A stretch of DNA of 64,000 bases from a virus: the IMG/VR virus record IMGVR_UViG_3300028763_000006, positions 55,070 through 119,069 of that record, one strand, 5' to 3'. Shown here in pieces: positions 1-64,000 of the stretch (positions are counted from its first letter, which is position 1; each line of letters opens with the position of its first letter). The notes beneath the pieces were generated by a model. The model had not been told where the DNA came from. It worked only from the letters and a program-made list of their open reading frames with translations, and did not search any database. The position numbers and the translations under genes are program-made.

Positions 1-1
1 A

Positions 2-2200
2 ACAGATACAAATCTATTTGATTTAAACTTGGCTACAGGAATGTTATTAAAAATTACAGGCAGTACATATGAAATTAATAACAAAGAATATAATATATTA
101 TATTTATCTGAATCAGCTATAATATTATCATATCAAGGAGTATTTAACACTGAATATAATTCAATAATTGGAGGAACAACAAGAGAGTTCATCAGAAAGC
201 CAAGAGGAGAATATAATAAAGATGTATATTTAAAAGCATACTGGGAAGTACCATATCAAGATGAAATTGATGAATCAATATTCTTCTATGATATATCTGG
301 GGATCAACTAACTCCTTTTAATGACATTGATAAATTAAAATACACAGGACAAAAACCATTAATTGATTTAACTAATAATATAGTATTTCTTAATAATATA
401 CCAAATACTAATATTACACAGGTGAAAAATCCTAAATATCAGCAAACAGTTTTTACTGGATTGACGTATAAATTAGAACAATTAGATTCATCAATTTCTC
501 ATAATTATATACCAGAGCCATTAGAAATTTTCATAGGATATAATTCTACTGAAGAAGGTGTAAATACTAGAACATTAAAAATTGATAAAATTATAACTCC
601 TGTGAATAATACTAATTATTTATCATTAAGTGGATATACAAACTCTGGAAATACACTTTCATTGAATAATTTTACATTAAGTGGAAATGTTATTAATTTT
701 TTATCTACATTTGATTTTAATTTTAAAAATTATTTTGAAATAGATCAACTAATAACAATAAAATTTGAAGACAAAAATAATAAAAATCAAATAATAAATG
801 AAAATATAAACATCTATAAAATATCAGATTTAACAAGAAATAAAATATTTATTGACACTGGTTATACTTATGTAAATGATTCAAGTGGTTATACATATGA
901 TGACTCTGGATTTACATATTTTAATACTACTGGATCAACATTTTATTATGACATTGAAATTCAGCCTAAAGAAATATTATCTTGTGTATTATATGGACAA
1001 ACTGAGATCGAAGACATTAGATTTAAAGTAAATCTAAATAATGTAGGGGTACAATTAGAAGATGATGTTTATAACATTTTATATCTATCTGATATTGAAG
1101 ATAACGCAATAGATTATACTCTATTCAATCGCAAAAGAAAAGAAATGTTATTAAATTATAGAGAGGTTTATGATTATATTGGTTCATATAAAGCATTAAT
1201 AAATGCTATCAATTTCTTTGGTTATAATGATTTATATTTATCAGAATATTACAGAAATATAGATAAATCATCAACACTTTACGGTAGTTTGCATAAAATA
1301 TTAATTCCTGATATATTTGATAATAGTGTTCCTGGTTGGAATGAAACAGATTTTATAAGTAGTAAATATCAAAATAAAATATCATGGAAAAAAACAAATT
1401 TATTCAATCTATCATATTCAATAACTGATTACGATGGAAACAATATTTTAATCTATTCATTAGATGAAGTTCAAACAAAATTGACTAAATTAAAAACTTG
1501 GTTGAGAAGACATATAGTACCATTATCCACCAATTTAGTTGATATAACAGGAGTTTCTGATACTAGTCAAACACTATATCAAAATTATGATGAATCAAAT
1601 CAAGTTAAAAAATCAGTAGTAGACAGAAGTTCATCAGTAGTAAATTTCAATTACACGGCAACTTTAAATTTTGGTTCAGATTATTTAGTTACTGTTAATT
1701 TCTATACTTTATTCGGTGCAACAGGCACTACAATAGATAATAATGAAATACCTAATGAGTTTTCTGTTAAAATAAAAACTTTCTATCTTTCTGGTACAAC
1801 ATTTATTGAACCAACAGAAACTTTAATACCTGTTCAATATTTTAAATTACATAAAAATGATTTATCATCATTTAGTTTTAGTTTAAATAAAGATGTTGAT
1901 CCATATATTTATGTTGAAACAACTACTTATGATAATGGAGGAAGTGGAATTGGATATGTTAATAATAAATTATTCTATTATGATGAGCCAAGAAATTATT
2001 GGTTAGTTAATAATAATTTTGATTTAACAAAAATGAAATATTATCAAACTACTGATCATATAACAAATACTGTTCAATATTGGGACAATTCAAATGCTAC
2101 TTATAATAATAGCAGCACAATTATTTCATCACCAGTGGAAACTATCGTAAAAGTAAATTCTTTAAATAAAACATACATATCTAAAATAATACCAAAATAA
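2..2200 (+). CDS. Tail/baseplate-like structural protein, 5' end cut by window
   Basis: The frame is open to the first base, so the start lies upstream; a TTG at 29 is only an internal codon. About 732 residues are visible. They are rich in Asn, Thr, Ser and Tyr with many beta-prone GYT/SGY segments, as is common in virion proteins. A segment near 1150-1240 (YREVYDYIGSYKALINA then NFFGY) and a following KLKTWLRRHIVPL stretch recall the P2 gpI-like pattern of tail proteins, in which a helical 'YKGT..A...AL..FGY' motif recurs. That resemblance is pattern recognition only. The small gene at 2213 follows after 12 bases. A structural role is likely; the exact baseplate role is uncertain. Confidence 0.6.
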   Translation, partial: TDTNLFDLNLATGMLLKITGSTYEINNKEYNILYLSESAIILSYQGVFNTEYNSIIGGTTREFIRKPRGEYNKDVYLKAYWEVPYQDEIDESIFFYDISGDQLTPFNDIDKLKYTGQKPLIDLTNNIVFLNNIPNTNITQVKNPKYQQTVFTGLTYKLEQLDSSISHNYIPEPLEIFIGYNSTEEGVNTRTLKIDKIITPVNNTNYLSLSGYTNSGNTLSLNNFTLSGNVINFLSTFDFNFKNYFEIDQLITIKFEDKNNKNQIINENINIYKISDLTRNKIFIDTGYTYVNDSSGYTYDDSGFTYFNTTGSTFYYDIEIQPKEILSCVLYGQTEIEDIRFKVNLNNVGVQLEDDVYNILYLSDIEDNAIDYTLFNRKRKEMLLNYREVYDYIGSYKALINAINFFGYNDLYLSEYYRNIDKSSTLYGSLHKILIPDIFDNSVPGWNETDFISSKYQNKISWKKTNLFNLSYSITDYDGNNILIYSLDEVQTKLTKLKTWLRRHIVPLSTNLVDITGVSDTSQTLYQNYDESNQVKKSVVDRSSSVVNFNYTATLNFGSDYLVTVNFYTLFGATGTTIDNNEIPNEFSVKIKTFYLSGTTFIEPTETLIPVQYFKLHKNDLSSFSFSLNKDVDPYIYVETTTYDNGGSGIGYVNNKLFYYDEPRNYWLVNNNFDLTKMKYYQTTDHITNTVQYWDNSNATYNNSSTIISSPVETIVKVNSLNKTYISKIIPK

Positions 2201-2212
2201 ATATATAACAAC

Positions 2213-2518
2213 ATGACAGATTATGATACTCTTTATATAAGAAGTTTTAGCGGTATGACTGGATCTACAATGAATAGTGGTATCACATCAAGTGGTACCA
2301 CTGATTTTCATCAGTTTATAGATGAAAACGGTAATGTATCTCAAATACCAAAAATTAAAAAAATAAGATATAAATATTACATTGACCCTGATACTCCTGA
2401 TAGAATAATAACTGAATCTTGTGTAATAGGAGTAGATGATGAAGAAAGTGGTCCATGTAGCTTCGGCGTAGCACTGGGCATTGGTGACGATACAATGTGC
2501 TTAGCTAAATATGATTAG
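2213..2518 (+). CDS. Small hypothetical protein, probably virion-associated
   Basis: 101 residues, starting 12 bases after the large structural gene and so probably cotranscribed with it. The N-terminal half is Gly/Ser/Thr-rich (SGMTGSTMNSGITSSGTT), like phage fibre or baseplate accessory proteins. The C-terminal half is acidic with two cysteines (ESC and GPCS). No family recognised. It converges with the reverse-strand gene ending at 2505, overlapping by 14 bases. Confidence 0.6.
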   Translation: MTDYDTLYIRSFSGMTGSTMNSGITSSGTTDFHQFIDENGNVSQIPKIKKIRYKYYIDPDTPDRIITESCVIGVDDEESGPCSFGVALGIGDDTMCLAKYD

Positions 2519-2807
2519 AAATATATTCTAAATATAAATTATTCATAAATCTTTCAATATTAATACATATTGAAAATTTGCCATAGATATCATCTTTCTC
2601 ATTATAACATCTGAATCCAACATTATCTACAAAAAACAATCTAATAAGTTTATTATCAATTAATAAGCCTTGTCTTTTTGATAACATCTTAAGTTGTTCA
2701 TCATCAAATTTAATCAATAAATTATCAATAGTATTATCAATGCTAATATCATATTTTTTGTTTTTAAGTTTTTCTAAACTATCTTTAAGTGAAAAAAAAT
2801 CATTCAT
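2505..2807 (-). CDS. Hypothetical protein
   Basis: 100 residues from the ATG at 2807, which overlaps the stop of the upstream gene by 8 bases; ATGs up to 2822 are also possible. Last gene of a three-gene reverse operon (3409 to 2505) in which each gene overlaps the next. The protein is Lys/Asp/Asn-rich with no recognised motif. Confidence 0.6.
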   Translation of the reverse strand: MNDFFSLKDSLEKLKNKKYDISIDNTIDNLLIKFDDEQLKMLSKRQGLLIDNKLIRLFFVDNVGFRCYNEKDDIYGKFSICINIERFMNNLYLEYISNHI

Positions 2808-3168
2808 CATTTTTATCATCATTTTTTGAATCTGATATGCATGTTTTTCCTACAATATTCAATTCTCCTTTTTTTATCATATCTAATAGAGTAGGAATTG
2901 TATATGTAATAACATCACTAATTAATATAAATGTATCATATTTACCGTATTTATCACCATGTATAAATTCATCTAAATCCATTTTTGAGATTTCTTCTGT
3001 GCCATCTTTGAAAATTGTATTAACTACAACTAATTGATTTTTTTTTAATTTATCATAACATTCATGAGTAGAAATATTTACACCATCTGTTAAATTGTTT
3101 GTATCTGGATTAAGAACAAATAAAAATAAATTACCATCTATTCTTAATACCACGCCATCATACTTCAT
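2800..3168 (-). CDS. Hypothetical protein
   Basis: 122 residues, beta-rich (GVVLRIDGNLFLFVLNPDT, then KNQLVVVNTIF). It overlaps the upstream gene by 11 bases, which suggests translational coupling. The C-terminus is a charged tail (SKNDDKNDE) that contains the start of the next gene. No family recognised. Confidence 0.6.
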   Translation of the reverse strand: MKYDGVVLRIDGNLFLFVLNPDTNNLTDGVNISTHECYDKLKKNQLVVVNTIFKDGTEEISKMDLDEFIHGDKYGKYDTFILISDVITYTIPTLLDMIKKGELNIVGKTCISDSKNDDKNDE

Positions 3169-3409
3169 ATATCTTTATTAATTTTAAATATCTACTTAAC
3201 TTTTTATTATTTTCTACTAATCTGTTTATATCTATTATAACATCATTTATTGATAAAAAATCAATATTATTTAAATTATATGCAAAAAATTCTATTACAT
3301 CAATTCTTTTTTCAAAAAATTTATTTTTTGGACTTCCACATTTTTTAGCATAAACTAAGTGAAAACCATCAAAACTATCTATCTTATCATCAATTATTCC
3401 TTTTAACAT
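3158..3409 (-). CDS. Hypothetical protein
   Basis: 83 residues, first gene of the 3409-2505 reverse operon. It is divergent from the RuvC-like gene across about 50 bases of A/T-rich DNA. No domain recognised. The C-terminus (RYLKLIKIYEV) loosely resembles the basic-hydrophobic tail seen on many small proteins in this window, but is too weak to count. Confidence 0.55.
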   Translation of the reverse strand: MLKGIIDDKIDSFDGFHLVYAKKCGSPKNKFFEKRIDVIEFFAYNLNNIDFLSINDVIIDINRLVENNKKLSRYLKLIKIYEV

Positions 3410-3461
3410 CTATTTTAAGAACTTGTTTTTATTTATATATAAAAAAAAATCAAAACAGTTT

Positions 3462-4175
3462 ATGATATTTATAGGATTAGATGTATCAAAAATTTCAACT
3501 GCACTATGTATTGAAAAAAATGGAATCACTAAATTATTTAGTTATTCTACTCAAAAAGATAATAATATATGGGTTAAAGATACCAACTCTATTATTAATT
3601 ACAGACATATTAAATATTCATATCTAGATGAAGATGATTATAGTAAATCTGAAATACTGAAGTTACAAAATTTTGATGAAGTTACAGATTTAATAATAAA
3701 TGATATTTTTAATAATGTAGGAATATTAGATAGTATTAGAATAGGAATTGAAGGATTTTCTTATAATTCAAAAGGTCCAATATTTGATTTAATAGAATTT
3801 ACAACTCTACTAAAATATAAATTATTACATAGAATAAATAAATACGGGGAAATTCAAATTTTTTCACCAATAACACTTAAAATGGAAGCTTGTAAAATGG
3901 CATATAAACCTAGAATAGAAACTAAAGGAAAAAAGGTAATTAAAGAAATAATACACAATGAAAATGATGAAGGTAAAAATGCTAAAGACTTTGATAAATG
4001 GGACATGCTTTACGCTTTAATTAAAAGTGATGTGAAATTAGAACTAAAGGATTGGTGTGTAGAAAATATGGAAAAAATATCTAAGATAAAAAAAGTACCT
4101 AAGCCAATAGATGATGAGATTGATGCTATATTTCTATCACAAATAATAAAAAAACAATATAATCAAAGAAAATAA
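3462..4175 (+). CDS. RuvC-like Holliday junction resolvase
   Basis: 237 residues from the ATG at 3462. The upstream extension to 3423 is Lys-rich and unlikely to be translated. An RNase H-fold resolvase is suggested by an N-terminal strand with Asp (IGLDVSKISTALCIE), a second acidic strand (IRIGIEGFSYNSKG) and a C-terminal DDEIDAIFLSQI helix with paired Asp residues. These match the D-E-D-D layout of RuvC/poxvirus-type resolvases. Such enzymes cut branched replication and recombination intermediates before packaging. The inserted Lys-rich segment (EACKMAYKPRIETKGKK) fits the usual DNA-contact region. The catalytic reading is inferred from motif order. Confidence 0.65.
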   Translation: MIFIGLDVSKISTALCIEKNGITKLFSYSTQKDNNIWVKDTNSIINYRHIKYSYLDEDDYSKSEILKLQNFDEVTDLIINDIFNNVGILDSIRIGIEGFSYNSKGPIFDLIEFTTLLKYKLLHRINKYGEIQIFSPITLKMEACKMAYKPRIETKGKKVIKEIIHNENDEGKNAKDFDKWDMLYALIKSDVKLELKDWCVENMEKISKIKKVPKPIDDEIDAIFLSQIIKKQYNQRK

Positions 4176-4328
4176 TTAATATATAATCATTGTATATTTC
4201 AAGCATTTAAGTGGGGGAAATATATAATATATATAGTATATATATCATGATCTTGCATCTTTTTTATAAATGATTGATTATTAATAATATACAAACTAAG
4301 AAAATTATACAAAATTTAAAATTTAAAT
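4176..4328. other. AT-rich intergenic region
   Basis: 153 bases with no credible ORF. It contains a G5 run (4213-4217, AGTGGGGGAAA), unusual in this AT-rich DNA, followed by clustered TATATA blocks (about 4220-4247). The blocks resemble the late-type TTATATATAA motif found ahead of other operons and may hold the promoter for the 4329 operon. Confidence 0.4.
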
Positions 4329-5231
4329 ATGTTTGAAGACGGTAAAGAATACAAATTTAAAAATAAAGACATAAAAGTATTTGGTCCAAAAGCTAATGAG
4401 GCTCAGCAGATTGATCCTAATATCATACCAAAATTTCCTATCAATAAACCTGTTAAATTTGATGTAGAACTAATGAAAAAGGCAATTAAGTATGGATTAG
4501 TTATACTTATTAATTATAGAGGTGAAGAAGATCGTTGGAAAGGTGGTAGAGAAAGAACTATTCAGCCTATGGTACTTGGTGTTAATAAAAATACTAAAAA
4601 TATGTTGGTGAGAGGGTTTCATCTTGAAGGATGGTCAGTGTCTCAAAAAGCAGAAACAAAAAAAGTGTGGAGATTATTTAAAACTGATAATATTGTATCA
4701 ATGACATTCACAGGAAACTTTTTCCGTTTACCTCCTATTGGATATAAGATGAATGATAGGGTAATGACAGAAAAAATATTAGCCAAAGCAGATTTTAATG
4801 AAATAAGAAGAAACCAGAACACTTTATTAAAAGGTGGACAGATACAATCAGAAGAAGAAACAACTATCTCCACCCCAACGGGAGGAGTAGTGAGCATTGA
4901 AATAACCAACTCTAATAGTCAGATAGATTTAAAAACACCGTCAAAGAATTTACTTATAAACAAAAACAATTATGATCCTAATAGATTTTTGAGAGATTCA
5001 AGTACAAAATCTATGAAATTTTCAGTTATGAAAAGTATGTTTGGTAATAATTATCTTGTATTAGTAGGTGCGATGGGTACAATTAATAGACAAATTAAAG
5101 TATATGATGGTAAAAAATTAATAGGTAATTATAGATGTATTAAAACATTTTTAGGATCTGATTTAAGTAATAATAAAATTGTAGATGGTAAAAATATATT
5201 TGACTTATACGTATTTAATAGAAAAATTTAA
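4329..5231 (+). CDS. WYL-like domain protein
   Basis: 300 residues. Residues about 50-140 show a WYL/SH3-like pattern: AIKYGLVILINYRG, then RERTIQPMVLGV, a strand-turn NKNTKNMLVRGFH, then WRLFKTDNIVSM. In WYL proteins this 'I.Y...R.I.P..L......L.G......R.F..D.I' layout binds ligands or nucleic acid. No helix-turn-helix is visible, so it is not a typical WYL repressor. The C-terminal third (about 210-300) is a separate beta-rich part of unknown role. First gene of an operon with 5235, 5579 and 5917. Confidence 0.45.
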   Translation: MFEDGKEYKFKNKDIKVFGPKANEAQQIDPNIIPKFPINKPVKFDVELMKKAIKYGLVILINYRGEEDRWKGGRERTIQPMVLGVNKNTKNMLVRGFHLEGWSVSQKAETKKVWRLFKTDNIVSMTFTGNFFRLPPIGYKMNDRVMTEKILAKADFNEIRRNQNTLLKGGQIQSEEETTISTPTGGVVSIEITNSNSQIDLKTPSKNLLINKNNYDPNRFLRDSSTKSMKFSVMKSMFGNNYLVLVGAMGTINRQIKVYDGKKLIGNYRCIKTFLGSDLSNNKIVDGKNIFDLYVFNRKI

Positions 5232-5234
5232 AAT

Positions 5235-5582
5235 ATGAAGCACTTAAGATTATTTGAGAATGAGTTATCGTATAAATATAAAGTAGGTGATTATGTATTA
5301 ATTAACTATGATACTAAATCTAAAACATTATCAAAGTTGAAGGATTTTGTAAATATTCATATAGGAAAAATACTGTTTATTGACGATAAAAGTTTAATTA
5401 TTCAATATAATAATCCACCAGATAAATTGAATCATTTTTTTTCTGATAAAGTAGTAGGCAATAAAAATATTAAAAATTCTGTGTTTTTTTGGAATAAAAT
5501 AAATACAATAAGAAGATTGGCAACAGAAGATGAAATATCAGAATATGAAGTAGTTAAAAATACAAATAAATTTAATATATGA
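5235..5582 (+). CDS. Small protein with set A termini and KVGDYV domain
   Basis: 115 residues. It starts MKHLRLFENE and ends NKFNI, the set A terminal motifs. Between them lies a small beta-barrel-like domain (YKVGDYVLINYD) also seen at 5579 and 60370. The stop overlaps the next ATG (ATGA). Function unknown; the shared ends suggest a common targeting or processing route. Confidence 0.7.
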   Translation: MKHLRLFENELSYKYKVGDYVLINYDTKSKTLSKLKDFVNIHIGKILFIDDKSLIIQYNNPPDKLNHFFSDKVVGNKNIKNSVFFWNKINTIRRLATEDEISEYEVVKNTNKFNI

Positions 5583-5920
5583 AACATTTGAAATTATATG
5601 AATCTAATCTCATACCTAAATATAAAGTAGGTGATTATGTTCATTTAGGTATGGAGCCAGATTTTACTTATGATGATTGCTTAGGACAAATACTTAAAAT
5701 AGATAAAAACGGATTCATAAAAGAACCTGAAGAAACAGATTCAGATAAAAATCATGATTATTATATTAATACATTAAATCCTTACCCATATAAAGTTAAA
5801 ATATTAGATGGTAAATTCGATGCAGAAGAAGGTTTAATAGATAGATATCTGAATAAAGATGAAATAGAATATTTTGAGTATTTATTAAAGAATAATGATA
5901 CTAAAAAATTTAATATATGA
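5579..5920 (+). CDS. Small protein with set A termini and KVGDYV domain
   Basis: 113 residues, a tandem paralogue of the gene at 5235. It starts MKHLKLYESN, continues YKVGDYVHLG and ends KKFNI. It overlaps both neighbours by 4 bases (ATGA). The middle differs strongly from the upstream copy while the ends are kept. Confidence 0.7.
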   Translation: MKHLKLYESNLIPKYKVGDYVHLGMEPDFTYDDCLGQILKIDKNGFIKEPEETDSDKNHDYYINTLNPYPYKVKILDGKFDAEEGLIDRYLNKDEIEYFEYLLKNNDTKKFNI

Positions 5921-6177
5921 GTAAATTAATTAATGATATACATAAAATGTTGGGGTATATTAAAATCATACAACAATATAATTTTTTTTCACAATTAGGA
6001 AACGAAGAAGAAATTGATTATTTAAGAGATAAAGTAGATAACCTTTATTATATCGATGATACAGATAAACTCATAAAAGATTTTGAATGGTGTGCTGATA
6101 TGGTTAATCAGCTTTACAATGAAGTTGATCCTGAATTCAAAAAGAAATTATTAAAAGAAGAACAAGAGCAAGATTAA
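5917..6177 (+). CDS. Hypothetical protein
   Basis: 86 residues, helical and acidic, last gene of the 4329-6177 operon, starting inside the ATGA overlap. It lacks both set A motifs. An intrinsic terminator follows directly. Confidence 0.6.
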   Translation: MSKLINDIHKMLGYIKIIQQYNFFSQLGNEEEIDYLRDKVDNLYYIDDTDKLIKDFEWCADMVNQLYNEVDPEFKKKLLKEEQEQD

Positions 6178-6180
6178 CAA

Positions 6181-6210
6181 AAAAACTCAGATTAAATCTG
6201 AGTTTTTTTT
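6181..6210. terminator. Bidirectional intrinsic terminator
   Basis: Stem ACTCAGATT (6185-6193) pairs with AATCTGAGT (6195-6203), followed by T8, with an A-run on the other side. It lies between convergent genes and can serve both strands. Confidence 0.85.
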
Positions 6211-6682
6211 ATCTACCATATCTATCACCAGGATATTTCTTATCAATTTCTTTCCACATTTCAAATGAACGTTTAAATAACTCAAATTTATTTTCAATGA
6301 AATCAGTTACCCCGTCATCTGTTGTACTATCTATATTAAAATGTTCAATAACATTTGATGGTAAATTCTCAAGATTGTTTTTTATTCCTAAAAAATAATA
6401 TTTACTTTTTTCAGTTAAATAATAATTTATAGATTCAATTAATTTTTTAATATAATCTGATTCACCATAATCCGATAATGTATCACCCATTAGACTTATT
6501 TTTCTTTCATCATTTTTCTCTCTTTCCACTGTATATGCATCACTTGTTATTCCTTTTTGACTAGGATTTTTATCAAAGTCTTCATCTGAAATTGGTTTTT
6601 TATGTTCGCCATCAATTTTTCCACCATATGGAAATTTTATATATTCTTTTATATATTCTCCATAGTCTACTATTTTTTTCAT
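6209..6682 (-). CDS. Hypothetical protein
   Basis: 157 residues, charged. It begins MKKIVDYGEYIKEYI, which loosely resembles the T4 capsid-targeting style of N-terminus, but lacks the KFN(I/L) end. Last gene of the reverse operon that starts at 8781. No domain recognised. Confidence 0.6.
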   Translation of the reverse strand: MKKIVDYGEYIKEYIKFPYGGKIDGEHKKPISDEDFDKNPSQKGITSDAYTVEREKNDERKISLMGDTLSDYGESDYIKKLIESINYYLTEKSKYYFLGIKNNLENLPSNVIEHFNIDSTTDDGVTDFIENKFELFKRSFEMWKEIDKKYPGDRYGR

Positions 6683-6700
6683 GCCTTTTATATTTTTTTT

Positions 6701-7045
6701 TTATATATTAAATTTATTAGTTGATATTAATAAATCCAAATCATCTCTTGTTATTATTGACCAATTATCCTTATTATTCCAATCATAATCTGGATATTTG
6801 TCTAATATATAATCTAATCTACGCTCTGCTTGTTTTGTTGTAAAAAAACAAGCTGTGTTATTAATATTATAAATTGTATTTGAATTAAATTTATTAATAT
6901 CAATAGAAGATATTACATCACTAGATTCATATGGAAGATTCATCAATATCAATTTATCACCTTTAGTTGGTCTATTCAAAATTAATAAATATTTTTGTTT
7001 ATTTTCTTCTTTCTTTTTAAATATGTTAAATTTTTCTACTATCAT
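6701..7045 (-). CDS. Small set A protein, paralogue of next gene
   Basis: 114 residues, starts MIVEKFNIFKKK and ends TNKFNI. It is a tandem duplicate of 7048-7386: both share a YLLILNRP / YFLILHRP strand and a C-terminal RLDYILDKY / RLDNILHKY helix followed by W. Its stop is not overlapped by another start, so the KFNI end is not a by-product of gene overlap. Confidence 0.7.
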   Translation of the reverse strand: MIVEKFNIFKKKEENKQKYLLILNRPTKGDKLILMNLPYESSDVISSIDINKFNSNTIYNINNTACFFTTKQAERRLDYILDKYPDYDWNNKDNWSIITRDDLDLLISTNKFNI

Positions 7046-7047
7046 AA

Positions 7048-7386
7048 TTATAAATTAAATTTATTTGTAGTGAATAAAAAATTCAACTCGTCAAAAGTTT
7101 TTATCATCCAATTATTTCTATTAGTCCATTGAGAATCACTATATTTATGTAGTATATTATCTAATCTATCATTGGCTAATTCAATTGTAGGAAAACTTTC
7201 AATATTATTATTTTTCCCTTTTAGAATATTTATATTACTTGAATTTATTTCATCAGTAGTAATAAAATCCTCAATTCCGTGAGTAAGTTTATATAATATA
7301 GAATAATCTCCTTCATTTGGTCTGTGTAAAATCAAGAAATATTTTTCTTCTTTGTTTTTAAATATATTAAATCTTTCTATTATCAC
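7048..7386 (-). CDS. Small set A protein, GTG start
   Basis: 112 residues, starts VIIERFNIFKNK (GTG at 7386; no ATG available) and ends TNKFNL. Paralogue of the next gene downstream, which starts 2 bases after its stop. Function unknown. Confidence 0.65.
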   Translation of the reverse strand: MIIERFNIFKNKEEKYFLILHRPNEGDYSILYKLTHGIEDFITTDEINSSNINILKGKNNNIESFPTIELANDRLDNILHKYSDSQWTNRNNWMIKTFDELNFLFTTNKFNL

Positions 7387-7401
7387 ATTCTAATATTATT
7401 T

Positions 7402-7833
7402 TTATAAATTAAATTTCATAGTAGATTTTATCCATGTTGGAGTATAATTTACCGCATTTAGAAATAAATAGAATGAAAAAATGAAATATGAACTCTTCCA
7501 ATCCATTGATGTTTTATTCGTATATTCTTCTATTTCATAATATAATTTAGGAGTATTTTCTATTTTTGTTATTATAGAATTTAATGTATATTTTTTTATT
7601 TCTCTTTGAGTTTTTTTATCTTTCTTTTTATCCTCTGTTTTCCAGACATCAGGATGTTTATACATAAATATTAGCATAGAAAATTCATCATAACAAGAAA
7701 TTGGTATATTTCTATATGTGTAATTATCAGTTATTTTTTCACCATATTTATTCTTATATATTTTTTCATAATTATTTATAAAAATTTCAGTATCAGAGCT
7801 AATTTTTATGACTATATTATTTTTTTCTATCAT
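7402..7833 (-). CDS. Set A protein of unknown function
   Basis: 143 residues ending MKFNL. The N-terminus (MIEKNNIVIKISSDTEIFI) does not carry the MKxLKxFE motif. A C-terminal aromatic helix (SYFIFSFYLFLNAV) may contact membrane or form a hydrophobic core. Part of the 8781-6209 reverse operon. Confidence 0.6.
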   Translation of the reverse strand: MIEKNNIVIKISSDTEIFINNYEKIYKNKYGEKITDNYTYRNIPISCYDEFSMLIFMYKHPDVWKTEDKKKDKKTQREIKKYTLNSIITKIENTPKLYYEIEEYTNKTSMDWKSSYFIFSFYLFLNAVNYTPTWIKSTMKFNL

Positions 7834-7924
7834 ATTAAATTTGTTTATAAGTACAATTTACAAAATTATAAAAAATACTCACAAAATATTAATAAATTGC
7901 ATATTATTATATTTTTTTATATTA

Positions 7925-8362
7925 TTACAAGTTAAATTTGTTCGCATTTCTTATTAAATTCAATTCTTCAATAATAATTTTTTGTTTTTCTGTTATATTT
8001 CCATAAATAGTAAATGGTGAATTGACATTAATTCTATATTCAATATTAGGATAATTTTTTAATATTAATGATAATATCACAAATTCTTTTTCTTTGTGTT
8101 GTAGTGTTCCTTTATATCCAACAGTACATTCATGAACTTTATCAATAATACCTGTACATCCTTCTACAATTGGTATGAATTCAAATAAACTATTATCATA
8201 ACCATAATTAAAATTAAATTTAACTACTTTACCAGGAGCTAACAAATCTGTAATAAATTTTTTTATTTTATTCTGGTTTCCATTATAATAAATCATCAAA
8301 TCATTTAAAATTAATGTTGTTTCATTTTCTACATTCTCAAATACTTTAAAATTTGTTATCAT
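7925..8362 (-). CDS. Set A protein, paralogue of 8359-8781
   Basis: 145 residues, starts MITNFKVFEN and ends ANKFNL, with the end encoded AAA TTT AAC TTG. The synonymous changes compared with other copies show that the amino acids are conserved, not the DNA. It shares an ILNDxxxYxxG segment and an NSPxTIYG segment with its upstream neighbour. Confidence 0.7.
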   Translation of the reverse strand: MITNFKVFENVENETTLILNDLMIYYNGNQNKIKKFITDLLAPGKVVKFNFNYGYDNSLFEFIPIVEGCTGIIDKVHECTVGYKGTLQHKEKEFVILSLILKNYPNIEYRINVNSPFTIYGNITEKQKIIIEELNLIRNANKFNL

Positions 8363-8781
8363 ATATTAAATTTTTTTGCTTCTCTTTTTATATTTATATC
8401 ATTAACAATTTTTTTAATTTCATCAGGAACATAGCCATAAATAGTAGTTGGAGAATTTGTGTCTACATCATGATCATATTTTATTCTTTTTAATATTATT
8501 GTTAAATATATATAATGAAATTCATTACTAAATCCATATGATCTACCTCGTATTACACCTTTGTGATGTTTATTTGAATGCATAAAATTGGTTACTCCAT
8601 TAATCATCATGGTACATTTTTTACAATCAAATTCAACTATATTGTTATCATTATAATCAAGTAATTTAAATATGAAATTTCTTATTGAGTCATCATCACC
8701 ATCGAAATAATCTATTACGTCATTTAAAATTATTGTAATCTTATCTTCTGAGTTCTCAAATATTTTGAATTCTGTTATCAT
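8359..8781 (-). CDS. Set A protein, paralogue of 7925-8362
   Basis: 140 residues from the ATG at 8781 (MITEFKIFEN). The longer frame up to 8808 runs across the late-type promoter motif and is unlikely. It ends AKKFNI and overlaps the next start by 4 bases. It carries an additional CKKC pair absent from the paralogue. First gene of the reverse operon. Confidence 0.65.
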   Translation of the reverse strand: MITEFKIFENSEDKITIILNDVIDYFDGDDDSIRNFIFKLLDYNDNNIVEFDCKKCTMMINGVTNFMHSNKHHKGVIRGRSYGFSNEFHYIYLTIILKRIKYDHDVDTNSPTTIYGYVPDEIKKIVNDINIKREAKKFNI

Positions 8782-8783
8782 GT

Positions 8784-8801
8784 AGGTATATATATAATTA
8801 T
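8784..8801 (-). promoter_or_regulatory. Late-type TATATATA promoter motif
   Basis: Reverse-strand AATTATATATATACC lies just ahead of the 8781 start. The same TTATATATA(A/C) block precedes several structural and set A operons. Role inferred from position. Confidence 0.45.
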
Positions 8802-8893
8802 TTTTCAAAAAATATAAACAATTTAAATATTTTTCTATAATATAAAAAGTATAATTTTTTCAAATAATTATACAATATTTCAAATTAAATTGT

Positions 8894-8901
8894 TATCTTT
8901 G
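8894..8901 (+). promoter_or_regulatory. Host-type promoter -7 box TATCTTTG
   Basis: TATCTTTGTA matches the Bacteroidota TAnnTTTG box and lies 40 bases ahead of the SbcD-SbcC start. No clear TTTG -33 box. Confidence 0.65.
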
Positions 8902-8941
8902 TAAAAACCACATAAGATAAAAAATAATATTCAATAAATAT

Positions 8942-11900
8942 ATGAAAATTGCACACTTAGCTGATGTTCACATTAGAAATCTAGAAAGACATGAAGAATA
9001 TGATAAGATTTTTCAAAAAATTATAAAAAAATTACAAGAATTACAACCAGATAGAATAGTTATTGTAGGAGATTTATTTGAAAGTTACATTGAAATTTCA
9101 AATGAAGCTGAAATTATCGCTGGAGATTTCTTGAATAAGTTATCAAATATTGCGAAAGTAATAATAGTCAGAGGTAATCATGACATAAGAAAGAAAAGTT
9201 TAAATAGAGTTGATAGTATAGAAACTGTAGTTAAACTTATGAATAATCCAAATGTAACTTACTATGATAAAACTGGTTTTTATGATGATGATAATGATAA
9301 TTTCGTTTGGGTTGTGTATGAGCACTCAGATAAAGATAATGATCCATGGTTAAATAATAAAAAAACTGATGATAAAATTCATATTGGATTATTTCATGAT
9401 CCAGTTTTAAATGTAACATCAAATACAGGAAAAGTATTTAATGATGCTAATAAATATAAAAATATAAATTATTTTAATAATAATGATTTTGTTCTTATTG
9501 GTGATATTCACAAGCGTCAATATTTAAGAAACGATAAATCTGCAGCATATTGTGGTTCAACAATCCAACAATCTTATGGTGAAACTGTTGAGAATCATGG
9601 TTTTTTATTATGGAATATTAAATCACCTTCTGATTTTAATGTTACTGAATATGATATTGAAAATGATCATACATTTATAAATTTATATATTGATGAATCA
9701 TCAGACTATGATAATTTAAATTTATCTGCTAATAATATTGGAAAAGACACTGAGATTAAAGTTCATTGGAAAGAATACTCTTCAATCATTAATACAGTAA
9801 ATGAAAAGAAGATACGAGATTATATTAAAAATAAATTTAACACAATTAAGGTAGTTTTTGAAAAAAATTATTTATATACAGATATATTATCATCTAAGAT
9901 GTTATCAGAATCTATTGATTTGACTGATACTGAAACTCAAAGAGAAATATTTAATGAGTATTTAGTAGAACAGAAGTATAAAAAAGATGACATTGAATCT
10001 ATACTTAATATTGATGATATCATCAATAGTAGAATACAATTAGTAGATGTTTTGAAGAATACAGAATGGAGTATTGATAAATTCTGGTTTAGTAATTTTA
10101 AGTCTTATGGAGACGACAATGTAATAGAATGGAAAGATATTAATGGAATTGTACAGATTCATGGTGAAAATCAGGAAGGAAAAACTACGATTCTTGATGC
10201 TCTTACTTATATTCTATATGGTAAAACTACAACAACATTAAGTCCTGAAAAATTTGGAGACTCTAGATACATAAATAATAAAAGAGAATTAGATTTTGTT
10301 AATGGTGGAGCAGTAATTAATTCAAATGGTAATAAATTTGTAATTCAGAGAAAGACTGAAAGAGTTTGGAATAAGGCACACACATCTTTAACAAGTTGTC
10401 CTACATCTTTAGATTTCTATAAGAGTGAAGATATTTGTGAAAAAAATAAATTAACTGATGAAGTTAAAAGTAAAACTCAAAAAGAATTAGATTCTATTTT
10501 AGGAGATTTGAAGGATTTTATTAGACTATCATTCACCAACGCTGATAATTTAAATGATTTATTATCTGAAAATAGAAGTATTTTCATGGATAATATTATT
10601 AGAGATGCTGGATATGATATATTTGAAACTAAATCAAATGAATTTAAAGAATATAAAAAAGAAATTATAGAAGAAAAATTAATTGTAAATATTCAAGATT
10701 CAGAAGAAAATATAAAAGAATTAAATTCTGATATAGTTGATATTAAAGCAATAGTAGATACTAATATTTCTGAAATTGAAAGAATAGAAAAAGAATTATT
10801 ATTGTATAATATCACTAGAGATGAATTAAATAAAAAATTAAGTAATATTGATTTATCAATGTTAACTTTCAATGAAGATTTGAATTTAAATACAATTAAG
10901 AATTATAATACTAAAATTGAAGAATCTAAAATACAAAGAGTTAATTTAGAAAAAGAAATTGATAAATTACCTACTGAGTTTGATTCATCTAAACTTGATG
11001 ATTTTAAAATTAAATTGAAGCAAACAAATTTAAAAATTTCAGAGTTAAAAGATAAAATTTCAACTTTAAAAAATTCATTGTTAGAATCAGATGGAAAGAT
11101 TGATAAAGTTAATGTTAAGATTGAAGAACTGAAGCAAAATGAGATTAAAAAAATACTATCAAAAATAACAGCAAATGATTTGCAAATTGAAGTTATTAAA
11201 AATAAAAAATCTAATATTATAAAAGATGAGATAAAAAAAATAACTTCTCAAATTCAAGTTTTTGAATTAGAATCCATAGAATTAGCATCGAATATAAAAC
11301 TTTTACAAAAAGATGGTATTAATGCTAAAAAATCAAATGATGAATTAGATAAAGAAATTGAAACATTTAAAAATTCAAAATCATGTCCTAGTTGCGGTAG
11401 AGCTTATGATAAAAATGATCCAAATTACTCAGAACACTTAGCTCATTTAGAAGATAAAATTAGAAGTCTTGAAATTAAAAAAGAACCAAATTTATTAATA
11501 ATAAAAGATTGTTTATTGAAATATAAAGAATTGAAAAATGATTCAATTGATTGTAATTCAAATATCTTTAATTATGAAGATATGAAAAAAAGATTAGAAC
11601 AAGGTGATTATAATGAAGATATATTATCAAAATTAAAAGATGTCGGTAGTAGCAAGACATTGAGACAAGATAATATAGAATTGAATATATCAATTGAAAA
11701 TATTGAAAATAATAACTTTGATAATTATTTAACATTAAATGAAAATATTGATAAGGGTAAAACTCTAATAACAAACATAGAAAAAGGAAAAGATAATACT
11801 TTACAATTAATAAAAAACATCGAAGTAGAATTAAAAGAAATCAATATCGATGATATTGAAAATAATATTACAATAGAAGAAATTAAGAAAGATAATTTTG

Positions 11901-12694
11901 ATTTGAGAAATAAAAAAATATCGAATAGAGATAATATTATTTTGACACTTGAAAATTTTAATTTTAAAATTAAAGAATTAAAATCAGAAATTGAAAAATA
12001 CCAAGAATATAAAGTTAAAATTGATGAAAATAAAAAAATTCAAATTTCAATTGATGATGTAGATTATAATATTAAAAATTATAAAGAAAAAATAAAAGAT
12101 TTTTCAAAAATAAATATTGATTTAGAAAAAAACATTCTTCTTAAAGAAACTGACATATTTAATATATCTACTAAAATAAAAAAATATTTAAAGCAAAAGA
12201 AACGAGATGAGTTATTAAAGGAGTATCAAAAATGTATTAGTCGTGATGGATTACCTACATTTTTATTAAAAAAATCCATTCATTTAATAAATAAAGAATT
12301 GAATGATTTACTGAGTAATGTTGATTTTACATTATTCTTTGATGAAAATTTGAATTTGAGACTTAGTGCAGATGATAGACTTGATACTAGTCAAAATGCT
12401 ATTGAAAGCTCTGGTAAGGAAAGGACATTTTGTGCCCTTGCTTTGAAAATATCTTTGAGACAAATAAATGTAAAATCCAAATCTACTTTCATTGTTTTAG
12501 ATGAAATTATGGGTAAATTAATTGATGGTAAGAAAACAAAATCTGTTCAACAATTTTTAGAATTTATTGATGAATTGAAATATAAAGTAAATAAAATAGT
12601 AATTATTGAGCAAGTGCATAATATAAATTTTGATGCTTCAATTGAAGTTGATAAAGACGATGAATTAATTTCTCACTTAGAATTAGTTTATTAA
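8942..12694 (+). CDS. Fused SbcD-SbcC (Mre11-Rad50) nuclease/ATPase
   Basis: 1250 residues carrying both halves of a complex that is normally two proteins (T4 gp47 and gp46). N-terminal metallophosphatase: LADVH (D8, H10), GDLFES (D44), GNHD (N79-D81), later HDP and GDIH. The ATPase begins near residue 370; Walker A GENQEGKTT at 408-416. A long coiled coil follows, with a zinc hook CPSC at 815-818. ABC signature SSGKE from 1156 and Walker B FIVLDE ending at E1188. It processes DNA ends for recombination-dependent replication. No internal stop or second start near the junction suggests separate translation. Confidence 0.93.
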   Translation: MKIAHLADVHIRNLERHEEYDKIFQKIIKKLQELQPDRIVIVGDLFESYIEISNEAEIIAGDFLNKLSNIAKVIIVRGNHDIRKKSLNRVDSIETVVKLMNNPNVTYYDKTGFYDDDNDNFVWVVYEHSDKDNDPWLNNKKTDDKIHIGLFHDPVLNVTSNTGKVFNDANKYKNINYFNNNDFVLIGDIHKRQYLRNDKSAAYCGSTIQQSYGETVENHGFLLWNIKSPSDFNVTEYDIENDHTFINLYIDESSDYDNLNLSANNIGKDTEIKVHWKEYSSIINTVNEKKIRDYIKNKFNTIKVVFEKNYLYTDILSSKMLSESIDLTDTETQREIFNEYLVEQKYKKDDIESILNIDDIINSRIQLVDVLKNTEWSIDKFWFSNFKSYGDDNVIEWKDINGIVQIHGENQEGKTTILDALTYILYGKTTTTLSPEKFGDSRYINNKRELDFVNGGAVINSNGNKFVIQRKTERVWNKAHTSLTSCPTSLDFYKSEDICEKNKLTDEVKSKTQKELDSILGDLKDFIRLSFTNADNLNDLLSENRSIFMDNIIRDAGYDIFETKSNEFKEYKKEIIEEKLIVNIQDSEENIKELNSDIVDIKAIVDTNISEIERIEKELLLYNITRDELNKKLSNIDLSMLTFNEDLNLNTIKNYNTKIEESKIQRVNLEKEIDKLPTEFDSSKLDDFKIKLKQTNLKISELKDKISTLKNSLLESDGKIDKVNVKIEELKQNEIKKILSKITANDLQIEVIKNKKSNIIKDEIKKITSQIQVFELESIELASNIKLLQKDGINAKKSNDELDKEIETFKNSKSCPSCGRAYDKNDPNYSEHLAHLEDKIRSLEIKKEPNLLIIKDCLLKYKELKNDSIDCNSNIFNYEDMKKRLEQGDYNEDILSKLKDVGSSKTLRQDNIELNISIENIENNNFDNYLTLNENIDKGKTLITNIEKGKDNTLQLIKNIEVELKEINIDDIENNITIEEIKKDNFDLRNKKISNRDNIILTLENFNFKIKELKSEIEKYQEYKVKIDENKKIQISIDDVDYNIKNYKEKIKDFSKINIDLEKNILLKETDIFNISTKIKKYLKQKKRDELLKEYQKCISRDGLPTFLLKKSIHLINKELNDLLSNVDFTLFFDENLNLRLSADDRLDTSQNAIESSGKERTFCALALKISLRQINVKSKSTFIVLDEIMGKLIDGKKTKSVQQFLEFIDELKYKVNKIVIIEQVHNINFDASIEVDKDDELISHLELVY

Positions 12695-12717
12695 AATAAA
12701 AATGATCATAAAAGTAA

Positions 12718-12957
12718 ATGGGAGTTGTAAGAACTATTAAAGGAGATGATGGTAAGCCATATATATCATTGGAGGATTTGATTGGTGAAGTTGAAGAAGC
12801 CAGGAATTTTAGTATAGAATACAATAAAGAGGGTAAGAGAAAAATTGATTTTGTGGAGATTATATTATCAACATTACATAATATGGAAAAAGATTATTAT
12901 GAGAAATATCTATTTAGAAGAAATGATGACGAAAAAAAAGATAATGATAAATTATGA
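12718..12957 (+). CDS. Hypothetical protein
   Basis: 79 residues, charged, starting 23 bases after the SbcD-SbcC gene and overlapping the next start by 4 bases, so probably in one operon. Sequence such as GKPYISLEDLIGEVEEA gives no clear family. Confidence 0.6.
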   Translation: MGVVRTIKGDDGKPYISLEDLIGEVEEARNFSIEYNKEGKRKIDFVEIILSTLHNMEKDYYEKYLFRRNDDEKKDNDKL

Positions 12958-13523
12958 TAACAATCGACAGTAATTTTATTAATCGTGCGATCATTAAATG
13001 GAGTCCTATTATTAATACTTTAAATATCGATAAAAGATTTGAAGAACCTATTTCTATTTTTTCTGAATTGTGCTCATTTAATCACAATAATTTACATATA
13101 TCAAATAGTATTTATGATGATAATATTTTACCGATTTCAATAAGAACGTTATCAAAATTAAAATTAGAAAATGTCAAATTAGTTATAGGCACAAAAAATT
13201 ATTATGAATTTAATACATATCAAATAAAAATTAAATTTTCTATTAATCAAGAAGAAGAATTTAAAATGATATCTGGAACAGATGTTATTACCATGTTATC
13301 ATCATCATTTGTAGAAGAAATTTCCACCAATATTAATGATAAAATAGAAAAAGAAAAACTTAACATTCTTATAATAGATAGTAATTTTATTAGTAATATT
13401 GAAAGATTTCCAGAGTGTGTTTTATTGTCATATAGATTTATATTAACCAGCATAAAAAAAGAAAGATGTGATAAGATAAATAAGATAAATAAGATAAATA
13501 AATATAAGCCTGGTGACTTATAA
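12954..13523 (+). CDS. Hypothetical protein with short C-terminal repeat
   Basis: 189 residues, no domain recognised. The C-terminus carries a KINKINKINKY repeat from a 9-base DNA repeat (AATAAGATA type), a likely slippage site. The final codons lie inside the first copy of the TATAAG/CTTATA repeat array. Confidence 0.6.
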   Translation: MITIDSNFINRAIIKWSPIINTLNIDKRFEEPISIFSELCSFNHNNLHISNSIYDDNILPISIRTLSKLKLENVKLVIGTKNYYEFNTYQIKIKFSINQEEEFKMISGTDVITMLSSSFVEEISTNINDKIEKEKLNILIIDSNFISNIERFPECVLLSYRFILTSIKKERCDKINKINKINKYKPGDL

Positions 13524-13580
13524 ATTATATTATAAGCCTTATGACTTATAAATTATGTTTATAAGCCTTATGACTTATAT
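13503..13580. repeat. Three direct repeats with internal inverted arms
   Basis: Three units begin at 13503, 13531 and 13560, each with TATAAGCC...GACTTATA. The arms TATAAG and CTTATA are inverted around an 8-base spacer. The array lies between convergent genes, and the first copy overlaps the end of the 12954 gene. Possible protein-binding array, iterons or termination region. Confidence 0.7.
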
Positions 13581-13584
13581 TTTA

Positions 13585-13845
13585 TTAATATATTTTCCAA
13601 TTTTTGCTATTAACTTCATCTCTTTTTTTAGGATAATATAAATTGCAGCAGCCATCAGAACTAACTTTGGATTTAACTTTTACATTTTTACAATAGTCAT
13701 GCTCATAAAAAGAGCACTCATTACAACGAAATTTACTTTTCATTAATTCCATATATGATACATCTGGAGATTTCAGACGTTTTATGTTTTCATTATCATA
13801 ATTTTCATTATCATAATTTTCAAATACTATAATATTATTCATCAT
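13585..13845 (-). CDS. Small cysteine-rich protein, possible metal site
   Basis: About 86 residues (start at 13845 or one codon later). The C-terminal half has CNEC, then YCKN, then CCNLYYP: five cysteines spaced like a small Zn or Fe-S site. The N-terminus (MNNIIVFENYDNENYDNEN) resembles the set A start and contains a YDNEN duplication. Function unknown. Confidence 0.65.
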   Translation of the reverse strand: MMNNIIVFENYDNENYDNENIKRLKSPDVSYMELMKSKFRCNECSFYEHDYCKNVKVKSKVSSDGCCNLYYPKKRDEVNSKNWKIY

Positions 13846-14034
13846 TATTATTACTCAGTTATTTTTTATAACTGTATATATTAATTATAAAAACCTTGTT
13901 TTTAGCTTAATTTTTAAGTATTTAATGATTTTCACTGATTAATATATACATATCATAAAATATAAAATATGTATTTTTTATTTTGTTTATAATCAGATAG
14001 TTAAATATATTATTGAAATATTATTATAATAAGT

Positions 14035-14065
14035 TTTGATATTAGGAAAAAATGTTGTAAATTTG
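14035..14065 (+). promoter_or_regulatory. Host-type promoter for the clpS-clpC operon
   Basis: TTTG at 14035-14038 and TAAATTTG at 14058-14065 are separated by 19 bases, matching the Bacteroidota -33/-7 consensus. The rest of 13846-14131 holds no convincing gene. Confidence 0.7.
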
Positions 14066-14131
14066 CATTATCAATTACAATAAATAATTAAATGAAACTT
14101 TACAATAAAGTTTATATACATATAATAAGTT

Positions 14132-14425
14132 ATGGAGAAAACAAAAACAAAATCATTAGATGAAATTTTATCAGAAAATGGAATTTCTACTAATACTGAA
14201 GAAGAATTTAAATTGATATTATGGAATGATGATGTAAATTCATTTGAATGGGTTATCACATGCTTAATGGCTTATTTAAAATTTCCACCTAAAAAAGCAG
14301 AAGCATCAGCCTATAATGTACATCTTATTGGTAAAGATGTTATTAAAACTGGTTCAAGAGAAACATTAGAGCCTTATAAAAAATTATTAGAAGAGAGAGG
14401 ATTATCTCTCACAATAGAACAATAG
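14132..14425 (+). CDS. clpS: ClpS N-degron adaptor
   Basis: 97 residues with the ClpS core: LILWNDDVNSFEWVI, then CLMAYLKFPPKKAEASAYNVHLIGKDVIKTGSRETLEPYKK. In bacteria ClpS binds proteins with N-terminal Leu, Phe, Tyr or Trp and hands them to ClpA or ClpC. The N-terminal 30 residues form the flexible extension that feeds the unfoldase pore. It heads an operon with clpC; clpP is also encoded, at 50828. A phage ClpS is uncommon and suggests redirected degradation of host proteins. Confidence 0.9.
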   Translation: MEKTKTKSLDEILSENGISTNTEEEFKLILWNDDVNSFEWVITCLMAYLKFPPKKAEASAYNVHLIGKDVIKTGSRETLEPYKKLLEERGLSLTIEQ

Positions 14426-14426
14426 A

Positions 14427-14705
14427 ATGAAAAAATTTACAATAGATTATATATTATATATTTATAAAACTTTTATATTAAAAAATAAAAGCGGAGATAT
14501 TTATAAAAAATGGGCGAAATCATTAATGAGATTATTAGAATATACATACGATTTGTATATTTGGATTTTTGCCTTGATGTTATTTTTACCAGTTTTATTA
14601 ATTTCTGTTACAATTGGTAAAAAAATAAAAATGAAAAAATTTCAATTAATGAAAGCGTTCATTAAATACACTAACGATTACAATAACAATAATAAAATTA
14701 ATTAA
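14427..14705 (+). CDS. Single-pass membrane protein
   Basis: 92 residues lying between clpS and clpC, 1 base after the clpS stop. One strong membrane segment (WIFALMLFLPVLLISVTI) is flanked by Lys-rich parts. Role unknown; the position suggests linkage with the Clp system or simple cotranscription. Confidence 0.6.
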   Translation: MKKFTIDYILYIYKTFILKNKSGDIYKKWAKSLMRLLEYTYDLYIWIFALMLFLPVLLISVTIGKKIKMKKFQLMKAFIKYTNDYNNNNKIN

Positions 14706-14714
14706 TTAAAGCCT

Positions 14715-17249
14715 ATGAATTACTCAAAAGAAGTAGAAGAAGTCATTAAAAAAAGTAAGGACATTGCTATTAAGATTAAGTCTAAATCAATCAGACCTGA
14801 ACATTTATTTCTATCAATGATAGATGATGAATATTCTGATGCATCTCAAATTATGAGGGATCTTAATCTAAATATTGATGCCATTAAGAAAACAATATCT
14901 GAGTGGTCTTCTGTGATGCAAGAACAAATTGGAGTAAATTCACTCAGAAAAAATGCTTCAATTCCACTGGAATTAGAAACTGAAAAAATTCTAAAAGATT
15001 CTGTTGTTTTTGCGAAATCAATGGATTCAGATGAAGTTTGTATTGAACATGTTTTTTATTCAATATTGGATAATAGCAATAATCTTGTTTCAGAGTTATT
15101 TAATAAATCACCTGAAATTTTAAGAAGTTTGAAAAATAGATTGAAGAATGAAGAAGAAGAACTTAATATTAATGATGAATTAGAAAATGTTAATAATATG
15201 GACGAAGAACAAGAAGAAGTAACAGGAAGTTCAAAAAGTAAGTCAAAAACTAAATTGATTGATCAATTTGGTACAAATCTTACAAATCTCGCAAAAGAAG
15301 GAAAACTTGATCCAGTAGTTGGACGTGCAGATGAAATTAAAAGAATTACACAAATTTTATCCAGACGTAAGAAAAACAATCCTGTATTAGTTGGAGAACC
15401 TGGTGTAGGTAAATCAGCAATTGTTGAAGGATTAGCTCAATTAATCGTAGATGGACTTGTTCCTGAAAATTTACAAAACAAGAAAGTTATCACTCTTGAT
15501 ATGGGTTCATTAGTAGCAGGAACTAAATATCGTGGTGAATTTGAGCAACGATTAAGAGGTATTGTAAAAGAGATGGAAGAAAATCCTGATATCATTCTAT
15601 TTATAGATGAAATTCACACTATTATTGGAGCTGGAGGTGCTCAAGGATCACTTGATGCTTCTAATATGTTGAAACCAGGATTGGCAAGAGGAACATTCAG
15701 ATGTATTGGTGCTACTACTCTTGAAGAATATCGTAAATATATTGAAAAAGATGCAGCATTAGAACGTAGATTTCAGAAAGTTGTTGTAGAAGCAACTAGC
15801 AAATCAGAAACATTAGAAATTCTTAAGAATATCAAAAAACAATATGAAGATCATCACAAAGTTACTTATACTGATGATGCATTAGAAGCTTGTGTCAATT
15901 TATCTGACAAATATATATCAGAAAAATTCTTTCCTGATAAAGCAATTGATGTTCTAGATGAGGCTGGTGCTATGGTTCATGTGAATGGTACAAGTGCTAT
16001 TCCTGAAAAAATTGTTGAGCTTAGTAAGAAAATAAAAATATCTATAGTAGAAAAACTTGATTGTATTTCTTCACAAAAATATGAACTTGCTGCTGATCAT
16101 AGAGATAATGAAAAACAATGGAAAGCTGAACTTGAAAGTGAAAGAGAAGTATGGAGTCAAGAGCACTCAGATAATCGTGCAATGGTAACAGAAAAAGATA
16201 TTGCTGAGGTTGTCGCTCTTATGACAAAAATTCCAGTAGATAATGTTTCTATTGATGAAAACAATAAGCTTAAATTTATGGCTGATAAAGTAAAAACTAT
16301 TGTAATTGGACAAAACGAAGCTGTTGATAAGATAGTTCAATCAGTCAAGAGATCAAGAGTTGGAATTAATAGTCATGATAAGCCAGTTGGATCATTTATT
16401 TTCTCTGGTCCTACAGGAGTAGGTAAAACCTATCTTGCAAAAATTATGGCAAAAGAATTATTTGGTTCTGAAGATGCGATGATTAGAATTGATATGAGTG
16501 AATTTATGGAAAAATTCTCCGTATCTAGATTAGTAGGAGCACCTCCAGGTTATGTTGGATATGAAGATGGAGGTAAATTAACTGAAGCAGTAAGACGTAA
16601 GCCTTATTCTATTATTCTTCTTGATGAAATAGAAAAAGCTCATCCTGATGTTCAAAATATTCTACTTCAAGTATTGGATGATGGGGTATTAACTGATAGT
16701 AATGGCCGTAAAGTGGATTTTAAAAATACTATCATTGTTATGACAACAAATGCAGGTTCAAGAAAATTGAAAGATTTTGGAACTGGTATTGGATTTGGAC
16801 TTTCTAAAAACAATCAAGATTCTAAAAATTCTGTTCTTAAAAAAGAATTAGAAAAAGTGTTTAGTCCAGAATTTTTAAATCGTGTTGATGAAGTTATAAA
16901 TTTCAATTCATTAAGTAAAGAAAATATTTGTGGTATTATTGATGTTGAATGTAAATCATTAATCTCAAATCTTAAAGAAAAAGGATATGATGTAATTATA
17001 TCTCAATCACTTAAAGATTATTTATTTGAAAATGGTTATGATGAAAACTATGGTGCAAGACCATTGAAGAGAGCTATTCAGAGTAATATTGAAGATAAAC
17101 TTACTGATGCGATTATTGATCAAGAAATCTCAGTTGGTGATACATTATCATTAATATACGACAAAGATAGTTCATCTGTAAAAATTTCAAAATTATCATC
17201 TAAAGAAATTAAAAGTGGTAATATTTTAACTGAAAATACCACAGTTTAA
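14715..17249 (+). CDS. clpC: ClpC-type AAA+ unfoldase
   Basis: 844 residues, full length for the family. N-terminal Clp repeat domain (1-150). D1 ATPase with Walker A GEPGVGKS at 227-234 and Walker B FIDEIHT. A short UVR-like middle segment ([14 protein letters not shown]) places it with ClpC rather than ClpA. D2 ATPase with GPTGVGKT at 565-572. An IGF tripeptide (692-694) in the D2 loop is the ClpP-docking motif, so a ClpP partnership is expected. It unfolds substrates delivered by ClpS and feeds them to ClpP. Coding is clean with no frameshift. Confidence 0.93.
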
Positions 17250-17251
17250 TA

Positions 17252-17575
17252 ATGTCTAAATGGAAAGATTTAAATATAAATGATGAAATATTCTATGTTA
17301 TCTTAAATAAAGATAACATAGAATCTTTTCTTAATAGTGAAATGAAAATAAAGGAGCTTAATATACTCAATATTACTAACAACAATGAAATTGTTATATT
17401 TGATACTGATATATTTGGTGATATTGAATTAACAATTCATGAGTATAATTATGATAGCTATATTACTTCATATTTAGAAGAATCACTTATCATTTTATCC
17501 ATAAATCACACTGGAATAATAAATGAATTAACAAAAATATTAGCAGAATTAAGAAAAAATAATTTTTATTCTTAA
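17252..17575 (+). CDS. Hypothetical protein
   Basis: 107 residues starting 2 bases after the clpC stop, last in the clpS-clpC operon. Acidic, alpha/beta pattern (WKDLNINDEIFYVI), no family recognised. Confidence 0.65.
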   Translation: MSKWKDLNINDEIFYVILNKDNIESFLNSEMKIKELNILNITNNNEIVIFDTDIFGDIELTIHEYNYDSYITSYLEESLIILSINHTGIINELTKILAELRKNNFYS

Positions 17576-17578
17576 TAA

Positions 17579-17608
17579 AAAACCTCTGATTTTTCAGAGG
17601 CTTTTTTT
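17579..17608 (+). terminator. Intrinsic terminator after clp operon
   Basis: CCTCTGA (17583-17589) pairs with TCAGAGG (17594-17600), followed by CTTTTTTT. Confidence 0.85.
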
Positions 17609-17626
17609 ATTAAAATTGAATTGATA

Positions 17627-17643
17627 TTTTTTTATATATAATG
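17627..17643 (+). promoter_or_regulatory. Late-type TATATATA promoter motif
   Basis: TTTTTTTATATATAATG lies about 45 bases ahead of the GH15-like gene and matches the motif before the structural operons. Confidence 0.45.
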
Positions 17644-17685
17644 TTTAAAATTTGTTAAATAATTAGTATAAAAAATATCAAAAAT

Positions 17686-18789
17686 ATGTCAGATAAACAT
17701 TATAAAATATATTTCCAGAGAAATTTTAAAACTTGTAAAAGATATAATGATTTTTACAATACATTACTAGACTTAGATATAAAAAATTTATTTGAAGTTC
17801 TACACAAATTAAGATTACCAAATGGTTTTTATAAAGCATCAGTATCGACTGATTATAGTTATAGTTGGTTAAGAGATAATTTTTTTTGCTCATTTCCAGA
17901 ATTATGGAATGATACAGAAAAATATATTCAAACATACCAAACATGGTTAGATTATTACAAAAATATAGAAGATCAGTATGGAAAATTTTCATCTTTGATT
18001 AAAAAAAAGAAAATAGATTTTGATTGGGAATTTCCAAATCCAAGAATAAATCCAGATTTGACAGAGATTCATTCTGGTTGGAATCACATACAAATAGATC
18101 AAATAGGCTATTTTTTGTATGGTATTTCAATAGGAGAAAATAATGGATTGAGAATAATTAGGAATGAATCTGATATTAATATTATATCAAAAGTTATTCA
18201 ATTACTAGATGCCATTGACTATCAAACTGTACCTGAATCAGGTGCTTGGGAAGAAGGTAAAGAAGCTCCTAGAGCATCCACAATAGGAGTAATAGTTTCT
18301 GGCTTAAAATCAATTAAAATGTGTGATAATATTGATGTAGAAATTCCTGAGCATTTAATAGAAAATGGAATCAAAGCATTAAATAGTATATTACCAAATG
18401 AAACTCCTACCAGAAAATATGACTTAGCACAATTATTTCTTATTTATCCATTTAATTTATTGACAATTGAAATGACAAAAACAATATTAAAAAATATTGA
18501 AGATAATTTATTGGATGATAATGGAGTGTATAGATATTTAGATGATAAATATTATAATCATAATGGAGAAGCAACTTGGATATTTGGATTGAGCTATTTA
18601 GGATTAATATATTGTCAATTAGGAGATAAAGAAAAAGCAAGATATTTTTATGAAAAAATTATTAACGAATCAATTGATTATGAAATACCAGAGTTATATT
18701 ATCATGGAACAAAAACTCCAAATGATAATAATCCTTTGAGTTGGAGTATTGCAATGACTATTGAATTGGCTCACATGCTCAAATCATAA
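17686..18789 (+). CDS. GH15-like glycoside hydrolase family protein
   Basis: 367 residues with the (alpha/alpha)6-barrel motif set of GH15 glucoamylase/phosphorylase-kinase-alpha relatives: YSWLRDNFF near residue 60, GWNHIQIDQIGYFLYG near 130, ESGAWEEGKEAPRAST near 185 with acidic candidates for catalysis, and NGEATWIFGLSYLG near 290. No signal peptide or membrane segment, so an intracellular or virion role is likely. Known members cleave terminal alpha-glucosyl units; the substrate here is unknown. Such an enzyme is unusual in a phage. It has its own late-type promoter motif. Confidence 0.7.
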   Translation: MSDKHYKIYFQRNFKTCKRYNDFYNTLLDLDIKNLFEVLHKLRLPNGFYKASVSTDYSYSWLRDNFFCSFPELWNDTEKYIQTYQTWLDYYKNIEDQYGKFSSLIKKKKIDFDWEFPNPRINPDLTEIHSGWNHIQIDQIGYFLYGISIGENNGLRIIRNESDINIISKVIQLLDAIDYQTVPESGAWEEGKEAPRASTIGVIVSGLKSIKMCDNIDVEIPEHLIENGIKALNSILPNETPTRKYDLAQLFLIYPFNLLTIEMTKTILKNIEDNLLDDNGVYRYLDDKYYNHNGEATWIFGLSYLGLIYCQLGDKEKARYFYEKIINESIDYEIPELYYHGTKTPNDNNPLSWSIAMTIELAHMLKS

Positions 18790-18800
18790 TATTATAAAAA

Positions 18801-18829
18801 ATGCATCATTATCAATGATAATGATGCAT
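18801..18829. repeat. Perfect 14-bp inverted repeat between convergent genes
   Basis: ATGCATCATTATCA, a single A, then its exact reverse complement. No U-tract follows on either strand, so it may be a weak terminator or a protein-binding palindrome. Confidence 0.65.
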
Positions 18830-18860
18830 AATATTAATATTTAATTTTGATACACAATTA

Positions 18861-19490
18861 TCAAACAACGTTATCATTATATCTTTCCTTATTAGAGCAT
18901 TCTGGAATGACTCTTATTTTAGGTATTATAGGTATTTTTAGTTCTTTTTCTTCAGATTCTTTAATCTTAATTAATCCAAAAATTGCATAATTAATCATAT
19001 CAAAATAATTTGCATCGATACCTTCCGATATTATTGTTTTTCCATCATTATCTTCAATTTGTTTAGTTCTATAAATTTTCATTAAAATCAAATCTGTATA
19101 AGATTCCATTCTCATTGATCTCCATGCCTCACCATAATCATGATTTTTATTCATCATCAATTCCTTAGATTTCTGTATATATTTATCGTATAATTTTATT
19201 CCATCATCATATGATAAATCATCTGAATTTGAATATCCTAGTTCTAATTGAATTAACCCCATTATTCCATAATTTACAATAGCTATCAACTCAGAATTTA
19301 TTCCTTCATTTATTTTTATTACCGATTTGGTTTCAATACTTCTGATTCTATTCGCTTTTATGAATATCTGATCTGTAACAGAGGTAGGTCTTAATATTCT
19401 CCAAGCTGCACCATAATCTTTCATTTTTTTAGCGTAAATATCAGAGCAATTGTTTATTATTTGATTAAATTGTTCATTTGTTTTATTCAT
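18861..19490 (-). CDS. Tandem DUF1599 (nucleotide modification associated domain 1) protein
   Basis: 209 residues with two copies of the domain: YAKKMKDYGAAWRILRP...TDQIFIKANRIRSIE near 19-55 and NKNHDYGEAWRSMRMES...TDLILMKIYRTKQIE near 115-150. Each is followed by a helix (IVNYGIMGLI / MINYAIFGLI). The family is all-helical and has been linked by gene context to base modification of phage DNA; enzymatic activity is not established. It overlaps the upstream structural-like gene by 8 bases. Confidence 0.8.
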   Translation of the reverse strand: MNKTNEQFNQIINNCSDIYAKKMKDYGAAWRILRPTSVTDQIFIKANRIRSIETKSVIKINEGINSELIAIVNYGIMGLIQLELGYSNSDDLSYDDGIKLYDKYIQKSKELMMNKNHDYGEAWRSMRMESYTDLILMKIYRTKQIEDNDGKTIISEGIDANYFDMINYAIFGLIKIKESEEKELKIPIIPKIRVIPECSNKERYNDNVV

Positions 19491-20100
19491 TGTTTTTTAA
19501 TATTTTATTTAGTTTATCTGATCTTTTTTCCTTCACTGATAATCTTTCATTATCATATAGAATTTTATCAAATTTGAATTTTACTTTCAATTTACTTAAA
19601 CTACAGTACCCATTATTGAATTTGAAATTATTTTCAATGTCAATAAATTGAAATTTTGTGTAACATAATGTTAATAAGTCAGATATCACAATTTTTACTG
19701 ATATTTCTTTTTTGTCACTTATTAATTCCATTAATTTTTCATACGGTTGCATTCTATTGCCAATCATCTTACAATTAAAAACAAAAGTATTATCATTAAT
19801 TTCACATATAGTATCAGATAATATTTTATCATCATCATCTAATTCAAAATAAACAGAATAAGACAAATCATCTAACTCATCTTTTTTTTCACTTGATTTC
19901 CACATGGAACCATATGAGCTAACAGGTACTCCAGTATAAACACCAGGAGAACCATTATAAATAGTAGAATAATATGGATTTGTATTTGTATTTGTATATG
20001 TATCAGAACATGCACTAAAAATACCTGATGATATGTTTGATATTGAAGTAGCTGCAGATTTTGATTTACTTGATGCGTATGAACTTGTGTTTAATGACAT
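19483..20100 (-). CDS. Possible tail-tube-like structural protein
   Basis: 205 residues. The first 65 are Ser/Thr/Tyr/Asn-rich and flexible. The rest shares a pattern with the 35973 gene: a QPYEKL/QPFQII segment, then LKVKFKFDK / LRVKFKYDK near the end. Such 'VKFKFDK' strands are typical of tail-tube or baseplate-tube proteins. The last residues (KEKRSDKLNKILKNNE) match the set B tail. Divergent from the 20181 structural operon. Confidence 0.45.
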   Translation of the reverse strand: MSLNTSSYASSKSKSAATSISNISSGIFSACSDTYTNTNTNPYYSTIYNGSPGVYTGVPVSSYGSMWKSSEKKDELDDLSYSVYFELDDDDKILSDTICEINDNTFVFNCKMIGNRMQPYEKLMELISDKKEISVKIVISDLLTLCYTKFQFIDIENNFKFNNGYCSLSKLKVKFKFDKILYDNERLSVKEKRSDKLNKILKNNE

Positions 20101-20143
20101 TTTATTTTTTATTATTTTTATTATTTTTCTATTACAAAGTTTA

Positions 20144-20158
20144 ATTTTTTATATATAG
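20144..20158 (+). promoter_or_regulatory. Late-type TATATATA promoter motif
   Basis: ATTTTTTATATATAG lies about 22 bases ahead of the 20181 structural gene. Confidence 0.45.
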
Positions 20159-20180
20159 AAAAAAATATAATAACGACAAT

Positions 20181-22067
20181 ATGTCCAGTACTAAAAAAAT
20201 GATAAAGATTAATCCAAATGTCTTAATGGAATGGACATTTGATAATGAAAATAATGTAACAGAAAATTATAAAGTTATAACTAATCTTAATGAAAACAAA
20301 AAGAGAAGTTTTCTTTCTACTATAAGCAATAATAATATAAATAATAATTTATTTTTATTAGATACTGTTCTTAGAAAATATACTACAATTAATACTGAAA
20401 AGTATAATTTTTTACAATATCAAGATTATAATACTGCTCCTATACCATATGATAATGTAAAATTATATTTACCTACAAATTATAATTTTGTTTTAAATGA
20501 ATATGTTGGATTATATGTTAAAATTTATACATACGATTATTATAATGAGAGTATGTATGAGTTAGCTAATATTTTTTTCGATTCAACAACAAAATCAACT
20601 TCAGGTATGACTTTATCTGTTCCATTTTTATATGATGGACAAGAATGGGGTAAATATTATGAATTTCAAATACCTTCAATTGATTATGTTTCTAATCAAA
20701 GAACAACTACATTAACAGATAATTCTGTATTAAGTAATACAATCAATGATAATTTTACTCTTGGAATAGGATTAAGTCAAACATCTCCAATATTTGTAGA
20801 TTTTAAATATTTAGTAACAAAAGAAAATGTTCTAGGTACTACATATTATTATTCATCTGAATCTTATAATACGTCTTTTTCAAAAAGCGCAGATTATAAT
20901 ACATTAGCTGTTAATATTAAAGAATCTACTGAAGGTGATTTCTTTGAAATTAATGGTACATATGGTAATTCAAATCAAAATTTAGATAATTTTATAAGAG
21001 AAATGGAAAATAAAGGTCGTAGAATGAGAATAGAATACGATATTTATTTATTAGAAGAAAATATTCAAACTAATATGCAAACCGTTGTTGTTTCAGGAAT
21101 AGGAATAAATGATGATTTTACAAAAACTATATTATATAGACCTATTTTAACTTTTTCAAATACCACTGCTGCAATAAGAGTTGTTATGAGGGTTATTGAT
21201 TTGGTTGATATGAGTACCATTGAAAGAACATCAACATTAGGATTAGATAATAACATTCAAAAATACGGCAAAAAATTAATTAGTTTAAATATACAAAATT
21301 TGAATAAAATTAAAATTTATAATGCCAAACCAGATGAAATTGTATTAGGAAATGATTATTTATCAGGAAATATAACAACAGAAATTGTTAAAGTAAATTC
21401 TCCTCAATTAATAGAAGTTGGAAAATTGATAGTTAATAGTTCTTCTAATAGTTCTTCTACTGCTTTAACAAATAATGATTATAAAACTATGGGATTATTG
21501 AATATTGTAATTACTCCATTTGATAATATTATTCAATTTAGATTAGCATCTCTTCAATCAACAAATAGTACAACAAATCAATTAGTTATATATGATTTAT
21601 CTACAATCTTAAATAATTCTGAATTAGTTCTAATATTTAAATCTGATTCTGAAACTATAGAAAAATCAATATATAAAGAAGCTACAAACGATTATGTAAA
21701 TGGTATAGTCAATTTTAAAATTTTAGAAAATGATTTAACGGTATTGAAATCAATTTATAATAAAGGATTTACAAATTTTTATTTAACATTAGTTTCAAAT
21801 AATCAATCATCAACTAGCTCAAGTCAAGTTATCGGATTAGATAAAGTAAGAACTTTATTATATTCTGGTACATTTACTTTATTTGAAGATATTACATTTG
21901 TTGATAATAGTGTTAATTATATATCTGATTCAAGTAGCTCTGTTCCTATATCATCAAGTATAACATCAACTGACACCACGACATCATCAGAGTCAATATG
22001 GCCTATGGCAGGAAGAACAGTTATAATTTATACTAAATATAAAGATACATCTTCTACATCAAATTAA
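20181..22067 (+). CDS. Large structural protein
   Basis: 628 residues, rich in Asn/Thr/Ser/Tyr and beta strands, with a Ser/Thr-rich C-terminus (SSSVPISSSITSTDTTTSS). It heads an operon with two further structural genes. No specific family recognised; probably a tail, baseplate or fibre component by composition and context. Confidence 0.55.
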   Translation: MSSTKKMIKINPNVLMEWTFDNENNVTENYKVITNLNENKKRSFLSTISNNNINNNLFLLDTVLRKYTTINTEKYNFLQYQDYNTAPIPYDNVKLYLPTNYNFVLNEYVGLYVKIYTYDYYNESMYELANIFFDSTTKSTSGMTLSVPFLYDGQEWGKYYEFQIPSIDYVSNQRTTTLTDNSVLSNTINDNFTLGIGLSQTSPIFVDFKYLVTKENVLGTTYYYSSESYNTSFSKSADYNTLAVNIKESTEGDFFEINGTYGNSNQNLDNFIREMENKGRRMRIEYDIYLLEENIQTNMQTVVVSGIGINDDFTKTILYRPILTFSNTTAAIRVVMRVIDLVDMSTIERTSTLGLDNNIQKYGKKLISLNIQNLNKIKIYNAKPDEIVLGNDYLSGNITTEIVKVNSPQLIEVGKLIVNSSSNSSSTALTNNDYKTMGLLNIVITPFDNIIQFRLASLQSTNSTTNQLVIYDLSTILNNSELVLIFKSDSETIEKSIYKEATNDYVNGIVNFKILENDLTVLKSIYNKGFTNFYLTLVSNNQSSTSSSQVIGLDKVRTLLYSGTFTLFEDITFVDNSVNYISDSSSSVPISSSITSTDTTTSSESIWPMAGRTVIIYTKYKDTSSTSN

Positions 22068-22078
22068 ATTAATTAATA

Positions 22079-23344
22079 ATGATAAATAATACTAATATAA
22101 TATCAAATAGTAAAACCGATTTACTTAATGCATTAAATATGTCATCAGGTACAACCTTGAGTTATAATTCATCAATAGAAAATATTATAAATACGCAAGG
22201 AGGTACTATTTTATATTCATATGATAATATTATTATTGCTTCTGAAATTACAGAATCTTTTTATAATGAATTAAGCAAAAATCCTTATATTGAATATATT
22301 GATTCATTGCCTCTAAAAAAATATGGAGATATAAATTATGATCTTATAAATCAAATTCAAACAAATACAGGAGGTACTTCAAATTTGAGTTCTATTCCTG
22401 CATCAAATTCAGGATCAACTCTTAATGGTCCAGGTAGTCAATACACTAACATATTCACAACTGGAATAAATGTAACAGGATTCACAAATGATATAACAAA
22501 TTCAATAAATACTTTAAATACACTTACTACCACACTTCAAGATGGAGTATCAGGTAAGACTACTTTATCGAATAGTGGTGATATTCATCCAACTATAACA
22601 AATGAAATTTTTTCATTAAGTGCTGAAACAAATAGTTCATTTAACTACATTATAACGGCAACAGGAACATTTCCTATTAAATATGAAATAATACCACCAA
22701 GTAATTATACTGGTACAATAGGAATTAATTTAAATAAAATAAGTGGTGTCACATCTATGAATGGAGTATATAATTTTACATATAGTGCAATAAATTATTA
22801 CGGATCAGCATCAAAAGATTTAGTTCTAACTGTTGTCGAGTATGTTAAAATAACTAACACAAATCTTATAATTAATAGTAGTTTTGGATCAAATATTACA
22901 TACCAAATATTATCAAATGGTAATCCAATTTCATATGATGCAAAATCTTTACCTGATGGATTAAGTATAAATCATTCAACTGGAGTAATTAGTGGAATTT
23001 GTAATTCTACTGGTAGTACAATTTCTGATATATCTGCATCAGGATTAACAGGGAGTGATTCTAAACCATTATCTATTAATTCTGGATATTATCCTATCAT
23101 TTCTAGTTCTGGCTCAGTTTCAGGTAGTCCATACACACAATTTAGTTATGTTATATTATCAAATGATAGTAAATCTACATATAAAATCATAGGAAATTTA
23201 CCATCAGGATTAAATTTTAGTAATAATACTATAAGTGGAACACCTAATTCTCCTGGAATAACAAATGTTTCAATTAAAGCGATTAACTCATTTGGAGAAT
23301 CTACTAAAAATTTGACAATTACAATTTCAAATATTGTTATATAA
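22079..23344 (+). CDS. Virion protein with putative Ig (He_PIG-like) repeats
   Basis: 421 residues. Residues about 30-85 form a domain (GGTILYSYDNIIIASEI...NPYIEYIDSLPLKKYG) that is also encoded alone at 23361. The C-terminal 250 residues carry Ig-like repeats with the He_PIG signature: LPDGLSINHSTGVISG and LPSGLNFSNNTISGTP. Such repeats occur in adhesins and phage fibres that bind surface sugars. Probably a surface decoration or fibre protein. Confidence 0.65.
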   Translation: MINNTNIISNSKTDLLNALNMSSGTTLSYNSSIENIINTQGGTILYSYDNIIIASEITESFYNELSKNPYIEYIDSLPLKKYGDINYDLINQIQTNTGGTSNLSSIPASNSGSTLNGPGSQYTNIFTTGINVTGFTNDITNSINTLNTLTTTLQDGVSGKTTLSNSGDIHPTITNEIFSLSAETNSSFNYIITATGTFPIKYEIIPPSNYTGTIGINLNKISGVTSMNGVYNFTYSAINYYGSASKDLVLTVVEYVKITNTNLIINSSFGSNITYQILSNGNPISYDAKSLPDGLSINHSTGVISGICNSTGSTISDISASGLTGSDSKPLSINSGYYPIISSSGSVSGSPYTQFSYVILSNDSKSTYKIIGNLPSGLNFSNNTISGTPNSPGITNVSIKAINSFGESTKNLTITISNIVI

Positions 23345-23360
23345 AATAATAAAATAATAA

Positions 23361-23609
23361 ATGGCAACATCGACTCAAAGTTCTCTATTCCAAGGATTAA
23401 CATATAATGATGATATAACAAATGAAATAATATCAAGTGGAGGAACTATTGTTTTCACTAAGGATAATGTAATAATGGCATCTGAAATATCAGAAGCTGA
23501 ATATAGATCATTATTAAGTAATCCAAATATATACAAATTAGATGTATTACCATTAAAAAGATATGGAAATCAAGGAATTACTTCTACTGAAATAACAACA
23601 ACACCATAA
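23361..23609 (+). CDS. Stand-alone copy of the 22079 N-terminal domain
   Basis: 82 residues almost wholly matching the 22079 N-terminal domain: GGTIVFTKDNVIMASEI...NPNIYKLDVLPLKRYG. It starts 16 bases after that gene's stop. Possible partner, chaperone or minor virion subunit that self-associates with the larger protein. Confidence 0.65.
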   Translation: MATSTQSSLFQGLTYNDDITNEIISSGGTIVFTKDNVIMASEISEAEYRSLLSNPNIYKLDVLPLKRYGNQGITSTEITTTP

Positions 23610-23631
23610 AACATAAAACATAAAATATAAA

Positions 23632-24021
23632 ATGAACTATTTAAAAACATTTGAAAAATATGATAACTCTGATATTGATGATATTTTAAATCAGATTTCA
23701 AAATTCATAAAATCTAATTTGCGAAATCTATGGATATCTAATGATGAAATAAAAATATATATTAGAAAATCTAAAAGAAATTTTAAAGGTAATATGTATG
23801 ATTTTTTTGATTTTGCTAGTATAGATGTAACTGAACCAAATAGTGGATTGTTCACAAAAATACTTAAAAAATTTGAAGAAGAATACCCAGATAAAAAAAT
23901 ATTTATTGAATCTGTATTAACTGAAAGATTTGCAGATTATATTAAAAATGTTTTAAAATTTGAAGAAGAAACTCCAAATTATAGCAACAATTTTTATAAA
24001 ATAAAAAGTAATATAATATAA
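23632..24021 (+). CDS. Hypothetical protein with set A N-terminus
   Basis: 129 residues, starts MNYLKTFEKYDN (set A start) but lacks KFN(I/L). The C-terminal half (KKIFIESVLTERFADYIKNVLKFEEE) resembles the last strand-helix of GNAT acetyltransferases, though the acetyl-CoA loop is not visible. Stop and next start overlap at one base. Confidence 0.5.
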   Translation: MNYLKTFEKYDNSDIDDILNQISKFIKSNLRNLWISNDEIKIYIRKSKRNFKGNMYDFFDFASIDVTEPNSGLFTKILKKFEEEYPDKKIFIESVLTERFADYIKNVLKFEEETPNYSNNFYKIKSNII

Positions 24022-24668
24022 TGAGAATAAGTTCGCAAAACAATCAGGTACTTTTTCAATTACCAACAGATATTATATCTAAGGATGTTAATGATAGAAT
24101 GAGTAAATATTTATATAAAAATTGGATACCATATTTAGATCCAATATCATACCTTAACTCTACAATAAAAGAAGTTGTCTTTCCAAGTATTACATATGAA
24201 GGTTCTGAACAAACACTTAAATTTGGAAAGAAATTTGAGCACAAACCATCAACTAATGTTTATGATACTTATAATAGTACATTAGATATTACATTTAGAA
24301 GTGTAGATTCTCATTCTAATTATTTTATGATGCAACAGATATTCAATGAATATTATAATAATACTAGAAAATATTATTTGCCACATATTAATTTATTTAT
24401 TTTAGATAAAGATGGTGATTTTTTATATTCAGTAGTATTCAGATCAGCATTATTTAAATCATTATCAGAGGTTAGATTTATGTATCAATCAATGGATGTG
24501 TCTGAGCAAACTTTTACTGTACAATTCAAATTTAATTTTATGGATGTTTATTGGGATATAAGTGAAACTCCTGATTATAAGCAAGATAATATATTTTCTT
24601 CTGAAACTTGGGATCACACCAAAGAAATATTGCCAATGACTAGACCCCAGAATAATTATAATTTATAA
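24021..24668 (+). CDS. Tail-tube/baseplate-like structural protein
   Basis: 215 residues with FPSITYEGSEQTLKFGKK and later FTVQFKFNFMDVYWD strands. This layout resembles tube or tube-initiator proteins of contractile tails. It closes the 20181-24668 structural operon. The exact assignment is inferred. Confidence 0.5.
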   Translation: MRISSQNNQVLFQLPTDIISKDVNDRMSKYLYKNWIPYLDPISYLNSTIKEVVFPSITYEGSEQTLKFGKKFEHKPSTNVYDTYNSTLDITFRSVDSHSNYFMMQQIFNEYYNNTRKYYLPHINLFILDKDGDFLYSVVFRSALFKSLSEVRFMYQSMDVSEQTFTVQFKFNFMDVYWDISETPDYKQDNIFSSETWDHTKEILPMTRPQNNYNL

Positions 24669-24721
24669 TAAATAAAACTTTTTATCTCATATGGTATATA
24701 ATCTATCATAACAGTTATATT

Positions 24722-24946
24722 ATGGTATATAAGAATTACGGTAATTGGAATTTAGAAAATTCAATAGAGATTGATGATTTAGCTTATAAATTATATCTTA
24801 TTGAGTTTGATAAAAAATATTTAAAAGGAAGTCCATATTTAGATCAAAAAACTTTTCGTATGTATTATGTAAATGAAGATAAATATTACAAAAATGCAAA
24901 AAGAAAAATTAGACTTAAAAAAATAAAACAATTAGAAAAAAAATAA
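24722..24946 (+). CDS. Small set B protein
   Basis: 74 residues. GNWNLENSIEIDDLAY near the start matches GYWDLKNSTRLDDIAY in the protein at 39056. The basic end (KRKIRLKKIKQLEKK) is a set B tail. Function unknown. Confidence 0.6.
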   Translation: MVYKNYGNWNLENSIEIDDLAYKLYLIEFDKKYLKGSPYLDQKTFRMYYVNEDKYYKNAKRKIRLKKIKQLEKK

Positions 24947-25019
24947 ACTTTCTAATATTTATAATATACAATAAAAACAAACAAACAAATAAATTATTAA
25001 CTTTTTAAAAAAAAATAAA

Positions 25020-26174
25020 ATGAATACAGAATTAATAGTAGGTGTAAATATTGGTAGTTTACCTGATCCATTTCCAGAATTGAATAATAATAAAATTCGA
25101 AAAATAAAGAGTACTGGAGACTTGAATCAAGAATATCGAGATATGTACGAACAAATGGAGAAATCTTTATCAGGAATTAAAGAGGTTAAAGAAAATCAAG
25201 TTGTTACAGGTACAATATCATCAATTAATCAAAAAGAAATCTTAATTGATTTTGGATTTAAAGATTTTATCTATGTAGAAAAACCTAAATTGAATACAGT
25301 TGTAACTGAATTACTAGTTGGTGATTCAATTGATGTTTTAATTACATCAGTTTCAGATAAACCATATTTAATCAAAGGCTCAATTACAGAACTCATCAAA
25401 CAAAATGTTCATAATAAAATGAAAGAATATTATGAACAAAGATTACCACTTATTTCTGAAGTTAAATCAATGATACCAGCAGGTTATATGATGGACATTC
25501 TTATGGATAATGTTAGAGTTGAAGCATTTATGCCTAATACATTAGCAGATGTTAATAAATTATCTGATTCAGAATCTATATTGGGTGTAACATTTGAAGT
25601 AATGTTAGAAACATTACAACAAGAAAAAGGTGTTTATGTAGTATCAAGAAAGAAATATTTACAATCATTAATTCCAGATGAAGTAAGAAAATTGAAGCAT
25701 GATATTACCTATGAAGGTGTTATCACAGGTACAACTCCATTTGGTGTTTTCGTTCAATTTAAAGCCACTGAAAATGGTCCTAATTGTTTAACTGGAATGG
25801 TACATAAAGCTAATATTGGTGAAAAATGGCAAGAAAAATGGAATGAAATATTACCTGGTATGACAATTGAATTCTATGTTAAGGAAGTTATCAAAAATAA
25901 TAAAATTATTCTTACTCAAATTTTAAAAGAATCTATGTGGGATAGCATTAAAGTTGGTAAAGTATTAACAGGAAAAATCAGAGACATTAAAAACTTTGGT
26001 GCTCTTATTACTTTGGATGATGAAACAACTGGACTAATTCAAACTGCATATATTAACAGAAATGAGAAAAAATATAATGTTGGAGATGAAGTCAAAGTGA
26101 AAGTAATCTCATTAATTAAAGATGATAGAAAAATTTATCTAAACTTTGCTGATGTGAAGACAAAATTAGATTAA
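25020..26174 (+). CDS. Ribosomal protein S1-like RNA-binding protein
   Basis: 384 residues with three S1 (OB-fold) domains: GTISSINQKEILIDFGFKDF from about 63, YEGVITGTTPFGVFVQF from about 230, and LTGKIRDIKNFGALITL from about 315. Host S1 has six and helps mRNA loading. A three-domain phage form could steer ribosomes to phage messages, or bind phage RNA. The domain pattern is plain; the role is inferred. A terminator follows. Confidence 0.88.
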   Translation: MNTELIVGVNIGSLPDPFPELNNNKIRKIKSTGDLNQEYRDMYEQMEKSLSGIKEVKENQVVTGTISSINQKEILIDFGFKDFIYVEKPKLNTVVTELLVGDSIDVLITSVSDKPYLIKGSITELIKQNVHNKMKEYYEQRLPLISEVKSMIPAGYMMDILMDNVRVEAFMPNTLADVNKLSDSESILGVTFEVMLETLQQEKGVYVVSRKKYLQSLIPDEVRKLKHDITYEGVITGTTPFGVFVQFKATENGPNCLTGMVHKANIGEKWQEKWNEILPGMTIEFYVKEVIKNNKIILTQILKESMWDSIKVGKVLTGKIRDIKNFGALITLDDETTGLIQTAYINRNEKKYNVGDEVKVKVISLIKDDRKIYLNFADVKTKLD

Positions 26175-26190
26175 TATCACAATACATTAA

Positions 26191-26223
26191 TAAAAAAAGA
26201 GAATCAAATGATTCTCTTTTTTT
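26191..26223. terminator. Bidirectional intrinsic terminator
   Basis: AGAGAATCA (26198-26206), AA loop, TGATTCTCT (26209-26217), with an A-run before and a T-run after. The same stem recurs at 60931. Confidence 0.85.
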
Positions 26224-26230
26224 ATTATAA

Positions 26231-26740
26231 TTATTTTTCAAGAACATAAGTTTTTATTTCCTCTTTAAATTTATCATTCCATTTTTTTAAATATTCATCA
26301 TATAAATTTTTATATGGTTGTAAAGTTTTGATATAAGGAAAATTTTTTCTCATATCTCTCAATAGTTTTGTTGATGCCTCAAAATTTGAAGGTTTCAGTG
26401 CTGCAATTAAAGCTGATCTTAACTCATCAATTGATATATAATCTTTTTCTACTGTATAATCAACATTTTCAAATGTTCCTTCTGGTTTATATAAATCTAA
26501 ATCTACTTTAAATTTATTATACCATTTTTTCAAAAATGCCATATAAATTTCTTTGTATGGAGATTCTGTTTTAATATAAGGATGATCATTTTTAATACTT
26601 CTAAGAAGTTTTACTGATGCCTCAAAATTATTAATCTGAAATATAGAATCTAACTGTTCTTCTAATTCTTCTGTTGATAAATATTCTTTTTGAATTATAT
26701 TATCAGCATTATTCTCATTGAATGTTTTTAATTTTCTCAT
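26231..26740 (-). CDS. Two-repeat protein with set A N-terminus
   Basis: 169 residues, starts MRKLKTFNENN. Two copies of a roughly 65-residue domain follow: NNFEASVKLLRSIKNDHPYIKTESPY and SNFEASTKLLRDMRKNFPYIKTLQPY, each followed by a KKWYNKF / KKWNDKF helix. The single-copy form is next to it at 26883. Internal duplication is evident; function unknown. Confidence 0.7.
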   Translation of the reverse strand: MRKLKTFNENNADNIIQKEYLSTEELEEQLDSIFQINNFEASVKLLRSIKNDHPYIKTESPYKEIYMAFLKKWYNKFKVDLDLYKPEGTFENVDYTVEKDYISIDELRSALIAALKPSNFEASTKLLRDMRKNFPYIKTLQPYKNLYDEYLKKWNDKFKEEIKTYVLEK

Positions 26741-26747
26741 GTTTTTT

Positions 26748-26763
26748 ATAATATATATATAAT
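26748..26763 (-). promoter_or_regulatory. Late-type TATATATA promoter motif
   Basis: Reverse-strand ATTATATATATATTAT lies directly ahead of the 26740 start. Confidence 0.4.
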
Positions 26764-26843
26764 ATCACATAATAATGTGCTATCATTTATATATTTTATA
26801 TGTTAATTAACACATTTTATATTTTTATTATTATTTTATTGTA

Positions 26844-26882
26844 TAAAAAAACCCTTGAAATGTATTTCAAGGGTTTTCTTTT
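26844..26882. terminator. Intrinsic terminator
   Basis: AACCCTTGAAAT pairs with ATTTCAAGGGTT around a 2-base loop, with A/T runs on both sides. It follows the stop of the 26883 reverse gene. Confidence 0.8.
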
Positions 26883-27143
26883 TTAATGTTCATATGAATT
26901 TATATCTTCTATAAATTTATCATGCCATTTATTTGTATATTCATTCCATAATTCTGAATATGGAGATTCAGTTTTTACATAAGGATATTCTTCTTTAATT
27001 CTTCTCAGAATATTCAAAGATTCTTCAAAATTGTTTGTTTGTATCACAGAGTCCAATTCGTCTCTTAGTTCTTCAATTGATACATATTCTTTTTGTAATA
27101 TATCATCAGAAATGTTTTCATTAAATGTTTTTAATTTTCTCAT
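26883..27143 (-). CDS. Single-repeat paralogue of 26231 protein
   Basis: 86 residues, starts MRKLKTFNEN and has one copy of the domain found twice in the neighbouring gene (NNFEESLNILRRIKEEYPYVKTESPY...NKWHDKF). A likely ancestral form or duplicated module. Confidence 0.7.
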   Translation of the reverse strand: MRKLKTFNENISDDILQKEYVSIEELRDELDSVIQTNNFEESLNILRRIKEEYPYVKTESPYSELWNEYTNKWHDKFIEDINSYEH

Positions 27144-27156
27144 TATTGTTTTTTTT

Positions 27157-27171
27157 TGTATATATAAATTA
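27157..27171 (-). promoter_or_regulatory. Late-type TATATATA promoter motif
   Basis: Reverse-strand AATTTATATATACAA sits ahead of the 27143 start and overlaps the end of the nusG coding region. Confidence 0.4.
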
Positions 27172-27681
27172 TTCTGAATCTTTTATAAATTGAGAATAAG
27201 TTAAATCTAAAATTACTTCTCTATCAAAAACGTTAACTGATACTTTAGATTTTTGCTTAGAATTATCCAATGTCTTAATGATTCCTTTGAACGTACTAAA
27301 AGGTCCATCTATTATTTTAACTTTTTCTTTGATATAATACATATCACCATTAACAAAAACTTCTTCTGTTGTCTTTTTTTCAAGTAATCTATCAACTTCA
27401 GATTGTCTCAAAGGTTTTTTTAATACTCCTTGAACTCCACTAATATATTTAATATATCCTTCAACATTATCTATTGATTCACATTCAATAAAAATATAGC
27501 CAGGAATATTTATTTTTTCAATGTTAATTTTTTTGCCATTCCTTAATTGCTGTGTTTTTACTGATGGTACTAAAATATTAGAAATTATATTTTCAATAGG
27601 ATTAACTTTCAATTCAGTTTCTATTAATTCTTTGACTTTTTTCTCTTTGCCATTAGCAACTTTTATTACATAGTATTTCAT
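27169..27681 (-). CDS. nusG: NusG-like transcription elongation factor
   Basis: 170 residues, close to normal NusG length. NGN domain from MKYYVIKVANGKEKKV to PGYIFIE and GVQGVLKKP; KOW domain from VKIIDGPFSTFKGIIKTLD to VNVFDREVILDLTYSQF. NusG/RfaH proteins bind RNA polymerase and affect pausing or termination. A phage copy may favour read-through of phage operons, which contain many terminators. The assignment is firm; the direction of its effect is inferred. Confidence 0.88.
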   Translation of the reverse strand: MKYYVIKVANGKEKKVKELIETELKVNPIENIISNILVPSVKTQQLRNGKKINIEKINIPGYIFIECESIDNVEGYIKYISGVQGVLKKPLRQSEVDRLLEKKTTEEVFVNGDMYYIKEKVKIIDGPFSTFKGIIKTLDNSKQKSKVSVNVFDREVILDLTYSQFIKDSE

Positions 27682-27737
27682 TTTTTAAAATTATTTTTAT
27701 AATTAGTATATTAACATTTAATTAAAAAGTTCAAATA

Positions 27738-27772
27738 AAAATTCCTTATATTTTTATATAAGGAATTTTTTA
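27738..27772. terminator. Intrinsic terminator
   Basis: AAATTCCTTATAT pairs with ATATAAGGAATTT around a T-rich loop, with A- and T-runs on the two sides. It ends the 28240-27770 reverse transcript. Confidence 0.75.
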
Positions 27773-28240
27773 AAATCTTCTAATAATAGTTTTTCTTTTT
27801 TGAGGTTCTATTGCAGGTTGTGAATAAGGTTCAAAAGATTTATTGTCATTATATTCATCAGGAAAAAATTTATCATTGTCTGTATTATGATGTCTTTTTT
27901 TAGGCTCAAAGAAAGAATCATTACTCTCTCCTTTTTCTTCATCTCTCTTTAATCTTTGATTTATAAATTCTCTAACATAATTGTGTGCATCTTTCAAATC
28001 ATCTTTCTTTTTATTTCTCAATCTTACACTTTCTCCATCTTTATTTTTTTTGAAAATTTTACATATAAAAAAACCGCCTTTTTTCTGTATTCTTGCGAAG
28101 TAATATGGCTCAGAATTTCCTGATTTATATTTTATAATTCCACCAAATACTGTTGGATCATATTTAGCTTTGCCACTAGTGAATAATTTATCATCTATAA
28201 TATTGTCTTTCCAAGTTTCAAATGTTTTAATATTTTTCAT
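27770..28240 (-). CDS. Basic protein with set A N-terminus
   Basis: 156 residues, starts MKNIKTFETWKDN. A folded middle (GGIIKYKSGNSEPYYFARIQKKGGFFICKIFKKN) is followed by a long charged, disordered tail ending KRKTIIRRF. The basic tail suggests nucleic-acid or core binding. A late-type promoter motif lies just upstream. Confidence 0.6.
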   Translation of the reverse strand: MKNIKTFETWKDNIIDDKLFTSGKAKYDPTVFGGIIKYKSGNSEPYYFARIQKKGGFFICKIFKKNKDGESVRLRNKKKDDLKDAHNYVREFINQRLKRDEEKGESNDSFFEPKKRHHNTDNDKFFPDEYNDNKSFEPYSQPAIEPQKRKTIIRRF

Positions 28241-28244
28241 ATGT

Positions 28245-28257
28245 GTTATATATAAAA
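28245..28257 (-). promoter_or_regulatory. Late-type TATATATA promoter motif
   Basis: Reverse-strand TTTTATATATAAC lies directly upstream of the 28240 start. Confidence 0.45.
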
Positions 28258-28303
28258 CTTTTTATATTATTTTTTATATATTATAAAAAATGAATAATAT
28301 TCA

Positions 28304-28438
28304 ATGGGCAAAACTAGAAAAGTAAAAGTAGCGAAAGTAAAAAGAAATAATCAAAATTATTATAAAAATAGAAAAAGAATGCAATCTAATATTATAATAA
28401 TTAATGAATTAAAAAAGATTAATGAATTAGAAAAATAA
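28304..28438 (+). CDS. 44-residue basic protein
   Basis: ATG at 28304 to TAA at 28438. The first half is very basic (GKTRKVKVAKVKRNNQ) and the end (ELKKINELEK) resembles the set B tail. It lies 17 bases ahead of the ribbon-helix-helix gene. Small but with typical local codon use; moderately sure it is real. Confidence 0.45.
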   Translation: MGKTRKVKVAKVKRNNQNYYKNRKRMQSNIIIINELKKINELEK

Positions 28439-28455
28439 TAAATAAAATAATTAGA

Positions 28456-28731
28456 ATGAAAAATTCTTTCTTAAAATTGAGAATAGATGATGATGAATAT
28501 CAAAAATTTCAAGATGTATGTGAAAATAAAGGAAAATCTATGAGTGAAGTCATGAGATCTTTCATCAGTTCATATAACAATGGAAAAAATATTATTTTAT
28601 TAGATATAGACAATGAAACATTTAATCAAAGTTTAGAAATGTGCAAAAGTAAAAAAATTAAGCTTAATGATGTTGTAAAATATTTATTAAATAAAGCAAT
28701 TAAAAATAAAGACAAAATATCATTCAAATAA
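28456..28731 (+). CDS. Tandem ribbon-helix-helix DNA-binding protein
   Basis: 91 residues with what look like two RHH units in one chain: FLKLRIDDDEYQKFQDVCENKGKSMSEVMRSFI (about 4-37) and IILLDIDNETFNQSLEMCKSKKIKLNDVVKYLLNKAI (about 46-82). Each has a strand, helix, turn and helix. A single chain could thus form the two-stranded sheet without dimerising. Likely a transcription regulator. Confidence 0.65.
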   Translation: MKNSFLKLRIDDDEYQKFQDVCENKGKSMSEVMRSFISSYNNGKNIILLDIDNETFNQSLEMCKSKKIKLNDVVKYLLNKAIKNKDKISFK

Positions 28732-28744
28732 ATCTGAATAATAT

Positions 28745-28786
28745 AAAAAAAATCATGAAAAATTTTATTTTTTCAAGATTTTTTTG
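28745..28786 (+). terminator. Terminator abutting a promoter
   Basis: AAAAAAATC-A-TGAAAAA pairs with TTTTTCA-A-GATTTTTTT. The U-tract runs straight into the TATCTTTG promoter box. Confidence 0.65.
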
Positions 28787-28794
28787 TATCTTTG
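28787..28794 (+). promoter_or_regulatory. Host-type promoter box TATCTTTG with no gene after it
   Basis: TATCTTTGCA at 28787-28794 fits the host box, but the only thing downstream within 30 bases is a terminator at 28821. A transcript from here would be about 55-60 nt. Confidence 0.5.
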
Positions 28795-28820
28795 CATTTG
28801 AAATAAATTAAAAAATATTA

Positions 28821-28854
28821 AAAAAAGAGTTCTGTTTTCACAGAACTCTTTTTT
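28821..28854. terminator. Bidirectional intrinsic terminator
   Basis: AGAGTTCTG pairs with CAGAACTCT with A6 before and T6 after. It closes the 29059-28853 gene and any transcript from 28787. Confidence 0.85.
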
Positions 28855-29059
28855 ATACCCATTCTTCTTCTTCAAGAAGTTCTGGCTCATATCTTAATCC
28901 AAGTTCAAATATTTTTTCATAAATCTCATTTTTACTTTTTGCTTCAAAAATCTCATTTACTGTTTCAAAATCTCCTTCAATTTGTTTTAGTAATAAAACA
29001 TCTTTGGTTTCATAATCCCAAACCAATTTCCATACATTGTTCTTTTCAATTTTTTTCAT
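28853..29059 (-). CDS. Hypothetical protein
   Basis: 68 residues, acidic C-terminus (ELLEEEEWV), with a WKLVWDYETKDVLLLKQ strand pair. No family recognised. Confidence 0.6.
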   Translation of the reverse strand: MKKIEKNNVWKLVWDYETKDVLLLKQIEGDFETVNEIFEAKSKNEIYEKIFELGLRYEPELLEEEEWV

Positions 29060-29283
29060 AGAGAATTAATTTTTTTTATTGTAAATTAAGTTGAATATTA
29101 TTCAACTTTTTAAAAAATTTTGATATATAATTATAGTATTTCTTACCCAAGTATATATTAATTAACATCTTTCAGATATTTCTATTTTTTATAAGTAACT
29201 TATTATCATATACTTATAAGTATCTGATTATTAGATATTAAAAAAATAATTAGAAATAATTAAAAACAATTAAATATAAATAA
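29060..29283. other. Regulatory region ahead of thymidine kinase
   Basis: 224 bases without a gene. A hairpin AAGTTGAATA/TATTCAACTT with a following T5 lies near 29088-29112. A perfect 14-base palindrome ATACTTATAAGTAT is at 29210-29223, about 60 bases ahead of the tdk start, and is a candidate operator. Confidence 0.5.
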
Positions 29284-29874
29284 ATGGCAAAACTCTATTT
29301 TAGATATTCCACAATGAATGCAGGAAAAAGTATAGATTTAATAAAAACAAACTTTAATTATACTGAGAATGGAAAAAAAACAATGTGTTTCACATCTAGT
29401 AAGGATGTTAGATATGGTTTAGGTAAAATAACATCAAGAATAGGATTATCAATTGATGCTATACCAGTTAATGATGATACAAATATTTATGATATAGTTG
29501 AAAAAGAATTAGATATATCTTGTGTTTTTGTAGATGAAGTTCAGTTCTTAACTAAGAATCACATTTTTCAATTGACAAATATAGTGGATGAATTAGATAT
29601 TCCTGTGATTTGTTACGGATTGAGATCGTCCTATCTTCTTCAACCTTTTGAAAGTTCGAAATATTTAATGTCACTATCAGATTCAATTGAAGAGATTAAA
29701 ACTATTTGTAGTCATTGTAAAACTAAAAAAGCAATAATCAATGCTAAAATAACTGATAATAAAATAATTACAGAAGGTGAAGAAATTATAATAGGAGGTA
29801 ACGATAGTTACAAACCTTTATGTAGAAAATGTTATAAAAAATTATTAAAAGAACAGAAATGGAAAAAAATTTAA
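29284..29874 (+). CDS. tdk: Thymidine kinase (type II)
   Basis: 196 residues. P-loop STMNAGKS at 9-16, Walker B/lasso start VDEVQF at 83-88, and CYGLR before the substrate region. A four-Cys zinc site is formed by CSHC near 147 and CRKC near 182. It phosphorylates thymidine to dTMP, feeding phage DNA synthesis. It starts an operon with a membrane protein and a clamp-loader-like gene, each overlapping the next. Confidence 0.95.
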   Translation: MAKLYFRYSTMNAGKSIDLIKTNFNYTENGKKTMCFTSSKDVRYGLGKITSRIGLSIDAIPVNDDTNIYDIVEKELDISCVFVDEVQFLTKNHIFQLTNIVDELDIPVICYGLRSSYLLQPFESSKYLMSLSDSIEEIKTICSHCKTKKAIINAKITDNKIITEGEEIIIGGNDSYKPLCRKCYKKLLKEQKWKKI

Positions 29875-30062
29875 AAGAAAAAATAGAAGAAGGATATAAA
29901 AGACTTTGTATAGTAAATGTGATTTGGTCATTAATATTATTTCCTTTTGTTTTTTTATTCAGTGAAAATAATATACCAATATTTACAATTTTGTGGATGA
30001 TTTGGGTTCTTATAGGATTATATTTATCACCTAAAATAACTAAGAGAATATGGCGAAAGTAG
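29859..30062 (+). CDS. Two-pass membrane protein
   Basis: 67 residues with two hydrophobic segments (VIWSLILFPFVFLF and FTILWMIWVLIGLYL) separated by SENNIP. It overlaps the end of tdk by 16 bases. A small hairpin membrane protein such as a holin-like or exclusion factor is possible, but nothing proves it. Confidence 0.6.
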   Translation: MEKNLKEKIEEGYKRLCIVNVIWSLILFPFVFLFSENNIPIFTILWMIWVLIGLYLSPKITKRIWRK

Positions 30063-30460
30063 ATTTTATAACACTTGCTAATATTATATTTAAAGATAAA
30101 GAAAAATATAAATTTGTAACTGATGATGAGAAAAAAGATGCATTTTTTGTTCTCAATAGAAAGTTTGCATATAAAGATTTAAGAAAAGCTCAATTCTTTA
30201 ATAATAAAAATATTAATAAATCATCTTCATTAGACATTTGGAATCAGTTTTTTTATGGATCAACTAATGGAACACCTGATTGGTGGTGGAAAACAAAAAA
30301 TCCTTCAAAAAACAAAATAAAATCAGAATTTAGTAATAATGATATTACATTAATTAAAGATTATTATGAAATTAAAAATAATGATATTCAATTCTTAATT
30401 AAATATTATAGTCAAGATTTGAAAGATGATATTAAAAGACTGAAGAAATTTAAAAATTAA
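30050..30460 (+). CDS. gp62-like DNA polymerase clamp-loader subunit
   Basis: 136 residues. The order FFVLNRKFAYKDLRKAQFFNN, then WNQFFYGSTNG...WWWKTKNP, then ITLIKDYYEIKNNDIQFLIKYYSQDLKDDI resembles the small clamp-loader subunit family of T4-like phages, where the pattern is 'F..NR.LS......A...N', 'K....KW.K' and a C-terminal 'I..YY..S...A' helix. It would help load the sliding clamp. Recognised by motif order only. Confidence 0.5.
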   Translation: MAKVDFITLANIIFKDKEKYKFVTDDEKKDAFFVLNRKFAYKDLRKAQFFNNKNINKSSSLDIWNQFFYGSTNGTPDWWWKTKNPSKNKIKSEFSNNDITLIKDYYEIKNNDIQFLIKYYSQDLKDDIKRLKKFKN

Positions 30461-30462
30461 TA

Positions 30463-30497
30463 AAAAAAAGAGTAGATTTAAAATCTACTCTTTTTTT
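30463..30497. terminator. Bidirectional intrinsic terminator
   Basis: AGAGTAGATTT pairs with AAATCTACTCT around one base, with A- and T-runs on the two sides, between convergent genes. Confidence 0.85.
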
Positions 30498-31338
30498 AGT
30501 TTTTTTTGTTTATTTTATTAGTTATATAATTATTACCTTCAATTTTTATTTTATCCTTATTTGTTCCATTTTGTAATATTATTATATCGTATGTATATTT
30601 TTTATTGATGTTTATTTCTTTGTATAGTACCAAATAATGAGTATTAAATGACATTGATCCATTAGAACAAATTTCAAGATTATCTTCATTATACGTCTTC
30701 GATATAAATGGTTTTACTTGAACTGTGAATGTTTGATTGTTGAAAATGAATGAACCATCTATTCCATTAAAATCCTCTTTTGCGTTTTTTGGATAATTAA
30801 CTTTAATCAAATCAGTCATGTTAATGTTTGGATTTGTTATTTTTTTTGTTTCTTCATTGATATGTTTAATTTCTTTATATTTGTCATTTATAAACATTTC
30901 AAAATTACCTCTAGCGTATATTTCTGCTCTTGATCCTTTTGTAGAGCACTCTTCAACCGTATTATAATTATGAAAAAACATTTTACCAGAATAATGATAT
31001 TGATTGAATAACTCACCATATCTTAAAAACCTAATGAATGATTCTTTGTCTCTTATATCATTAATTTTCATCATATTCTCATATGTTTTTCTATTATTTG
31101 TGAATTTATTAATATATTCTGTATGATAATAAAATCCACCAATCTCTAATAACTTATCATCAATATCACTACTATATAATGGATTTTTATAACCATGACT
31201 TTGGTATACTCTATATACATAATTACCAACCATATTTTTTATTTTCTTGAATTCTTCAAACGGTATATTAACCTGAACACATATATTATTATCATCTTTC
31301 CAACAAAATAATATATCACTTTTATCATTTTCTATCAT
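30496..31338 (-). CDS. Putative PD-(D/E)XK-like nuclease
   Basis: 280 residues. In the C-terminal half, SRAEIYARGNFEMFI supplies a helix with Glu, followed by DFNGIDGSFIFNNQTFTVQVKPF, which fits the G-x-D ... (E/Q)-x-K core of restriction-like nucleases (here QVK). The N-terminal 110 residues are unrecognised. It could act on host or competing DNA. No partner methylase is adjacent. Motif reading only. Confidence 0.45.
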   Translation of the reverse strand: MIENDKSDILFCWKDDNNICVQVNIPFEEFKKIKNMVGNYVYRVYQSHGYKNPLYSSDIDDKLLEIGGFYYHTEYINKFTNNRKTYENMMKINDIRDKESFIRFLRYGELFNQYHYSGKMFFHNYNTVEECSTKGSRAEIYARGNFEMFINDKYKEIKHINEETKKITNPNINMTDLIKVNYPKNAKEDFNGIDGSFIFNNQTFTVQVKPFISKTYNEDNLEICSNGSMSFNTHYLVLYKEININKKYTYDIIILQNGTNKDKIKIEGNNYITNKINKKN

Positions 31339-31391
31339 TTATTTAAAAAACCTTAATTATTGTATTTTTAACTGTTTATTTTTTACTATTA

Positions 31392-31399
31392 CAAATATA
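31392..31399 (-). promoter_or_regulatory. Host-type promoter box TATATTTG
   Basis: Reverse-strand TATATTTG, 54 bases ahead of the 31338 start. Confidence 0.5.
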
Positions 31400-31458
31400 A
31401 TAAAAAAAAGTGAAACAACCTAATGTTCCACCTTCTTTCTTTTGTAAAATTGAAAAAA

Positions 31459-31528
31459 GAGAGATAGCTTACACACACCTAATGTAATTTTTTATATTAC
31501 TTAGTCAGGACATTAACCTGAATCTCTC
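31459..31528. ncRNA. 70-nt cloverleaf-like structured RNA candidate
   Basis: A 7-bp closing stem GAGAGAT/ATCTCTC encloses, on the + strand, GTAAT(TTTTTAT)ATTAC and TCAGG(ACATTAA)CCTGA, each a 5-bp stem with a 7-base loop, separated by 4 bases. A weak TTA/TAA arm lies in the D position. The proportions are those of a tRNA (anticodon-like TTT), but U8, the D-loop GG and the T-loop TTC are missing. On the - strand the closing stem is followed by T6, like a terminator. Either a degenerate tRNA or a small structured RNA; strand unclear. Confidence 0.4.
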
Positions 31529-31544
31529 ATTTGTTATATAAATA

Positions 31545-31582
31545 CAAAAACCTAGCAAACTTTAAAAAAGTCTTACTAGGTT
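31545..31582 (-). terminator. Intrinsic terminator, reverse strand
   Basis: AACCTAG/CTAGGTT with an inner AAAGT...ACTTT pairing and a T5 tract on the reverse strand. It ends the 32223-31672 transcript. The rest of 31583-31671 holds only a TTATATATAA-type block near 31633. Confidence 0.65.
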
Positions 31583-31671
31583 ATTTTCATTTAATATTTT
31601 TATTATTAGATTTTTACTCATAATTATATACCTTATATATAAATATTTTTTATCTATTTTTCTATATATTT

Positions 31672-32223
31672 TTATTTACACAAACGATCAGATGCTGAAC
31701 TAGACGCAAAACTATCTGGCTTACTCATTACTTTATATTTATCTCCACATAACCAACCCATAACAGCAGTATAAACTTTATTTGATTTATTGTCTGATAA
31801 TTTTGCTCCGTTTCTTGTATTTTTACTGGCATTTAAATCAACATGAATTTCAACTAACTTATTGGGAGTAGATCCATCATAAAGATTAGTATCAAATTTA
31901 TGTTTATAATCAATTTCAATTAATTTTTCATTTATAGATTCCGCAACAGAATGAGCCAAATATACTTCATTCCACAATTTAGTTACAAGATCTTTAACCT
32001 TTGGCTCAGTATATGTTGCATAAACAACATGGGCACCTTTTTTTTTGTTCTCATTATAAAAAACTACAGTTACCGCATATTTAGTTCTATGCATATGACT
32101 ATCTGAATCACATCCAACTATTACTTTGGATCCATTATCAATGTTTTTTACATAATTTAGAACATAATCATTAATGTTTTCAATTTTTTCTCCATTTACT
32201 TTCTTCCATGCTAACTTTTTCAT
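31672..32223 (-). CDS. DUF458/YkuK-like RNase H-fold protein
   Basis: 183 residues matching the YkuK (DUF458) family: VIVGCDSDSHMHRTKYAVTVVFYN near 34-57, a helix with WNEVYLAHSVAESI, then VEIHVDLNASKNTRNGAKLSD and a C-terminal MSKPDSFASSSASDRLCK. The Asp residues sit where RNase H-like enzymes bind metal. The family is predicted to act on nucleic acid; the substrate is unknown. Confidence 0.75.
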   Translation of the reverse strand: MKKLAWKKVNGEKIENINDYVLNYVKNIDNGSKVIVGCDSDSHMHRTKYAVTVVFYNENKKKGAHVVYATYTEPKVKDLVTKLWNEVYLAHSVAESINEKLIEIDYKHKFDTNLYDGSTPNKLVEIHVDLNASKNTRNGAKLSDNKSNKVYTAVMGWLCGDKYKVMSKPDSFASSSASDRLCK

Positions 32224-32403
32224 TTCTGTTATAATTTTTTGTTTTTTATATTAATGATAATGTATTTTATATTTTCAAATAAGTTTATTTTTATTTTAAA
32301 AAAGATAATGATTTATAACTTTATTTAAGTACAAATTATAAACTTATCTATCAATTGTAAGTATAAACATCAATTCTATATGTAATAATTAAAATATAAT
32401 GAT
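32224..32403. other. Divergent intergenic region
   Basis: 180 bases between divergent genes, very AT-rich. No TAnnTTTG box with good spacing and no ORF; promoters for both sides are presumably here but not resolved. Confidence 0.4.
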
Positions 32404-33117
32404 ATGTCTAAGATAAAAATTAATAATGAGTACGCTGTAAGAATAAATCATCCAGAACTTGGAGTTTTCTATTTCTCATATTGCGGGCTCAATGAAAAAT
32501 TTAATCCGTTTGTTTTTACTAAAATTTTATCTAAAGTTCAAACTTGGAAAACTATAAAATTTGCAGAAAAACAAATAAATATAATTATATCACAGTTGGA
32601 ATCTAATGAAGGTAAAATTTATTTATCTCTTGGAACAAATATAGAGTGTGAATATACATCTAAAATTTTTCAATCCAGAAAAAAATATTATTATCTTATT
32701 GACTCGATACAAAATGTTAGATCAAAAATAAATTTAATAACAGCAAATAAAAACGTTAACAATTTAAATGTTACATTAATTGAAGATTCAGAAGAAATTT
32801 GTAATGTTTATAAAAATATAAAAAATAATTTTTTCATAAATAAAATTAAAAAACTAGATAATTGTGATGTTGATTTTGATGAAATATTAAAATATTCAAA
32901 TGATACATTATTATCTATAAATACATACAATGCAATTCAAAATGAATTAGTACTTAAAGTGAATAACTATCTTGAAGATATCTCATTATATAAAAAAGAT
33001 ATTTCAATCTTAGAAGATTCTAAAACTTATAAAGGATTATATTTAGATATTATAGATGCATCTTATGGATTTAGAAGATTAAAATTAAATACACTTAATT
33101 TATTACAAGATAATTAA
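32404..33117 (+). CDS. Hypothetical set B protein
   Basis: 237 residues, helical centre, ends YGFRRLKLNTLNLLQDN, a set B tail. Its stop overlaps the convergent trypsin-like gene by 4 bases. No domain recognised. Confidence 0.6.
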   Translation: MSKIKINNEYAVRINHPELGVFYFSYCGLNEKFNPFVFTKILSKVQTWKTIKFAEKQINIIISQLESNEGKIYLSLGTNIECEYTSKIFQSRKKYYYLIDSIQNVRSKINLITANKNVNNLNVTLIEDSEEICNVYKNIKNNFFINKIKKLDNCDVDFDEILKYSNDTLLSINTYNAIQNELVLKVNNYLEDISLYKKDISILEDSKTYKGLYLDIIDASYGFRRLKLNTLNLLQDN

Positions 33118-34337
33118 TTATACACTAATCCTGCCTGCCAATAAGTTTTTCCAGACACAGTTATATATTCATAGTCACTTAATCCATCAACAGTAATTTC
33201 ATCTATTTCTGTTTCACTTGAATAATTAACTGGTTCTCCATTCCATGCTGATATATTAATTAAACTTGAAATTCTATCAATTCTGCAAGCCAAACCTACT
33301 TTATCAGAACCAGAAAAACATAATCCTATTATTTTTTTAGTTCCTGAAAAATCTGCAATTAACGCAGAACCAGAATCTCCATGCCAAATAGGATAATCAC
33401 ACATATCACTTATTGGTTGAGTTGTACCAGTTGTTGCTACAAAAACTATAAGATCAGAAAACACAATAGGAGTACTAACTCCTTGAATATTATATGATAC
33501 TGTTGCTACTGCAGGAGATTGATAAACTAATAATTTAGTGATATATTCACCTTTAGCTCCTGTTGTTCTACCTGCACTATATAATAATGGATTATATGAT
33601 ATATTACCTGGTTTTAATAAGTTATTTATTTCGTCTGTTGTTGCAAATGAGTAAGAAGATGATTCTAATCCTTCTTGATTATATGATGTTTTTTTATTTA
33701 TGTAAGTTTGTCCAGAATAAATTGTTGTCAATGAAACCTCTGCATAATTATATTCAGTTTGCCTTATAGGATAATATCTTTTAACTATTCCAATTGGAAA
33801 CATATCATTTGGTGTTTCATGTTTTTGTCCTACTATATTACCTTTGATATTATATATTTCTCCATCTATTGATCTTTCTGAACATATAGAAGAATCATCA
33901 GAAAATACATGATTATTTGATACTCCAACTAATGAATTTGTTTCATTATCTATAGCTAAAAATCCCAATGTACCAGAATAATTATACATTGATGTAATAT
34001 TACTACAAGAAACTCCACATTTCAATGGACGAAATGTATTTCTGTTTGATGGGGGAATTGTTTCCCAATCATAAAAAGAATCATCACAAAATTTTTCATA
34101 GCTACCAATTACTACATCAGTTTTTATTGTTTCATCACCAATAACTAATGAATCTGGTAATAATTGTTCTGGTTTCAATTTATCATTATCAATTTTATCT
34201 TTAACAGTAAAAACTATTGATAACTCATCAGATATTATTCCACTAGTGGTTTTATACCCATATCCAACTCCAATTATATTATCATCAGTATTTTTATGAT
34301 ACTCTTCTAATTTTTTTAATAACTCTTCTTGATTCAT
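33114..34337 (-). CDS. Trypsin-like serine peptidase
   Basis: 407 residues. The chymotrypsin-fold triad is suggested by VGVSNNHVFSD (H143) and WHGDSGSALIADF (S322). The usual Asp position may be N197 in EYNYAEVSL, so the triad could be altered. The N-terminal GVGYGYKTTSGIISDELSIVFTVK domain is like that of Nal1/Rv-type proteases. No signal peptide. It neighbours structural genes, so a virion-associated processing enzyme or decoration is possible. Confidence 0.65.
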   Translation of the reverse strand: MNQEELLKKLEEYHKNTDDNIIGVGYGYKTTSGIISDELSIVFTVKDKIDNDKLKPEQLLPDSLVIGDETIKTDVVIGSYEKFCDDSFYDWETIPPSNRNTFRPLKCGVSCSNITSMYNYSGTLGFLAIDNETNSLVGVSNNHVFSDDSSICSERSIDGEIYNIKGNIVGQKHETPNDMFPIGIVKRYYPIRQTEYNYAEVSLTTIYSGQTYINKKTSYNQEGLESSSYSFATTDEINNLLKPGNISYNPLLYSAGRTTGAKGEYITKLLVYQSPAVATVSYNIQGVSTPIVFSDLIVFVATTGTTQPISDMCDYPIWHGDSGSALIADFSGTKKIIGLCFSGSDKVGLACRIDRISSLINISAWNGEPVNYSSETEIDEITVDGLSDYEYITVSGKTYWQAGLVYN

Positions 34338-34930
34338 ATTTTTTTTATTTCATTTGGTATATGTATAAACAATGTCTTAACTTTAAGTTTTTTGTCAATT
34401 ATCTCGAATGCATTATTTGTTATTGTGGTTGTTGTGGTTGTAGTGTATATATCATTTGATATAGTTGATGTGATAATTATTACCGTTGTATTGGCTGTAC
34501 TTGTATTTATCTTTGATTCTAATTGTGAAACATTTAATACTTGTTCATTTGATTGATATAACGGATGACTAGATATTATTTTAGTGTTTTTCCATGTACT
34601 ACCATTTGATATTCTAAAAACCAATTTATCTTCTGATTCGTATCTTATATCTAATATTGATGTTATAAAATATTGTAAAAATTTCTTTGTTGAAGTATTG
34701 TCAAAATTATAAGATAAATACTCATTTAAAGTATTTATTTTTTTATTGATAAATTCTATAGGAATATTATTAATATTCAATTTCATATCTGCTAAAAATG
34801 AAATATTATTTATATTTAAAAAATCTTTTATGTTTTTGGACTCTCCTATATGAAGACTAAATGTCACCCAATGATCAATAAACCAGCATTTCGCAATTGG
34901 TAATTTTGAATATTCAACTGATTTTTTCAT
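34334..34930 (-). CDS. Virion-like protein, paralogue of 62941 protein
   Basis: 198 residues. AKCWFIDHWVTFSLHIGESKNIKDFL and YFITSILDIRYESEDKLVFRI match AKVWINNNWVNFKIKTGVHTNIVTFL and YFINSLDFRYENGNKIKIKV at 62941. The C-terminus includes a Thr run (YTTTTTTTITNN). Probably a minor structural protein; it overlaps the protease gene by 4 bases. Confidence 0.55.
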   Translation of the reverse strand: MKKSVEYSKLPIAKCWFIDHWVTFSLHIGESKNIKDFLNINNISFLADMKLNINNIPIEFINKKINTLNEYLSYNFDNTSTKKFLQYFITSILDIRYESEDKLVFRISNGSTWKNTKIISSHPLYQSNEQVLNVSQLESKINTSTANTTVIIITSTISNDIYTTTTTTTITNNAFEIIDKKLKVKTLFIHIPNEIKKI

Positions 34931-34936
34931 TTTATT

Positions 34937-35557
34937 TTATTTTTTTATCAAATCATTTACTTTATCTAATTTACTTAATGGAAAAATCCATCCAGCCTTT
35001 TTTTCGCCAGTTTTAGGATCAGTCAAAAATTTATTATATCTACATCCTAATTCTAATAAATCTTCTTTAATTTCTTTTGTTCCTTTTCCAAAAATAGCAT
35101 ATGCTTTATCTGAATATTTAACTAATTCAATATCAGAGTATTCTTTTTTATCAAATGTGGATATTGATTTTATGTGTTTTAATTCTGATATCTCTTTTTT
35201 TGGTTCTTTCAAAATATCCTTTTTATGTAGCATAAATAATTCAGATAAAAGCATTTGATTTCCTTCTTCATCTTCCCAATGTTTAGAAAATTTGTGCTGA
35301 GATATCACATATTTTTTAAGCAGTGAATTTACTAAAACAGAATCTATTTTTGTTTTTAAATTTCCTATTTTTATAAATTCCAAATCATCTTTCCACTCTC
35401 CTTTCCCTAATCCTGTTTTAGCTTTAAAGCTATTTAATTTAAGATATAAATCATCGTTACTCATATCTAATAATATTTTAGCCTCAACAGACTTATAATC
35501 ATAATCCCATGAGTAATAAGACTTATTTGTTGCTAATAATTTAAGATTTTCATTCAT
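34937..35557 (-). CDS. Protein with GGRFN...GWIF-type C-terminal domain
   Basis: 206 residues. The last 55 residues (YAIFGKGTKEIKEDLLELGCRYNKFLTDPKTGEKKAGWIF) match a small domain common in phage, plasmid and giant-virus proteins, where the form is 'aifGdt..iKe.Lk.lGgrfN..L......GWiF'. Its biochemical role is not established. The N-terminal 140 residues are unrecognised. Confidence 0.6.
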   Translation of the reverse strand: MNENLKLLATNKSYYSWDYDYKSVEAKILLDMSNDDLYLKLNSFKAKTGLGKGEWKDDLEFIKIGNLKTKIDSVLVNSLLKKYVISQHKFSKHWEDEEGNQMLLSELFMLHKKDILKEPKKEISELKHIKSISTFDKKEYSDIELVKYSDKAYAIFGKGTKEIKEDLLELGCRYNKFLTDPKTGEKKAGWIFPLSKLDKVNDLIKK

Positions 35558-35589
35558 TTTATATAAAATATGTTTTTTATTACTATTAA

Positions 35590-35605
35590 TTAAATTATAT
35601 ATAAA
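35590..35605 (+). promoter_or_regulatory. Late-type TATATATA promoter motif
   Basis: TTAAATTATATATAAA lies about 50 bases ahead of the 35653 start. Confidence 0.4.
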
Positions 35606-35652
35606 TAAAACTTTTTTTATTTTTTCTTTTATAATTAAAAAAACAAATTAAT

Positions 35653-35967
35653 ATGATTAACTTAGATATAAATATTGGTGTAGGTAATGGAAGTAATAAA
35701 CTTACTATAAATGTAGAATCAATTAAATCATTCAATAGAAAAAAAGTAGAAATTGAAAAAATGTTAAGTTATTATTTTTTTGAATTTGATACAGAAAATG
35801 TCAGAAATGAGATAAAAGAAAATGTATTGAGAATTCTGAGTAATGATTTAATAAGTACCAGAATAGAAAAACTTAAAAAATTAAATGATATTTGTGAAGG
35901 TGATAATAAATTAAAAAATTATCATCAATACAATATCATCAATAATATTGAAATAATAAAAAAATAA
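35653..35967 (+). CDS. Hypothetical protein
   Basis: 104 residues. An internal STRIEKLKKLNDI segment near residue 75 resembles the set B tail but is followed by 25 more residues. It starts an operon with the structural-like gene at 35973, 5 bases on. Confidence 0.55.
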   Translation: MINLDINIGVGNGSNKLTINVESIKSFNRKKVEIEKMLSYYFFEFDTENVRNEIKENVLRILSNDLISTRIEKLKKLNDICEGDNKLKNYHQYNIINNIEIIKK

Positions 35968-35972
35968 TTATA

Positions 35973-36440
35973 ATGGCAATAGCACAGTTTTCTAATAGTT
36001 TGAATAGCTTACATGATGTAGAGCCTATTTATCTAACACAATTTGAAGTTAGATTTAATAATACTTTTTTGACTGATAATTGTAGTTCTATAAAAAACGA
36101 TATTATGATTTTTAATTTATATACTGTTAATGATGAATTACAACCATTTCAGATTATAAATAATATGATTAATAATAATACTATTATAAATTATTTAGAA
36201 ATTATAAATAGTAAAAAAGATGGTACTATAAAATATTGCTCTTTTTTGAAAAATTTCTCATTTGTCGAAATTTTAGGATTTCTTGATTTTGATTGGGATT
36301 CATGGGATAAAAGTGATTCAAAAATTAAAGATTTACGTGTAAAATTTAAATATGATAAAATGGATGTAGTCACATCAAAAAATTATAACAATTTTTTAAG
36401 AAAAATTAAACTTGAGTGCATAACTAAAAAAGATTCATAA
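35973..36440 (+). CDS. Possible tail-tube-like structural protein
   Basis: 155 residues. ELQPFQIINNMI and a final LRVKFKYDKMDVVTS match the layout of the 19483 gene, suggesting paralogous virion proteins. The last codons form the left arm of the terminator that follows. Confidence 0.5.
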   Translation: MAIAQFSNSLNSLHDVEPIYLTQFEVRFNNTFLTDNCSSIKNDIMIFNLYTVNDELQPFQIINNMINNNTIINYLEIINSKKDGTIKYCSFLKNFSFVEILGFLDFDWDSWDKSDSKIKDLRVKFKYDKMDVVTSKNYNNFLRKIKLECITKKDS

Positions 36441-36456
36441 TATATGAATCTTTTTT
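36426..36456. terminator. Bidirectional intrinsic terminator
   Basis: AAAAAAGATTCATA pairs with TATGAATCTTTTTT around a 3-base loop; the left arm includes the stop of the 35973 gene. Confidence 0.85.
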
Positions 36457-36460
36457 ATTT

Positions 36461-36865
36461 TTATTCTTCTTTTTCTTCTTCTAAGAATTCAATCTCATCA
36501 TCATCATCAATATTTATCAATTTTATATTATCATCATATACTACAAATTCTTTCAATTCTTCTATCATATCATAAAAATCTGATTCATCTAAACTATCAA
36601 GAAGGTCTGCCAATTCATCTTTTGATGGTTCATAATTATCTTCATCTTTATATCCATCTAAACTATTTATACCTTGATTATCTAGAATTTCTAATATCTG
36701 ATCAATAGCATCATGTTTATATTCCCAAAATGATTCAGTATTGTCATTCACTCTAACTTCCCATTTATTTTCTATTTCTTCATCATTAGTGGTATTTTCT
36801 ATTTCCTCGTCATCAAGAATATTTTCTTTTATATATTCAAATTCATTAAATTTTTTAAGAGCCAT
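36461..36865 (-). CDS. Highly acidic protein with set A-like N-terminus
   Basis: 134 residues, starts MALKKFNEFEYIKEN, with long Asp/Glu runs (NIDDDDEIEFLEEEKEE at the end). A DNA-mimic or scaffold/core role is possible by charge. It has a late-type motif upstream. Confidence 0.6.
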   Translation of the reverse strand: MALKKFNEFEYIKENILDDEEIENTTNDEEIENKWEVRVNDNTESFWEYKHDAIDQILEILDNQGINSLDGYKDEDNYEPSKDELADLLDSLDESDFYDMIEELKEFVVYDDNIKLINIDDDDEIEFLEEEKEE

Positions 36866-36877
36866 AATTTTTCTTTT

Positions 36878-36895
36878 TTTGTATATATAAAAATA
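36878..36895 (-). promoter_or_regulatory. Late-type TATATATA promoter motif
   Basis: Reverse-strand TTTTTATATATACAA lies ahead of the 36865 start. Confidence 0.4.
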
Positions 36896-36941
36896 TAACT
36901 AACTATTTTTTATTTTCTTCTATTATATCATTTTTTATTTG

Positions 36942-36949
36942 TATCTTTG
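36942..36949 (+). promoter_or_regulatory. Host-type promoter box TATCTTTG
   Basis: TATCTTTGTA, 27 bases ahead of the 36977 start. It probably drives the long operon of small genes to about 43278. Confidence 0.65.
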
Positions 36950-36976
36950 TAATTCAAATAATTTAATAAAATTTAT

Positions 36977-37483
36977 ATGAAAAAATTTGAAACCGTATTT
37001 AAGACTTGGATAGGGAAAAATACGAATTCACAAATCAAAGCAATTGATAAAATTTCATCTGAAACAGGAATTGACGCCGAAGATTGGTTCTTTAATAATT
37101 TCTTACGTTTACAAACTGGTGATTTTAGTGGAACTGATTTTTTAGAGGTACTACTTGAAAATTATTTATGTAATTTGACTCATAAATTTGAAAAAATTGT
37201 AGGAGAATATTTAGAAAGCACAGGAACTAGTTTTTATGGTGAGCCAATATATGATATAGATATTACATTGGATTATGATTATAAAAAAAATTGTATAGTT
37301 ATTGACGAACAATATGGAAATAAATCTGATATTGAAAAAATAATAAAATCAATATCTCTTGATAATAAAATACTATTAACTAAAAATAAAATATTTACAT
37401 ACGTCATTAATGAAACAAAATTAAATATATTCTCAGAAAAAGAAGCAAGAATATTAAAATTGAAACAATTGAATGAAATATAA
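36977..37483 (+). CDS. Hypothetical set B protein
   Basis: 168 residues, first gene of the long small-gene operon. It ends ARILKLKQLNEI, a set B tail whose final codons contain the next gene's start. No domain recognised. Confidence 0.65.
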   Translation: MKKFETVFKTWIGKNTNSQIKAIDKISSETGIDAEDWFFNNFLRLQTGDFSGTDFLEVLLENYLCNLTHKFEKIVGEYLESTGTSFYGEPIYDIDITLDYDYKKNCIVIDEQYGNKSDIEKIIKSISLDNKILLTKNKIFTYVINETKLNIFSEKEARILKLKQLNEI

Positions 37484-37694
37484 AATTGGCGATATTATCA
37501 TTTTTAATAAATCTAAAAAATCAAAATCAATCATAATAGAAATTATTCATCAACATTTATTTCATTATTATAGATTTAGATTTATTGATGAAAATAATAC
37601 TCACATTATGAGTTGTGAAAATGTAGATAATTCATCAGAATTCTATATTAATTATATAAGAAAAGAAAAATTAAAAAATATAAATGAAATATAA
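37473..37694 (+). CDS. KIGD-domain set B protein, copy 1
   Basis: 73 residues: MKYKIGDIIIFNKS at the start and IRKEKLKNINEI at the end. First of three tandem paralogues, each overlapping the next by 11 bases. The KIGDIIIF start resembles the KVGDYV domain of set A proteins, so the same small barrel occurs with two kinds of end. Confidence 0.7.
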   Translation: MKYKIGDIIIFNKSKKSKSIIIEIIHQHLFHYYRFRFIDENNTHIMSCENVDNSSEFYINYIRKEKLKNINEI

Positions 37695-37896
37695 AATAGG
37701 TGATATTATCATTTTTGAAAGTTTCAAAACAAAAATAGTAAGAATTATTAATAGTAATAATTGTTATGAAATACATACATTTTTTAATAATCAAACATAC
37801 ACACAAGTTGTTCAATCTGAATATGTAGATAGATGCTCAAAAATAGATATTAAATCTATGAGAAAAGAAAAATTAAAAAATTTAAATGAAATATAA
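37684..37896 (+). CDS. KIGD-domain set B protein, copy 2
   Basis: 70 residues, MKYKIGDIIIFESF to MRKEKLKNLNEI. Same start and tail as its neighbours while the middle has diverged, typical of tandem duplication followed by divergence. Confidence 0.7.
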   Translation: MKYKIGDIIIFESFKTKIVRIINSNNCYEIHTFFNNQTYTQVVQSEYVDRCSKIDIKSMRKEKLKNLNEI

Positions 37897-38107
37897 AATA
37901 GGTGATATTGTGGTTGGCGAAATTTTAAAAATTAAAATAGTAAGTATTTTAAATAATAAATATGAATATCGTTTAATGTGCTGTAAAAATCCAAAAGTCA
38001 CAAATTGGACTACTGAATCAATAGACAATAAAACAGAATTAGATAAACAATATTTAAGAAAAGAAAAATTAAAAAAATTATATGATACTTCAGCAATGGC
38101 TAAATAA
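37886..38107 (+). CDS. KIGD-domain set B protein, copy 3
   Basis: 73 residues, MKYKIGDIVVGEI to LRKEKLKKLYDTSAMAK. The tail is extended past the usual end, and the next ORF overlaps it by 26 bases. Confidence 0.65.
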   Translation: MKYKIGDIVVGEILKIKIVSILNNKYEYRLMCCKNPKVTNWTTESIDNKTELDKQYLRKEKLKKLYDTSAMAK

Positions 38108-38663
38108 TCCTGATTTTTTGGATAAAAATCAGTTTGAAAAAAGAAAAGTATTAAAAAGAAGCATATTATCAGATAAATATTGTTTAGTAGGTAAAACATA
38201 TATATGCTTTGATAATGAAAACTATTGCTCAAATATGAGATTTTATAGTTCTAATAGCTATTGTAATTTGACTATAGGTAAATCATATGAAATATTAGAT
38301 CATAAAATTGGTAAGGTAAGAATACTAAATGATAGCAACAAAAAAATTTGGACTACAATTAATAGATTTATATATTCAATAAAATATGAAAGAAAAGATA
38401 AATTAAAAAAAATATCTAAATCAGATGATGAAATTTTTATTGACATATCAGAAAAAAAATTGATTTGTGTTTTATGCGGACAAGAATGGGGAATAGAAAA
38501 TAAATTCACAAATACATGTGAAAATGTTGAATGTAATGGCTTTTGTACATGGGGATATTATCCAATGATACCAGAAAGTTTCACAATTGATGATAATGGA
38601 TTTTGGCATTTAATACCTTTTCCTAAGGATTTAAAAGAATTATATAATTATAAAATTAAATAA
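38082..38663 (+). CDS. Set B-type domain fused to a zinc-ribbon-like domain
   Basis: 193 residues. The first 110 resemble the neighbouring small barrels (IGKSYEILDHKIGKVRIL) and include an internal set B-like motif (YERKDKLKKISKSDDE). The rest is a Cys-rich domain: CVLC near 127, then CENVECNGFC, a likely zinc site. Apparently a small-gene module joined to a second domain. Confidence 0.6.
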   Translation: MILQQWLNNPDFLDKNQFEKRKVLKRSILSDKYCLVGKTYICFDNENYCSNMRFYSSNSYCNLTIGKSYEILDHKIGKVRILNDSNKKIWTTINRFIYSIKYERKDKLKKISKSDDEIFIDISEKKLICVLCGQEWGIENKFTNTCENVECNGFCTWGYYPMIPESFTIDDNGFWHLIPFPKDLKELYNYKIK

Positions 38664-38665
38664 AT

Positions 38666-39055
38666 ATGTTAGATAAAAAATCAACTCAACGTATAAAAGA
38701 CTATGTTATCAGCACAGGTAAAAAGATAACAGTAAAAAGTGGTAGATGTAGATATAATTTTAGATGTCAAATGAATGCAGTAAATGATGCATTATGTAGT
38801 GGTCAAACAACAGTAGGAATGTGTGTTTGTATTAATAGTGATAATTGTTTTATTCATTTTGTTAATATTTCAAAAAATAACACATTCATTGATAATACAT
38901 TGGGACAATGGTCAGTTAAATATAAATATTATTTAGTAAAAATTATTGAAAAAAAAGATTTTTTAAATATAAATGATATTTTTCTTAAATATAGAAAAGA
39001 ATTGCATCAAAAATTACCTTTATACTTGAGAATGGTAAATACAATTGAATTTTAA
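38666..39055 (+). CDS. Hypothetical Cys/His protein
   Basis: 129 residues. RCQMNAVNDAL, then NCFIHFVNIS and FIDNTLGQW, give a Cys-His-Asp order reminiscent of papain-like folds, but this is weak. A C-terminal KYYLVKII strand and helix follow. No confident family. Confidence 0.55.
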   Translation: MLDKKSTQRIKDYVISTGKKITVKSGRCRYNFRCQMNAVNDALCSGQTTVGMCVCINSDNCFIHFVNISKNNTFIDNTLGQWSVKYKYYLVKIIEKKDFLNINDIFLKYRKELHQKLPLYLRMVNTIEF

Positions 39056-39319
39056 ATGATAATTGATAAAGGTTGGGGATATTGGGATTTGAAAAATTCC
39101 ACAAGACTTGATGATATTGCATATTATTCATTTGTTCAAGATTATGTGAAGGACTATAAAGATTCAATATCATTTATGTCAAATATGGATTATGAACCAC
39201 CTGATCAAACTTGGTTTTATTATCAAAGAAATAAAAATAGTCATTATTCTTATCATTACAATAGTGCAAATAATTTTTTAAGAAAAGAAAAACTTGTTAA
39301 ATTAAAAGAAATACAATAA
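39056..39319 (+). CDS. Small set B protein
   Basis: 87 residues, starts immediately after the previous stop. GYWDLKNSTRLDDIAY matches the 24722 protein. It ends FLRKEKLVKLKEIQ, a set B tail that does not overlap the next gene. Confidence 0.65.
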   Translation: MIIDKGWGYWDLKNSTRLDDIAYYSFVQDYVKDYKDSISFMSNMDYEPPDQTWFYYQRNKNSHYSYHYNSANNFLRKEKLVKLKEIQ

Positions 39320-39322
39320 ATA

Positions 39323-40000
39323 ATGAAAAAGAAAATAGTAATATTCACTGGTGCTGGAATAAGTGCAGAAAGCGGAATTCAAACTTTCAGGGATTCTGAC
39401 GGACTTTGGGAGCAATATGATGTAAAAGACGTTGCAACTATTGATGGTTGGAGAAAAGATAGACAATTAGTTTTAAAATTTTATAATGAAAGACATAAAC
39501 AATTAGATACTGTAGAACCTAATTCAGCTCATTACTTTCTTGCTGAATTGGAAAAAAAGTATGATGTTCAGATAGTTACTCAAAATGTCGACGATCTCCA
39601 TGAGAGAGCAGGAAGTACAAATGTTCTACATCTTCATGGACAATTAACAAAGATGAGAGCATTTAATAATTTTACTGTTTATGATTGGCCAAAAGATTTT
39701 GACATACAAACAGATAGTGTGGATGAAAATGGCGATACATTAAGACCACATATTGTTTGGTTTGGAGAAGCTGTTCCAAATATGGGTAAAGCTGAAAAAA
39801 TAACAAAAGAAGCAGATATACTTATTGTAATTGGAACATCATTACAAGTTTATCCTGCAGCAAATTTATTATATAAAGCAAATTTTAGAGCACCTATATA
39901 TTATATTGATCCTTCTGATTCTGATATTGGTATAGATATTAAAAATTTTACTCATATAAAAGAAACAGCAACAGAAGGAGTTAAAAAATTAAAATTGTGA
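39323..40000 (+). CDS. cobB: Sirtuin (Sir2/CobB) NAD-dependent deacylase
   Basis: 225 residues. NAD site TGAGISAESGI (9-19), TQNVDDLHERAG (86-97), catalytic His in LHGQ (H105), GTSLQVYPAA near 172. A FYNER motif (Y54, R57) corresponds to the Y-x-x-R of class III sirtuins that remove succinyl/malonyl groups. The four zinc Cys are absent: the segment after H105 runs to LRPHIVWFGE with none. So this is a zinc-less bacterial-type form, which may alter lysine acylation or NAD+ levels in the host. Confidence 0.9.
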   Translation: MKKKIVIFTGAGISAESGIQTFRDSDGLWEQYDVKDVATIDGWRKDRQLVLKFYNERHKQLDTVEPNSAHYFLAELEKKYDVQIVTQNVDDLHERAGSTNVLHLHGQLTKMRAFNNFTVYDWPKDFDIQTDSVDENGDTLRPHIVWFGEAVPNMGKAEKITKEADILIVIGTSLQVYPAANLLYKANFRAPIYYIDPSDSDIGIDIKNFTHIKETATEGVKKLKL

Positions 40001-40317
40001 TGATAGAAAATAAAAGTGAAAAATACGGAAAATATTATGGAGAGTTAGTTGATTTTGACTACACTGCAAATATGATATATTCAGATTGGAGCGAGAGAGA
40101 GACTTCAATGTTTTGTGAACAACTAGAAGAATACGGAGTAACAGAAATAATTTTTGACGTTGAAGATGGGGAAAATGAAAATAAATACTCATCAACATTA
40201 TATATTGAAACAACAGATGAAACAGATTACAAAAAACTTATGATGTTAATTTTATCAAAACATCCTGATGAGTTTTCAGAAGAAACAAATAATCACTTTA
40301 GATTTTGGGTTGATTAA
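40000..40317 (+). CDS. Hypothetical protein
   Basis: 105 residues from ATG at 40000, overlapping the sirtuin stop by one base (TGATG). Acidic alpha/beta protein (VTEIIFDVEDGEN, STLYIETTDETD). No family recognised. Confidence 0.65.
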   Translation: MIENKSEKYGKYYGELVDFDYTANMIYSDWSERETSMFCEQLEEYGVTEIIFDVEDGENENKYSSTLYIETTDETDYKKLMMLILSKHPDEFSEETNNHFRFWVD

Positions 40318-40347
40318 AAACATTAAACAAATTAAAAATATAATATT

Positions 40348-40788
40348 ATGCCAAGTGTTACAGAAAAATTAGAAGAATATTTAAAATTTTTAAAAACTCC
40401 TGAGGGAGAAGAAAGCATTCTTGAATTTCAAAAAGTAATTCAATTGGAAGAAGATATCAAAAATATAAACATTGAAAGAGTAAAAAAAATGTTCAATGAT
40501 CAAGAAACTTTTGATTCTTTAGTCAATAGAATAATAAGAAAAAATGGAGAAGAATGGAGGGACAAATGTTACAAAAATGGTTGTACCCCATATCCAACTC
40601 AACTATTATACTCGTTGTTTGATTTAGCAGAAAAAGAAGGAACTGAAATAACAGAATCTATTGATGATTTTACAAGTCATTTTCCGTCTGACATCTGTGA
40701 ATATAACGGTTGGCAATTTGCTTTGACATATGGTCAAGGTACATGTAGTAGTATATACTACAATAAAAAATTAATGTATAGAGATTGA
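40348..40788 (+). CDS. Conserved phage-type hypothetical protein
   Basis: 146 residues. The C-terminal NGWQFALTYGQGTCSSIYYN resembles a domain common in phage hypothetical proteins ('..y.GQGs...i'). The middle has CYKNGCTPYP. Function unknown. Confidence 0.6.
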   Translation: MPSVTEKLEEYLKFLKTPEGEESILEFQKVIQLEEDIKNINIERVKKMFNDQETFDSLVNRIIRKNGEEWRDKCYKNGCTPYPTQLLYSLFDLAEKEGTEITESIDDFTSHFPSDICEYNGWQFALTYGQGTCSSIYYNKKLMYRD

Positions 40789-41042
40789 ATTCAATTAAAA
40801 CAGTAAAATCAAGATATAGTATAACTACAATTTCACCAAATTTTTATAGTAATTTGTCATTAAGTGGCAATACAAATGATATTATTTCTGGTTCAACTGG
40901 ATTATTAGAGCAAGGTTATATATTTGTTCCTTATATAATGGCTACAACAACATCAATTATTACTGAATCAAGAGAACGTAAGATAAACAGACTAAGAGAA
41001 GAAAGAGTAGAAAAACTTAAAAAATTAGGATGGAATGACTGA
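40785..41042 (+). CDS. Possible capsid-protein-derived segment with set B tail
   Basis: 85 residues if the TTG at 40785 is used (overlapping the previous stop); a later ATG at 40938 would leave 34. VKSRYSITTISPNFYSNL and GYIFVPYIMATTTSIITE resemble two strands seen near the C-terminus of gp23-like major capsid proteins. It ends RVEKLKKLGWND, set B-like. Could be a relic or mimic; start uncertain. Confidence 0.45.
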   Translation: MNSIKTVKSRYSITTISPNFYSNLSLSGNTNDIISGSTGLLEQGYIFVPYIMATTTSIITESRERKINRLREERVEKLKKLGWND

Positions 41043-41313
41043 TAAAAAATATAAACAAGGAGATGAAGTTGTATGTATTAATAATGATGGAGGTTATGAT
41101 AAATATTTAACAATTGGAAAAAAATATAAAATTCATTATATTTATAAAGGAAAATTAACCAATTTAGATCATTTTAGGATAAAATCTGACAAAATAAATT
41201 CATTTTTTATAAGTCCATTAGGAATAATTTTTTTATCACCAAATGAGTTTAAAATTAAGAAAAGAAAAGAAAAATTAGAAAAAATCAATAAATTAATTTT
41301 TAATGATATTTAA
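41035..41313 (+). CDS. QGDEVVCI-domain set B protein
   Basis: 92 residues: YKQGDEVVCINNDG, LTIGKKYKI, and end KKRKEKLEKINKLIFNDI. A small SH3-like barrel plus set B tail. The paralogue follows with an 11-base overlap. Confidence 0.65.
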   Translation: MTDKKYKQGDEVVCINNDGGYDKYLTIGKKYKIHYIYKGKLTNLDHFRIKSDKINSFFISPLGIIFLSPNEFKIKKRKEKLEKINKLIFNDI

Positions 41314-41551
41314 TCAAGGAGATGAAGTTGTTTGTATTCAAAATGTTGGTTATACTGATTTTTTAACAATTAGCAAATCATATAAAGTTTTACTTTCCTA
41401 CTATGGAAGTGTAACAGAAACTGAACATATACGTGTTCAGAAAGATGATAAAAATGGTCATGTTGATATATTTAGTAGTAGATTTATATCTATCAAAGAA
41501 TTCAAAAAAATAAAAAGAAAAGAAAAACTAAATATATTAAATCTAATATAA
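41303..41551 (+). CDS. QGDEVVCI-domain set B protein, paralogue
   Basis: 82 residues: FNQGDEVVCIQNVG, LTISKSYKV, end IKRKEKLNILNLI. Tandem duplicate of the previous gene. Confidence 0.65.
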   Translation: MIFNQGDEVVCIQNVGYTDFLTISKSYKVLLSYYGSVTETEHIRVQKDDKNGHVDIFSSRFISIKEFKKIKRKEKLNILNLI

Positions 41552-41579
41552 CATATAAATAATAAAAATAAAATAGGAT

Positions 41580-41801
41580 ATGAAAATTTTAAGAAAAAAA
41601 GACACTTTTAAGAAAGTACCTGACGCAAGCATTAATGATGTTGTAGCTATCAAATCTTATATTGAACAAGGATGGAAGCATTGTTCAAAAAAAGAATATA
41701 AAGATTTTTTCAAAACTGCAGTTTCTGAGAAATTAGTTGAAAAGAAAATTGAAAAAGAAGAAATTAAAGAAAAAAAGAAAGAAAAGAAGCACGGCAAATG
41801 A
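41580..41801 (+). CDS. Lys-rich hypothetical protein
   Basis: 73 residues with a Lys/Glu helix at the C-terminus (EKKIEKEEIKEKKKEKKHGK). It overlaps the deformylase start by 4 bases, so it is translationally coupled to it. Confidence 0.6.
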   Translation: MKILRKKDTFKKVPDASINDVVAIKSYIEQGWKHCSKKEYKDFFKTAVSEKLVEKKIEKEEIKEKKKEKKHGK

Positions 41802-42232
41802 TTTTAGATATAATCAAATATGATGATTCTAACTCAGGAAAATTAAGAAAACTAAATGTAAATGTAAAAAAGGAAAATCCTTTTTTGCTTTCACTTATTA
41901 AAAATATGTTTGAAACTCTTAATTATCACAAATTTGAATTTGGGTTATCTGCTCCACAAGTTGGACATAACTTAAATTTATTTGTTATTAATAATCCTGA
42001 TTTAAAAGAAGTATTTATTAATCCAGAAATATATTTAGAAGGACTTTTTATTCAAAACAAAGAAAGATGTTTAAGCTTACCAAATTTAGAATTTCCTATA
42101 AATAGGAGATCAATTGTTAAGATTAAATATTATGATATAAATTGGAATTATAAAATGTCTTCGTTTAAAGATTTAAATGCCATAGCTATTCAACATCAAT
42201 TTGATCATATTAACGGAAAATTAATTATTTGA
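41798..42232 (+). CDS. def: Peptide deformylase homologue lacking the catalytic Glu
   Basis: 144 residues with all three deformylase motifs: GLSAPQVG (49-56), ERCLSLP (C91 metal ligand) and IQHQFDHING. In active enzymes motif 3 is QHExDH; here residue 134 is Gln (CAA), so the metal ligands H133 and H137 remain but the general base is replaced. Normal deformylase removes formyl groups from nascent proteins. This one is probably inactive or binds nascent chains without cleavage. Short, like other phage versions. Confidence 0.85.
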   Translation: MILDIIKYDDSNSGKLRKLNVNVKKENPFLLSLIKNMFETLNYHKFEFGLSAPQVGHNLNLFVINNPDLKEVFINPEIYLEGLFIQNKERCLSLPNLEFPINRRSIVKIKYYDINWNYKMSSFKDLNAIAIQHQFDHINGKLII

Positions 42233-42615
42233 TGAATATATTTAATAGAAAAAAAAGGGAATTAAAAAGGGAACTAAAATACAATGAACTGAACAAATTA
42301 TTCAGGATTAAACATGGTATAATTTGTAATTGGAGGATTAAAAAATATACTTTGCATCCAACTACAGTTGAAGGACTTGTTTTTGATGAAAAGTTTAATT
42401 CATTTTTTTTGAGAGAATATGGAATATTTCCACATTCCTTTAATGAGTTTGCTTGTATTAACTATTCCTTTGATCCAAAATTTGATAATTTTCCAGTTGA
42501 TAAATTACAGGAATTATATAATAAAATTGAGTCTGTTTTTCCTGATCCATTTATTAAAATTAATAGATTAAAAAAATTAAAAAATATTAATTCTGTTAAA
42601 TATGAAGAACGGTGA
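42229..42615 (+). CDS. Hypothetical set B protein
   Basis: 128 residues, starts in a 4-base overlap with the deformylase. Basic start (NRKKRELKRELKYNELNK) and set B-like end (INRLKKLKNINSVKYEER). No domain recognised. Confidence 0.6.
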   Translation: MMNIFNRKKRELKRELKYNELNKLFRIKHGIICNWRIKKYTLHPTTVEGLVFDEKFNSFFLREYGIFPHSFNEFACINYSFDPKFDNFPVDKLQELYNKIESVFPDPFIKINRLKKLKNINSVKYEER

Positions 42616-42832
42616 TAAAATTACTTATATTAGTAACGATATTTGTGTTTTTGATAAATATAAAACATATACTATTATTAATATACACAATGATATTATA
42701 ACATATGTGAGTTATCTTGATAATTATAAAAAGTTATGGTATATAGGTTGTAGTTATACTATGAATAAATTCATAACATATAATCAATATAGAAAATTAA
42801 AATTAAATAAAATTAATGAAAAAATATGTTAG
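42602..42832 (+). CDS. NGDKI-type small barrel with set B tail
   Basis: 76 residues: MKNGDKITYISND, FDKYKTYTIINIH, end YRKLKLNKINEKIC. Same layout as the 41035 and 37473 families. Confidence 0.6.
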   Translation: MKNGDKITYISNDICVFDKYKTYTIINIHNDIITYVSYLDNYKKLWYIGCSYTMNKFITYNQYRKLKLNKINEKIC

Positions 42833-43008
42833 TAAAAGAATTAATAGAAAAAATAGAAGAATTAAGAGTAATATATCCTAATATTGATGATATTGAAATT
42901 GGACCACTTTTTAATGGTGATTTAGTGATGATGATTAGTGATTTGACAATAGAAGAAGGCTCAGGATGGGAAACTGACGATGCAATTGGCATTATTTGGA
43001 ATTGTTAA
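42826..43008 (+). CDS. Hypothetical protein
   Basis: 60 residues, acidic, with an N-terminal helix (VKELIEKIEEL) and a beta pair (IEIGPLFNGDLVMMI). Resembles short phage proteins of unknown role. Confidence 0.55.
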   Translation: MLVKELIEKIEELRVIYPNIDDIEIGPLFNGDLVMMISDLTIEEGSGWETDDAIGIIWNC

Positions 43009-43035
43009 GTTTTTATAAAAAATAATAAATATTAA

Positions 43036-43278
43036 ATGTTAGAAGAAATCATAAATAACTATCCAGATGAAGGAATTTTATCTGCTGATGGATTGGATGA
43101 TGCAGTAATTGGATTAGAAATGAATTCAATGAGGTTAATATATTCAGTATCTAAATGTATTGAAATTTTTATCAATGATGGAATGACAGAAGAAGAAGCA
43201 TTAGAATTCTTTGAATTTAATACAGCAGGATCTTATATGGGTGAACACACTCCAATATGGTGCTACGATGATTTTTAA
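43036..43278 (+). CDS. Conserved phage hypothetical protein
   Basis: 80 residues of a type I associate with many large phages: YPDEGILSADGLDDAVIGLE, RLIYSVSKCIEIFI, EEEALEFFEFNTAGSYMGEHTPIWCYDD. Role unknown. Last gene before a terminator. Confidence 0.7.
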   Translation: MLEEIINNYPDEGILSADGLDDAVIGLEMNSMRLIYSVSKCIEIFINDGMTEEEALEFFEFNTAGSYMGEHTPIWCYDDF

Positions 43279-43313
43279 TTGATATAAAAATAAATAATTT
43301 TTTTATATCAATT
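43277..43313 (+). terminator. Intrinsic terminator
   Basis: AATTGATATAAAAA pairs with TTTTTATATCAATT around a 9-base loop, directly after the stop; a promoter box follows 9 bases on. Confidence 0.65.
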
Positions 43314-43321
43314 ATTTTCAT

Positions 43322-43329
43322 TATATTTG
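43322..43329 (+). promoter_or_regulatory. Host-type promoter box TATATTTG
   Basis: TATATTTGTA just after a terminator, 9 bases ahead of the ATG at 43339. The transcript leader would be very short, so the first gene may be read from a near-leaderless message. Confidence 0.5.
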
Positions 43330-43338
43330 TAAAAAAAT

Positions 43339-43539
43339 ATGAAAGATAAAAAATCAGATGAAATATATTCAAATTGGGTCAAAGAATCAGGAATAAAAGA
43401 TTTAACTGGTAACCAATCAAAATTTGTCAAAATGATTATATCAAATAGAAAAATTATCTGTGAAATCGGAAGTTTTAATAAAGTTTTTGTTAGCATTTAT
43501 AAATATTTGAAAAATAATCGTGAAAAATTAGAAGATTAA
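43339..43539 (+). CDS. Hypothetical protein
   Basis: 66 residues, basic and helical (FVSIYKYLKNNREKLED at the end). It may instead start at a later codon given the close promoter. No family recognised. Confidence 0.5.
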   Translation: MKDKKSDEIYSNWVKESGIKDLTGNQSKFVKMIISNRKIICEIGSFNKVFVSIYKYLKNNREKLED

Positions 43540-43541
43540 AT

Positions 43542-43799
43542 ATGAAATCAATACTTTACAAAAAAGGTGAAAAATTTGTTTGTATAGATAATACATCTAG
43601 ATATACTGGAGTAGAATTAGGCTATTCTTCTTTGACGTTATTGAAAATTGGCGGTGTTTACACATTTCGTGATATTAATAGTTATGGCGAAATGAATTTT
43701 TTGGAACTACGCGGATATAGTTTCAGAAAGCAAAGGTTTGTGAAATATTCAGAGTTAAGAAAGATAAAATTAGAAAAATTAAATACTATAAACATATAA
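43542..43799 (+). CDS. Small barrel protein with set B tail
   Basis: 85 residues: YKKGEKFVCIDNTS, LLKIGGVYTFRDI, end LRKIKLEKLNTINI. The set B tail here does not overlap the next gene, which supports selection on the protein. Confidence 0.65.
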   Translation: MKSILYKKGEKFVCIDNTSRYTGVELGYSSLTLLKIGGVYTFRDINSYGEMNFLELRGYSFRKQRFVKYSELRKIKLEKLNTINI

Positions 43800-43801
43800 T
43801 C

Positions 43802-44689
43802 ATGAGTCTAAAAGCATATGACGGTATGATGACCAGAAATGGTTTAGCATACATACAAGAAGAAATCTTAAAAAGAATTGATAGATTTGAAGATGCATCA
43901 CAAAATGAATTAGCAAAATGTTATGCTAAAGATATTATATTACATGTAGATGAAAAATGTGACATTATTCATCAAATGGAATATTTATCAATTAATGATA
44001 GTGAAGAATTAAAAAATAAAATAAAAGAAATTAGTATAAAAGAAGATACTACTTTGATGTCTTATTTATTTCAATCAGGTAAAATATTATCAAAAAGTCA
44101 ATATAAAAATGATTTTATGGTTGATCTTAGTTTATCAATTGATTGTAGAGATGATAAAATACTAATTTTTCCAAATATAAATGTAGGCGAGCATAGAACA
44201 ATCCTTTTAGAATTTCTAAATGATTGGTATTGTCAAAACCAATCTGATCCAGATGAAAATGTAAAAGAAGATGAATGGGATGAAAGAGAAAAAGATTGGT
44301 ATGTATTTAATGAACATAAAGGATTATCAATGAAGATTATGATATTTGATACAAATAATTATTCTAAAAATTTAAATGAACATTTTAGAGGTGAAATATT
44401 ATATCAAAAAATACTCGAAAATATTCCTTCAGATGATATTAGAAAAAGGAAAATAGTAACTAATATTTTAATTAGTGAGAAATTAAAAGATAATGATGAT
44501 TATTCAACTGTTTGGAATATATTGGGAGAGTTAAAGAAAGATGACAACTCAGAAATAACTGAATATATAAACTCACATGATATTCAATTATTTAAAATTG
44601 ATAAAGAATTTCTTGATACTGAATTATTAAAACCTAAAACAGAACTTGATGAGTATATAAAAACTCATAATATTGAATTAAAAAAATAA
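43802..44689 (+). CDS. Hypothetical protein with C-terminal repeat
   Basis: 295 residues, acidic, last of its operon. Near the end EITEYINSHDIQLFK and ELDEYIKTHNIELKK are two copies of one short motif. No domain recognised. Confidence 0.6.
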   Translation: MSLKAYDGMMTRNGLAYIQEEILKRIDRFEDASQNELAKCYAKDIILHVDEKCDIIHQMEYLSINDSEELKNKIKEISIKEDTTLMSYLFQSGKILSKSQYKNDFMVDLSLSIDCRDDKILIFPNINVGEHRTILLEFLNDWYCQNQSDPDENVKEDEWDEREKDWYVFNEHKGLSMKIMIFDTNNYSKNLNEHFRGEILYQKILENIPSDDIRKRKIVTNILISEKLKDNDDYSTVWNILGELKKDDNSEITEYINSHDIQLFKIDKEFLDTELLKPKTELDEYIKTHNIELKK

Positions 44690-44695
44690 CAATTT

Positions 44696-44722
44696 AAATC
44701 CATCTATTTAAGATGGATTTTT
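44696..44722 (+). terminator. Intrinsic terminator
   Basis: AAATCCATCT pairs with AGATGGATTT, then T-run. The T-run merges into a late-type TATATATA motif. Confidence 0.8.
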
Positions 44723-44733
44723 TTATATATAAT
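44717..44733 (+). promoter_or_regulatory. Late-type TATATATA promoter motif
   Basis: TTTTTTTATATATAATA, 23 bases ahead of the set A gene at 44756, sharing its T-run with the terminator before it. Confidence 0.5.
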
Positions 44734-44755
44734 AATAAATAAAAAATAATTTATT

Positions 44756-45085
44756 ATGACAGTATATAGTTTTGATGAATATTATGGCAAGAAATATCAA
44801 GTAGATAGATATTATGATAATATGATGAGAGTAGTTGATGATTATGTAAATACTAATGATGAATTTAGAAAAAACCACAAAGTTCAAAATTCACCTTATT
44901 TTGTTATAAAATCAGATAGTATACATAAAAGTTCACTTAAACCAGGAGGATATAATATAAATTACACTTTGAAAAAAAATTATCAAAAGGGAACAATAAA
45001 TATAACTGATGAAGAATATAATGATTTAGTTGAATATATGAAAGATACAGAATTATATAAATCTACAAAAAAATTCAATTTATAA
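44756..45085 (+). CDS. Set A protein of unknown function
   Basis: 109 residues, starts MTVYSFDEYYGK and ends TKKFNL, with Phe encoded TTC rather than the usual TTT. The protein end is kept while the codon differs. Its stop overlaps the next start (TAATG). Confidence 0.65.
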   Translation: MTVYSFDEYYGKKYQVDRYYDNMMRVVDDYVNTNDEFRKNHKVQNSPYFVIKSDSIHKSSLKPGGYNINYTLKKNYQKGTINITDEEYNDLVEYMKDTELYKSTKKFNL

Positions 45086-45885
45086 TGAGCAAAAAAGTCA
45101 AAGATTGGAATTCATTTATTTTAGAACAACAGAGTATAGAAAACTCTATATATTCAATATTTGATATTGATGATAATTTACTTATCATGAATACTCCTTT
45201 ACACTTTCAACATTTTGAAAATGGTAAATGGATAAATAAAGATATATCAATTCAAGATTTTTCTAAAATAAGACTTGAATATCCAGATAATTATATTGAT
45301 AATAATGAATGGAAATCAGACACTAAATATACATTTTCTGAATTTGGAGACAACGGTCCAAGATTAGATAATTCACTTGTTGATGATATTAAAAAATCAA
45401 TAAAGAATAAAAATTTTGGTCCATCATGGGAGTCATTTTTAACAACTCTAAAAGAAGGTAGATTATTTGCTATCATTACCACAAGAGGACATGAACCTAA
45501 TACTATACATTCATCAGTAAGATATATAATAGATAATGTATTAGACATAGATGATAAAAATATAATGATAACAAATATAGAAAAATATAATAAATTATTC
45601 AAATTTGAATCAACTGATAAAATAGAAAATTATTTAGACTGCTGTTATTTTATTGGATTAATGTCTCAAGCATTCAAAGATGAGTTTTATTTTACTCCAA
45701 CAATGAAAACAAGACATTTAGCTATACAAGATGCAACTAACAAATTTTCAAATTACGTTAAAGAAATTTCTCCTGGTACAATAGATTCATTCATTAGTAA
45801 TGAGAAATCATTAGACTTTCCTGAATTTTATAGCATTTCTAATTCTGTCACCAATAAAACAGAACAAGTAAAAGTTAAAATATAA
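45085..45885 (+). CDS. HAD-like hydrolase
   Basis: 266 residues. SIFDIDDNLLIMNTP (D27, D29) gives HAD motif I and FAIITTRGHEPNTI motif II. The third and fourth motifs are not clear. The N-terminus (MSKKVKDWNSFILEQQ) resembles a T4 capsid-targeting type start (...FI.E). Possible phosphatase on nucleotides or nucleic-acid ends; related in fold to the 59756 protein. Confidence 0.6.
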   Translation: MSKKVKDWNSFILEQQSIENSIYSIFDIDDNLLIMNTPLHFQHFENGKWINKDISIQDFSKIRLEYPDNYIDNNEWKSDTKYTFSEFGDNGPRLDNSLVDDIKKSIKNKNFGPSWESFLTTLKEGRLFAIITTRGHEPNTIHSSVRYIIDNVLDIDDKNIMITNIEKYNKLFKFESTDKIENYLDCCYFIGLMSQAFKDEFYFTPTMKTRHLAIQDATNKFSNYVKEISPGTIDSFISNEKSLDFPEFYSISNSVTNKTEQVKVKI

Positions 45886-45908
45886 TAAATATCAAATATT
45901 TAATAAAT

Positions 45909-45946
45909 ATATCTTGAATAATTTTTTTATTCAAGATATTTTTTTT
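45909..45946 (+). terminator. Terminator abutting a promoter
   Basis: ATATCTTGAATAA pairs with TTATTCAAGATAT; its T7 tract runs into the TATCTTTG box. Confidence 0.8.
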
Positions 45947-45953
45947 ATCTTTG
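45946..45953 (+). promoter_or_regulatory. Host-type promoter box TATCTTTG
   Basis: TATCTTTGTA, 26 bases ahead of the ligase start. Confidence 0.7.
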
Positions 45954-45979
45954 TACTTCATAAACAAAAAATATAAAAA

Positions 45980-47863
45980 ATGAAAATATCAGAAATTTAT
46001 CAATTATTAGAATATGGTATGTTTAAATCTGCTTCAGTTGAAGTTAAGAAACTAAATCAGAAATATCGTGATGGAGAACCTGAAATAAGTGATCCAGAAT
46101 ATGATAAATTGATTTCAACATTTCAAAATTTGGATCCAGACAATGAAATATTTGAATCTGGTGTAATTGAAGATAGTGGAACTGTCAATCCAGACAGAAA
46201 AGAAAATTTAAAATTTCCAATGTATTCATTGAATAAATTTCATACTATTGAGGAAATTCACAAATGGTTATCAAACAAAGGAATATCATTAGAAATAGAA
46301 TTGGTTTGTACATCGAAATATGATGGAATGTCAATTCTTAAAGATGAATATAAACAACTTGCTTGGTCAAGAGGTGATGGCATAATTGGAGAAACTATGC
46401 ATAAGCATTATGAAATGATAAATGATAATAGTAAAAAAATTAATTTATTTACTATTGGGGAATTCATTATACCAAAGCCTGTTTTTAATAGTAGATTGTT
46501 TTATAGAGACAATGGAGAAGCATTTAAAAATGCTCGTAATATGGTTGCTGGACTTAAAAATTCTGATACAGTATCAAAAGATTTAAAGAATGCTAAACAT
46601 ATTCGTTATGGTTATGCAAGTGAAGATTTCACCCAAGATAAATCTGAACAACTAGAATTCATCTGCAAAAATTTCTCTAATGTACCATACAAAATATTCA
46701 AAGCAATTGATTTGAATTTTGATGAATTAAATGATATTTATATTGAATGGAACAAAGAATATGATATTGATGGACTTGTTTTTGATATAAATGATAAAGA
46801 CATTAGAAAAAAACTTGGGCGTGAAACTAATAATAATCCTGCATATTCAAGAGCATATAAGAACCCAGAATGGGCAGAATCAAAGGAAACTAAAATTTTA
46901 GAAATTGTAAAAGAAGTCTCTAAAAACGGCTTACTTAAACCAGTAGCTTTAATTGTACCTATCCTATTAGATGGAGCCACAGTATCACGTGTTACATTAA
47001 ATAACTATAAATTTGTTAGAATAAATGATTTAGGAGTTGGTTCTGTAATTGGAGTGATGCGTAGTGGAGGAGTAATACCAAAGATTGTAAAAATTATTAA
47101 GGCGACTGGATTTGAAATGCCTACATTTGGTAGTTCAAAAGTTTTCTGGAATGAAAATGAAGTAGAATTGATGGTAGAAGGAACTGAAGAACAAGAAATA
47201 AAAAAACTTATTTCATTCTTTGAAATTCTTGAAGCTGAATATGTATCAGAAGGTACTATTAATCAATTATATAATTCTGGTTACAAAACAATTAAACAGA
47301 TATTAGATTTGACACCAGATGAATTAGAAAGACTTGATAGATTTGGTGAAAGAAAATCATCAATAGTTTATGAGTCAATTCATAAATCTGTCACAAACGT
47401 TAAACTATCAAAACTGATGCACGCTACATGTATATTCACAAACTTAGGAAGTAAGAAAATTGAGTTACTAATGCATTTTGATGGTAAGCCTACATTTGAA
47501 CAAATACTTGAAGTAAAAGGATTCTCTGATAAGTCAGCAAAATCATATCTTGAAGGTTATGATAAGTTCTATGATTTTATTAAAGATTTACCTATCAAAA
47601 TACAATCAAATGATGTTCCTGATGTAGAAATAGTTGGTGATGATTTGGAAAATATATCATTTTGCTTCACTGGAATAAGAAGAAAAGATTTAGAAGAAAT
47701 TATAATTTCAAAATCAGGAAAAATTGCATCTGGTGTATCAAAAAATTTGACATATTTAGTATGTAAAGACAAAAATGCTGGAACATCAAAATTAGTAAAA
47801 GCAGAAGAGATTGGTGTGAAATTGTTAAGTGTTGAAGATTTAGAAAAAATGTTGAATAATTAA
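45980..47863 (+). CDS. ligA: NAD+-dependent DNA ligase
   Basis: 627 residues. N-terminal Ia-type region (PEISDPEYDKLISTFQ), adenylation motif CTSKYDGMS with K113, then SRGDGIIGE. OB domain (VIGVMRSGGVIPKIVKI), HhH region (LDRFGERKSSIVYESI, EVKGFSDKSAKSYL), and a C-terminal BRCT domain (ISFCFTGIRRKDLEEIIISKSGKIASGVSKNLTYLV). The four-Cys zinc finger normally between OB and HhH is missing. It joins nicks in phage DNA using NAD+. Confidence 0.95.
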   Translation: MKISEIYQLLEYGMFKSASVEVKKLNQKYRDGEPEISDPEYDKLISTFQNLDPDNEIFESGVIEDSGTVNPDRKENLKFPMYSLNKFHTIEEIHKWLSNKGISLEIELVCTSKYDGMSILKDEYKQLAWSRGDGIIGETMHKHYEMINDNSKKINLFTIGEFIIPKPVFNSRLFYRDNGEAFKNARNMVAGLKNSDTVSKDLKNAKHIRYGYASEDFTQDKSEQLEFICKNFSNVPYKIFKAIDLNFDELNDIYIEWNKEYDIDGLVFDINDKDIRKKLGRETNNNPAYSRAYKNPEWAESKETKILEIVKEVSKNGLLKPVALIVPILLDGATVSRVTLNNYKFVRINDLGVGSVIGVMRSGGVIPKIVKIIKATGFEMPTFGSSKVFWNENEVELMVEGTEEQEIKKLISFFEILEAEYVSEGTINQLYNSGYKTIKQILDLTPDELERLDRFGERKSSIVYESIHKSVTNVKLSKLMHATCIFTNLGSKKIELLMHFDGKPTFEQILEVKGFSDKSAKSYLEGYDKFYDFIKDLPIKIQSNDVPDVEIVGDDLENISFCFTGIRRKDLEEIIISKSGKIASGVSKNLTYLVCKDKNAGTSKLVKAEEIGVKLLSVEDLEKMLNN

Positions 47864-47912
47864 TTTGGCAATTAGAAATAAATACACTATCTTTATAAGA
47901 TAAAAATAAATA

Positions 47913-48632
47913 ATGACAGCATTAGAAGTATATAATTTTTTAAAAAATTCAGGAAAATTTTCAGATTTAATTTTTGGAGAACCAAATTCTAACGTAAGAT
48001 ATTCTCCATTTGCAGAAATAAAGTATGTTATAAACAAATCAGAATATATTATAGAAGTCACTAATGAATATCAATACTCTTTTTTTAGTTGTCATCCATT
48101 TACAGATATTAAAGGATTAGAATTTGTTATTCTTAATGATTTTTGTGAAGAAAAAACAATTATATCTAATTTCAAAAGATTATTAAAAAAAATAATAAAA
48201 TTGGATATTTACATCCAAAATAGAGAAATTGATAAAATTGTGATAAAAGATATAATAAATAATCATATTAAAAAAACATATAATTTAAATGTTGATTTGA
48301 CATACGGATATTTAAGTAAATTATTCAAAAATTACATGACTATTAAATTTTCACCAAAAAATATCACGTCAAGAATAAAAAGAAAGCCATCATACCACCA
48401 AGTATCATATAATAAAAAATTATTTGATACTTCATTAGAACATTATTCGAAATATGATATTTGGGTATTTTTTAATAATAATAACTCTCATGTCGCATTA
48501 AATTTATATTATGACGGAGAATCAAAAAAATTATTATCAATTGCAAAAAATGAATCATATCAGCCTTTTAGCAATGATATAACTAAAATAATAAGAAAAG
48601 AAAAACTTATTAAACTTATGAATGATGACTGA
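47913..48632 (+). CDS. Hypothetical set B protein
   Basis: 239 residues, no domain recognised. It ends IIRKEKLIKLMNDD, a set B tail that includes the next start (11-base overlap). Confidence 0.6.
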   Translation: MTALEVYNFLKNSGKFSDLIFGEPNSNVRYSPFAEIKYVINKSEYIIEVTNEYQYSFFSCHPFTDIKGLEFVILNDFCEEKTIISNFKRLLKKIIKLDIYIQNREIDKIVIKDIINNHIKKTYNLNVDLTYGYLSKLFKNYMTIKFSPKNITSRIKRKPSYHQVSYNKKLFDTSLEHYSKYDIWVFFNNNNSHVALNLYYDGESKKLLSIAKNESYQPFSNDITKIIRKEKLIKLMNDD

Positions 48633-49164
48633 TATTGAGACAATAGAAATAATTAAAAAATACATATTAAAAAAGAAATTTGAAATTGAAATTGGTAGTG
48701 TTGATAAAAATTATATATCATTTTATTATAACTTAAATGATTCAGATTATTGTATTAATATATTCATTGAAAAAAACAAAAATAATCAGTCAGTTATAAA
48801 ATATTATTCAAATTGTAATATTTTTAATATAAATAGATTGAGAACTTCTGTATCAAGCAAAAATTATTTACGTAGTATTTATGATAATTTGATTTATATT
48901 AAAACTGAGTTGAATAAAATATCAAGATATGAAAAAGAAAGATATGATAATAATAAAAAATATTGCACAGAGTTAGAAAGTCATTATAAAAAAATTCATG
49001 ATAATGTTAATATTGAAGTTTTTTTTCCTAATGACGATAATATTAATATTAAAATAACTGGTTATAATAATAACAAAATTACTATTTATAGCATAAATTA
49101 TACTGACAATAAATATTACCTTAATAGTCTTGAAGAAAAATATTCACCAAATAAAACAATATGA
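48622..49164 (+). CDS. Hypothetical protein
   Basis: 180 residues, Asn/Lys-rich alpha/beta protein with a central RYEKERYDNNKKYCTELESHY helix. No set B tail. It overlaps both neighbours by a few bases. Confidence 0.55.
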   Translation: MMTDIETIEIIKKYILKKKFEIEIGSVDKNYISFYYNLNDSDYCINIFIEKNKNNQSVIKYYSNCNIFNINRLRTSVSSKNYLRSIYDNLIYIKTELNKISRYEKERYDNNKKYCTELESHYKKIHDNVNIEVFFPNDDNINIKITGYNNNKITIYSINYTDNKYYLNSLEEKYSPNKTI

Positions 49165-49412
49165 AAGCACTACACATCACATCAGAATCTAATGGTTACG
49201 AAGAAGTAGAATTACTTGCAAACAGAGTATCAAGAACAAATGGACTTGCTGTAATTGAGATAAACGGAGAAATATTAATGACTGGAGGTTTTTTAATTCA
49301 AGATACGCCTGAAATAAGAATTATATTGGATAACACATCAAAAGATAAGCAATTTGATTTAATAAAATCAATAAAAATGGATCCATTTGCTGCATTCTAT
49401 TATGAAGAATAA
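49161..49412 (+). CDS. Hypothetical protein
   Basis: 83 residues, compact alpha/beta (KALHITSESNGYEEVELLANRV, IEINGEILMTGGF). No family recognised. Confidence 0.6.
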   Translation: MKALHITSESNGYEEVELLANRVSRTNGLAVIEINGEILMTGGFLIQDTPEIRIILDNTSKDKQFDLIKSIKMDPFAAFYYEE

Positions 49413-49414
49413 TT

Positions 49415-49729
49415 ATGATATTTTCAGATAAAAAATATTCACATTTAGAAGATGTTGAAGGTAATAAAATATATGATATTATTACTTACCCTTATCTATT
49501 CGGATTTGATGGGTCTTATGATGATATTGTATTAGAATTAAAAATAAATTCTGATAATACAATGGATTTGAAGTTTGATAATAATACATTGTCAGGATTT
49601 AATAATACTTCAAATAAACAATTTTCTGTTTGTAAAACAAAGCAAGATAGTATGCTTAAAATATTTAAAAAACAATTATTGAAGTACCCTTATCCAACTG
49701 ATGAACTAACTTTAATATTTAGTAAATAA
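49415..49729 (+). CDS. Hypothetical protein
   Basis: 104 residues starting 2 bases after the previous stop. Acidic N-terminal half, basic C-terminal helix (SMLKIFKKQLLKYP). No family recognised. Confidence 0.55.
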   Translation: MIFSDKKYSHLEDVEGNKIYDIITYPYLFGFDGSYDDIVLELKINSDNTMDLKFDNNTLSGFNNTSNKQFSVCKTKQDSMLKIFKKQLLKYPYPTDELTLIFSK

Positions 49730-49776
49730 TATAAACTTATTGGTTTTCTTGTAGTATATAAGAAAAAATTAAATTT

Positions 49777-49974
49777 ATGAATTATAATATAACGGTGTTT
49801 CTTGACGATAGTAGTATAATAACTATACCTGCTGAGTATGAAAATGAATATACACTAAAACAAAACGTGACTGCAATAGGAAATAATGGTGTATGGGAAA
49901 GTACGGGAAGTGATTATATATTTACTCCTTCTCATAGAATATTCAAAATTGATGTATGGAAAGACAAAAAATAA
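49777..49974 (+). CDS. Hypothetical protein
   Basis: 65 residues, mostly beta strands (NITVFLDDSSIITIPAEY, HRIFKIDVWK). No family recognised. Confidence 0.55.
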   Translation: MNYNITVFLDDSSIITIPAEYENEYTLKQNVTAIGNNGVWESTGSDYIFTPSHRIFKIDVWKDKK

Positions 49975-50006
49975 ATTTCTAAAAATAAAATAAAATAAAA
50001 TAAAAT

Positions 50007-50249
50007 ATGAAAATAAAAGAATACAAAATTCAAATGACATTATCAATTGAATCAGAAGAAGCGGATTATGAAAGAGTAGAACAATTTGCTCAAGAACTTG
50101 CAGAGAGTCTTATTCAAGATAATCCAGTATCATACGATGATATTGATATCGTTGAAACTGTAGTTACCGAAGTTCAAGATCTTAATGATGATGAAGATTT
50201 CACAAATTTAGATAAAAATGGTGATGAAATTGAAGAAGAAGAATATTAA
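50007..50249 (+). CDS. Acidic hypothetical protein
   Basis: 80 residues. A short basic start (MKIKEYKIQ) is followed by a strongly acidic remainder ending NGDEIEEEEY. A helix ERVEQFAQELAESLI is evident. Possibly a DNA mimic; no evidence beyond charge. Confidence 0.6.
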   Translation: MKIKEYKIQMTLSIESEEADYERVEQFAQELAESLIQDNPVSYDDIDIVETVVTEVQDLNDDEDFTNLDKNGDEIEEEEY

Positions 50250-50334
50250 TTAAAAAATAATTAAATAAATTATAAAAGTAAAACTTTATATATTATTAAA
50301 ACTAAACAATAAACAAATTATTAAATAAAAAATT

Positions 50335-50667
50335 ATGAACATTACCGAACAATTATCAGAAATGGTTAATCCATCTACTGAAATCCAACAAAATTTTCTT
50401 GAAGAAGTTAAAAAAGTTAAAATCTTTGATCTTAATGAAACTGATAAATTAGCTTTGATTGATTTTCTTTGTGATAAAGCTGAACAAGATTTAGCTTTCG
50501 ATTATCTTTATCATGTATTGGATAATGAAATTTCATATCCTATTGATGATGAAAAAGTAAAAACACTTTTTGCTGACGAAAGAATGCAAAAAATGAAAGA
50601 TTTAATGTTAGCTCAACTTAACGATGAAGATTCTGAAGATTCAACTGACGAACCAGTAGAAGATTAA
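50335..50667 (+). CDS. Acidic hypothetical protein
   Basis: 110 residues, helical, ending in a disordered acidic tail (NDEDSEDSTDEPVED). It closes the ligase operon before a long terminator. Confidence 0.6.
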   Translation: MNITEQLSEMVNPSTEIQQNFLEEVKKVKIFDLNETDKLALIDFLCDKAEQDLAFDYLYHVLDNEISYPIDDEKVKTLFADERMQKMKDLMLAQLNDEDSEDSTDEPVED

Positions 50668-50685
50668 TTTTCAAATTAACTTTCT

Positions 50686-50744
50686 AATAAACCTATAATT
50701 TTACAATAAATCATATTAGTTTATTGTTAAATTATAGGTTTATT
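50686..50744 (+). terminator. Long hairpin terminator
   Basis: 25-base arms (50686-50710 and 50720-50744) with one mismatch around a 9-base loop. An unusually long stem, weak U-tract. Confidence 0.75.
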
Positions 50745-50778
50745 ATTAATATTATATTGTTTATTAAAAAATTTTCAG

Positions 50779-50786
50779 TATCTTTG
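50779..50786 (+). promoter_or_regulatory. Host-type promoter box TATCTTTG
   Basis: TATCTTTGTA, 41 bases ahead of the clpP start. Confidence 0.7.
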
Positions 50787-50827
50787 TATCTAATCAATTA
50801 ATCAAATAATAATTAAAATATTAAATT

Positions 50828-51583
50828 ATGAACAAAAACGCATTTAGAAATTATGCTACTAAGCATTTAGGTATTAATGGAACATTGGTAGATGATGTGA
50901 CAAAATATCAAGTCAAGAATTTTGGTTTATCTCCTCATGTTTTAGAAGAAAGACAACTTAATGTAACCCAATTGTCCGTATTTGATAGACTTATGATGGA
51001 TAGAATTCTATGGGTGTCTGGTGAAGTGGATGATACAATGTCTGATATTATTCAAGCACAATTATTATATTTAGAGGATTCTGATCCTAAAAAAGATATT
51101 ACAATGCAAATATCAACACCAGGAGGATCAGTTATTCATGGGTTAGGTATAATTGATGTTATGGATTATATTAAGCCTGATGTAGCCACAGTTAATTTAG
51201 GAATGTGTGCTTCAATGGGTAGCGTTCTTCTATCATCTGGTGCAAAAGGCAAACGTTCATCTTTAATTAATTCTACTGTTATGTTACATCACGTTGCTGC
51301 AGGAAATAGTGGGAAAGTAGATGATACTCGTATTAGTCAAATGGAGACTGAAAAATATAATTTTTTACTATTCAAAATTCTGGCAAAAAATTCTGGAAAA
51401 TCATTTGAAGAAATTCATGATTTCTGTCAAAGAGACATGTGGCTAAATTCTGATGAAGCATTAAATTATGGTTTGATTGATTCTATTATCGGATTAACTG
51501 ATAACAAATCAAATTCTATTACAACTATGATGGATGGTTTTGATGAATATTATATGAAATATGTATTTAAACAAGTAAAATAA
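50828..51583 (+). CDS. clpP: ClpP serine protease
   Basis: 251 residues, longer than the usual 195-210 because of an N-terminal extension of about 45. Catalytic triad: S129 in MCASMGS, H154 in MLHHVAAG, D203 in QRDMWLNSDEA. STPGGSV and the handle-helix region are present. It forms the proteolytic barrel; with the phage's own ClpC (IGF motif) and ClpS it makes a complete N-degron protease. It has its own promoter and is not beside clpC. Confidence 0.93.
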   Translation: MNKNAFRNYATKHLGINGTLVDDVTKYQVKNFGLSPHVLEERQLNVTQLSVFDRLMMDRILWVSGEVDDTMSDIIQAQLLYLEDSDPKKDITMQISTPGGSVIHGLGIIDVMDYIKPDVATVNLGMCASMGSVLLSSGAKGKRSSLINSTVMLHHVAAGNSGKVDDTRISQMETEKYNFLLFKILAKNSGKSFEEIHDFCQRDMWLNSDEALNYGLIDSIIGLTDNKSNSITTMMDGFDEYYMKYVFKQVK

Positions 51584-51584
51584 T

Positions 51585-52103
51585 ATGACTGGAAAATTAG
51601 ATAATTATTTAGTTGAAAAATATCCTAAAATTTTCATAAATCGTTATGGTGATATGAAATCTACTGCAATGTGTTGGGGATTTGAACATGGAGATGGTTG
51701 GTTTTGGATATTAGATCAACTATGTTATTCTATTCAAAGTTATATTGATATGAGTAATGAATATTTATCTGATGATAAGAAAATTCCTCAATTAGTTGCA
51801 TCACAAATAAAAGAGAAATTTGGAACTCTTAATTTTTATTATGATGGAGGAAATTCTGAAATTGATGGAATGGTTAGATTTGCTGAAAATATGTCAGCAG
51901 GAGTATGTGAGTTTTGTGGATCAACTGAAAACATTGGAGGAACAAAAGGATGGATTTCAATTATATGCAAGTCATGTTATGATAATTCATCAGATAATGT
52001 CAAAAATAGAGTATGGACAGAACGCAAAAATAATCTTTCATATAGTAACACAATGAAAGAAGTTAGAAAAATAAAACTTGATAAATTAAATAGAGATTTA
52101 TAA
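51585..52103 (+). CDS. Conserved phage zinc-ribbon protein with set B tail
   Basis: 172 residues of a type frequent in phages: CWGFEHGDGWFWILDQLC, QIKEKFGTLNFYYDGG, then a four-Cys site (CEFC...CKSC). It ends VRKIKLDKLNRDL, a set B tail at the end of an operon with no overlapping gene. Follows clpP by one base. Confidence 0.7.
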   Translation: MTGKLDNYLVEKYPKIFINRYGDMKSTAMCWGFEHGDGWFWILDQLCYSIQSYIDMSNEYLSDDKKIPQLVASQIKEKFGTLNFYYDGGNSEIDGMVRFAENMSAGVCEFCGSTENIGGTKGWISIICKSCYDNSSDNVKNRVWTERKNNLSYSNTMKEVRKIKLDKLNRDL

Positions 52104-52107
52104 TAAA

Positions 52108-52139
52108 AAATAGTTAGATTTATATCTAACTATTTTTTT
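52108..52139 (+). terminator. Intrinsic terminator
   Basis: AAATAGTTAGAT pairs with ATCTAACTATTT, then T-run. Confidence 0.85.
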
Positions 52140-52156
52140 ATATGAAATATTTTACT

Positions 52157-52164
52157 TATATTTG
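52157..52164 (+). promoter_or_regulatory. Host-type promoter box TATATTTG
   Basis: TATATTTGTA lies inside the longest version of the next ORF, which argues for the later start at 52184. Confidence 0.55.
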
Positions 52165-52183
52165 TATTTCAAGAATTGAAAAT

Positions 52184-52714
52184 ATGGAATACAAAGATTT
52201 AATAAAAACGATTAAAAAATACGAAGGTTCATATATAGAGTTTATAATGGATTTAAGTCATAATAATAAATGGTTTTTGATGACGATCAAAGAAGATTTA
52301 TTTAAAATGAATTATAAAATAATAATTCTGAATAATATATTTAGTTTTTATGAATTACAAAAAATTACAAAAAATATAGAAGAAAAAACAATAATTTTTG
52401 TAAATAATAAAATAGATAATAATAATTTTAAAGATCCGTATAGATATTTCAATGAAAATTGTACTATAATATTTTTATGTGAATATTATAAGCATAAAAA
52501 TAATAACTCAGTAAATAATATACTTAGTGACTTTAATAACATAAGATTAACATATTCATCAGGTTTAATAGTTTCTGTAATATCAGATAAAGTAAAAATC
52601 GAAAAATCAAGAATTGAAAGAATTGATTGTGATAGTTATTTCTATACATATACTGCAGTAAGAAAATTAAAATTAAAAATAATAAATTATAAAATTGAAA
52701 ATAATATAATATGA
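52184..52714 (+). CDS. Hypothetical set B protein
   Basis: 176 residues from ATG 52184 (MEYKDLIKTIKKYEG), chosen because the promoter box overlaps the first 14 codons of the longer frame from 52142. It ends VRKLKLKIINYKIENNII, a set B-type tail. Contains alternating strands and helices (KIIILNNIFSFYEL, TIIFVNNK) but no known motif. Confidence 0.55.
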   Translation: MEYKDLIKTIKKYEGSYIEFIMDLSHNNKWFLMTIKEDLFKMNYKIIILNNIFSFYELQKITKNIEEKTIIFVNNKIDNNNFKDPYRYFNENCTIIFLCEYYKHKNNNSVNNILSDFNNIRLTYSSGLIVSVISDKVKIEKSRIERIDCDSYFYTYTAVRKLKLKIINYKIENNII

Positions 52715-53109
52715 AAGATGTAAAAGAATTTGTAGAACAATTAGTCAATATTGATTTAATTGAAAATGAAGATTGTTATGGTCATTATCCATTTCAATTA
52801 TTTGTAGAAACAAGTGATGGTAAATTCGAAATGAATTCATTGGCATTGGGTGGTGATGTTGAATCATGCTACAGTAGAGTAAAGAATTATTTTAAAGATG
52901 GCGCAAAGAGAATGTTCATGTCATTAGATTTTCCTGGCTCTCAAGATATTGAAAATGATTTTGTGTGTATTTACTCAATTGTGGATGGTGATTTTGATGT
53001 ATATGCAATTCCATATGACACAGAAACTGGAGAAGTATATGAAGAGATTCATAAAAGTGTTTTATTAGATAAAATTCTTGATGATTTCAAAACTCTTTGC
53101 TTGAAATAA
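52711..53109 (+). CDS. Hypothetical protein
   Basis: 132 residues, acidic, alpha/beta (FQLFVETSDGKFEMNSLALGG, RMFMSLDFPGS, VCIYSIVDGDFDVYAIPYD). It overlaps the previous gene by 4 bases. No family recognised. Confidence 0.6.
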   Translation: MKDVKEFVEQLVNIDLIENEDCYGHYPFQLFVETSDGKFEMNSLALGGDVESCYSRVKNYFKDGAKRMFMSLDFPGSQDIENDFVCIYSIVDGDFDVYAIPYDTETGEVYEEIHKSVLLDKILDDFKTLCLK

Positions 53110-53126
53110 AAATAATTATATAAACT

Positions 53127-53166
53127 GAAATTCCTGAAATTATAAAATTTCAGGAATTTCTCTTTT
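53127..53166. terminator. Bidirectional intrinsic terminator
   Basis: GAAATTCCTGAAAT pairs with ATTTCAGGAATTTC around 6 bases; the right arm includes the last codons of the convergent methylase gene. Confidence 0.8.
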
Positions 53167-53931
53167 TAGTACATTGTAAATGTGAAAATTTTTAATTCTC
53201 ATCATTGCAATTGTTTTTAATTCTTTTTTCCAGTTTGTTGTTGATAAAACTTCAATGATTCTACTTTTCAATTTATCGTTGTGAATGAAAATCTTATATT
53301 CTCCTGCATATCTCTTATCATCTTTTGCTAATATCTTTCCTGCACATCCTGACCCCCAATAAACCATTCTCAAATCAAAATCATCAATCTCATTATATCC
53401 TTTGAATGTTTCTCTTACAATAGTCAAATCTTTCATCTTAAAATCAGGTTTAGTGTTTAATCCTTTTTCTGGCCTTTTATAAATATTAAAAGAACAATGT
53501 ACATTTCTATCTGAATAAAATTGTAAGCCTAAATCTTCACTATATATTAAATCAAATTCATATAAGCTTGATACATTATCAAATTGAGAAATAGGCAAAA
53601 TAAAAGAAATATAATCACCCAGTTCTACAGATTTTTTAAAAAATTTATTAACTAAGTGCATTTTTGTTCCATATGGAGGATTTCCAATAATCAATCTACC
53701 TTTCTTATACGGTATGTTTAATTGTAAATAATCCTGTTTAATAATATTTTCATATTCTGGCTCAATATCATACGACGTACAATTTAATTGATTGGAAAAA
53801 GATCCATTACCAGCACTTGGCTCAATAATATCTGTAATGTTCTTATTATCAACTAATTCAAAAGTTTTATCAATACAATATTTTGAAAGTTCTATCGGAG
53901 TATAGTATTTATCATTTTCTATTTTAGCCAT
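53140..53931 (-). CDS. N6-adenine DNA methyltransferase
   Basis: 263 residues. N-terminal YYTPIELSKYCID, motif I EPSAGNGSF (37-45) for S-adenosylmethionine, and motif IV NPPY (84-87) for the target adenine. The C-terminal half is a possible target-recognition part. Gamma-class layout (motif I before IV). Probably protects phage DNA against restriction or marks it; no cognate nuclease adjacent. Confidence 0.85.
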   Translation of the reverse strand: MAKIENDKYYTPIELSKYCIDKTFELVDNKNITDIIEPSAGNGSFSNQLNCTSYDIEPEYENIIKQDYLQLNIPYKKGRLIIGNPPYGTKMHLVNKFFKKSVELGDYISFILPISQFDNVSSLYEFDLIYSEDLGLQFYSDRNVHCSFNIYKRPEKGLNTKPDFKMKDLTIVRETFKGYNEIDDFDLRMVYWGSGCAGKILAKDDKRYAGEYKIFIHNDKLKSRIIEVLSTTNWKKELKTIAMMRIKNFHIYNVLKREIPEIL

Positions 53932-53975
53932 TAAATAATTTATTTTTTATTTTATATAAAATAATTGATGATAAG

Positions 53976-54007
53976 TTTGGTAAATACAAATAAACGAATT
54001 ATCTTTG
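53976..54007 (+). promoter_or_regulatory. Strong host-type promoter
   Basis: TTTG (53976-53979), 20-base spacer, TATCTTTG (54000-54007). The AGTTTGGTAAAT block around the -33 box is shared with the tRNA operon promoter. Confidence 0.8.
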
Positions 54008-54061
54008 TATCTCAATTAAAAACAAATAATAATTATTATTAAAAACAAAAACAAAAAAAGT

Positions 54062-55024
54062 ATGAAAAAACAATTGATTTTAGTATGTGTGATTGTATTG
54101 GCAGTAATGTCATCTTGTATGAAACCTTATCAGGTACAAAAGTATCAGGAGATTAAACCAAATGAAACTGCTTATGTAATTCCATTAGAAAATGGAACTC
54201 AAGTTAATCAAAGTAAATTAAAATCCCAAACTTATCTCGAACAAAACAAAGTAGTTGCAAAACGTATTTACATTCCAACACAATGGCACAAGACAGGCAG
54301 GATGTCAAATAGTGGTGAATGGATTCCATCTGTTAGAGTTATTATTGTAGATCGTACTCCTGTTACACGTGAATGGAATGGTGCAGGTGGTGGATCAAAT
54401 AAAGCATCAAATGACGCAATTGAAGTAGAATCTAAAGAATCAATTGGATTTGCAGTTTGTATAACAGTAACAGCATCTATTCCAGAAGATTGGTCCACAT
54501 TATTCTTATATTCATATAGTGGAAGATCTTTAGCTGACTTGATGGACACTGATGTTCGAGGATATGTTCAAAAAAGTTTAACTACACAATTTGGTGATAG
54601 AAACTTAACAGGAGGACAGAACGATAGAAGTATTATTTTCTCTCAAATGTCAAAAGATGTAACAGAACACTTTGCATTATATGGTATCAAAATTATGAAC
54701 ATTGGTTCTGCTGGACAATTTACTTATTCTAATCCTAGTATTCAAGCAGCAATTAATGAAAAGTATTCATCTGAAATGAACATTAAAACTGCTGAGAATA
54801 AAGTAATTGCAGCTAATAAGTTTGCCAAAGCAAAAGCATCAATTGAAGCACAGAGTCATCTTGATGCAGACATTGCTATAAAATTAGCATTTGCAGATGC
54901 AGTAAAAAATGGTAAGCTTCAAATCCCAAACAATCTTACAATCGCTGGTGGAAATTTTTCAATGCTTGAATTATATGGATTGAAGAGTATGAATGCTATC
55001 ACTTCAACAAAATCAAAACGATAA
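54062..55024 (+). CDS. SPFH/prohibitin-like lipoprotein
   Basis: 320 residues. Lipoprotein signal peptide with lipobox VMSSC (C19), so probably membrane-anchored on the periplasmic side. An SPFH-like domain follows: ESIGFAVCITVTASIPEDWSTLFLYSYSGRSLADLM, then a helix-rich Ala/Lys region (NKFAKAKASIEAQSHLDADIAIKLAFADAV). SPFH proteins form ring assemblies on membranes. For a phage this could mean envelope stabilisation or blocking superinfection. Strong promoter and a membrane-protein partner next door. Confidence 0.75.
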   Translation: MKKQLILVCVIVLAVMSSCMKPYQVQKYQEIKPNETAYVIPLENGTQVNQSKLKSQTYLEQNKVVAKRIYIPTQWHKTGRMSNSGEWIPSVRVIIVDRTPVTREWNGAGGGSNKASNDAIEVESKESIGFAVCITVTASIPEDWSTLFLYSYSGRSLADLMDTDVRGYVQKSLTTQFGDRNLTGGQNDRSIIFSQMSKDVTEHFALYGIKIMNIGSAGQFTYSNPSIQAAINEKYSSEMNIKTAENKVIAANKFAKAKASIEAQSHLDADIAIKLAFADAVKNGKLQIPNNLTIAGGNFSMLELYGLKSMNAITSTKSKR

Positions 55025-55344
55025 TGAGAAACAAAATAATCAAATCATTGTTAGTTGTTCTTCTATTAATTTCTATTGGATTATCATACAAATTAGTTGT
55101 TTATAAAACAACACAAGATTATTCTGCAGTAGCAGCTAATCAACTCACTGATGATAATTCATATTATACATTAAAAACACAAAAAACAGCATTCAATTTT
55201 ATTGATGTTATATATGGTGTTTCTATCCTTGGCTCTTTAAGCTTATTCTACTTAATTTGGAAACCAAAAAAAGAAGTTGAATTAGATAATGTCATGGAAG
55301 ATGATTCAAATGAATTAAAAGAAGATGTAAAAGAAGAAGTCTAA
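55024..55344 (+). CDS. Two-pass membrane protein
   Basis: 106 residues with membrane segments IKSLLVVLLLISIGLSYKLVVY and FIDVIYGVSILGSLSLFYLIW, then an acidic cytoplasmic tail. It overlaps the SPFH lipoprotein stop by one base, suggesting a functional pair. Confidence 0.65.
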   Translation: MRNKIIKSLLVVLLLISIGLSYKLVVYKTTQDYSAVAANQLTDDNSYYTLKTQKTAFNFIDVIYGVSILGSLSLFYLIWKPKKEVELDNVMEDDSNELKEDVKEEV

Positions 55345-55366
55345 AAAATAATATTAAAATAAATTG

Positions 55367-55398
55367 AAAAATCCTTGCACACGCAAGGATTTTTTTTT
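55367..55398 (+). terminator. Terminator abutting a promoter
   Basis: AAAATCCTTGC pairs with GCAAGGATTTT, then T-run that becomes part of TATCTTTG. Confidence 0.85.
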
Positions 55399-55405
55399 AT
55401 CTTTG
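55398..55405 (+). promoter_or_regulatory. Host-type promoter box TATCTTTG
   Basis: TATCTTTGTA begins inside the U-tract of the preceding terminator; 46 bases ahead of the ATG at 55452. Confidence 0.7.
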
Positions 55406-55451
55406 TATTTAATATAATCATATAAAAACAATTTTTAAAAACTTATAAATT

Positions 55452-55625
55452 ATGGATTTTCAAACTGGTATATATGTAGGATTACTTATTATTTTTGTTA
55501 TAGTTGTATTAATATCACAATTATATAAAATCTCTAATGACGGAAAGAAAGATATTCTTGATGAAATGTTTAATAACGGTGACATTTCAACAGAATCATA
55601 CAAAAAATATAAAAATAAATTATGA
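55452..55625 (+). CDS. 57-residue membrane protein with SHOCT-like end
   Basis: One membrane segment (YVGLLIIFVIVVLISQLY) followed by GKKDILDEMFNNGDISTESYKKYKNKL, which resembles the SHOCT pattern ('L..L...G.IT..EY...K..L'). It lies behind its own promoter and overlaps the next start (ATGA). Too short for most ORF finders but well supported by context. Confidence 0.65.
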   Translation: MDFQTGIYVGLLIIFVIVVLISQLYKISNDGKKDILDEMFNNGDISTESYKKYKNKL

Positions 55626-55921
55626 AAGTAAAAAAATGTGATTTTACGCTCAAAGTATCAAATACAGTAGAGTGGTTGAAAGATATGGATGAATGGACAT
55701 GTCCATTAAGTATATCAGTTTGGATAAAAAAAGATGAATGTATGTATGATCAACATTTTACTGAGGATTTTCCAATATTAGATGATTTGGAAATTGAAGA
55801 ACCTGGTGAAGGCGATATGTACTACTACGGAGAAACCCCAGTCACACCAGAAGAAATGGTAATAAAATTACAGAAATTAGGATTTGAAGCAGAAATATTC
55901 ACAAAACCAAATTTTGATTAA
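55622..55921 (+). CDS. Hypothetical protein
   Basis: 99 residues, acidic, beta-rich start (KVKKCDFTLKVSNTVEWL) and a C-terminal helix (EEMVIKLQKLGFEAEIF). No family recognised. A 9-bp inverted repeat (GTAAAATCA/TGATTTTAC) lies just after it at about 55944-55974. Confidence 0.6.
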   Translation: MKVKKCDFTLKVSNTVEWLKDMDEWTCPLSISVWIKKDECMYDQHFTEDFPILDDLEIEEPGEGDMYYYGETPVTPEEMVIKLQKLGFEAEIFTKPNFD

Positions 55922-56015
55922 ATTTATCATGGAAGAAGAAATCGTAAAATCATATAATTTTATGTGATTTTACCGAACTATATTATGATATCAGAATAAA
56001 TTAAAAATTAAAAAT

Positions 56016-56240
56016 ATGAGTAAATATAAAATAACACAAGAATTATTAGTTAAAGTAAAATTACTTTATCCTGATTGTGATGTTTTTGAATCTAAAATAA
56101 AAAAAGACTTTATTGGAGTACGTAGGTTTCTTGGTAAATCAAAATACTACAGAGATGATAAAACAACATTTGAAGTTGATATGACATCAGTTGATTATTT
56201 TCATGTAGCAGAAGCTATTTTAGACACTAATAACTTATAA
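56016..56240 (+). CDS. Hypothetical protein
   Basis: 74 residues, basic first half, starting after a 94-base gap. No recognised motif. Confidence 0.55.
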   Translation: MSKYKITQELLVKVKLLYPDCDVFESKIKKDFIGVRRFLGKSKYYRDDKTTFEVDMTSVDYFHVAEAILDTNNL

Positions 56241-56241
56241 T

Positions 56242-56583
56242 ATGATAACTAAAACTTTGAACAATAAAACCTTTATATTCAAAGACTATGAAGAGCCAGA
56301 CTATAAAGAAATTTCATATGAAGGCAAAACATACAAATATAAACAAGGTGAAAACCAATACGGAAATAAAACATATTTTTACTATGGCACTACTCATAAT
56401 AAATATAATAAATATTTATTTTTTGGACCTATAATAGTAGAAACTGAGCCAAAATTATTATTTGAAATATATGGTCATATTGAATCTGAAATATTCACTA
56501 AGAATGAAGTACGAAATAACATTAAAGAAAAAGTAGATTTGATAAATAGAAGAGCAGAAATAAAAAGAGGAGAAATAATTTGA
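56242..56583 (+). CDS. Hypothetical protein
   Basis: 113 residues, beta-rich first half (NNKTFIFKDYEEPDYKEISYEG), helical basic end. One base after the previous stop. No family recognised. Confidence 0.55.
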   Translation: MITKTLNNKTFIFKDYEEPDYKEISYEGKTYKYKQGENQYGNKTYFYYGTTHNKYNKYLFFGPIIVETEPKLLFEIYGHIESEIFTKNEVRNNIKEKVDLINRRAEIKRGEII

Positions 56584-56584
56584 G

Positions 56585-56920
56585 ATGAATAAAAATTATG
56601 ATGATGGAAATTGGAATTGGAAATATGAATGCATATATGCAAATGAGACAAATGATCCAAATGATTATTATTATGTAATAGAATTTGATTCTTCAAATGA
56701 TTATGATTTCAACCCAGTTGATATTACATGTTTTTATAAACCTCTTGAAAATGTATTAGAAATACACAAAGAAAATACATTAATTAATTTTTTTGTTGAA
56801 AATTTTTCTGATATTAAGAATATACTAAATCCAATGATTAAATCATATAACGCAATCACATATCCAATATACGTAAGCAAAAAATCAATAAGAAGAGATA
56901 AATTAAATAATCTATCATGA
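56585..56920 (+). CDS. Hypothetical set B protein
   Basis: 111 residues, starts MNKNYDDGNWNWKYE and ends SIRRDKLNNLS, a shortened set B tail containing the next start. No domain recognised. Confidence 0.6.
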   Translation: MNKNYDDGNWNWKYECIYANETNDPNDYYYVIEFDSSNDYDFNPVDITCFYKPLENVLEIHKENTLINFFVENFSDIKNILNPMIKSYNAITYPIYVSKKSIRRDKLNNLS

Positions 56921-57147
56921 CATCAAAAGATATATGCAATAGAATATTATTCATTGATAATAGAATCTTCGGATTGAAAATACTTATGAATCGTTATTCA
57001 CTTAGTAATGATGAATATTTGGAATCATATAATAGCAAAGTTGAATTTGAAGAGGAAATAAAAAAACTTGAAAAAAACTTAAAATTAAATAGAATAAGAA
57101 AAGAAAAATTAAAAGAATTAAATGACATCAAAAGATATTTACAATAG
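56917..57147 (+). CDS. Set B protein, tandem copy 1
   Basis: 76 residues, MTSKDICNRILFIDNRIFGLKI to IRKEKLKELNDIKRYLQ. It runs 26 bases into the next copy, so its last residues (NDIKRYLQ) are the paralogue's first codons read in another frame. Helical. Confidence 0.65.
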   Translation: MTSKDICNRILFIDNRIFGLKILMNRYSLSNDEYLESYNSKVEFEEEIKKLEKNLKLNRIRKEKLKELNDIKRYLQ

Positions 57148-57337
57148 AATAATTAAAATAGAAACTTCATTATTCGGACTTAAAATTATTGTCAATAGCA
57201 ATTATGGAATTAATTGTAATCATATAGAAGCTATTAATGAAATTATTGAGTTAAAAAGAGAATTGTATATATTGAAAGATAAATTAATTAATATTAATAT
57301 AAGAAAAGAAAAATTAAAAAATCTCAATAACATATGA
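57122..57337 (+). CDS. Set B protein, tandem copy 2
   Basis: 71 residues, MTSKDIYNRIIKIETSLFGLKI to IRKEKLKNLNNI. Tandem duplicate of the preceding gene with identical start and tail; overlaps the next gene by 4 bases. Confidence 0.65.
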   Translation: MTSKDIYNRIIKIETSLFGLKIIVNSNYGINCNHIEAINEIIELKRELYILKDKLININIRKEKLKNLNNI

Positions 57338-57690
57338 TTGATTATAGCAAAGATATAATATTATCAAGAGAAATGAAAACTGTACATGAACAAATGTCTG
57401 ACAAATTATACGAAAATGTGAGATTGCTATGTAACGTAGAAACAAGAAATAAACAAATATACGTCTCATTATTTAATTACAATTATTTTAATTATGAGTA
57501 TCCTTATTTTGATGATCATGACGTAATATATAAAGTAGATAATGAAGATTTCTATAAAAACTTTAAAAAAATAAGAAAAATCAAAGGAGATTATAATAAT
57601 TCATACAAACCAATAAAATTTAAAACTGAACTTGAATGCCTAATATATTTGAAATCAATAGGTATTGATGAAGTTAGCCTAAATAATTAA
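57334..57690 (+). CDS. Hypothetical protein
   Basis: 118 residues, Tyr/Asn/Asp-rich, last gene before the tRNA operon. Helix at the start (SREMKTVHEQMSDKLYENV) then strands. No family recognised. Confidence 0.55.
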   Translation: MIDYSKDIILSREMKTVHEQMSDKLYENVRLLCNVETRNKQIYVSLFNYNYFNYEYPYFDDHDVIYKVDNEDFYKNFKKIRKIKGDYNNSYKPIKFKTELECLIYLKSIGIDEVSLNN

Positions 57691-57707
57691 AAATAATTAC
57701 ATGAAAG

Positions 57708-57739
57708 TTTGGTAAATTGAAAACTTTTTTGTACTTTTG
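57708..57739 (+). promoter_or_regulatory. Strong host-type promoter of the leucine tRNA operon
   Basis: TTTG (57708-57711), 20-base spacer, TACTTTTG (57732-57739). The AGTTTGGTAAAT context matches the promoter at 53976. Transcription would begin near 57745, about 50 bases ahead of the leader peptide. Confidence 0.8.
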
Positions 57740-57793
57740 TACTACATAATAAAAATAGAAAAAAATCACATTTTTAAGATAATATATACTGAT

Positions 57794-57886
57794 ATGAAAA
57801 ACTACAATAACATAATGAACTTGCTACTCTCAAACCTATTATTACAGAATAATCGGACTGAGAATATTATGTCATATCTATTGTAA
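57794..57886 (+). CDS. Leucine-rich leader peptide (attenuator)
   Basis: 30 codons from ATG 57794 to TAA 57884-57886. Eight are leucine: TTG-CTA-CTC (57821-57829), CTA-TTA-TTA (57836-57844) and CTA-TTG just before the stop. Other residues are mostly Asn, Ser, Met and Tyr. The codons are those read by the CAA, UAG, AAG and UAA tRNAs encoded downstream, whereas ordinary genes here use mostly TTA for leucine. The layout (leader, pairing RNA arms, terminator, then tRNA genes) is that of amino-acid attenuation as in the leu, his and trp operons. Its product is probably just a sensor. Confidence 0.85.
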   Translation: MKNYNNIMNLLLSNLLLQNNRTENIMSYLL

Positions 57887-57943
57887 CAAATAATATAAGC
57901 ATATTTAAAAACCTCAGTCATTTATTTGACTGAGGTTTTTTCT
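57810..57943 (+). promoter_or_regulatory. Transcription attenuator controlled by leucyl-tRNA supply
   Basis: Four arms are visible. Arm 1 (ACATAAT 57810-57816 and TCTCA 57828-57832) pairs with arm 2 (TGAGA 57859-57863 and ATTATGT 57866-57872). Arm 2 also pairs as GACTGAG (57856-57862) with arm 3 CTCAGTC (57913-57919): the antiterminator, extended by AATAA/TTATT. Arm 3 pairs with arm 4: ACCTCAGTCA (57911-57920) with TGACTGAGGT (57927-57936), then a T-run: the terminator. A ribosome stalled at the first leucine codons covers arm 1, freeing arm 2 to form the antiterminator. Confidence 0.85.
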
Positions 57944-57956
57944 TTTATAATAAAAT

Positions 57957-58041
57957 GCTCTGATGGTGGAATTGGCGATACACGAAGGTCTTAAAAACCT
58001 TTACATTAGAAACGATGCGGGTCCGAATCCCGCTCAGAGTA
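57957..58041 (+). tRNA. tRNA-Leu (anticodon UAA), first copy
   Basis: Acceptor GCTCTGA with TCAGAGT (first pair G-U), anticodon arm AAGGT-CTTAAAA-ACCTT (anticodon TAA, reads TTA), a long class II variable arm, T-arm GCGGG-TCCGAAT-CCCGC, discriminator A73. CCA is not encoded. Confidence 0.88.
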
Positions 58042-58046
58042 CAAAT

Positions 58047-58133
58047 GTTCCTGTGATGAAATTGGTAGCACATGCAAGACTTAAAATTTTGTGGATAGTA
58101 ATATCCGTGTCGGTTCAAGTCCGACCAGGAATA
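58047..58133 (+). tRNA. tRNA-Leu (anticodon UAA), second copy
   Basis: Acceptor GTTCCTG with CAGGAAT (G-U first pair), anticodon arm CAAGA-CTTAAAA-TTTTG (TAA), variable-arm hairpin GGATA/TATCC, T-arm GTCGG-TTCAAGT-CCGAC, A73. The body differs from the first copy, so it is not a recent duplicate. Confidence 0.85.
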
Positions 58134-58143
58134 CAAAAAAAAT

Positions 58144-58229
58144 GCTGATGTGGCGAAATGAATACGCGGCAGTCTAAGAAACTGTTTCTGAACAAAGTAA
58201 GAATGTGGGTTCAAGTCCCACCATCAGTA
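58144..58229 (+). tRNA. tRNA-Leu (anticodon AAG)
   Basis: Acceptor GCTGATG with CATCAGT (G-U first pair), D-arm GCG/CGC, anticodon arm GCAGT-CTAAGAA-ACTGT (AAG, reads CTT, and CTC if A34 becomes inosine), long variable arm, T-arm GTGGG-TTCAAGT-CCCAC, A73. A34 is rare in bacterial leucine tRNAs, which normally use GAG. Confidence 0.85.
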
Positions 58230-58236
58230 CAATAAT

Positions 58237-58310
58237 GACTGAGTGATGTAATTGGTAACCATGTCATCCTCAAAAGGTGAATTTTGTGGGTCCGAATCCC
58301 ATCTCAGTTA
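58237..58310 (+). tRNA. tRNA-Leu (anticodon CAA), short variable loop
   Basis: Acceptor GACTGAG with CTCAGTT (G-U first pair), anticodon arm TCATC-CTCAAAA-GGTGA (CAA, reads TTG), T-arm GTGGG-TCCGAAT-CCCAT, A73. The variable loop is only 5 bases (ATTTT), although leucine tRNAs normally have a long one. Confidence 0.78.
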
Positions 58311-58318
58311 CAAAAAAT

Positions 58319-58408
58319 GTTCCAGTGGCGAAACTTGGTTGAGACGCGTTAGATTTAGGATCTAATACAGTTAATGACACACTGCGGGTCCAAATCCCGC
58401 CTGGAATA
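58319..58408 (+). tRNA. tRNA-Leu (anticodon UAG)
   Basis: Acceptor GTTCCAG with CTGGAAT (G-U first pair), D-arm GCG/CGC, anticodon arm TTAGA-TTTAGGA-TCTAA (TAG, reads CTA and CTG), long variable arm, T-arm GCGGG-TCCAAAT-CCCGC, A73. Confidence 0.88.
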
Positions 58409-58410
58409 CA

Positions 58411-58452
58411 AAGTGTGAGTCAATTTTATTATAAAAATTGACTCACACTTTT
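58411..58452. terminator. Terminator of the tRNA operon
   Basis: 17-base arms AAGTGTGAGTCAATTTT and AAAATTGACTCACACTT around a 6-base loop, 2 bases after the last tRNA; short T-run. Confidence 0.85.
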
Positions 58453-58459
58453 AAATATA

Positions 58460-58888
58460 TCATAGATTAAATTTCTTTGTAGTATCTACTATATTTTTTC
58501 TATATAGATAATCTTTCATTTCTTCGTCTGTTAGGTGTCTAATATATCCTGTTGGAACCCATGCAAAGAAATCGTGTTCATCTATATCAGATAGTGAATT
58601 TCTTAATGCATACCCATAATACCATTCATAATTAACTAGCACATATTCTTTACTATAATCATTATCAGTAAATTTGTCAGTCGTCTTTTTTTCATTATGT
58701 CTATTATATAATACTGAGTCTAATTTTTCAATATATTCTTTATCTAATTTAACTATATCACCATCATAAACACCAGTATGAAATTCTGGCCTTTTTATAT
58801 AAAAAATCTCACCATATGTTTCATCTTTTGTTGGTTCTCTTTGCCATATATCTTTTGATTCATTTATGAATTGGTCATATTTTTTCAT
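58460..58888 (-). CDS. Set A protein with T4 capsid-targeting-like start
   Basis: 142 residues. It starts MKKYDQFINESK, very like the T4 internal-protein start MKTYQEFI.E, and ends TKKFNL (Leu as CTA). Last gene of a five-gene reverse operon. The middle has no known domain. A packaged or ejected protein is a reasonable guess, unproven. Confidence 0.7.
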   Translation of the reverse strand: MKKYDQFINESKDIWQREPTKDETYGEIFYIKRPEFHTGVYDGDIVKLDKEYIEKLDSVLYNRHNEKKTTDKFTDNDYSKEYVLVNYEWYYGYALRNSLSDIDEHDFFAWVPTGYIRHLTDEEMKDYLYRKNIVDTTKKFNL

Positions 58889-59316
58889 ATATTAAATTTA
58901 TTTGCGTCTTTTTTTATTTTAAATAATTCTTCTGCACCTTTTAATCCAATTTTCAAAAATTCATCTAATGGAATAATAACATTATCATGACTACGAATAT
59001 CAAATGATCTCATTTTAACTAAATCTATTGTATCTCTTAGATTTTCTGAATCACTCCAACTTTCATATACTTTAATATACCATATCCATTTGATATCAGA
59101 ATCTTTATAATATTCAATATCGGATTTATTTATCAATAAATTTTTTATAGTATGTTGATCTAAATTTGCATATTTATTAAATTCATCAAATGCTTCATAT
59201 TGTTTTTCTTCTGTTACATTTTCTAATAATATAAAAAAATTAAAATCCATACCATTAGATTTGCCTATTTTTCCATATGCTCTATTTTCATTAATATATT
59301 GATCAAAACTTTTCAT
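58885..59316 (-). CDS. Set A protein with T4 capsid-targeting-like start
   Basis: 143 residues, starts MKSFDQYINENR and ends ANKFNI. It overlaps both neighbours by 4 bases (ATGA). The middle (GMDFNFFILLENVTEEKQYEAF) is not recognised. Confidence 0.7.
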   Translation of the reverse strand: MKSFDQYINENRAYGKIGKSNGMDFNFFILLENVTEEKQYEAFDEFNKYANLDQHTIKNLLINKSDIEYYKDSDIKWIWYIKVYESWSDSENLRDTIDLVKMRSFDIRSHDNVIIPLDEFLKIGLKGAEELFKIKKDANKFNI

Positions 59317-59759
59317 AGATTAAATTTTTCTGAATTTTTTATTGATAGATATTTTTCATATTGTTCTGTATATTCAGACATTATCATATCCATGTAAACT
59401 TTGGTATTTTTAATATAGAATAAAAAATCCTCGTCATTATCGTCTTTTAAGTTCCAATTTGACCCTGCTTCTATTAATATTTTAATGATATTAATATTCT
59501 TTCTCATAGCAGCATAATGTAATGCTGTTCTTTCATAGGCATCTTGATAGTTAACATCAGCACCTTTTTCAATTAAATATTTAACTATATCTATTCTATT
59601 ATTATCTGCAGCTAATATTAATGATGAATATCCATATTTATTTATATTATTCACATCAACTTTTTTATTTTCTATGAATTCTATTACTACATTCAAATCT
59701 CCTTCACGACAAGCATCAGATAATTTTTCATATGATTCAAACATTTTTATATATTTCAC
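59313..59759 (-). CDS. Ankyrin-repeat protein with set A termini
   Basis: 148 residues, starts MKYIKMFESYEK and ends EKFNL (Leu as CTA). Ankyrin repeats are clear: YGYSSLILAADNNRIDIVKYLIEKGADVN and RTALHYAAMRKNINIIKILIEAGSNWN, flanked by partial repeats. A protein-binding module; with the terminal motifs it may be delivered or packaged with the virion. Confidence 0.85.
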   Translation of the reverse strand: MKYIKMFESYEKLSDACREGDLNVVIEFIENKKVDVNNINKYGYSSLILAADNNRIDIVKYLIEKGADVNYQDAYERTALHYAAMRKNINIIKILIEAGSNWNLKDDNDEDFLFYIKNTKVYMDMIMSEYTEQYEKYLSIKNSEKFNL

Positions 59760-60373
59760 ACCGTAGTTTTATTTTTTAATTTTGAAATTGCTTTTTTCAT
59801 TATATCAATTGTCAAATTACTAATTTCCATTATATTAAAATCTCCTTCAATTTCTGTGTTATGAGGATGTTCAATTTTAATTGACACTTTACTTAATGGT
59901 TTGCTTCCAATTACTTTTTGAGAATCATCTACTAATATATCAGCATACTTCCATTTATCCATTGATGAGTTAGCAAAAATAATATCATCATATTTGAATC
60001 CATAATGATCTAACCATTTTTTAGCTGATTCTTTTGATTCTTCTGTAGGTTGTTTAGTTACAATATTTAAAGTAAATCCATAAGTTTTTACGAAGTCGTA
60101 TATATTATTAATTGTATCAACTGCTCCTTTATATGGTTGTGCAATATCAAAAACTTCGGATTTTTTATTATCAAACCAAGTTTTAGATGATTCACCATTA
60201 TAGTCCATTGTTTCATACCAATGCCAATTTTGATCCTGAGTTATTTCTTTATCTGGAAAGTATTTTTTATATAAGGTGTTGTATGCATTGACAAAATCAC
60301 ATATTGTACCATCAATATCAATTCCAATTGTTATTTTATTTGTAAATGTTTCAAACATTTTTAGATGTTTCAT
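59756..60373 (-). CDS. 5'(3')-deoxyribonucleotidase-like HAD protein
   Basis: 205 residues. It starts MKHLKMFETF (set A) followed by HAD motif I GIDIDGTICDF (D19, D21), motif II IVTKQP, and motif IV ILVDDSQKV. This pattern fits the 5'-nucleotidase C type, which dephosphorylates dNMPs. It lacks the KFN(I/L) end and finishes NKTTV. The set A start is added directly ahead of the enzyme domain, suggesting a detachable tag. Confidence 0.8.
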   Translation of the reverse strand: MKHLKMFETFTNKITIGIDIDGTICDFVNAYNTLYKKYFPDKEITQDQNWHWYETMDYNGESSKTWFDNKKSEVFDIAQPYKGAVDTINNIYDFVKTYGFTLNIVTKQPTEESKESAKKWLDHYGFKYDDIIFANSSMDKWKYADILVDDSQKVIGSKPLSKVSIKIEHPHNTEIEGDFNIMEISNLTIDIMKKAISKLKNKTTV

Positions 60374-60639
60374 ATATTAAATTTATCTGTATTTTTTTTA
60401 ATTTTAACAAATTGCTGTAATCTTTTTTTGCTACCTGAAAAATCTAACAGATAAGATTTATTTATCCTAAATCCAAGATTTGTTTCATATGAATCCCAAT
60501 ATACATTTATAATTTTATGAACAGTATAATTATATAGATTGTGCATTTTTCCATCAAATGTTATAGGGCAGTCAAAAATAGCGTAATCTCCTACTTTTGG
60601 CTCATTTGGTTTATTTTCAAATGTTTTCAGATGTTTCAT
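60370..60639 (-). CDS. KVGDYA-domain protein with set A termini
   Basis: 89 residues: MKHLKTFENK, PKVGDYAIFDC, end DKFNI. Same layout as the proteins at 5235 and 5579. First gene of the reverse operon to 58460. Confidence 0.7.
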   Translation of the reverse strand: MKHLKTFENKPNEPKVGDYAIFDCPITFDGKMHNLYNYTVHKIINVYWDSYETNLGFRINKSYLLDFSGSKKRLQQFVKIKKNTDKFNI

Positions 60640-60647
60640 ATTGTTGA

Positions 60648-60664
60648 TTTTATTTATATATAAA
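60648..60664 (-). promoter_or_regulatory. Late-type TATATATA promoter motif
   Basis: Reverse-strand AATTTATATATAAATAA ahead of the five-gene set A operon. Confidence 0.45.
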
Positions 60665-60699
60665 TTATTTGAATATTATTTATTAAAAATGTGTTAATT

Positions 60700-60715
60700 T
60701 ATTTTTATATATAAC
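60700..60715 (+). promoter_or_regulatory. Late-type TATATATA promoter motif
   Basis: TATTTTTATATATAAC ahead of the 60739 gene. Confidence 0.45.
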
Positions 60716-60738
60716 ATAATAAAAATAAATTAATAATC

Positions 60739-60921
60739 ATGAAAACAAAATTAGAAAACTTATTAAGTTTTACTGATTTTACTGGCAATTATAATCCAAA
60801 ACAAACCACTAAAACCAAACGAACAGAAACAGGAGTAGATGTAATAAAAGAAAATATAGAAGACAAAGAAGAAGATAAAGATTTTTCTCATGTATTTGAC
60901 TCTGAGCTTGATAAAGAATAA
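60739..60921 (+). CDS. Small charged protein
   Basis: 60 residues: MKTKLENLLSFTDFTGNYN, a basic linker, then an acidic end. The shape (short hydrophobic start then disordered charged tail) would suit a packaged or scaffold peptide. Followed by a terminator. Confidence 0.55.
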   Translation: MKTKLENLLSFTDFTGNYNPKQTTKTKRTETGVDVIKENIEDKEEDKDFSHVFDSELDKE

Positions 60922-60930
60922 CATAAAAAT

Positions 60931-60961
60931 AAAAAAGAGAATCACATTGATTCTCTTTTTT
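60931..60961. terminator. Bidirectional intrinsic terminator
   Basis: AAAAAAGAGAATCA pairs with TGATTCTCTTTTTT around CAT. The stem is the same as at 26191. Confidence 0.85.
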
Positions 60962-60974
60962 ATATTAAAGTTTT

Positions 60975-61127
60975 TTATTTTTCATACAATTCACATATAG
61001 CTATACCAGTTGTTACATCATAAGATGTTATTTCACCTATAATATTAGAATAATCATCTTCTGATACTAGTGTACTCACAACATCTTCAATTATTAATTC
61101 TTTTTCAAGTTGAATTTTTATTTCCAT
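60975..61127 (-). CDS. 50-residue acidic protein
   Basis: ATG at 61127 to TAA at 60975: starts MEIKIQLEKELIIEDVV, ends GIAICELYEK. It begins 4 bases after the stop of the next reverse gene upstream. Supported by position and codon use; no family. Confidence 0.5.
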   Translation of the reverse strand: MEIKIQLEKELIIEDVVSTLVSEDDYSNIIGEITSYDVTTGIAICELYEK

Positions 61128-61131
61128 TTAC

Positions 61132-61326
61132 TTAATATTTATTTTCTATTTTCTTCAATTTCATTTTTCTCAATTCTAATTTATCATAATATAAAAATGT
61201 AATTGTTATATAATCACTTTCTTGAGTTTGAACAACATTAAATATTTCAAAATTCTCATTCACAAGCCAATCATTAATTTTCTCTTCCAATGTTGATTTA
61301 TTGGAATTTATAACTTTACATTTCAT
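61132..61326 (-). CDS. Small set B protein
   Basis: 64 residues ending LELRKMKLKKIENKY, a set B tail on the reverse strand with no overlapping gene. The first part is an alpha/beta pattern (EEKINDWLVNENFEIFNVVQTQ). Confidence 0.6.
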   Translation of the reverse strand: MKCKVINSNKSTLEEKINDWLVNENFEIFNVVQTQESDYITITFLYYDKLELRKMKLKKIENKY

Positions 61327-61416
61327 AGATTAAAAATATTTTTATAACCTATATATTATATCTTATTGAGTCATTCAAAAAGTTTATTAAAATTACTCAA
61401 ATTTATCGTAATAAAA

Positions 61417-61431
61417 AAATTATATATAATA
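61417..61431 (+). promoter_or_regulatory. Late-type TATATATA promoter motif
   Basis: AAATTATATATAATA ahead of the Hint-domain gene at 61454. Confidence 0.45.
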
Positions 61432-61453
61432 AAAAATCATAAACTTTTTAATA

Positions 61454-62845
61454 ATGAATAAAAATAAACTCGTTTTAAAATCTAAATATAATACAAATAG
61501 ATATTATATTAATTTTTCAAAAACAAATGGAAAAATAATATTGGGTCCAAATTCAATTTTAAATCCAACCAATTATACTCTAAATGAATCTAATAATGAC
61601 TTGACTATGGAAAATAATAATTATGAACCAAAAGACAATTCTTCATTAGTAAAAAACTTAAAAATGAGTACAAACTTATTTAATAATACTATAATAGAAA
61701 ATAATAATCATATATATCCAAAAAATGCAATTTTTATAAGTGCATCAGAAACTACTACAACTACATTTACAACTCTTGTACCTACAACCACAACAACTAC
61801 AACTCTTGTACCTACAACCACAACAACTACAACTCTTGTACCTACAACTACCACAACAACTCTTGTACCTACAACTACCACAACAACTCTTGTACCTACA
61901 ACTACCACAACAACTCTTGTACCTACAACCACAACCACTACAACTCTTGTACCTACAACCACAACAACTACAACTCTTGTACCTACAACCACAACAACTA
62001 CAACTCTTGTACCTACAACTACCACAACAACTACTACTATAGTTCCTGAAACAACAACCACAACATCAACAACCACAGTTATTATTTCGACTTTTTCTGA
62101 ATCAATAGAAAATAGCATTTCAACTACAACATCAACAACTAAAAAAGAATTAAAAGCAGAATTGAGTATGATTAATAATCATACACTAAAACTAATTATA
62201 TCTGGTGGTTCTCCTAACTATAATTATTCATTTACATCAACAATCACAAGTGGAAGTTGTGTCGGCTGTTTTGTCACTAATCCGTCAGAAGGAATTATTT
62301 CTATTGATGGAGGCTCAACAATTAAAATATTTAACTATGCAGAAATTTCTGGAATGAATTATGGCATATCATCTACTGTAACAGATAGTAATGGGAACAC
62401 AGTAGAATCAAATATTATATCTCCATTAATATGCTTAGTACCAGAAACATTAATAACAATGTTTGATAATACCACAAAAAAATTAAAAGATATTATAATA
62501 GGAGATGAATTATTAACAATTGATAATAATAAATTAGTTATGACAAAAGTAATTGGAAAAAGCTTACATGTTGCAAATGAAACAATTAGTATAAATAATG
62601 AATTATTAGAGTCATCTTTATCACACAATCATTTAATAAGAAAAAATGGATTAATTGAAAAAGTTAATGGTTATAATTTAAAATTAGGTGATAAATTAAT
62701 AGACATAAACAATAATGATGTAATTATTGAAAAAATAAAACTTAATAATTCGCCTCATGATGTAATTAATATATCTACTGAATTAGGTACATATATAGCA
62801 AATAACATTCTTACTCACAACAAATCAGAATGTCAACAAATATAA
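61454..62845 (+). CDS. Virion-type protein with Thr-rich repeats and C-terminal Hint (intein-like) domain
   Basis: 463 residues. N-terminal 95 residues unrecognised; then about 100 residues of TTTTTTLVP repeats, nine LVP units and one IVP; a beta domain (about 230-325); and a Hint domain from C327 (CLVPETLITMF) through SLSHNHLI to ILTHN (H455-N456). The Cys start, internal His and HN end are the splice-site residues of inteins and bacterial intein-like (BIL) domains. At about 130 residues with no endonuclease, only seven residues follow N456, so cleavage rather than splicing may be the outcome. A likely self-processing fibre or decoration protein. Confidence 0.8.
   Translation: MNKNKLVLKSKYNTNRYYINFSKTNGKIILGPNSILNPTNYTLNESNNDLTMENNNYEPKDNSSLVKNLKMSTNLFNNTIIENNNHIYPKNAIFISASETTTTTFTTLVPTTTTTTTLVPTTTTTTTLVPTTTTTTLVPTTTTTTLVPTTTTTTLVPTTTTTTTLVPTTTTTTTLVPTTTTTTTLVPTTTTTTTTIVPETTTTTSTTTVIISTFSESIENSISTTTSTTKKELKAELSMINNHTLKLIISGGSPNYNYSFTSTITSGSCVGCFVTNPSEGIISIDGGSTIKIFNYAEISGMNYGISSTVTDSNGNTVESNIISPLICLVPETLITMFDNTTKKLKDIIIGDELLTIDNNKLVMTKVIGKSLHVANETISINNELLESSLSHNHLIRKNGLIEKVNGYNLKLGDKLIDINNNDVIIEKIKLNNSPHDVINISTELGTYIANNILTHNKSECQQI
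61769..62040 (+). repeat. 27/30-base tandem repeat encoding Thr-Leu-Val-Pro
   Basis: Nine CTTGTACC-containing units with spacings of 27 or 30 bases and many ACA/ACC/ACT codons. The repeat could expand or contract by slippage in 3-base steps, keeping frame. Confidence 0.85.
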
Positions 62846-62907
62846 TTAATAATTATTAACTATTAAATAAATTTCTGATGATATGTTAGTTACTTATTTA
62901 GTTATTT

Positions 62908-62923
62908 ATTTTTATATATAATA
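62908..62923 (+). promoter_or_regulatory. Late-type TATATATA promoter motif
   Basis: ATTTTTATATATAATA ahead of the 62941 gene. Confidence 0.45.
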
Positions 62924-62940
62924 AAAAATAATTTATAAAC

Positions 62941-63393
62941 ATGAATAATATCGAAAAACATGCAAAAGTTTGGATAAATAATAATTGGGTAAATTTTAAA
63001 ATAAAAACAGGAGTACATACCAATATTGTAACATTTTTAGATAATAATAATTTATCTTTTATTAAAGAAAATCCTATTGATTTTAATAAAATTCCATTAC
63101 CAATCCGTGGAAACGGAAAAAGTACAAATTTATTAGATTATTTATCTAAGAATAAGAATAATATGAATTTAATACATTCTTTTTTATTTTATTTTATAAA
63201 CAGTTTAGATTTTAGATATGAAAATGGAAATAAAATAAAAATAAAAGTAATAAATAATCCAGATTGGAAGAAATCTAATATTATAGTAGAACCTCAATAT
63301 AGTAATACATTAACAGTAGATTCAACAATGATAACTGTAGATTCAACATTAATTGTGGCAAATTCAACAATAACAGCAGATTCTATAGTTTAA
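62941..63393 (+). CDS. Virion-like protein, paralogue of 34334 protein
   Basis: 150 residues sharing the AKVWINNNWVNFKI and FLFYFINSLDFRYENG segments with the protein at 34334. The C-terminus has a degenerate VDSTxI repeat (TVDSTMITVDSTLIVANSTIT). Probably a minor structural component. Confidence 0.6.
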   Translation: MNNIEKHAKVWINNNWVNFKIKTGVHTNIVTFLDNNNLSFIKENPIDFNKIPLPIRGNGKSTNLLDYLSKNKNNMNLIHSFLFYFINSLDFRYENGNKIKIKVINNPDWKKSNIIVEPQYSNTLTVDSTMITVDSTLIVANSTITADSIV

Positions 63394-63408
63394 TATTAGA
63401 ATTATATA

Positions 63409-63423
63409 ATATTTATATATACA
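63409..63423 (+). promoter_or_regulatory. Late-type TATATATA promoter motif
   Basis: ATATTTATATATACA ahead of the 63441 gene. Confidence 0.4.
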
Positions 63424-63440
63424 AAAAAAAATAAAATAAA

Positions 63441-63770
63441 ATGACAAATTTAATATCCCTAAGTGAAGGTGTTTGGATGCCAAAAGATAGAGTATTTCCA
63501 ACAGAAGATCAGAAAAAAATATTATCAAGTACTAACAGTGGAGACACCGCAGCTAAAAATGATATCTTAGCTTTAATAAAATCTGGCAACACTGCAAATC
63601 AAGTTGATGTTGATAAAGCTAAAGAAGCTTACAATTTGAAGAAACCTGCATTAGTAAATCCAACTGATGTTTATAAATTTATCGCATCTGCAGTAACTAT
63701 CGAAGGTGATACAGTAACTGGATTTATAAATTATTCAATGAATGGTGTTATAAATAAAATAAATTTTTAA
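63441..63770 (+). CDS. Hypothetical virion-associated protein
   Basis: 109 residues: ISLSEGVWMPKDRVFPTEDQKK, then a helical part, then IASAVTIEGDTVTGFINYSMNG. Lies between structural genes and shares their type of promoter. No family recognised. Confidence 0.6.
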   Translation: MTNLISLSEGVWMPKDRVFPTEDQKKILSSTNSGDTAAKNDILALIKSGNTANQVDVDKAKEAYNLKKPALVNPTDVYKFIASAVTIEGDTVTGFINYSMNGVINKINF

Positions 63771-63801
63771 CTTATTTCACACATAAAAATAACAATTATG
63801 A

Positions 63802-64000
<199 letters not shown>

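Follow-up and report, generated by a model that had tools for sequence, protein, structure and literature searches.

The window analysed here, a stretch of 64,000 nucleotides covering positions 55,070-119,069 of the 119,069-base virus record IMGVR_UViG_3300028763_000006, carries a leucine locus whose parts are collected in Table 1. A leader ORF is followed by an intrinsic terminator (57907-57940; 14 pairs, -19.8 kcal), by tandem tRNA-Leu genes, all five of them above the Rfam RF00005 gathering score, and by a closing hairpin with its T-run. These elements agree with a preliminary description of the locus, which had listed a 30-codon leader with eight Leu codons, five tandem tRNAs with leucine anticodons throughout and terminators on either side of them; its spacing of 14 bases between the upstream terminator and the first tRNA needs correction, as the stem ends 16 bases before that gene. 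Three terminator-like sites occur in 57000-59200, against 0.3 in shuffled sequences, the other two being on the minus strand within tRNA genes. The host-type promoter of that description is also present, and its TTG-N20-TACTTTTG arrangement fits what we take to be the Bacteroidota promoter consensus.

Table 1. Features of the leucine locus, in window coordinates
Feature	Position	Strand	Basis or remark
Putative Bacteroidota-type promoter	TTG 57709-57711, N20, TACTTTTG 57732-57739	+	Sequence; pattern recurs before relatives' leaders
TAATATATAC motif directly 5' of start codon	57780-57789	+	Possible second (phage-type) promoter; putative function
Leader ORF MKNYNNIMNLLLSNLLLQNNRTENIMSYLL	57794-57886	+	30 sense codons, 8 Leu: codons 10-12, 15-17, 29-30; placed relative to its terminator as other leaders are
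Segment 1	57828-57843	+	Pairs with segment 2; overlaps Leu codons 12 and 15-17; RNA folding
Segment 2	57848-57863	+	Core GACTGAG (57856-57862) pairs with segment 3 (antiterminator)
Segment 3 (terminator 5' arm)	57907-57920	+	Terminator scan, folding
Segment 4 and U-rich tail of terminator	57927-57946	+	Sequence, terminator scan
tRNA-Leu (TAA), first	57957-58042	+	ARAGORN; RF00005 51.6 bits
tRNA-Leu (TAA), second	58047-58134	+	ARAGORN; RF00005 49.1 bits
tRNA-Leu (AAG)	58144-58230	+	ARAGORN; RF00005 52.6 bits
tRNA-Leu (CAA)	58237-58311	+	ARAGORN; RF00005 51.4 bits
tRNA-Leu (TAG)	58319-58409	+	ARAGORN; RF00005 47.4 bits
Closing hairpin with terminal T-run	58410-58452		By eye; probable operon end

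Folding of 57745-57957 gave a z of -5.2, and the three alternative pairings that had been described, 1:2, 2:3 and 3:4, were all recovered by folding and duplex computation. The 1:2 hairpin (57828-57863) reaches -8.8 kcal, while in 2:3 GACTGAG pairs with CTCAGTC at 57913-57919 in a duplex of -12.1 kcal (p 0.005 against shuffles). Masking the RNA 5' of 57845 and omitting segment 4 gives a predicted fold with the 2:3 helix; when segment 4 is present the terminator wins, 3:4 being far stronger than 2:3, so that a switch must be kinetic. In known attenuators, switching is likewise assumed to be kinetic.

The composition of the leader is weak evidence by itself. The chance of finding at least 8 Leu in 29 codons is 1.7e-3 under the codon usage of the window, and 22 of its 307 ATG ORFs of 20-45 amino acids are equally Leu-rich; for this reason Leu-richness was dropped as sole proof, and the case rests on architecture and on relatives. 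TTA makes up two of the eight leader Leu codons as compared to 62% of Leu codons (p 0.037), which is no more than suggestive of a leader that senses particular Leu isoacceptors. Elsewhere in the window, ORF 61454-62845 encodes long TTTTTTLVP repeats and then a C-terminal stretch (CLVPETLITM...) that, judging by motif, presumably resembles a Hint/intein-type domain.

Three close relatives (L005, L006 and L008) proved identical to the window in a comparison of 1300 bases. The preliminary description had turned on whether related phages keep the tRNAs and lack the leader, its Leu codons or the pairing arms. In the more divergent L007, where a nearby protein is 90% identical to that of the window and the leader and tRNA stretch only 83% identical, the leader differs by one base and has 9 Leu, and both arms and terminator are kept. 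Its Leu array has four tRNAs, the fourth lying behind a coding-looking insert (L007:13914-15115) that is homing-endonuclease-like in position only; similar inserts also occur within tRNA arrays of other phages. Among 50,697 phage records, the 642 kb LR756502.1 was the sole one with DNA similarity (E up to 1e-5), at 77% over the promoter and start codon. The window phage itself has a second array, on the 235 kb contig G001, with tRNAs for Arg, Pro, Ala, Gly, Val and Thr preceded by MNNISRHITTGTATTTATTPVTGGRPVAYLGDNNLS, a leader in which T, G, A, P, V and R are abundant.

Comparison of leader codons across phages, which had been proposed as a check, showed that other tRNA sets of distant huge phages also have leaders with matching residues. 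LR756502 has no leucine-only arrays among these, nor are the leaders rich in Leu: MTTSFQQQQQQQINRTD, with seven Gln codons, stands before four tRNA-Gln and a glutaminyl-tRNA-synthetase-like gene, and MKNLILNIAIQVQRQVVVDQDQPDTTE.. stands upstream of Pro and Asp tRNAs. Matching leaders were found at a Phe/His/Trp/Lys array (..KHKHFSKLNKWF..), at an Arg/Ser array (..SSRSRSSK..), at Glu/Tyr, Ile/Gly/Ala and Asn/Leu/Thr/Val/Met arrays, at the His/Trp/Arg/Thr array of G042 (..STTTTNRWHRRTRT..) and at the Leu/Met array of G047 (MKNINLNMNLLNLMETLDRILI). Where the grouping of tRNAs changes, so does the leader: Glu/Tyr and Gly/Ala are fused in G047 and G006 and separate elsewhere, with leaders that change accordingly, and Asp/Pro/Gln form one array or are split, the leader residues changing with the grouping. 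At a fourteen-amino-acid array (L199) the leader MRNTNKHMNVVIWKQQFSNCSYPR.. contains all fourteen residues, the overall ratio being only 1.10 because the amino-acid set is so large.

A second set of genomes comprised LR756501 (735,411 bases), LR756504 (636,363), Prevotella phage Lak-A1 (541,643) and LR756500 (462,018). A second Leu-only array occurs in the 735 kb phage. Within the set, MNNILHINLLNSLCLLGIKLIG is found upstream of five tRNA-Leu, MKAMILSLCLSLSLSLQKLG.. upstream of Leu/Ser/Cys tRNAs, MKTIAMIIRMRIIRPKMLG upstream of Arg/Ile/Met tRNAs, MKTKKQQYKQYQPQYK.. upstream of Tyr/Gln/Lys tRNAs and, in Lak-A1, ..GMHPVCGMVHMFPCGGGRPM.. upstream of His/Pro/Arg/Gly/Cys/Met tRNAs; the Arg/Pro/Ala/Thr/Val/Gly array of LR756501 has a leader (MLFNSNISVKFTPAPAVAFRRGTGTGTGTCVPAG...) that falls outside our distance rule and was left uncounted. 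By hand count, the putative attenuator recurs in about forty virus records, some 34 once evident copies are removed. A single leader in these relatives may encode as few as one or as many as fourteen amino acids, mostly those served by its own array, and with leaders matching arrays in this way each phage appears to partition much of its tRNA complement into a small number of self-regulated groups. The earlier reading of a leucine attenuator is therefore supported by comparison but too narrow, as the family spans most amino acids. In phages of related kinds (L257, L260, L263 and LR756501 688500-692500) we also observed tRNAs with CTA anticodons, called Pyl by ARAGORN, which are probably amber suppressors of TAG-recoding phages.

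The match between leaders and arrays was quantified with a unit rule requiring a terminator before tRNAs and taking as leader the ORF with its stop codon closest to 24 nt before the terminator. On ten records, a leader was present in 44 of 45 units, at stop-to-terminator distances of 17-35 nt whose narrowness is partly a construction of that rule; the leaderless unit, a lone weak tRNA-Tyr match, was excluded from the type permutation and frame tests. Cognate residues made up a larger fraction than expected in 43 of 44 units of these records, and the cognate match was better in frame 0 than in frames 1 and 2 for 44 of 44 leaders. For nine array types, which were named after the arrays had been inspected, the true leader-array pairing was the best of all 362,880 permutations.

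A wider sample was assembled from UvsX and ClpP relatives plus tRNA scans of 38 further records (for UvsX, 79 loci, with 38 records scanned for tRNAs, 21 having some and pieces from 16 analysed; for GlnRS, pieces from 7 of at least 9 matching records). Relatives were scanned with ARAGORN at a relaxed threshold, which leaves some array members uncertain. Cognate residues exceeded the proteome expectation in 83 of 85 distinct leader-terminator segments, those below it being L069 Asp/Glu/Pro (0.74) and L189 MEITEHP.. (0.00). Two segments judged spurious, MHIVKRM... and MEITEHP..., were retained in the count of 85 and left out of the 2:3, promoter, covariation, own-arm and fold-shuffle counts, and the leaders of G018, G020, L199 and L214 were found by eye or by looser rules and then passed the 85-segment rule. 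In the second set, whose leaders were inspected before scoring, the ORF-choice rule was the same, with tRNA spacing limits of 1500/2500 nt as against 1100/1800 nt for the 85 segments. There, 17 of 18 scored units, among at least 19 leader-like ones, lay above expectation, no permutation of leaders among 200,000 scored as high as the true arrangement (z 5.3), and 12 of 18 arrays had their own leader in first place. The exception, W03 137959 (Met), has the appearance of an ORF arising by chance. The nineteenth unit, W05 110959 (MAKVKRCCRFSITRL), went unscored because the sole tRNA in reach had a CTA anticodon, and would show no enrichment if set against the more distant Leu and Ser tRNAs. Leaders that are orthologous do not count as independent, a point addressed by the nine-type permutation and by the second set.

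These comparisons bear on two readings other than attenuation. It seems improbable to us that leader and terminator merely set a fixed, unregulated tRNA level, the peptide composition being a by-product, for instance of codons copied with the arrays. Such an arrangement would fit the dominance of 3:4 in the folds, and the case for regulation is drawn from sequence and comparison; leader residues nevertheless track array content through splits and fusions, and the amino-acid match is strongest in one frame in every leader of the ten records. Even less is to be said for the small ORF encoding a working peptide, such as a binder of ribosomes or tRNAs, ahead of an ordinary terminator between two units. 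The near-constancy of the Leu leader in L007, next to tRNAs that diverged more, is what a working peptide would predict, yet leaders of different arrays share by eye little sequence beyond the amino acids of their array, and no single function suits QQQQQ, YYYEE and SSSSRSS.

Attenuation also predicts competing RNA structures, and these extend beyond the window. The 2:3 duplex between the 3' part of the leader and the terminator 5' arm was significant against dinucleotide shuffles (p<0.05) in 60 of 83 segments, with a median z of -2.7 and 23 segments falling short, and in 15 of 18 units of the second set; its mean energy was -9.58 kcal compared to -6.14 kcal in shuffles. In 79 of 83 predicted folds, segment 2 had 4 nt or more paired with upstream bases, as compared to 48.9% of shuffled sequences. 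Cognate codons account for 63% of these partners and for 50% of the sequence preceding segment 2. Within families, the own arm performed better than the differing arm of a relative in 247 of 336 cases and worse in 85, most clearly in the family of the second array of the window phage (52 better, 2 worse); no such advantage was seen in the Asp/Pro family (15 better, 27 worse), and only 22 of 44 own arms did better than 95% of the arms taken from other array types. In MAFFT alignments A3 and A4, 51 of 105 columns vary together, although the pairs were picked per sequence and are not independent, so that we rely on the duplex, own-arm and fold tests.

Upstream of the leaders, TTG-N17-23-TAnnTTTG was present in 40 of 82 cases (0.4 in shuffles), TAnnTTTG in 61 of 82 (7.1 in shuffles) and TAATATATA in 41 of 82 (0.9 in shuffles), the last often near the start codon in the cases listed. 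The leaders would accordingly seem to have both a host-type promoter and a phage-type one, with TAATATATA possibly serving as a promoter of the phage late type.

A short ORF before a terminator means little by itself: in LR756502, 30 of 158 terminators have one at the right distance, seven of these before tRNAs, and it is composition that counts. Under the unit rule, no leader was found in Tenacibaculum phage pT24, considered as a cultured model and having few tRNAs, nor in T4, taken as a contrast, and PTm1 gave no tRNA match. Also counting against the proposal, 24 kinds of tRNA cluster in the wider sample, that of G036 among them, came without a leader within reach; at least two (L033 and L065) are cut array starts, many have Met-type tRNAs, and some of the remainder belong to phages of other kinds. 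In its favour, two GlnRS loci that carry no tRNA in the 17 kb analysed are also leaderless over the 1500 bases upstream.

Aminoacyl-tRNA synthetases may be under the same control. Genes that by eye are aspartyl/asparaginyl-tRNA-synthetase-like lie at L004:10491-11768 (LR756502, with the leader before 426305) and at L069:1859, in each case behind a leader with Asp codons and a terminator (MRKIIKLKDDRYLWTDCLAD; MTIKRIKLADDCLTCLTVTD), and a distant homologue at 2520 of L065 follows MKTMTINNRNRLTDII; other distant homologues (L083, L085 and L192) have no such leader. The ORF that in G020 separates leader and terminator from the tRNA array (L178, with the leader at record position 20641) may encode a synthetase. 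At LR756502 377658-379458 (in L032), a 14-residue leader, MKTLHTYKNVIDWM, with a strong 2:3 and a terminator precedes two small ORFs, an RNA-ligase-like gene with what we take to be its DKLDGSN motif, and a gene that is histidyl-tRNA-synthetase-like by eye. Here tRNA repair may possibly be under attenuation as well; ligase homologues in L064 and L191 had no leader in the same scan.

Taken together, these observations make it very probable that the window locus is a leader-peptide transcription attenuator placed on a phage tRNA operon, its response to charging being argued from known attenuators. The features of the trp type are present: an ORF of cognate codons, a terminator before the tRNAs, a mutually exclusive 2:3 helix, a 1:2 helix over the sensed codons and cognate tRNAs downstream, with the proviso that in relatives the terminator is there by construction, since units were selected for having one. 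With ample charged tRNA-Leu, or with no ribosome on the leader, 1:2 and then 3:4 would form and transcription would stop before the tRNAs. With charged tRNA-Leu scarce, a ribosome would stall at Leu codons 10-12 or 15-17 and cover segment 1, allowing 2:3 to form ahead of segment 4 synthesis, with the polymerase then continuing into the five tRNA-Leu genes.

A response of opposite sign, in which fast translation of the leader leads to read-through and tRNAs are made when amino acids are abundant, appears highly improbable. Such a response needs segment 2 to be free of a ribosome waiting at the stop codon, and in several types the segment is located far enough upstream for this; 1:2 can, however, re-form behind that ribosome and lead to termination, and known attenuators of the same plan use stalling. 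T-box riboswitches respond to uncharged tRNA and, like the phage leaders, bear on aminoacyl-tRNA supply, though they do so without a leader peptide; direct sensing of uncharged tRNA by a T-box or other riboswitch would share the biological logic of the locus and is barely credible, given that Rfam (E up to 1) returned no T-box or amino-acid leader family in 57600-58500. Weak matches to miRNA families in the same interval are perfect hairpins and not relatives.

The attenuator proposed here closely follows the trp, his and leu attenuators of bacteria, in which ribosome stalling on a leader peptide controls amino-acid synthesis genes. As in the enterobacterial systems, there is a short leader of sensed codons, mutually exclusive 1:2, 2:3 and 3:4 pairings and a terminator before the first gene; the phage versions differ in controlling tRNA genes, perhaps with some synthetases, and in reading up to fourteen amino acids per leader. 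A further parallel is the ilv-leu attenuator of Staphylococcus aureus, for which an excerpt of PMC5794164 describes a Leu-rich leader, a terminator/antiterminator pair and stalling when Leu is low; that system serves amino-acid synthesis genes, and in its model the poly-U tail is the pairing partner of the antiterminator and the terminator stem-loop persists. The mechanism would be known in kind, and its setting, a virus, tRNA genes and many amino acids per leader, would be new.

In this regard, the preliminary description knew of no phage tRNA operon run by a leader-peptide attenuator, and we likewise found no report of leader-peptide control of phage tRNA genes in the open-licence literature, an absence that is no proof. 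Excerpts of PMC7162821 report up to 67 tRNAs in huge phages and assign five genomes above 634 kb to the Mahaphage clade, with predicted Bacteroidetes hosts, a placement that LR756502, LR745206, LR756501 and LR756504 appear to fit by size; the main text has neither "attenuat-" nor "leader". The main text of PMC13015707 contains neither "attenuat-" nor "leader peptide". According to excerpts of PMC10264068, phage tRNAs evade tRNA-cleaving defences, which resembles one possible purpose of the present arrays, the replacement of host tRNAs lost to defence; the work concerns changes in the anticodon loop, unlike control by leader and terminator, and the main text does not use "attenuat-", "leader peptide", "promoter" or "terminator".

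As to purpose, we more tentatively suggest that the attenuators adjust the supply of tRNAs to need where those of the host undergo degradation or cleavage by defence nucleases, or do not suffice for the codons of the phage, the defence scenario being a guess. The broader picture, for which we see about even chances, is that huge phages of Bacteroidota possess a genome-wide, RNA-only controller of tRNA supply, with most of the tRNA set divided into arrays, each behind a leader that reads the charging of the amino acids served, up to fourteen at once, and with some synthetases controlled likewise; the phage would thereby sense the loss of host tRNAs during infection, to defence nucleases among other causes, and make good what is lost. 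Such leaders lay in published genomes, among them one of 735 kb, the size of the largest in PMC7162821.

If attenuation holds, its range, known from amino-acid synthesis genes, would widen to include viruses, tRNA genes and leaders monitoring many amino acids together, and the leaders would offer ready-made charging reporters for individual amino acids. The tRNAs would be made only when the cognate charged tRNAs run short, making the purpose of phage tRNAs testable, and each leader would identify a shortage to which the phage has been exposed so often that it retains a sensor for it.
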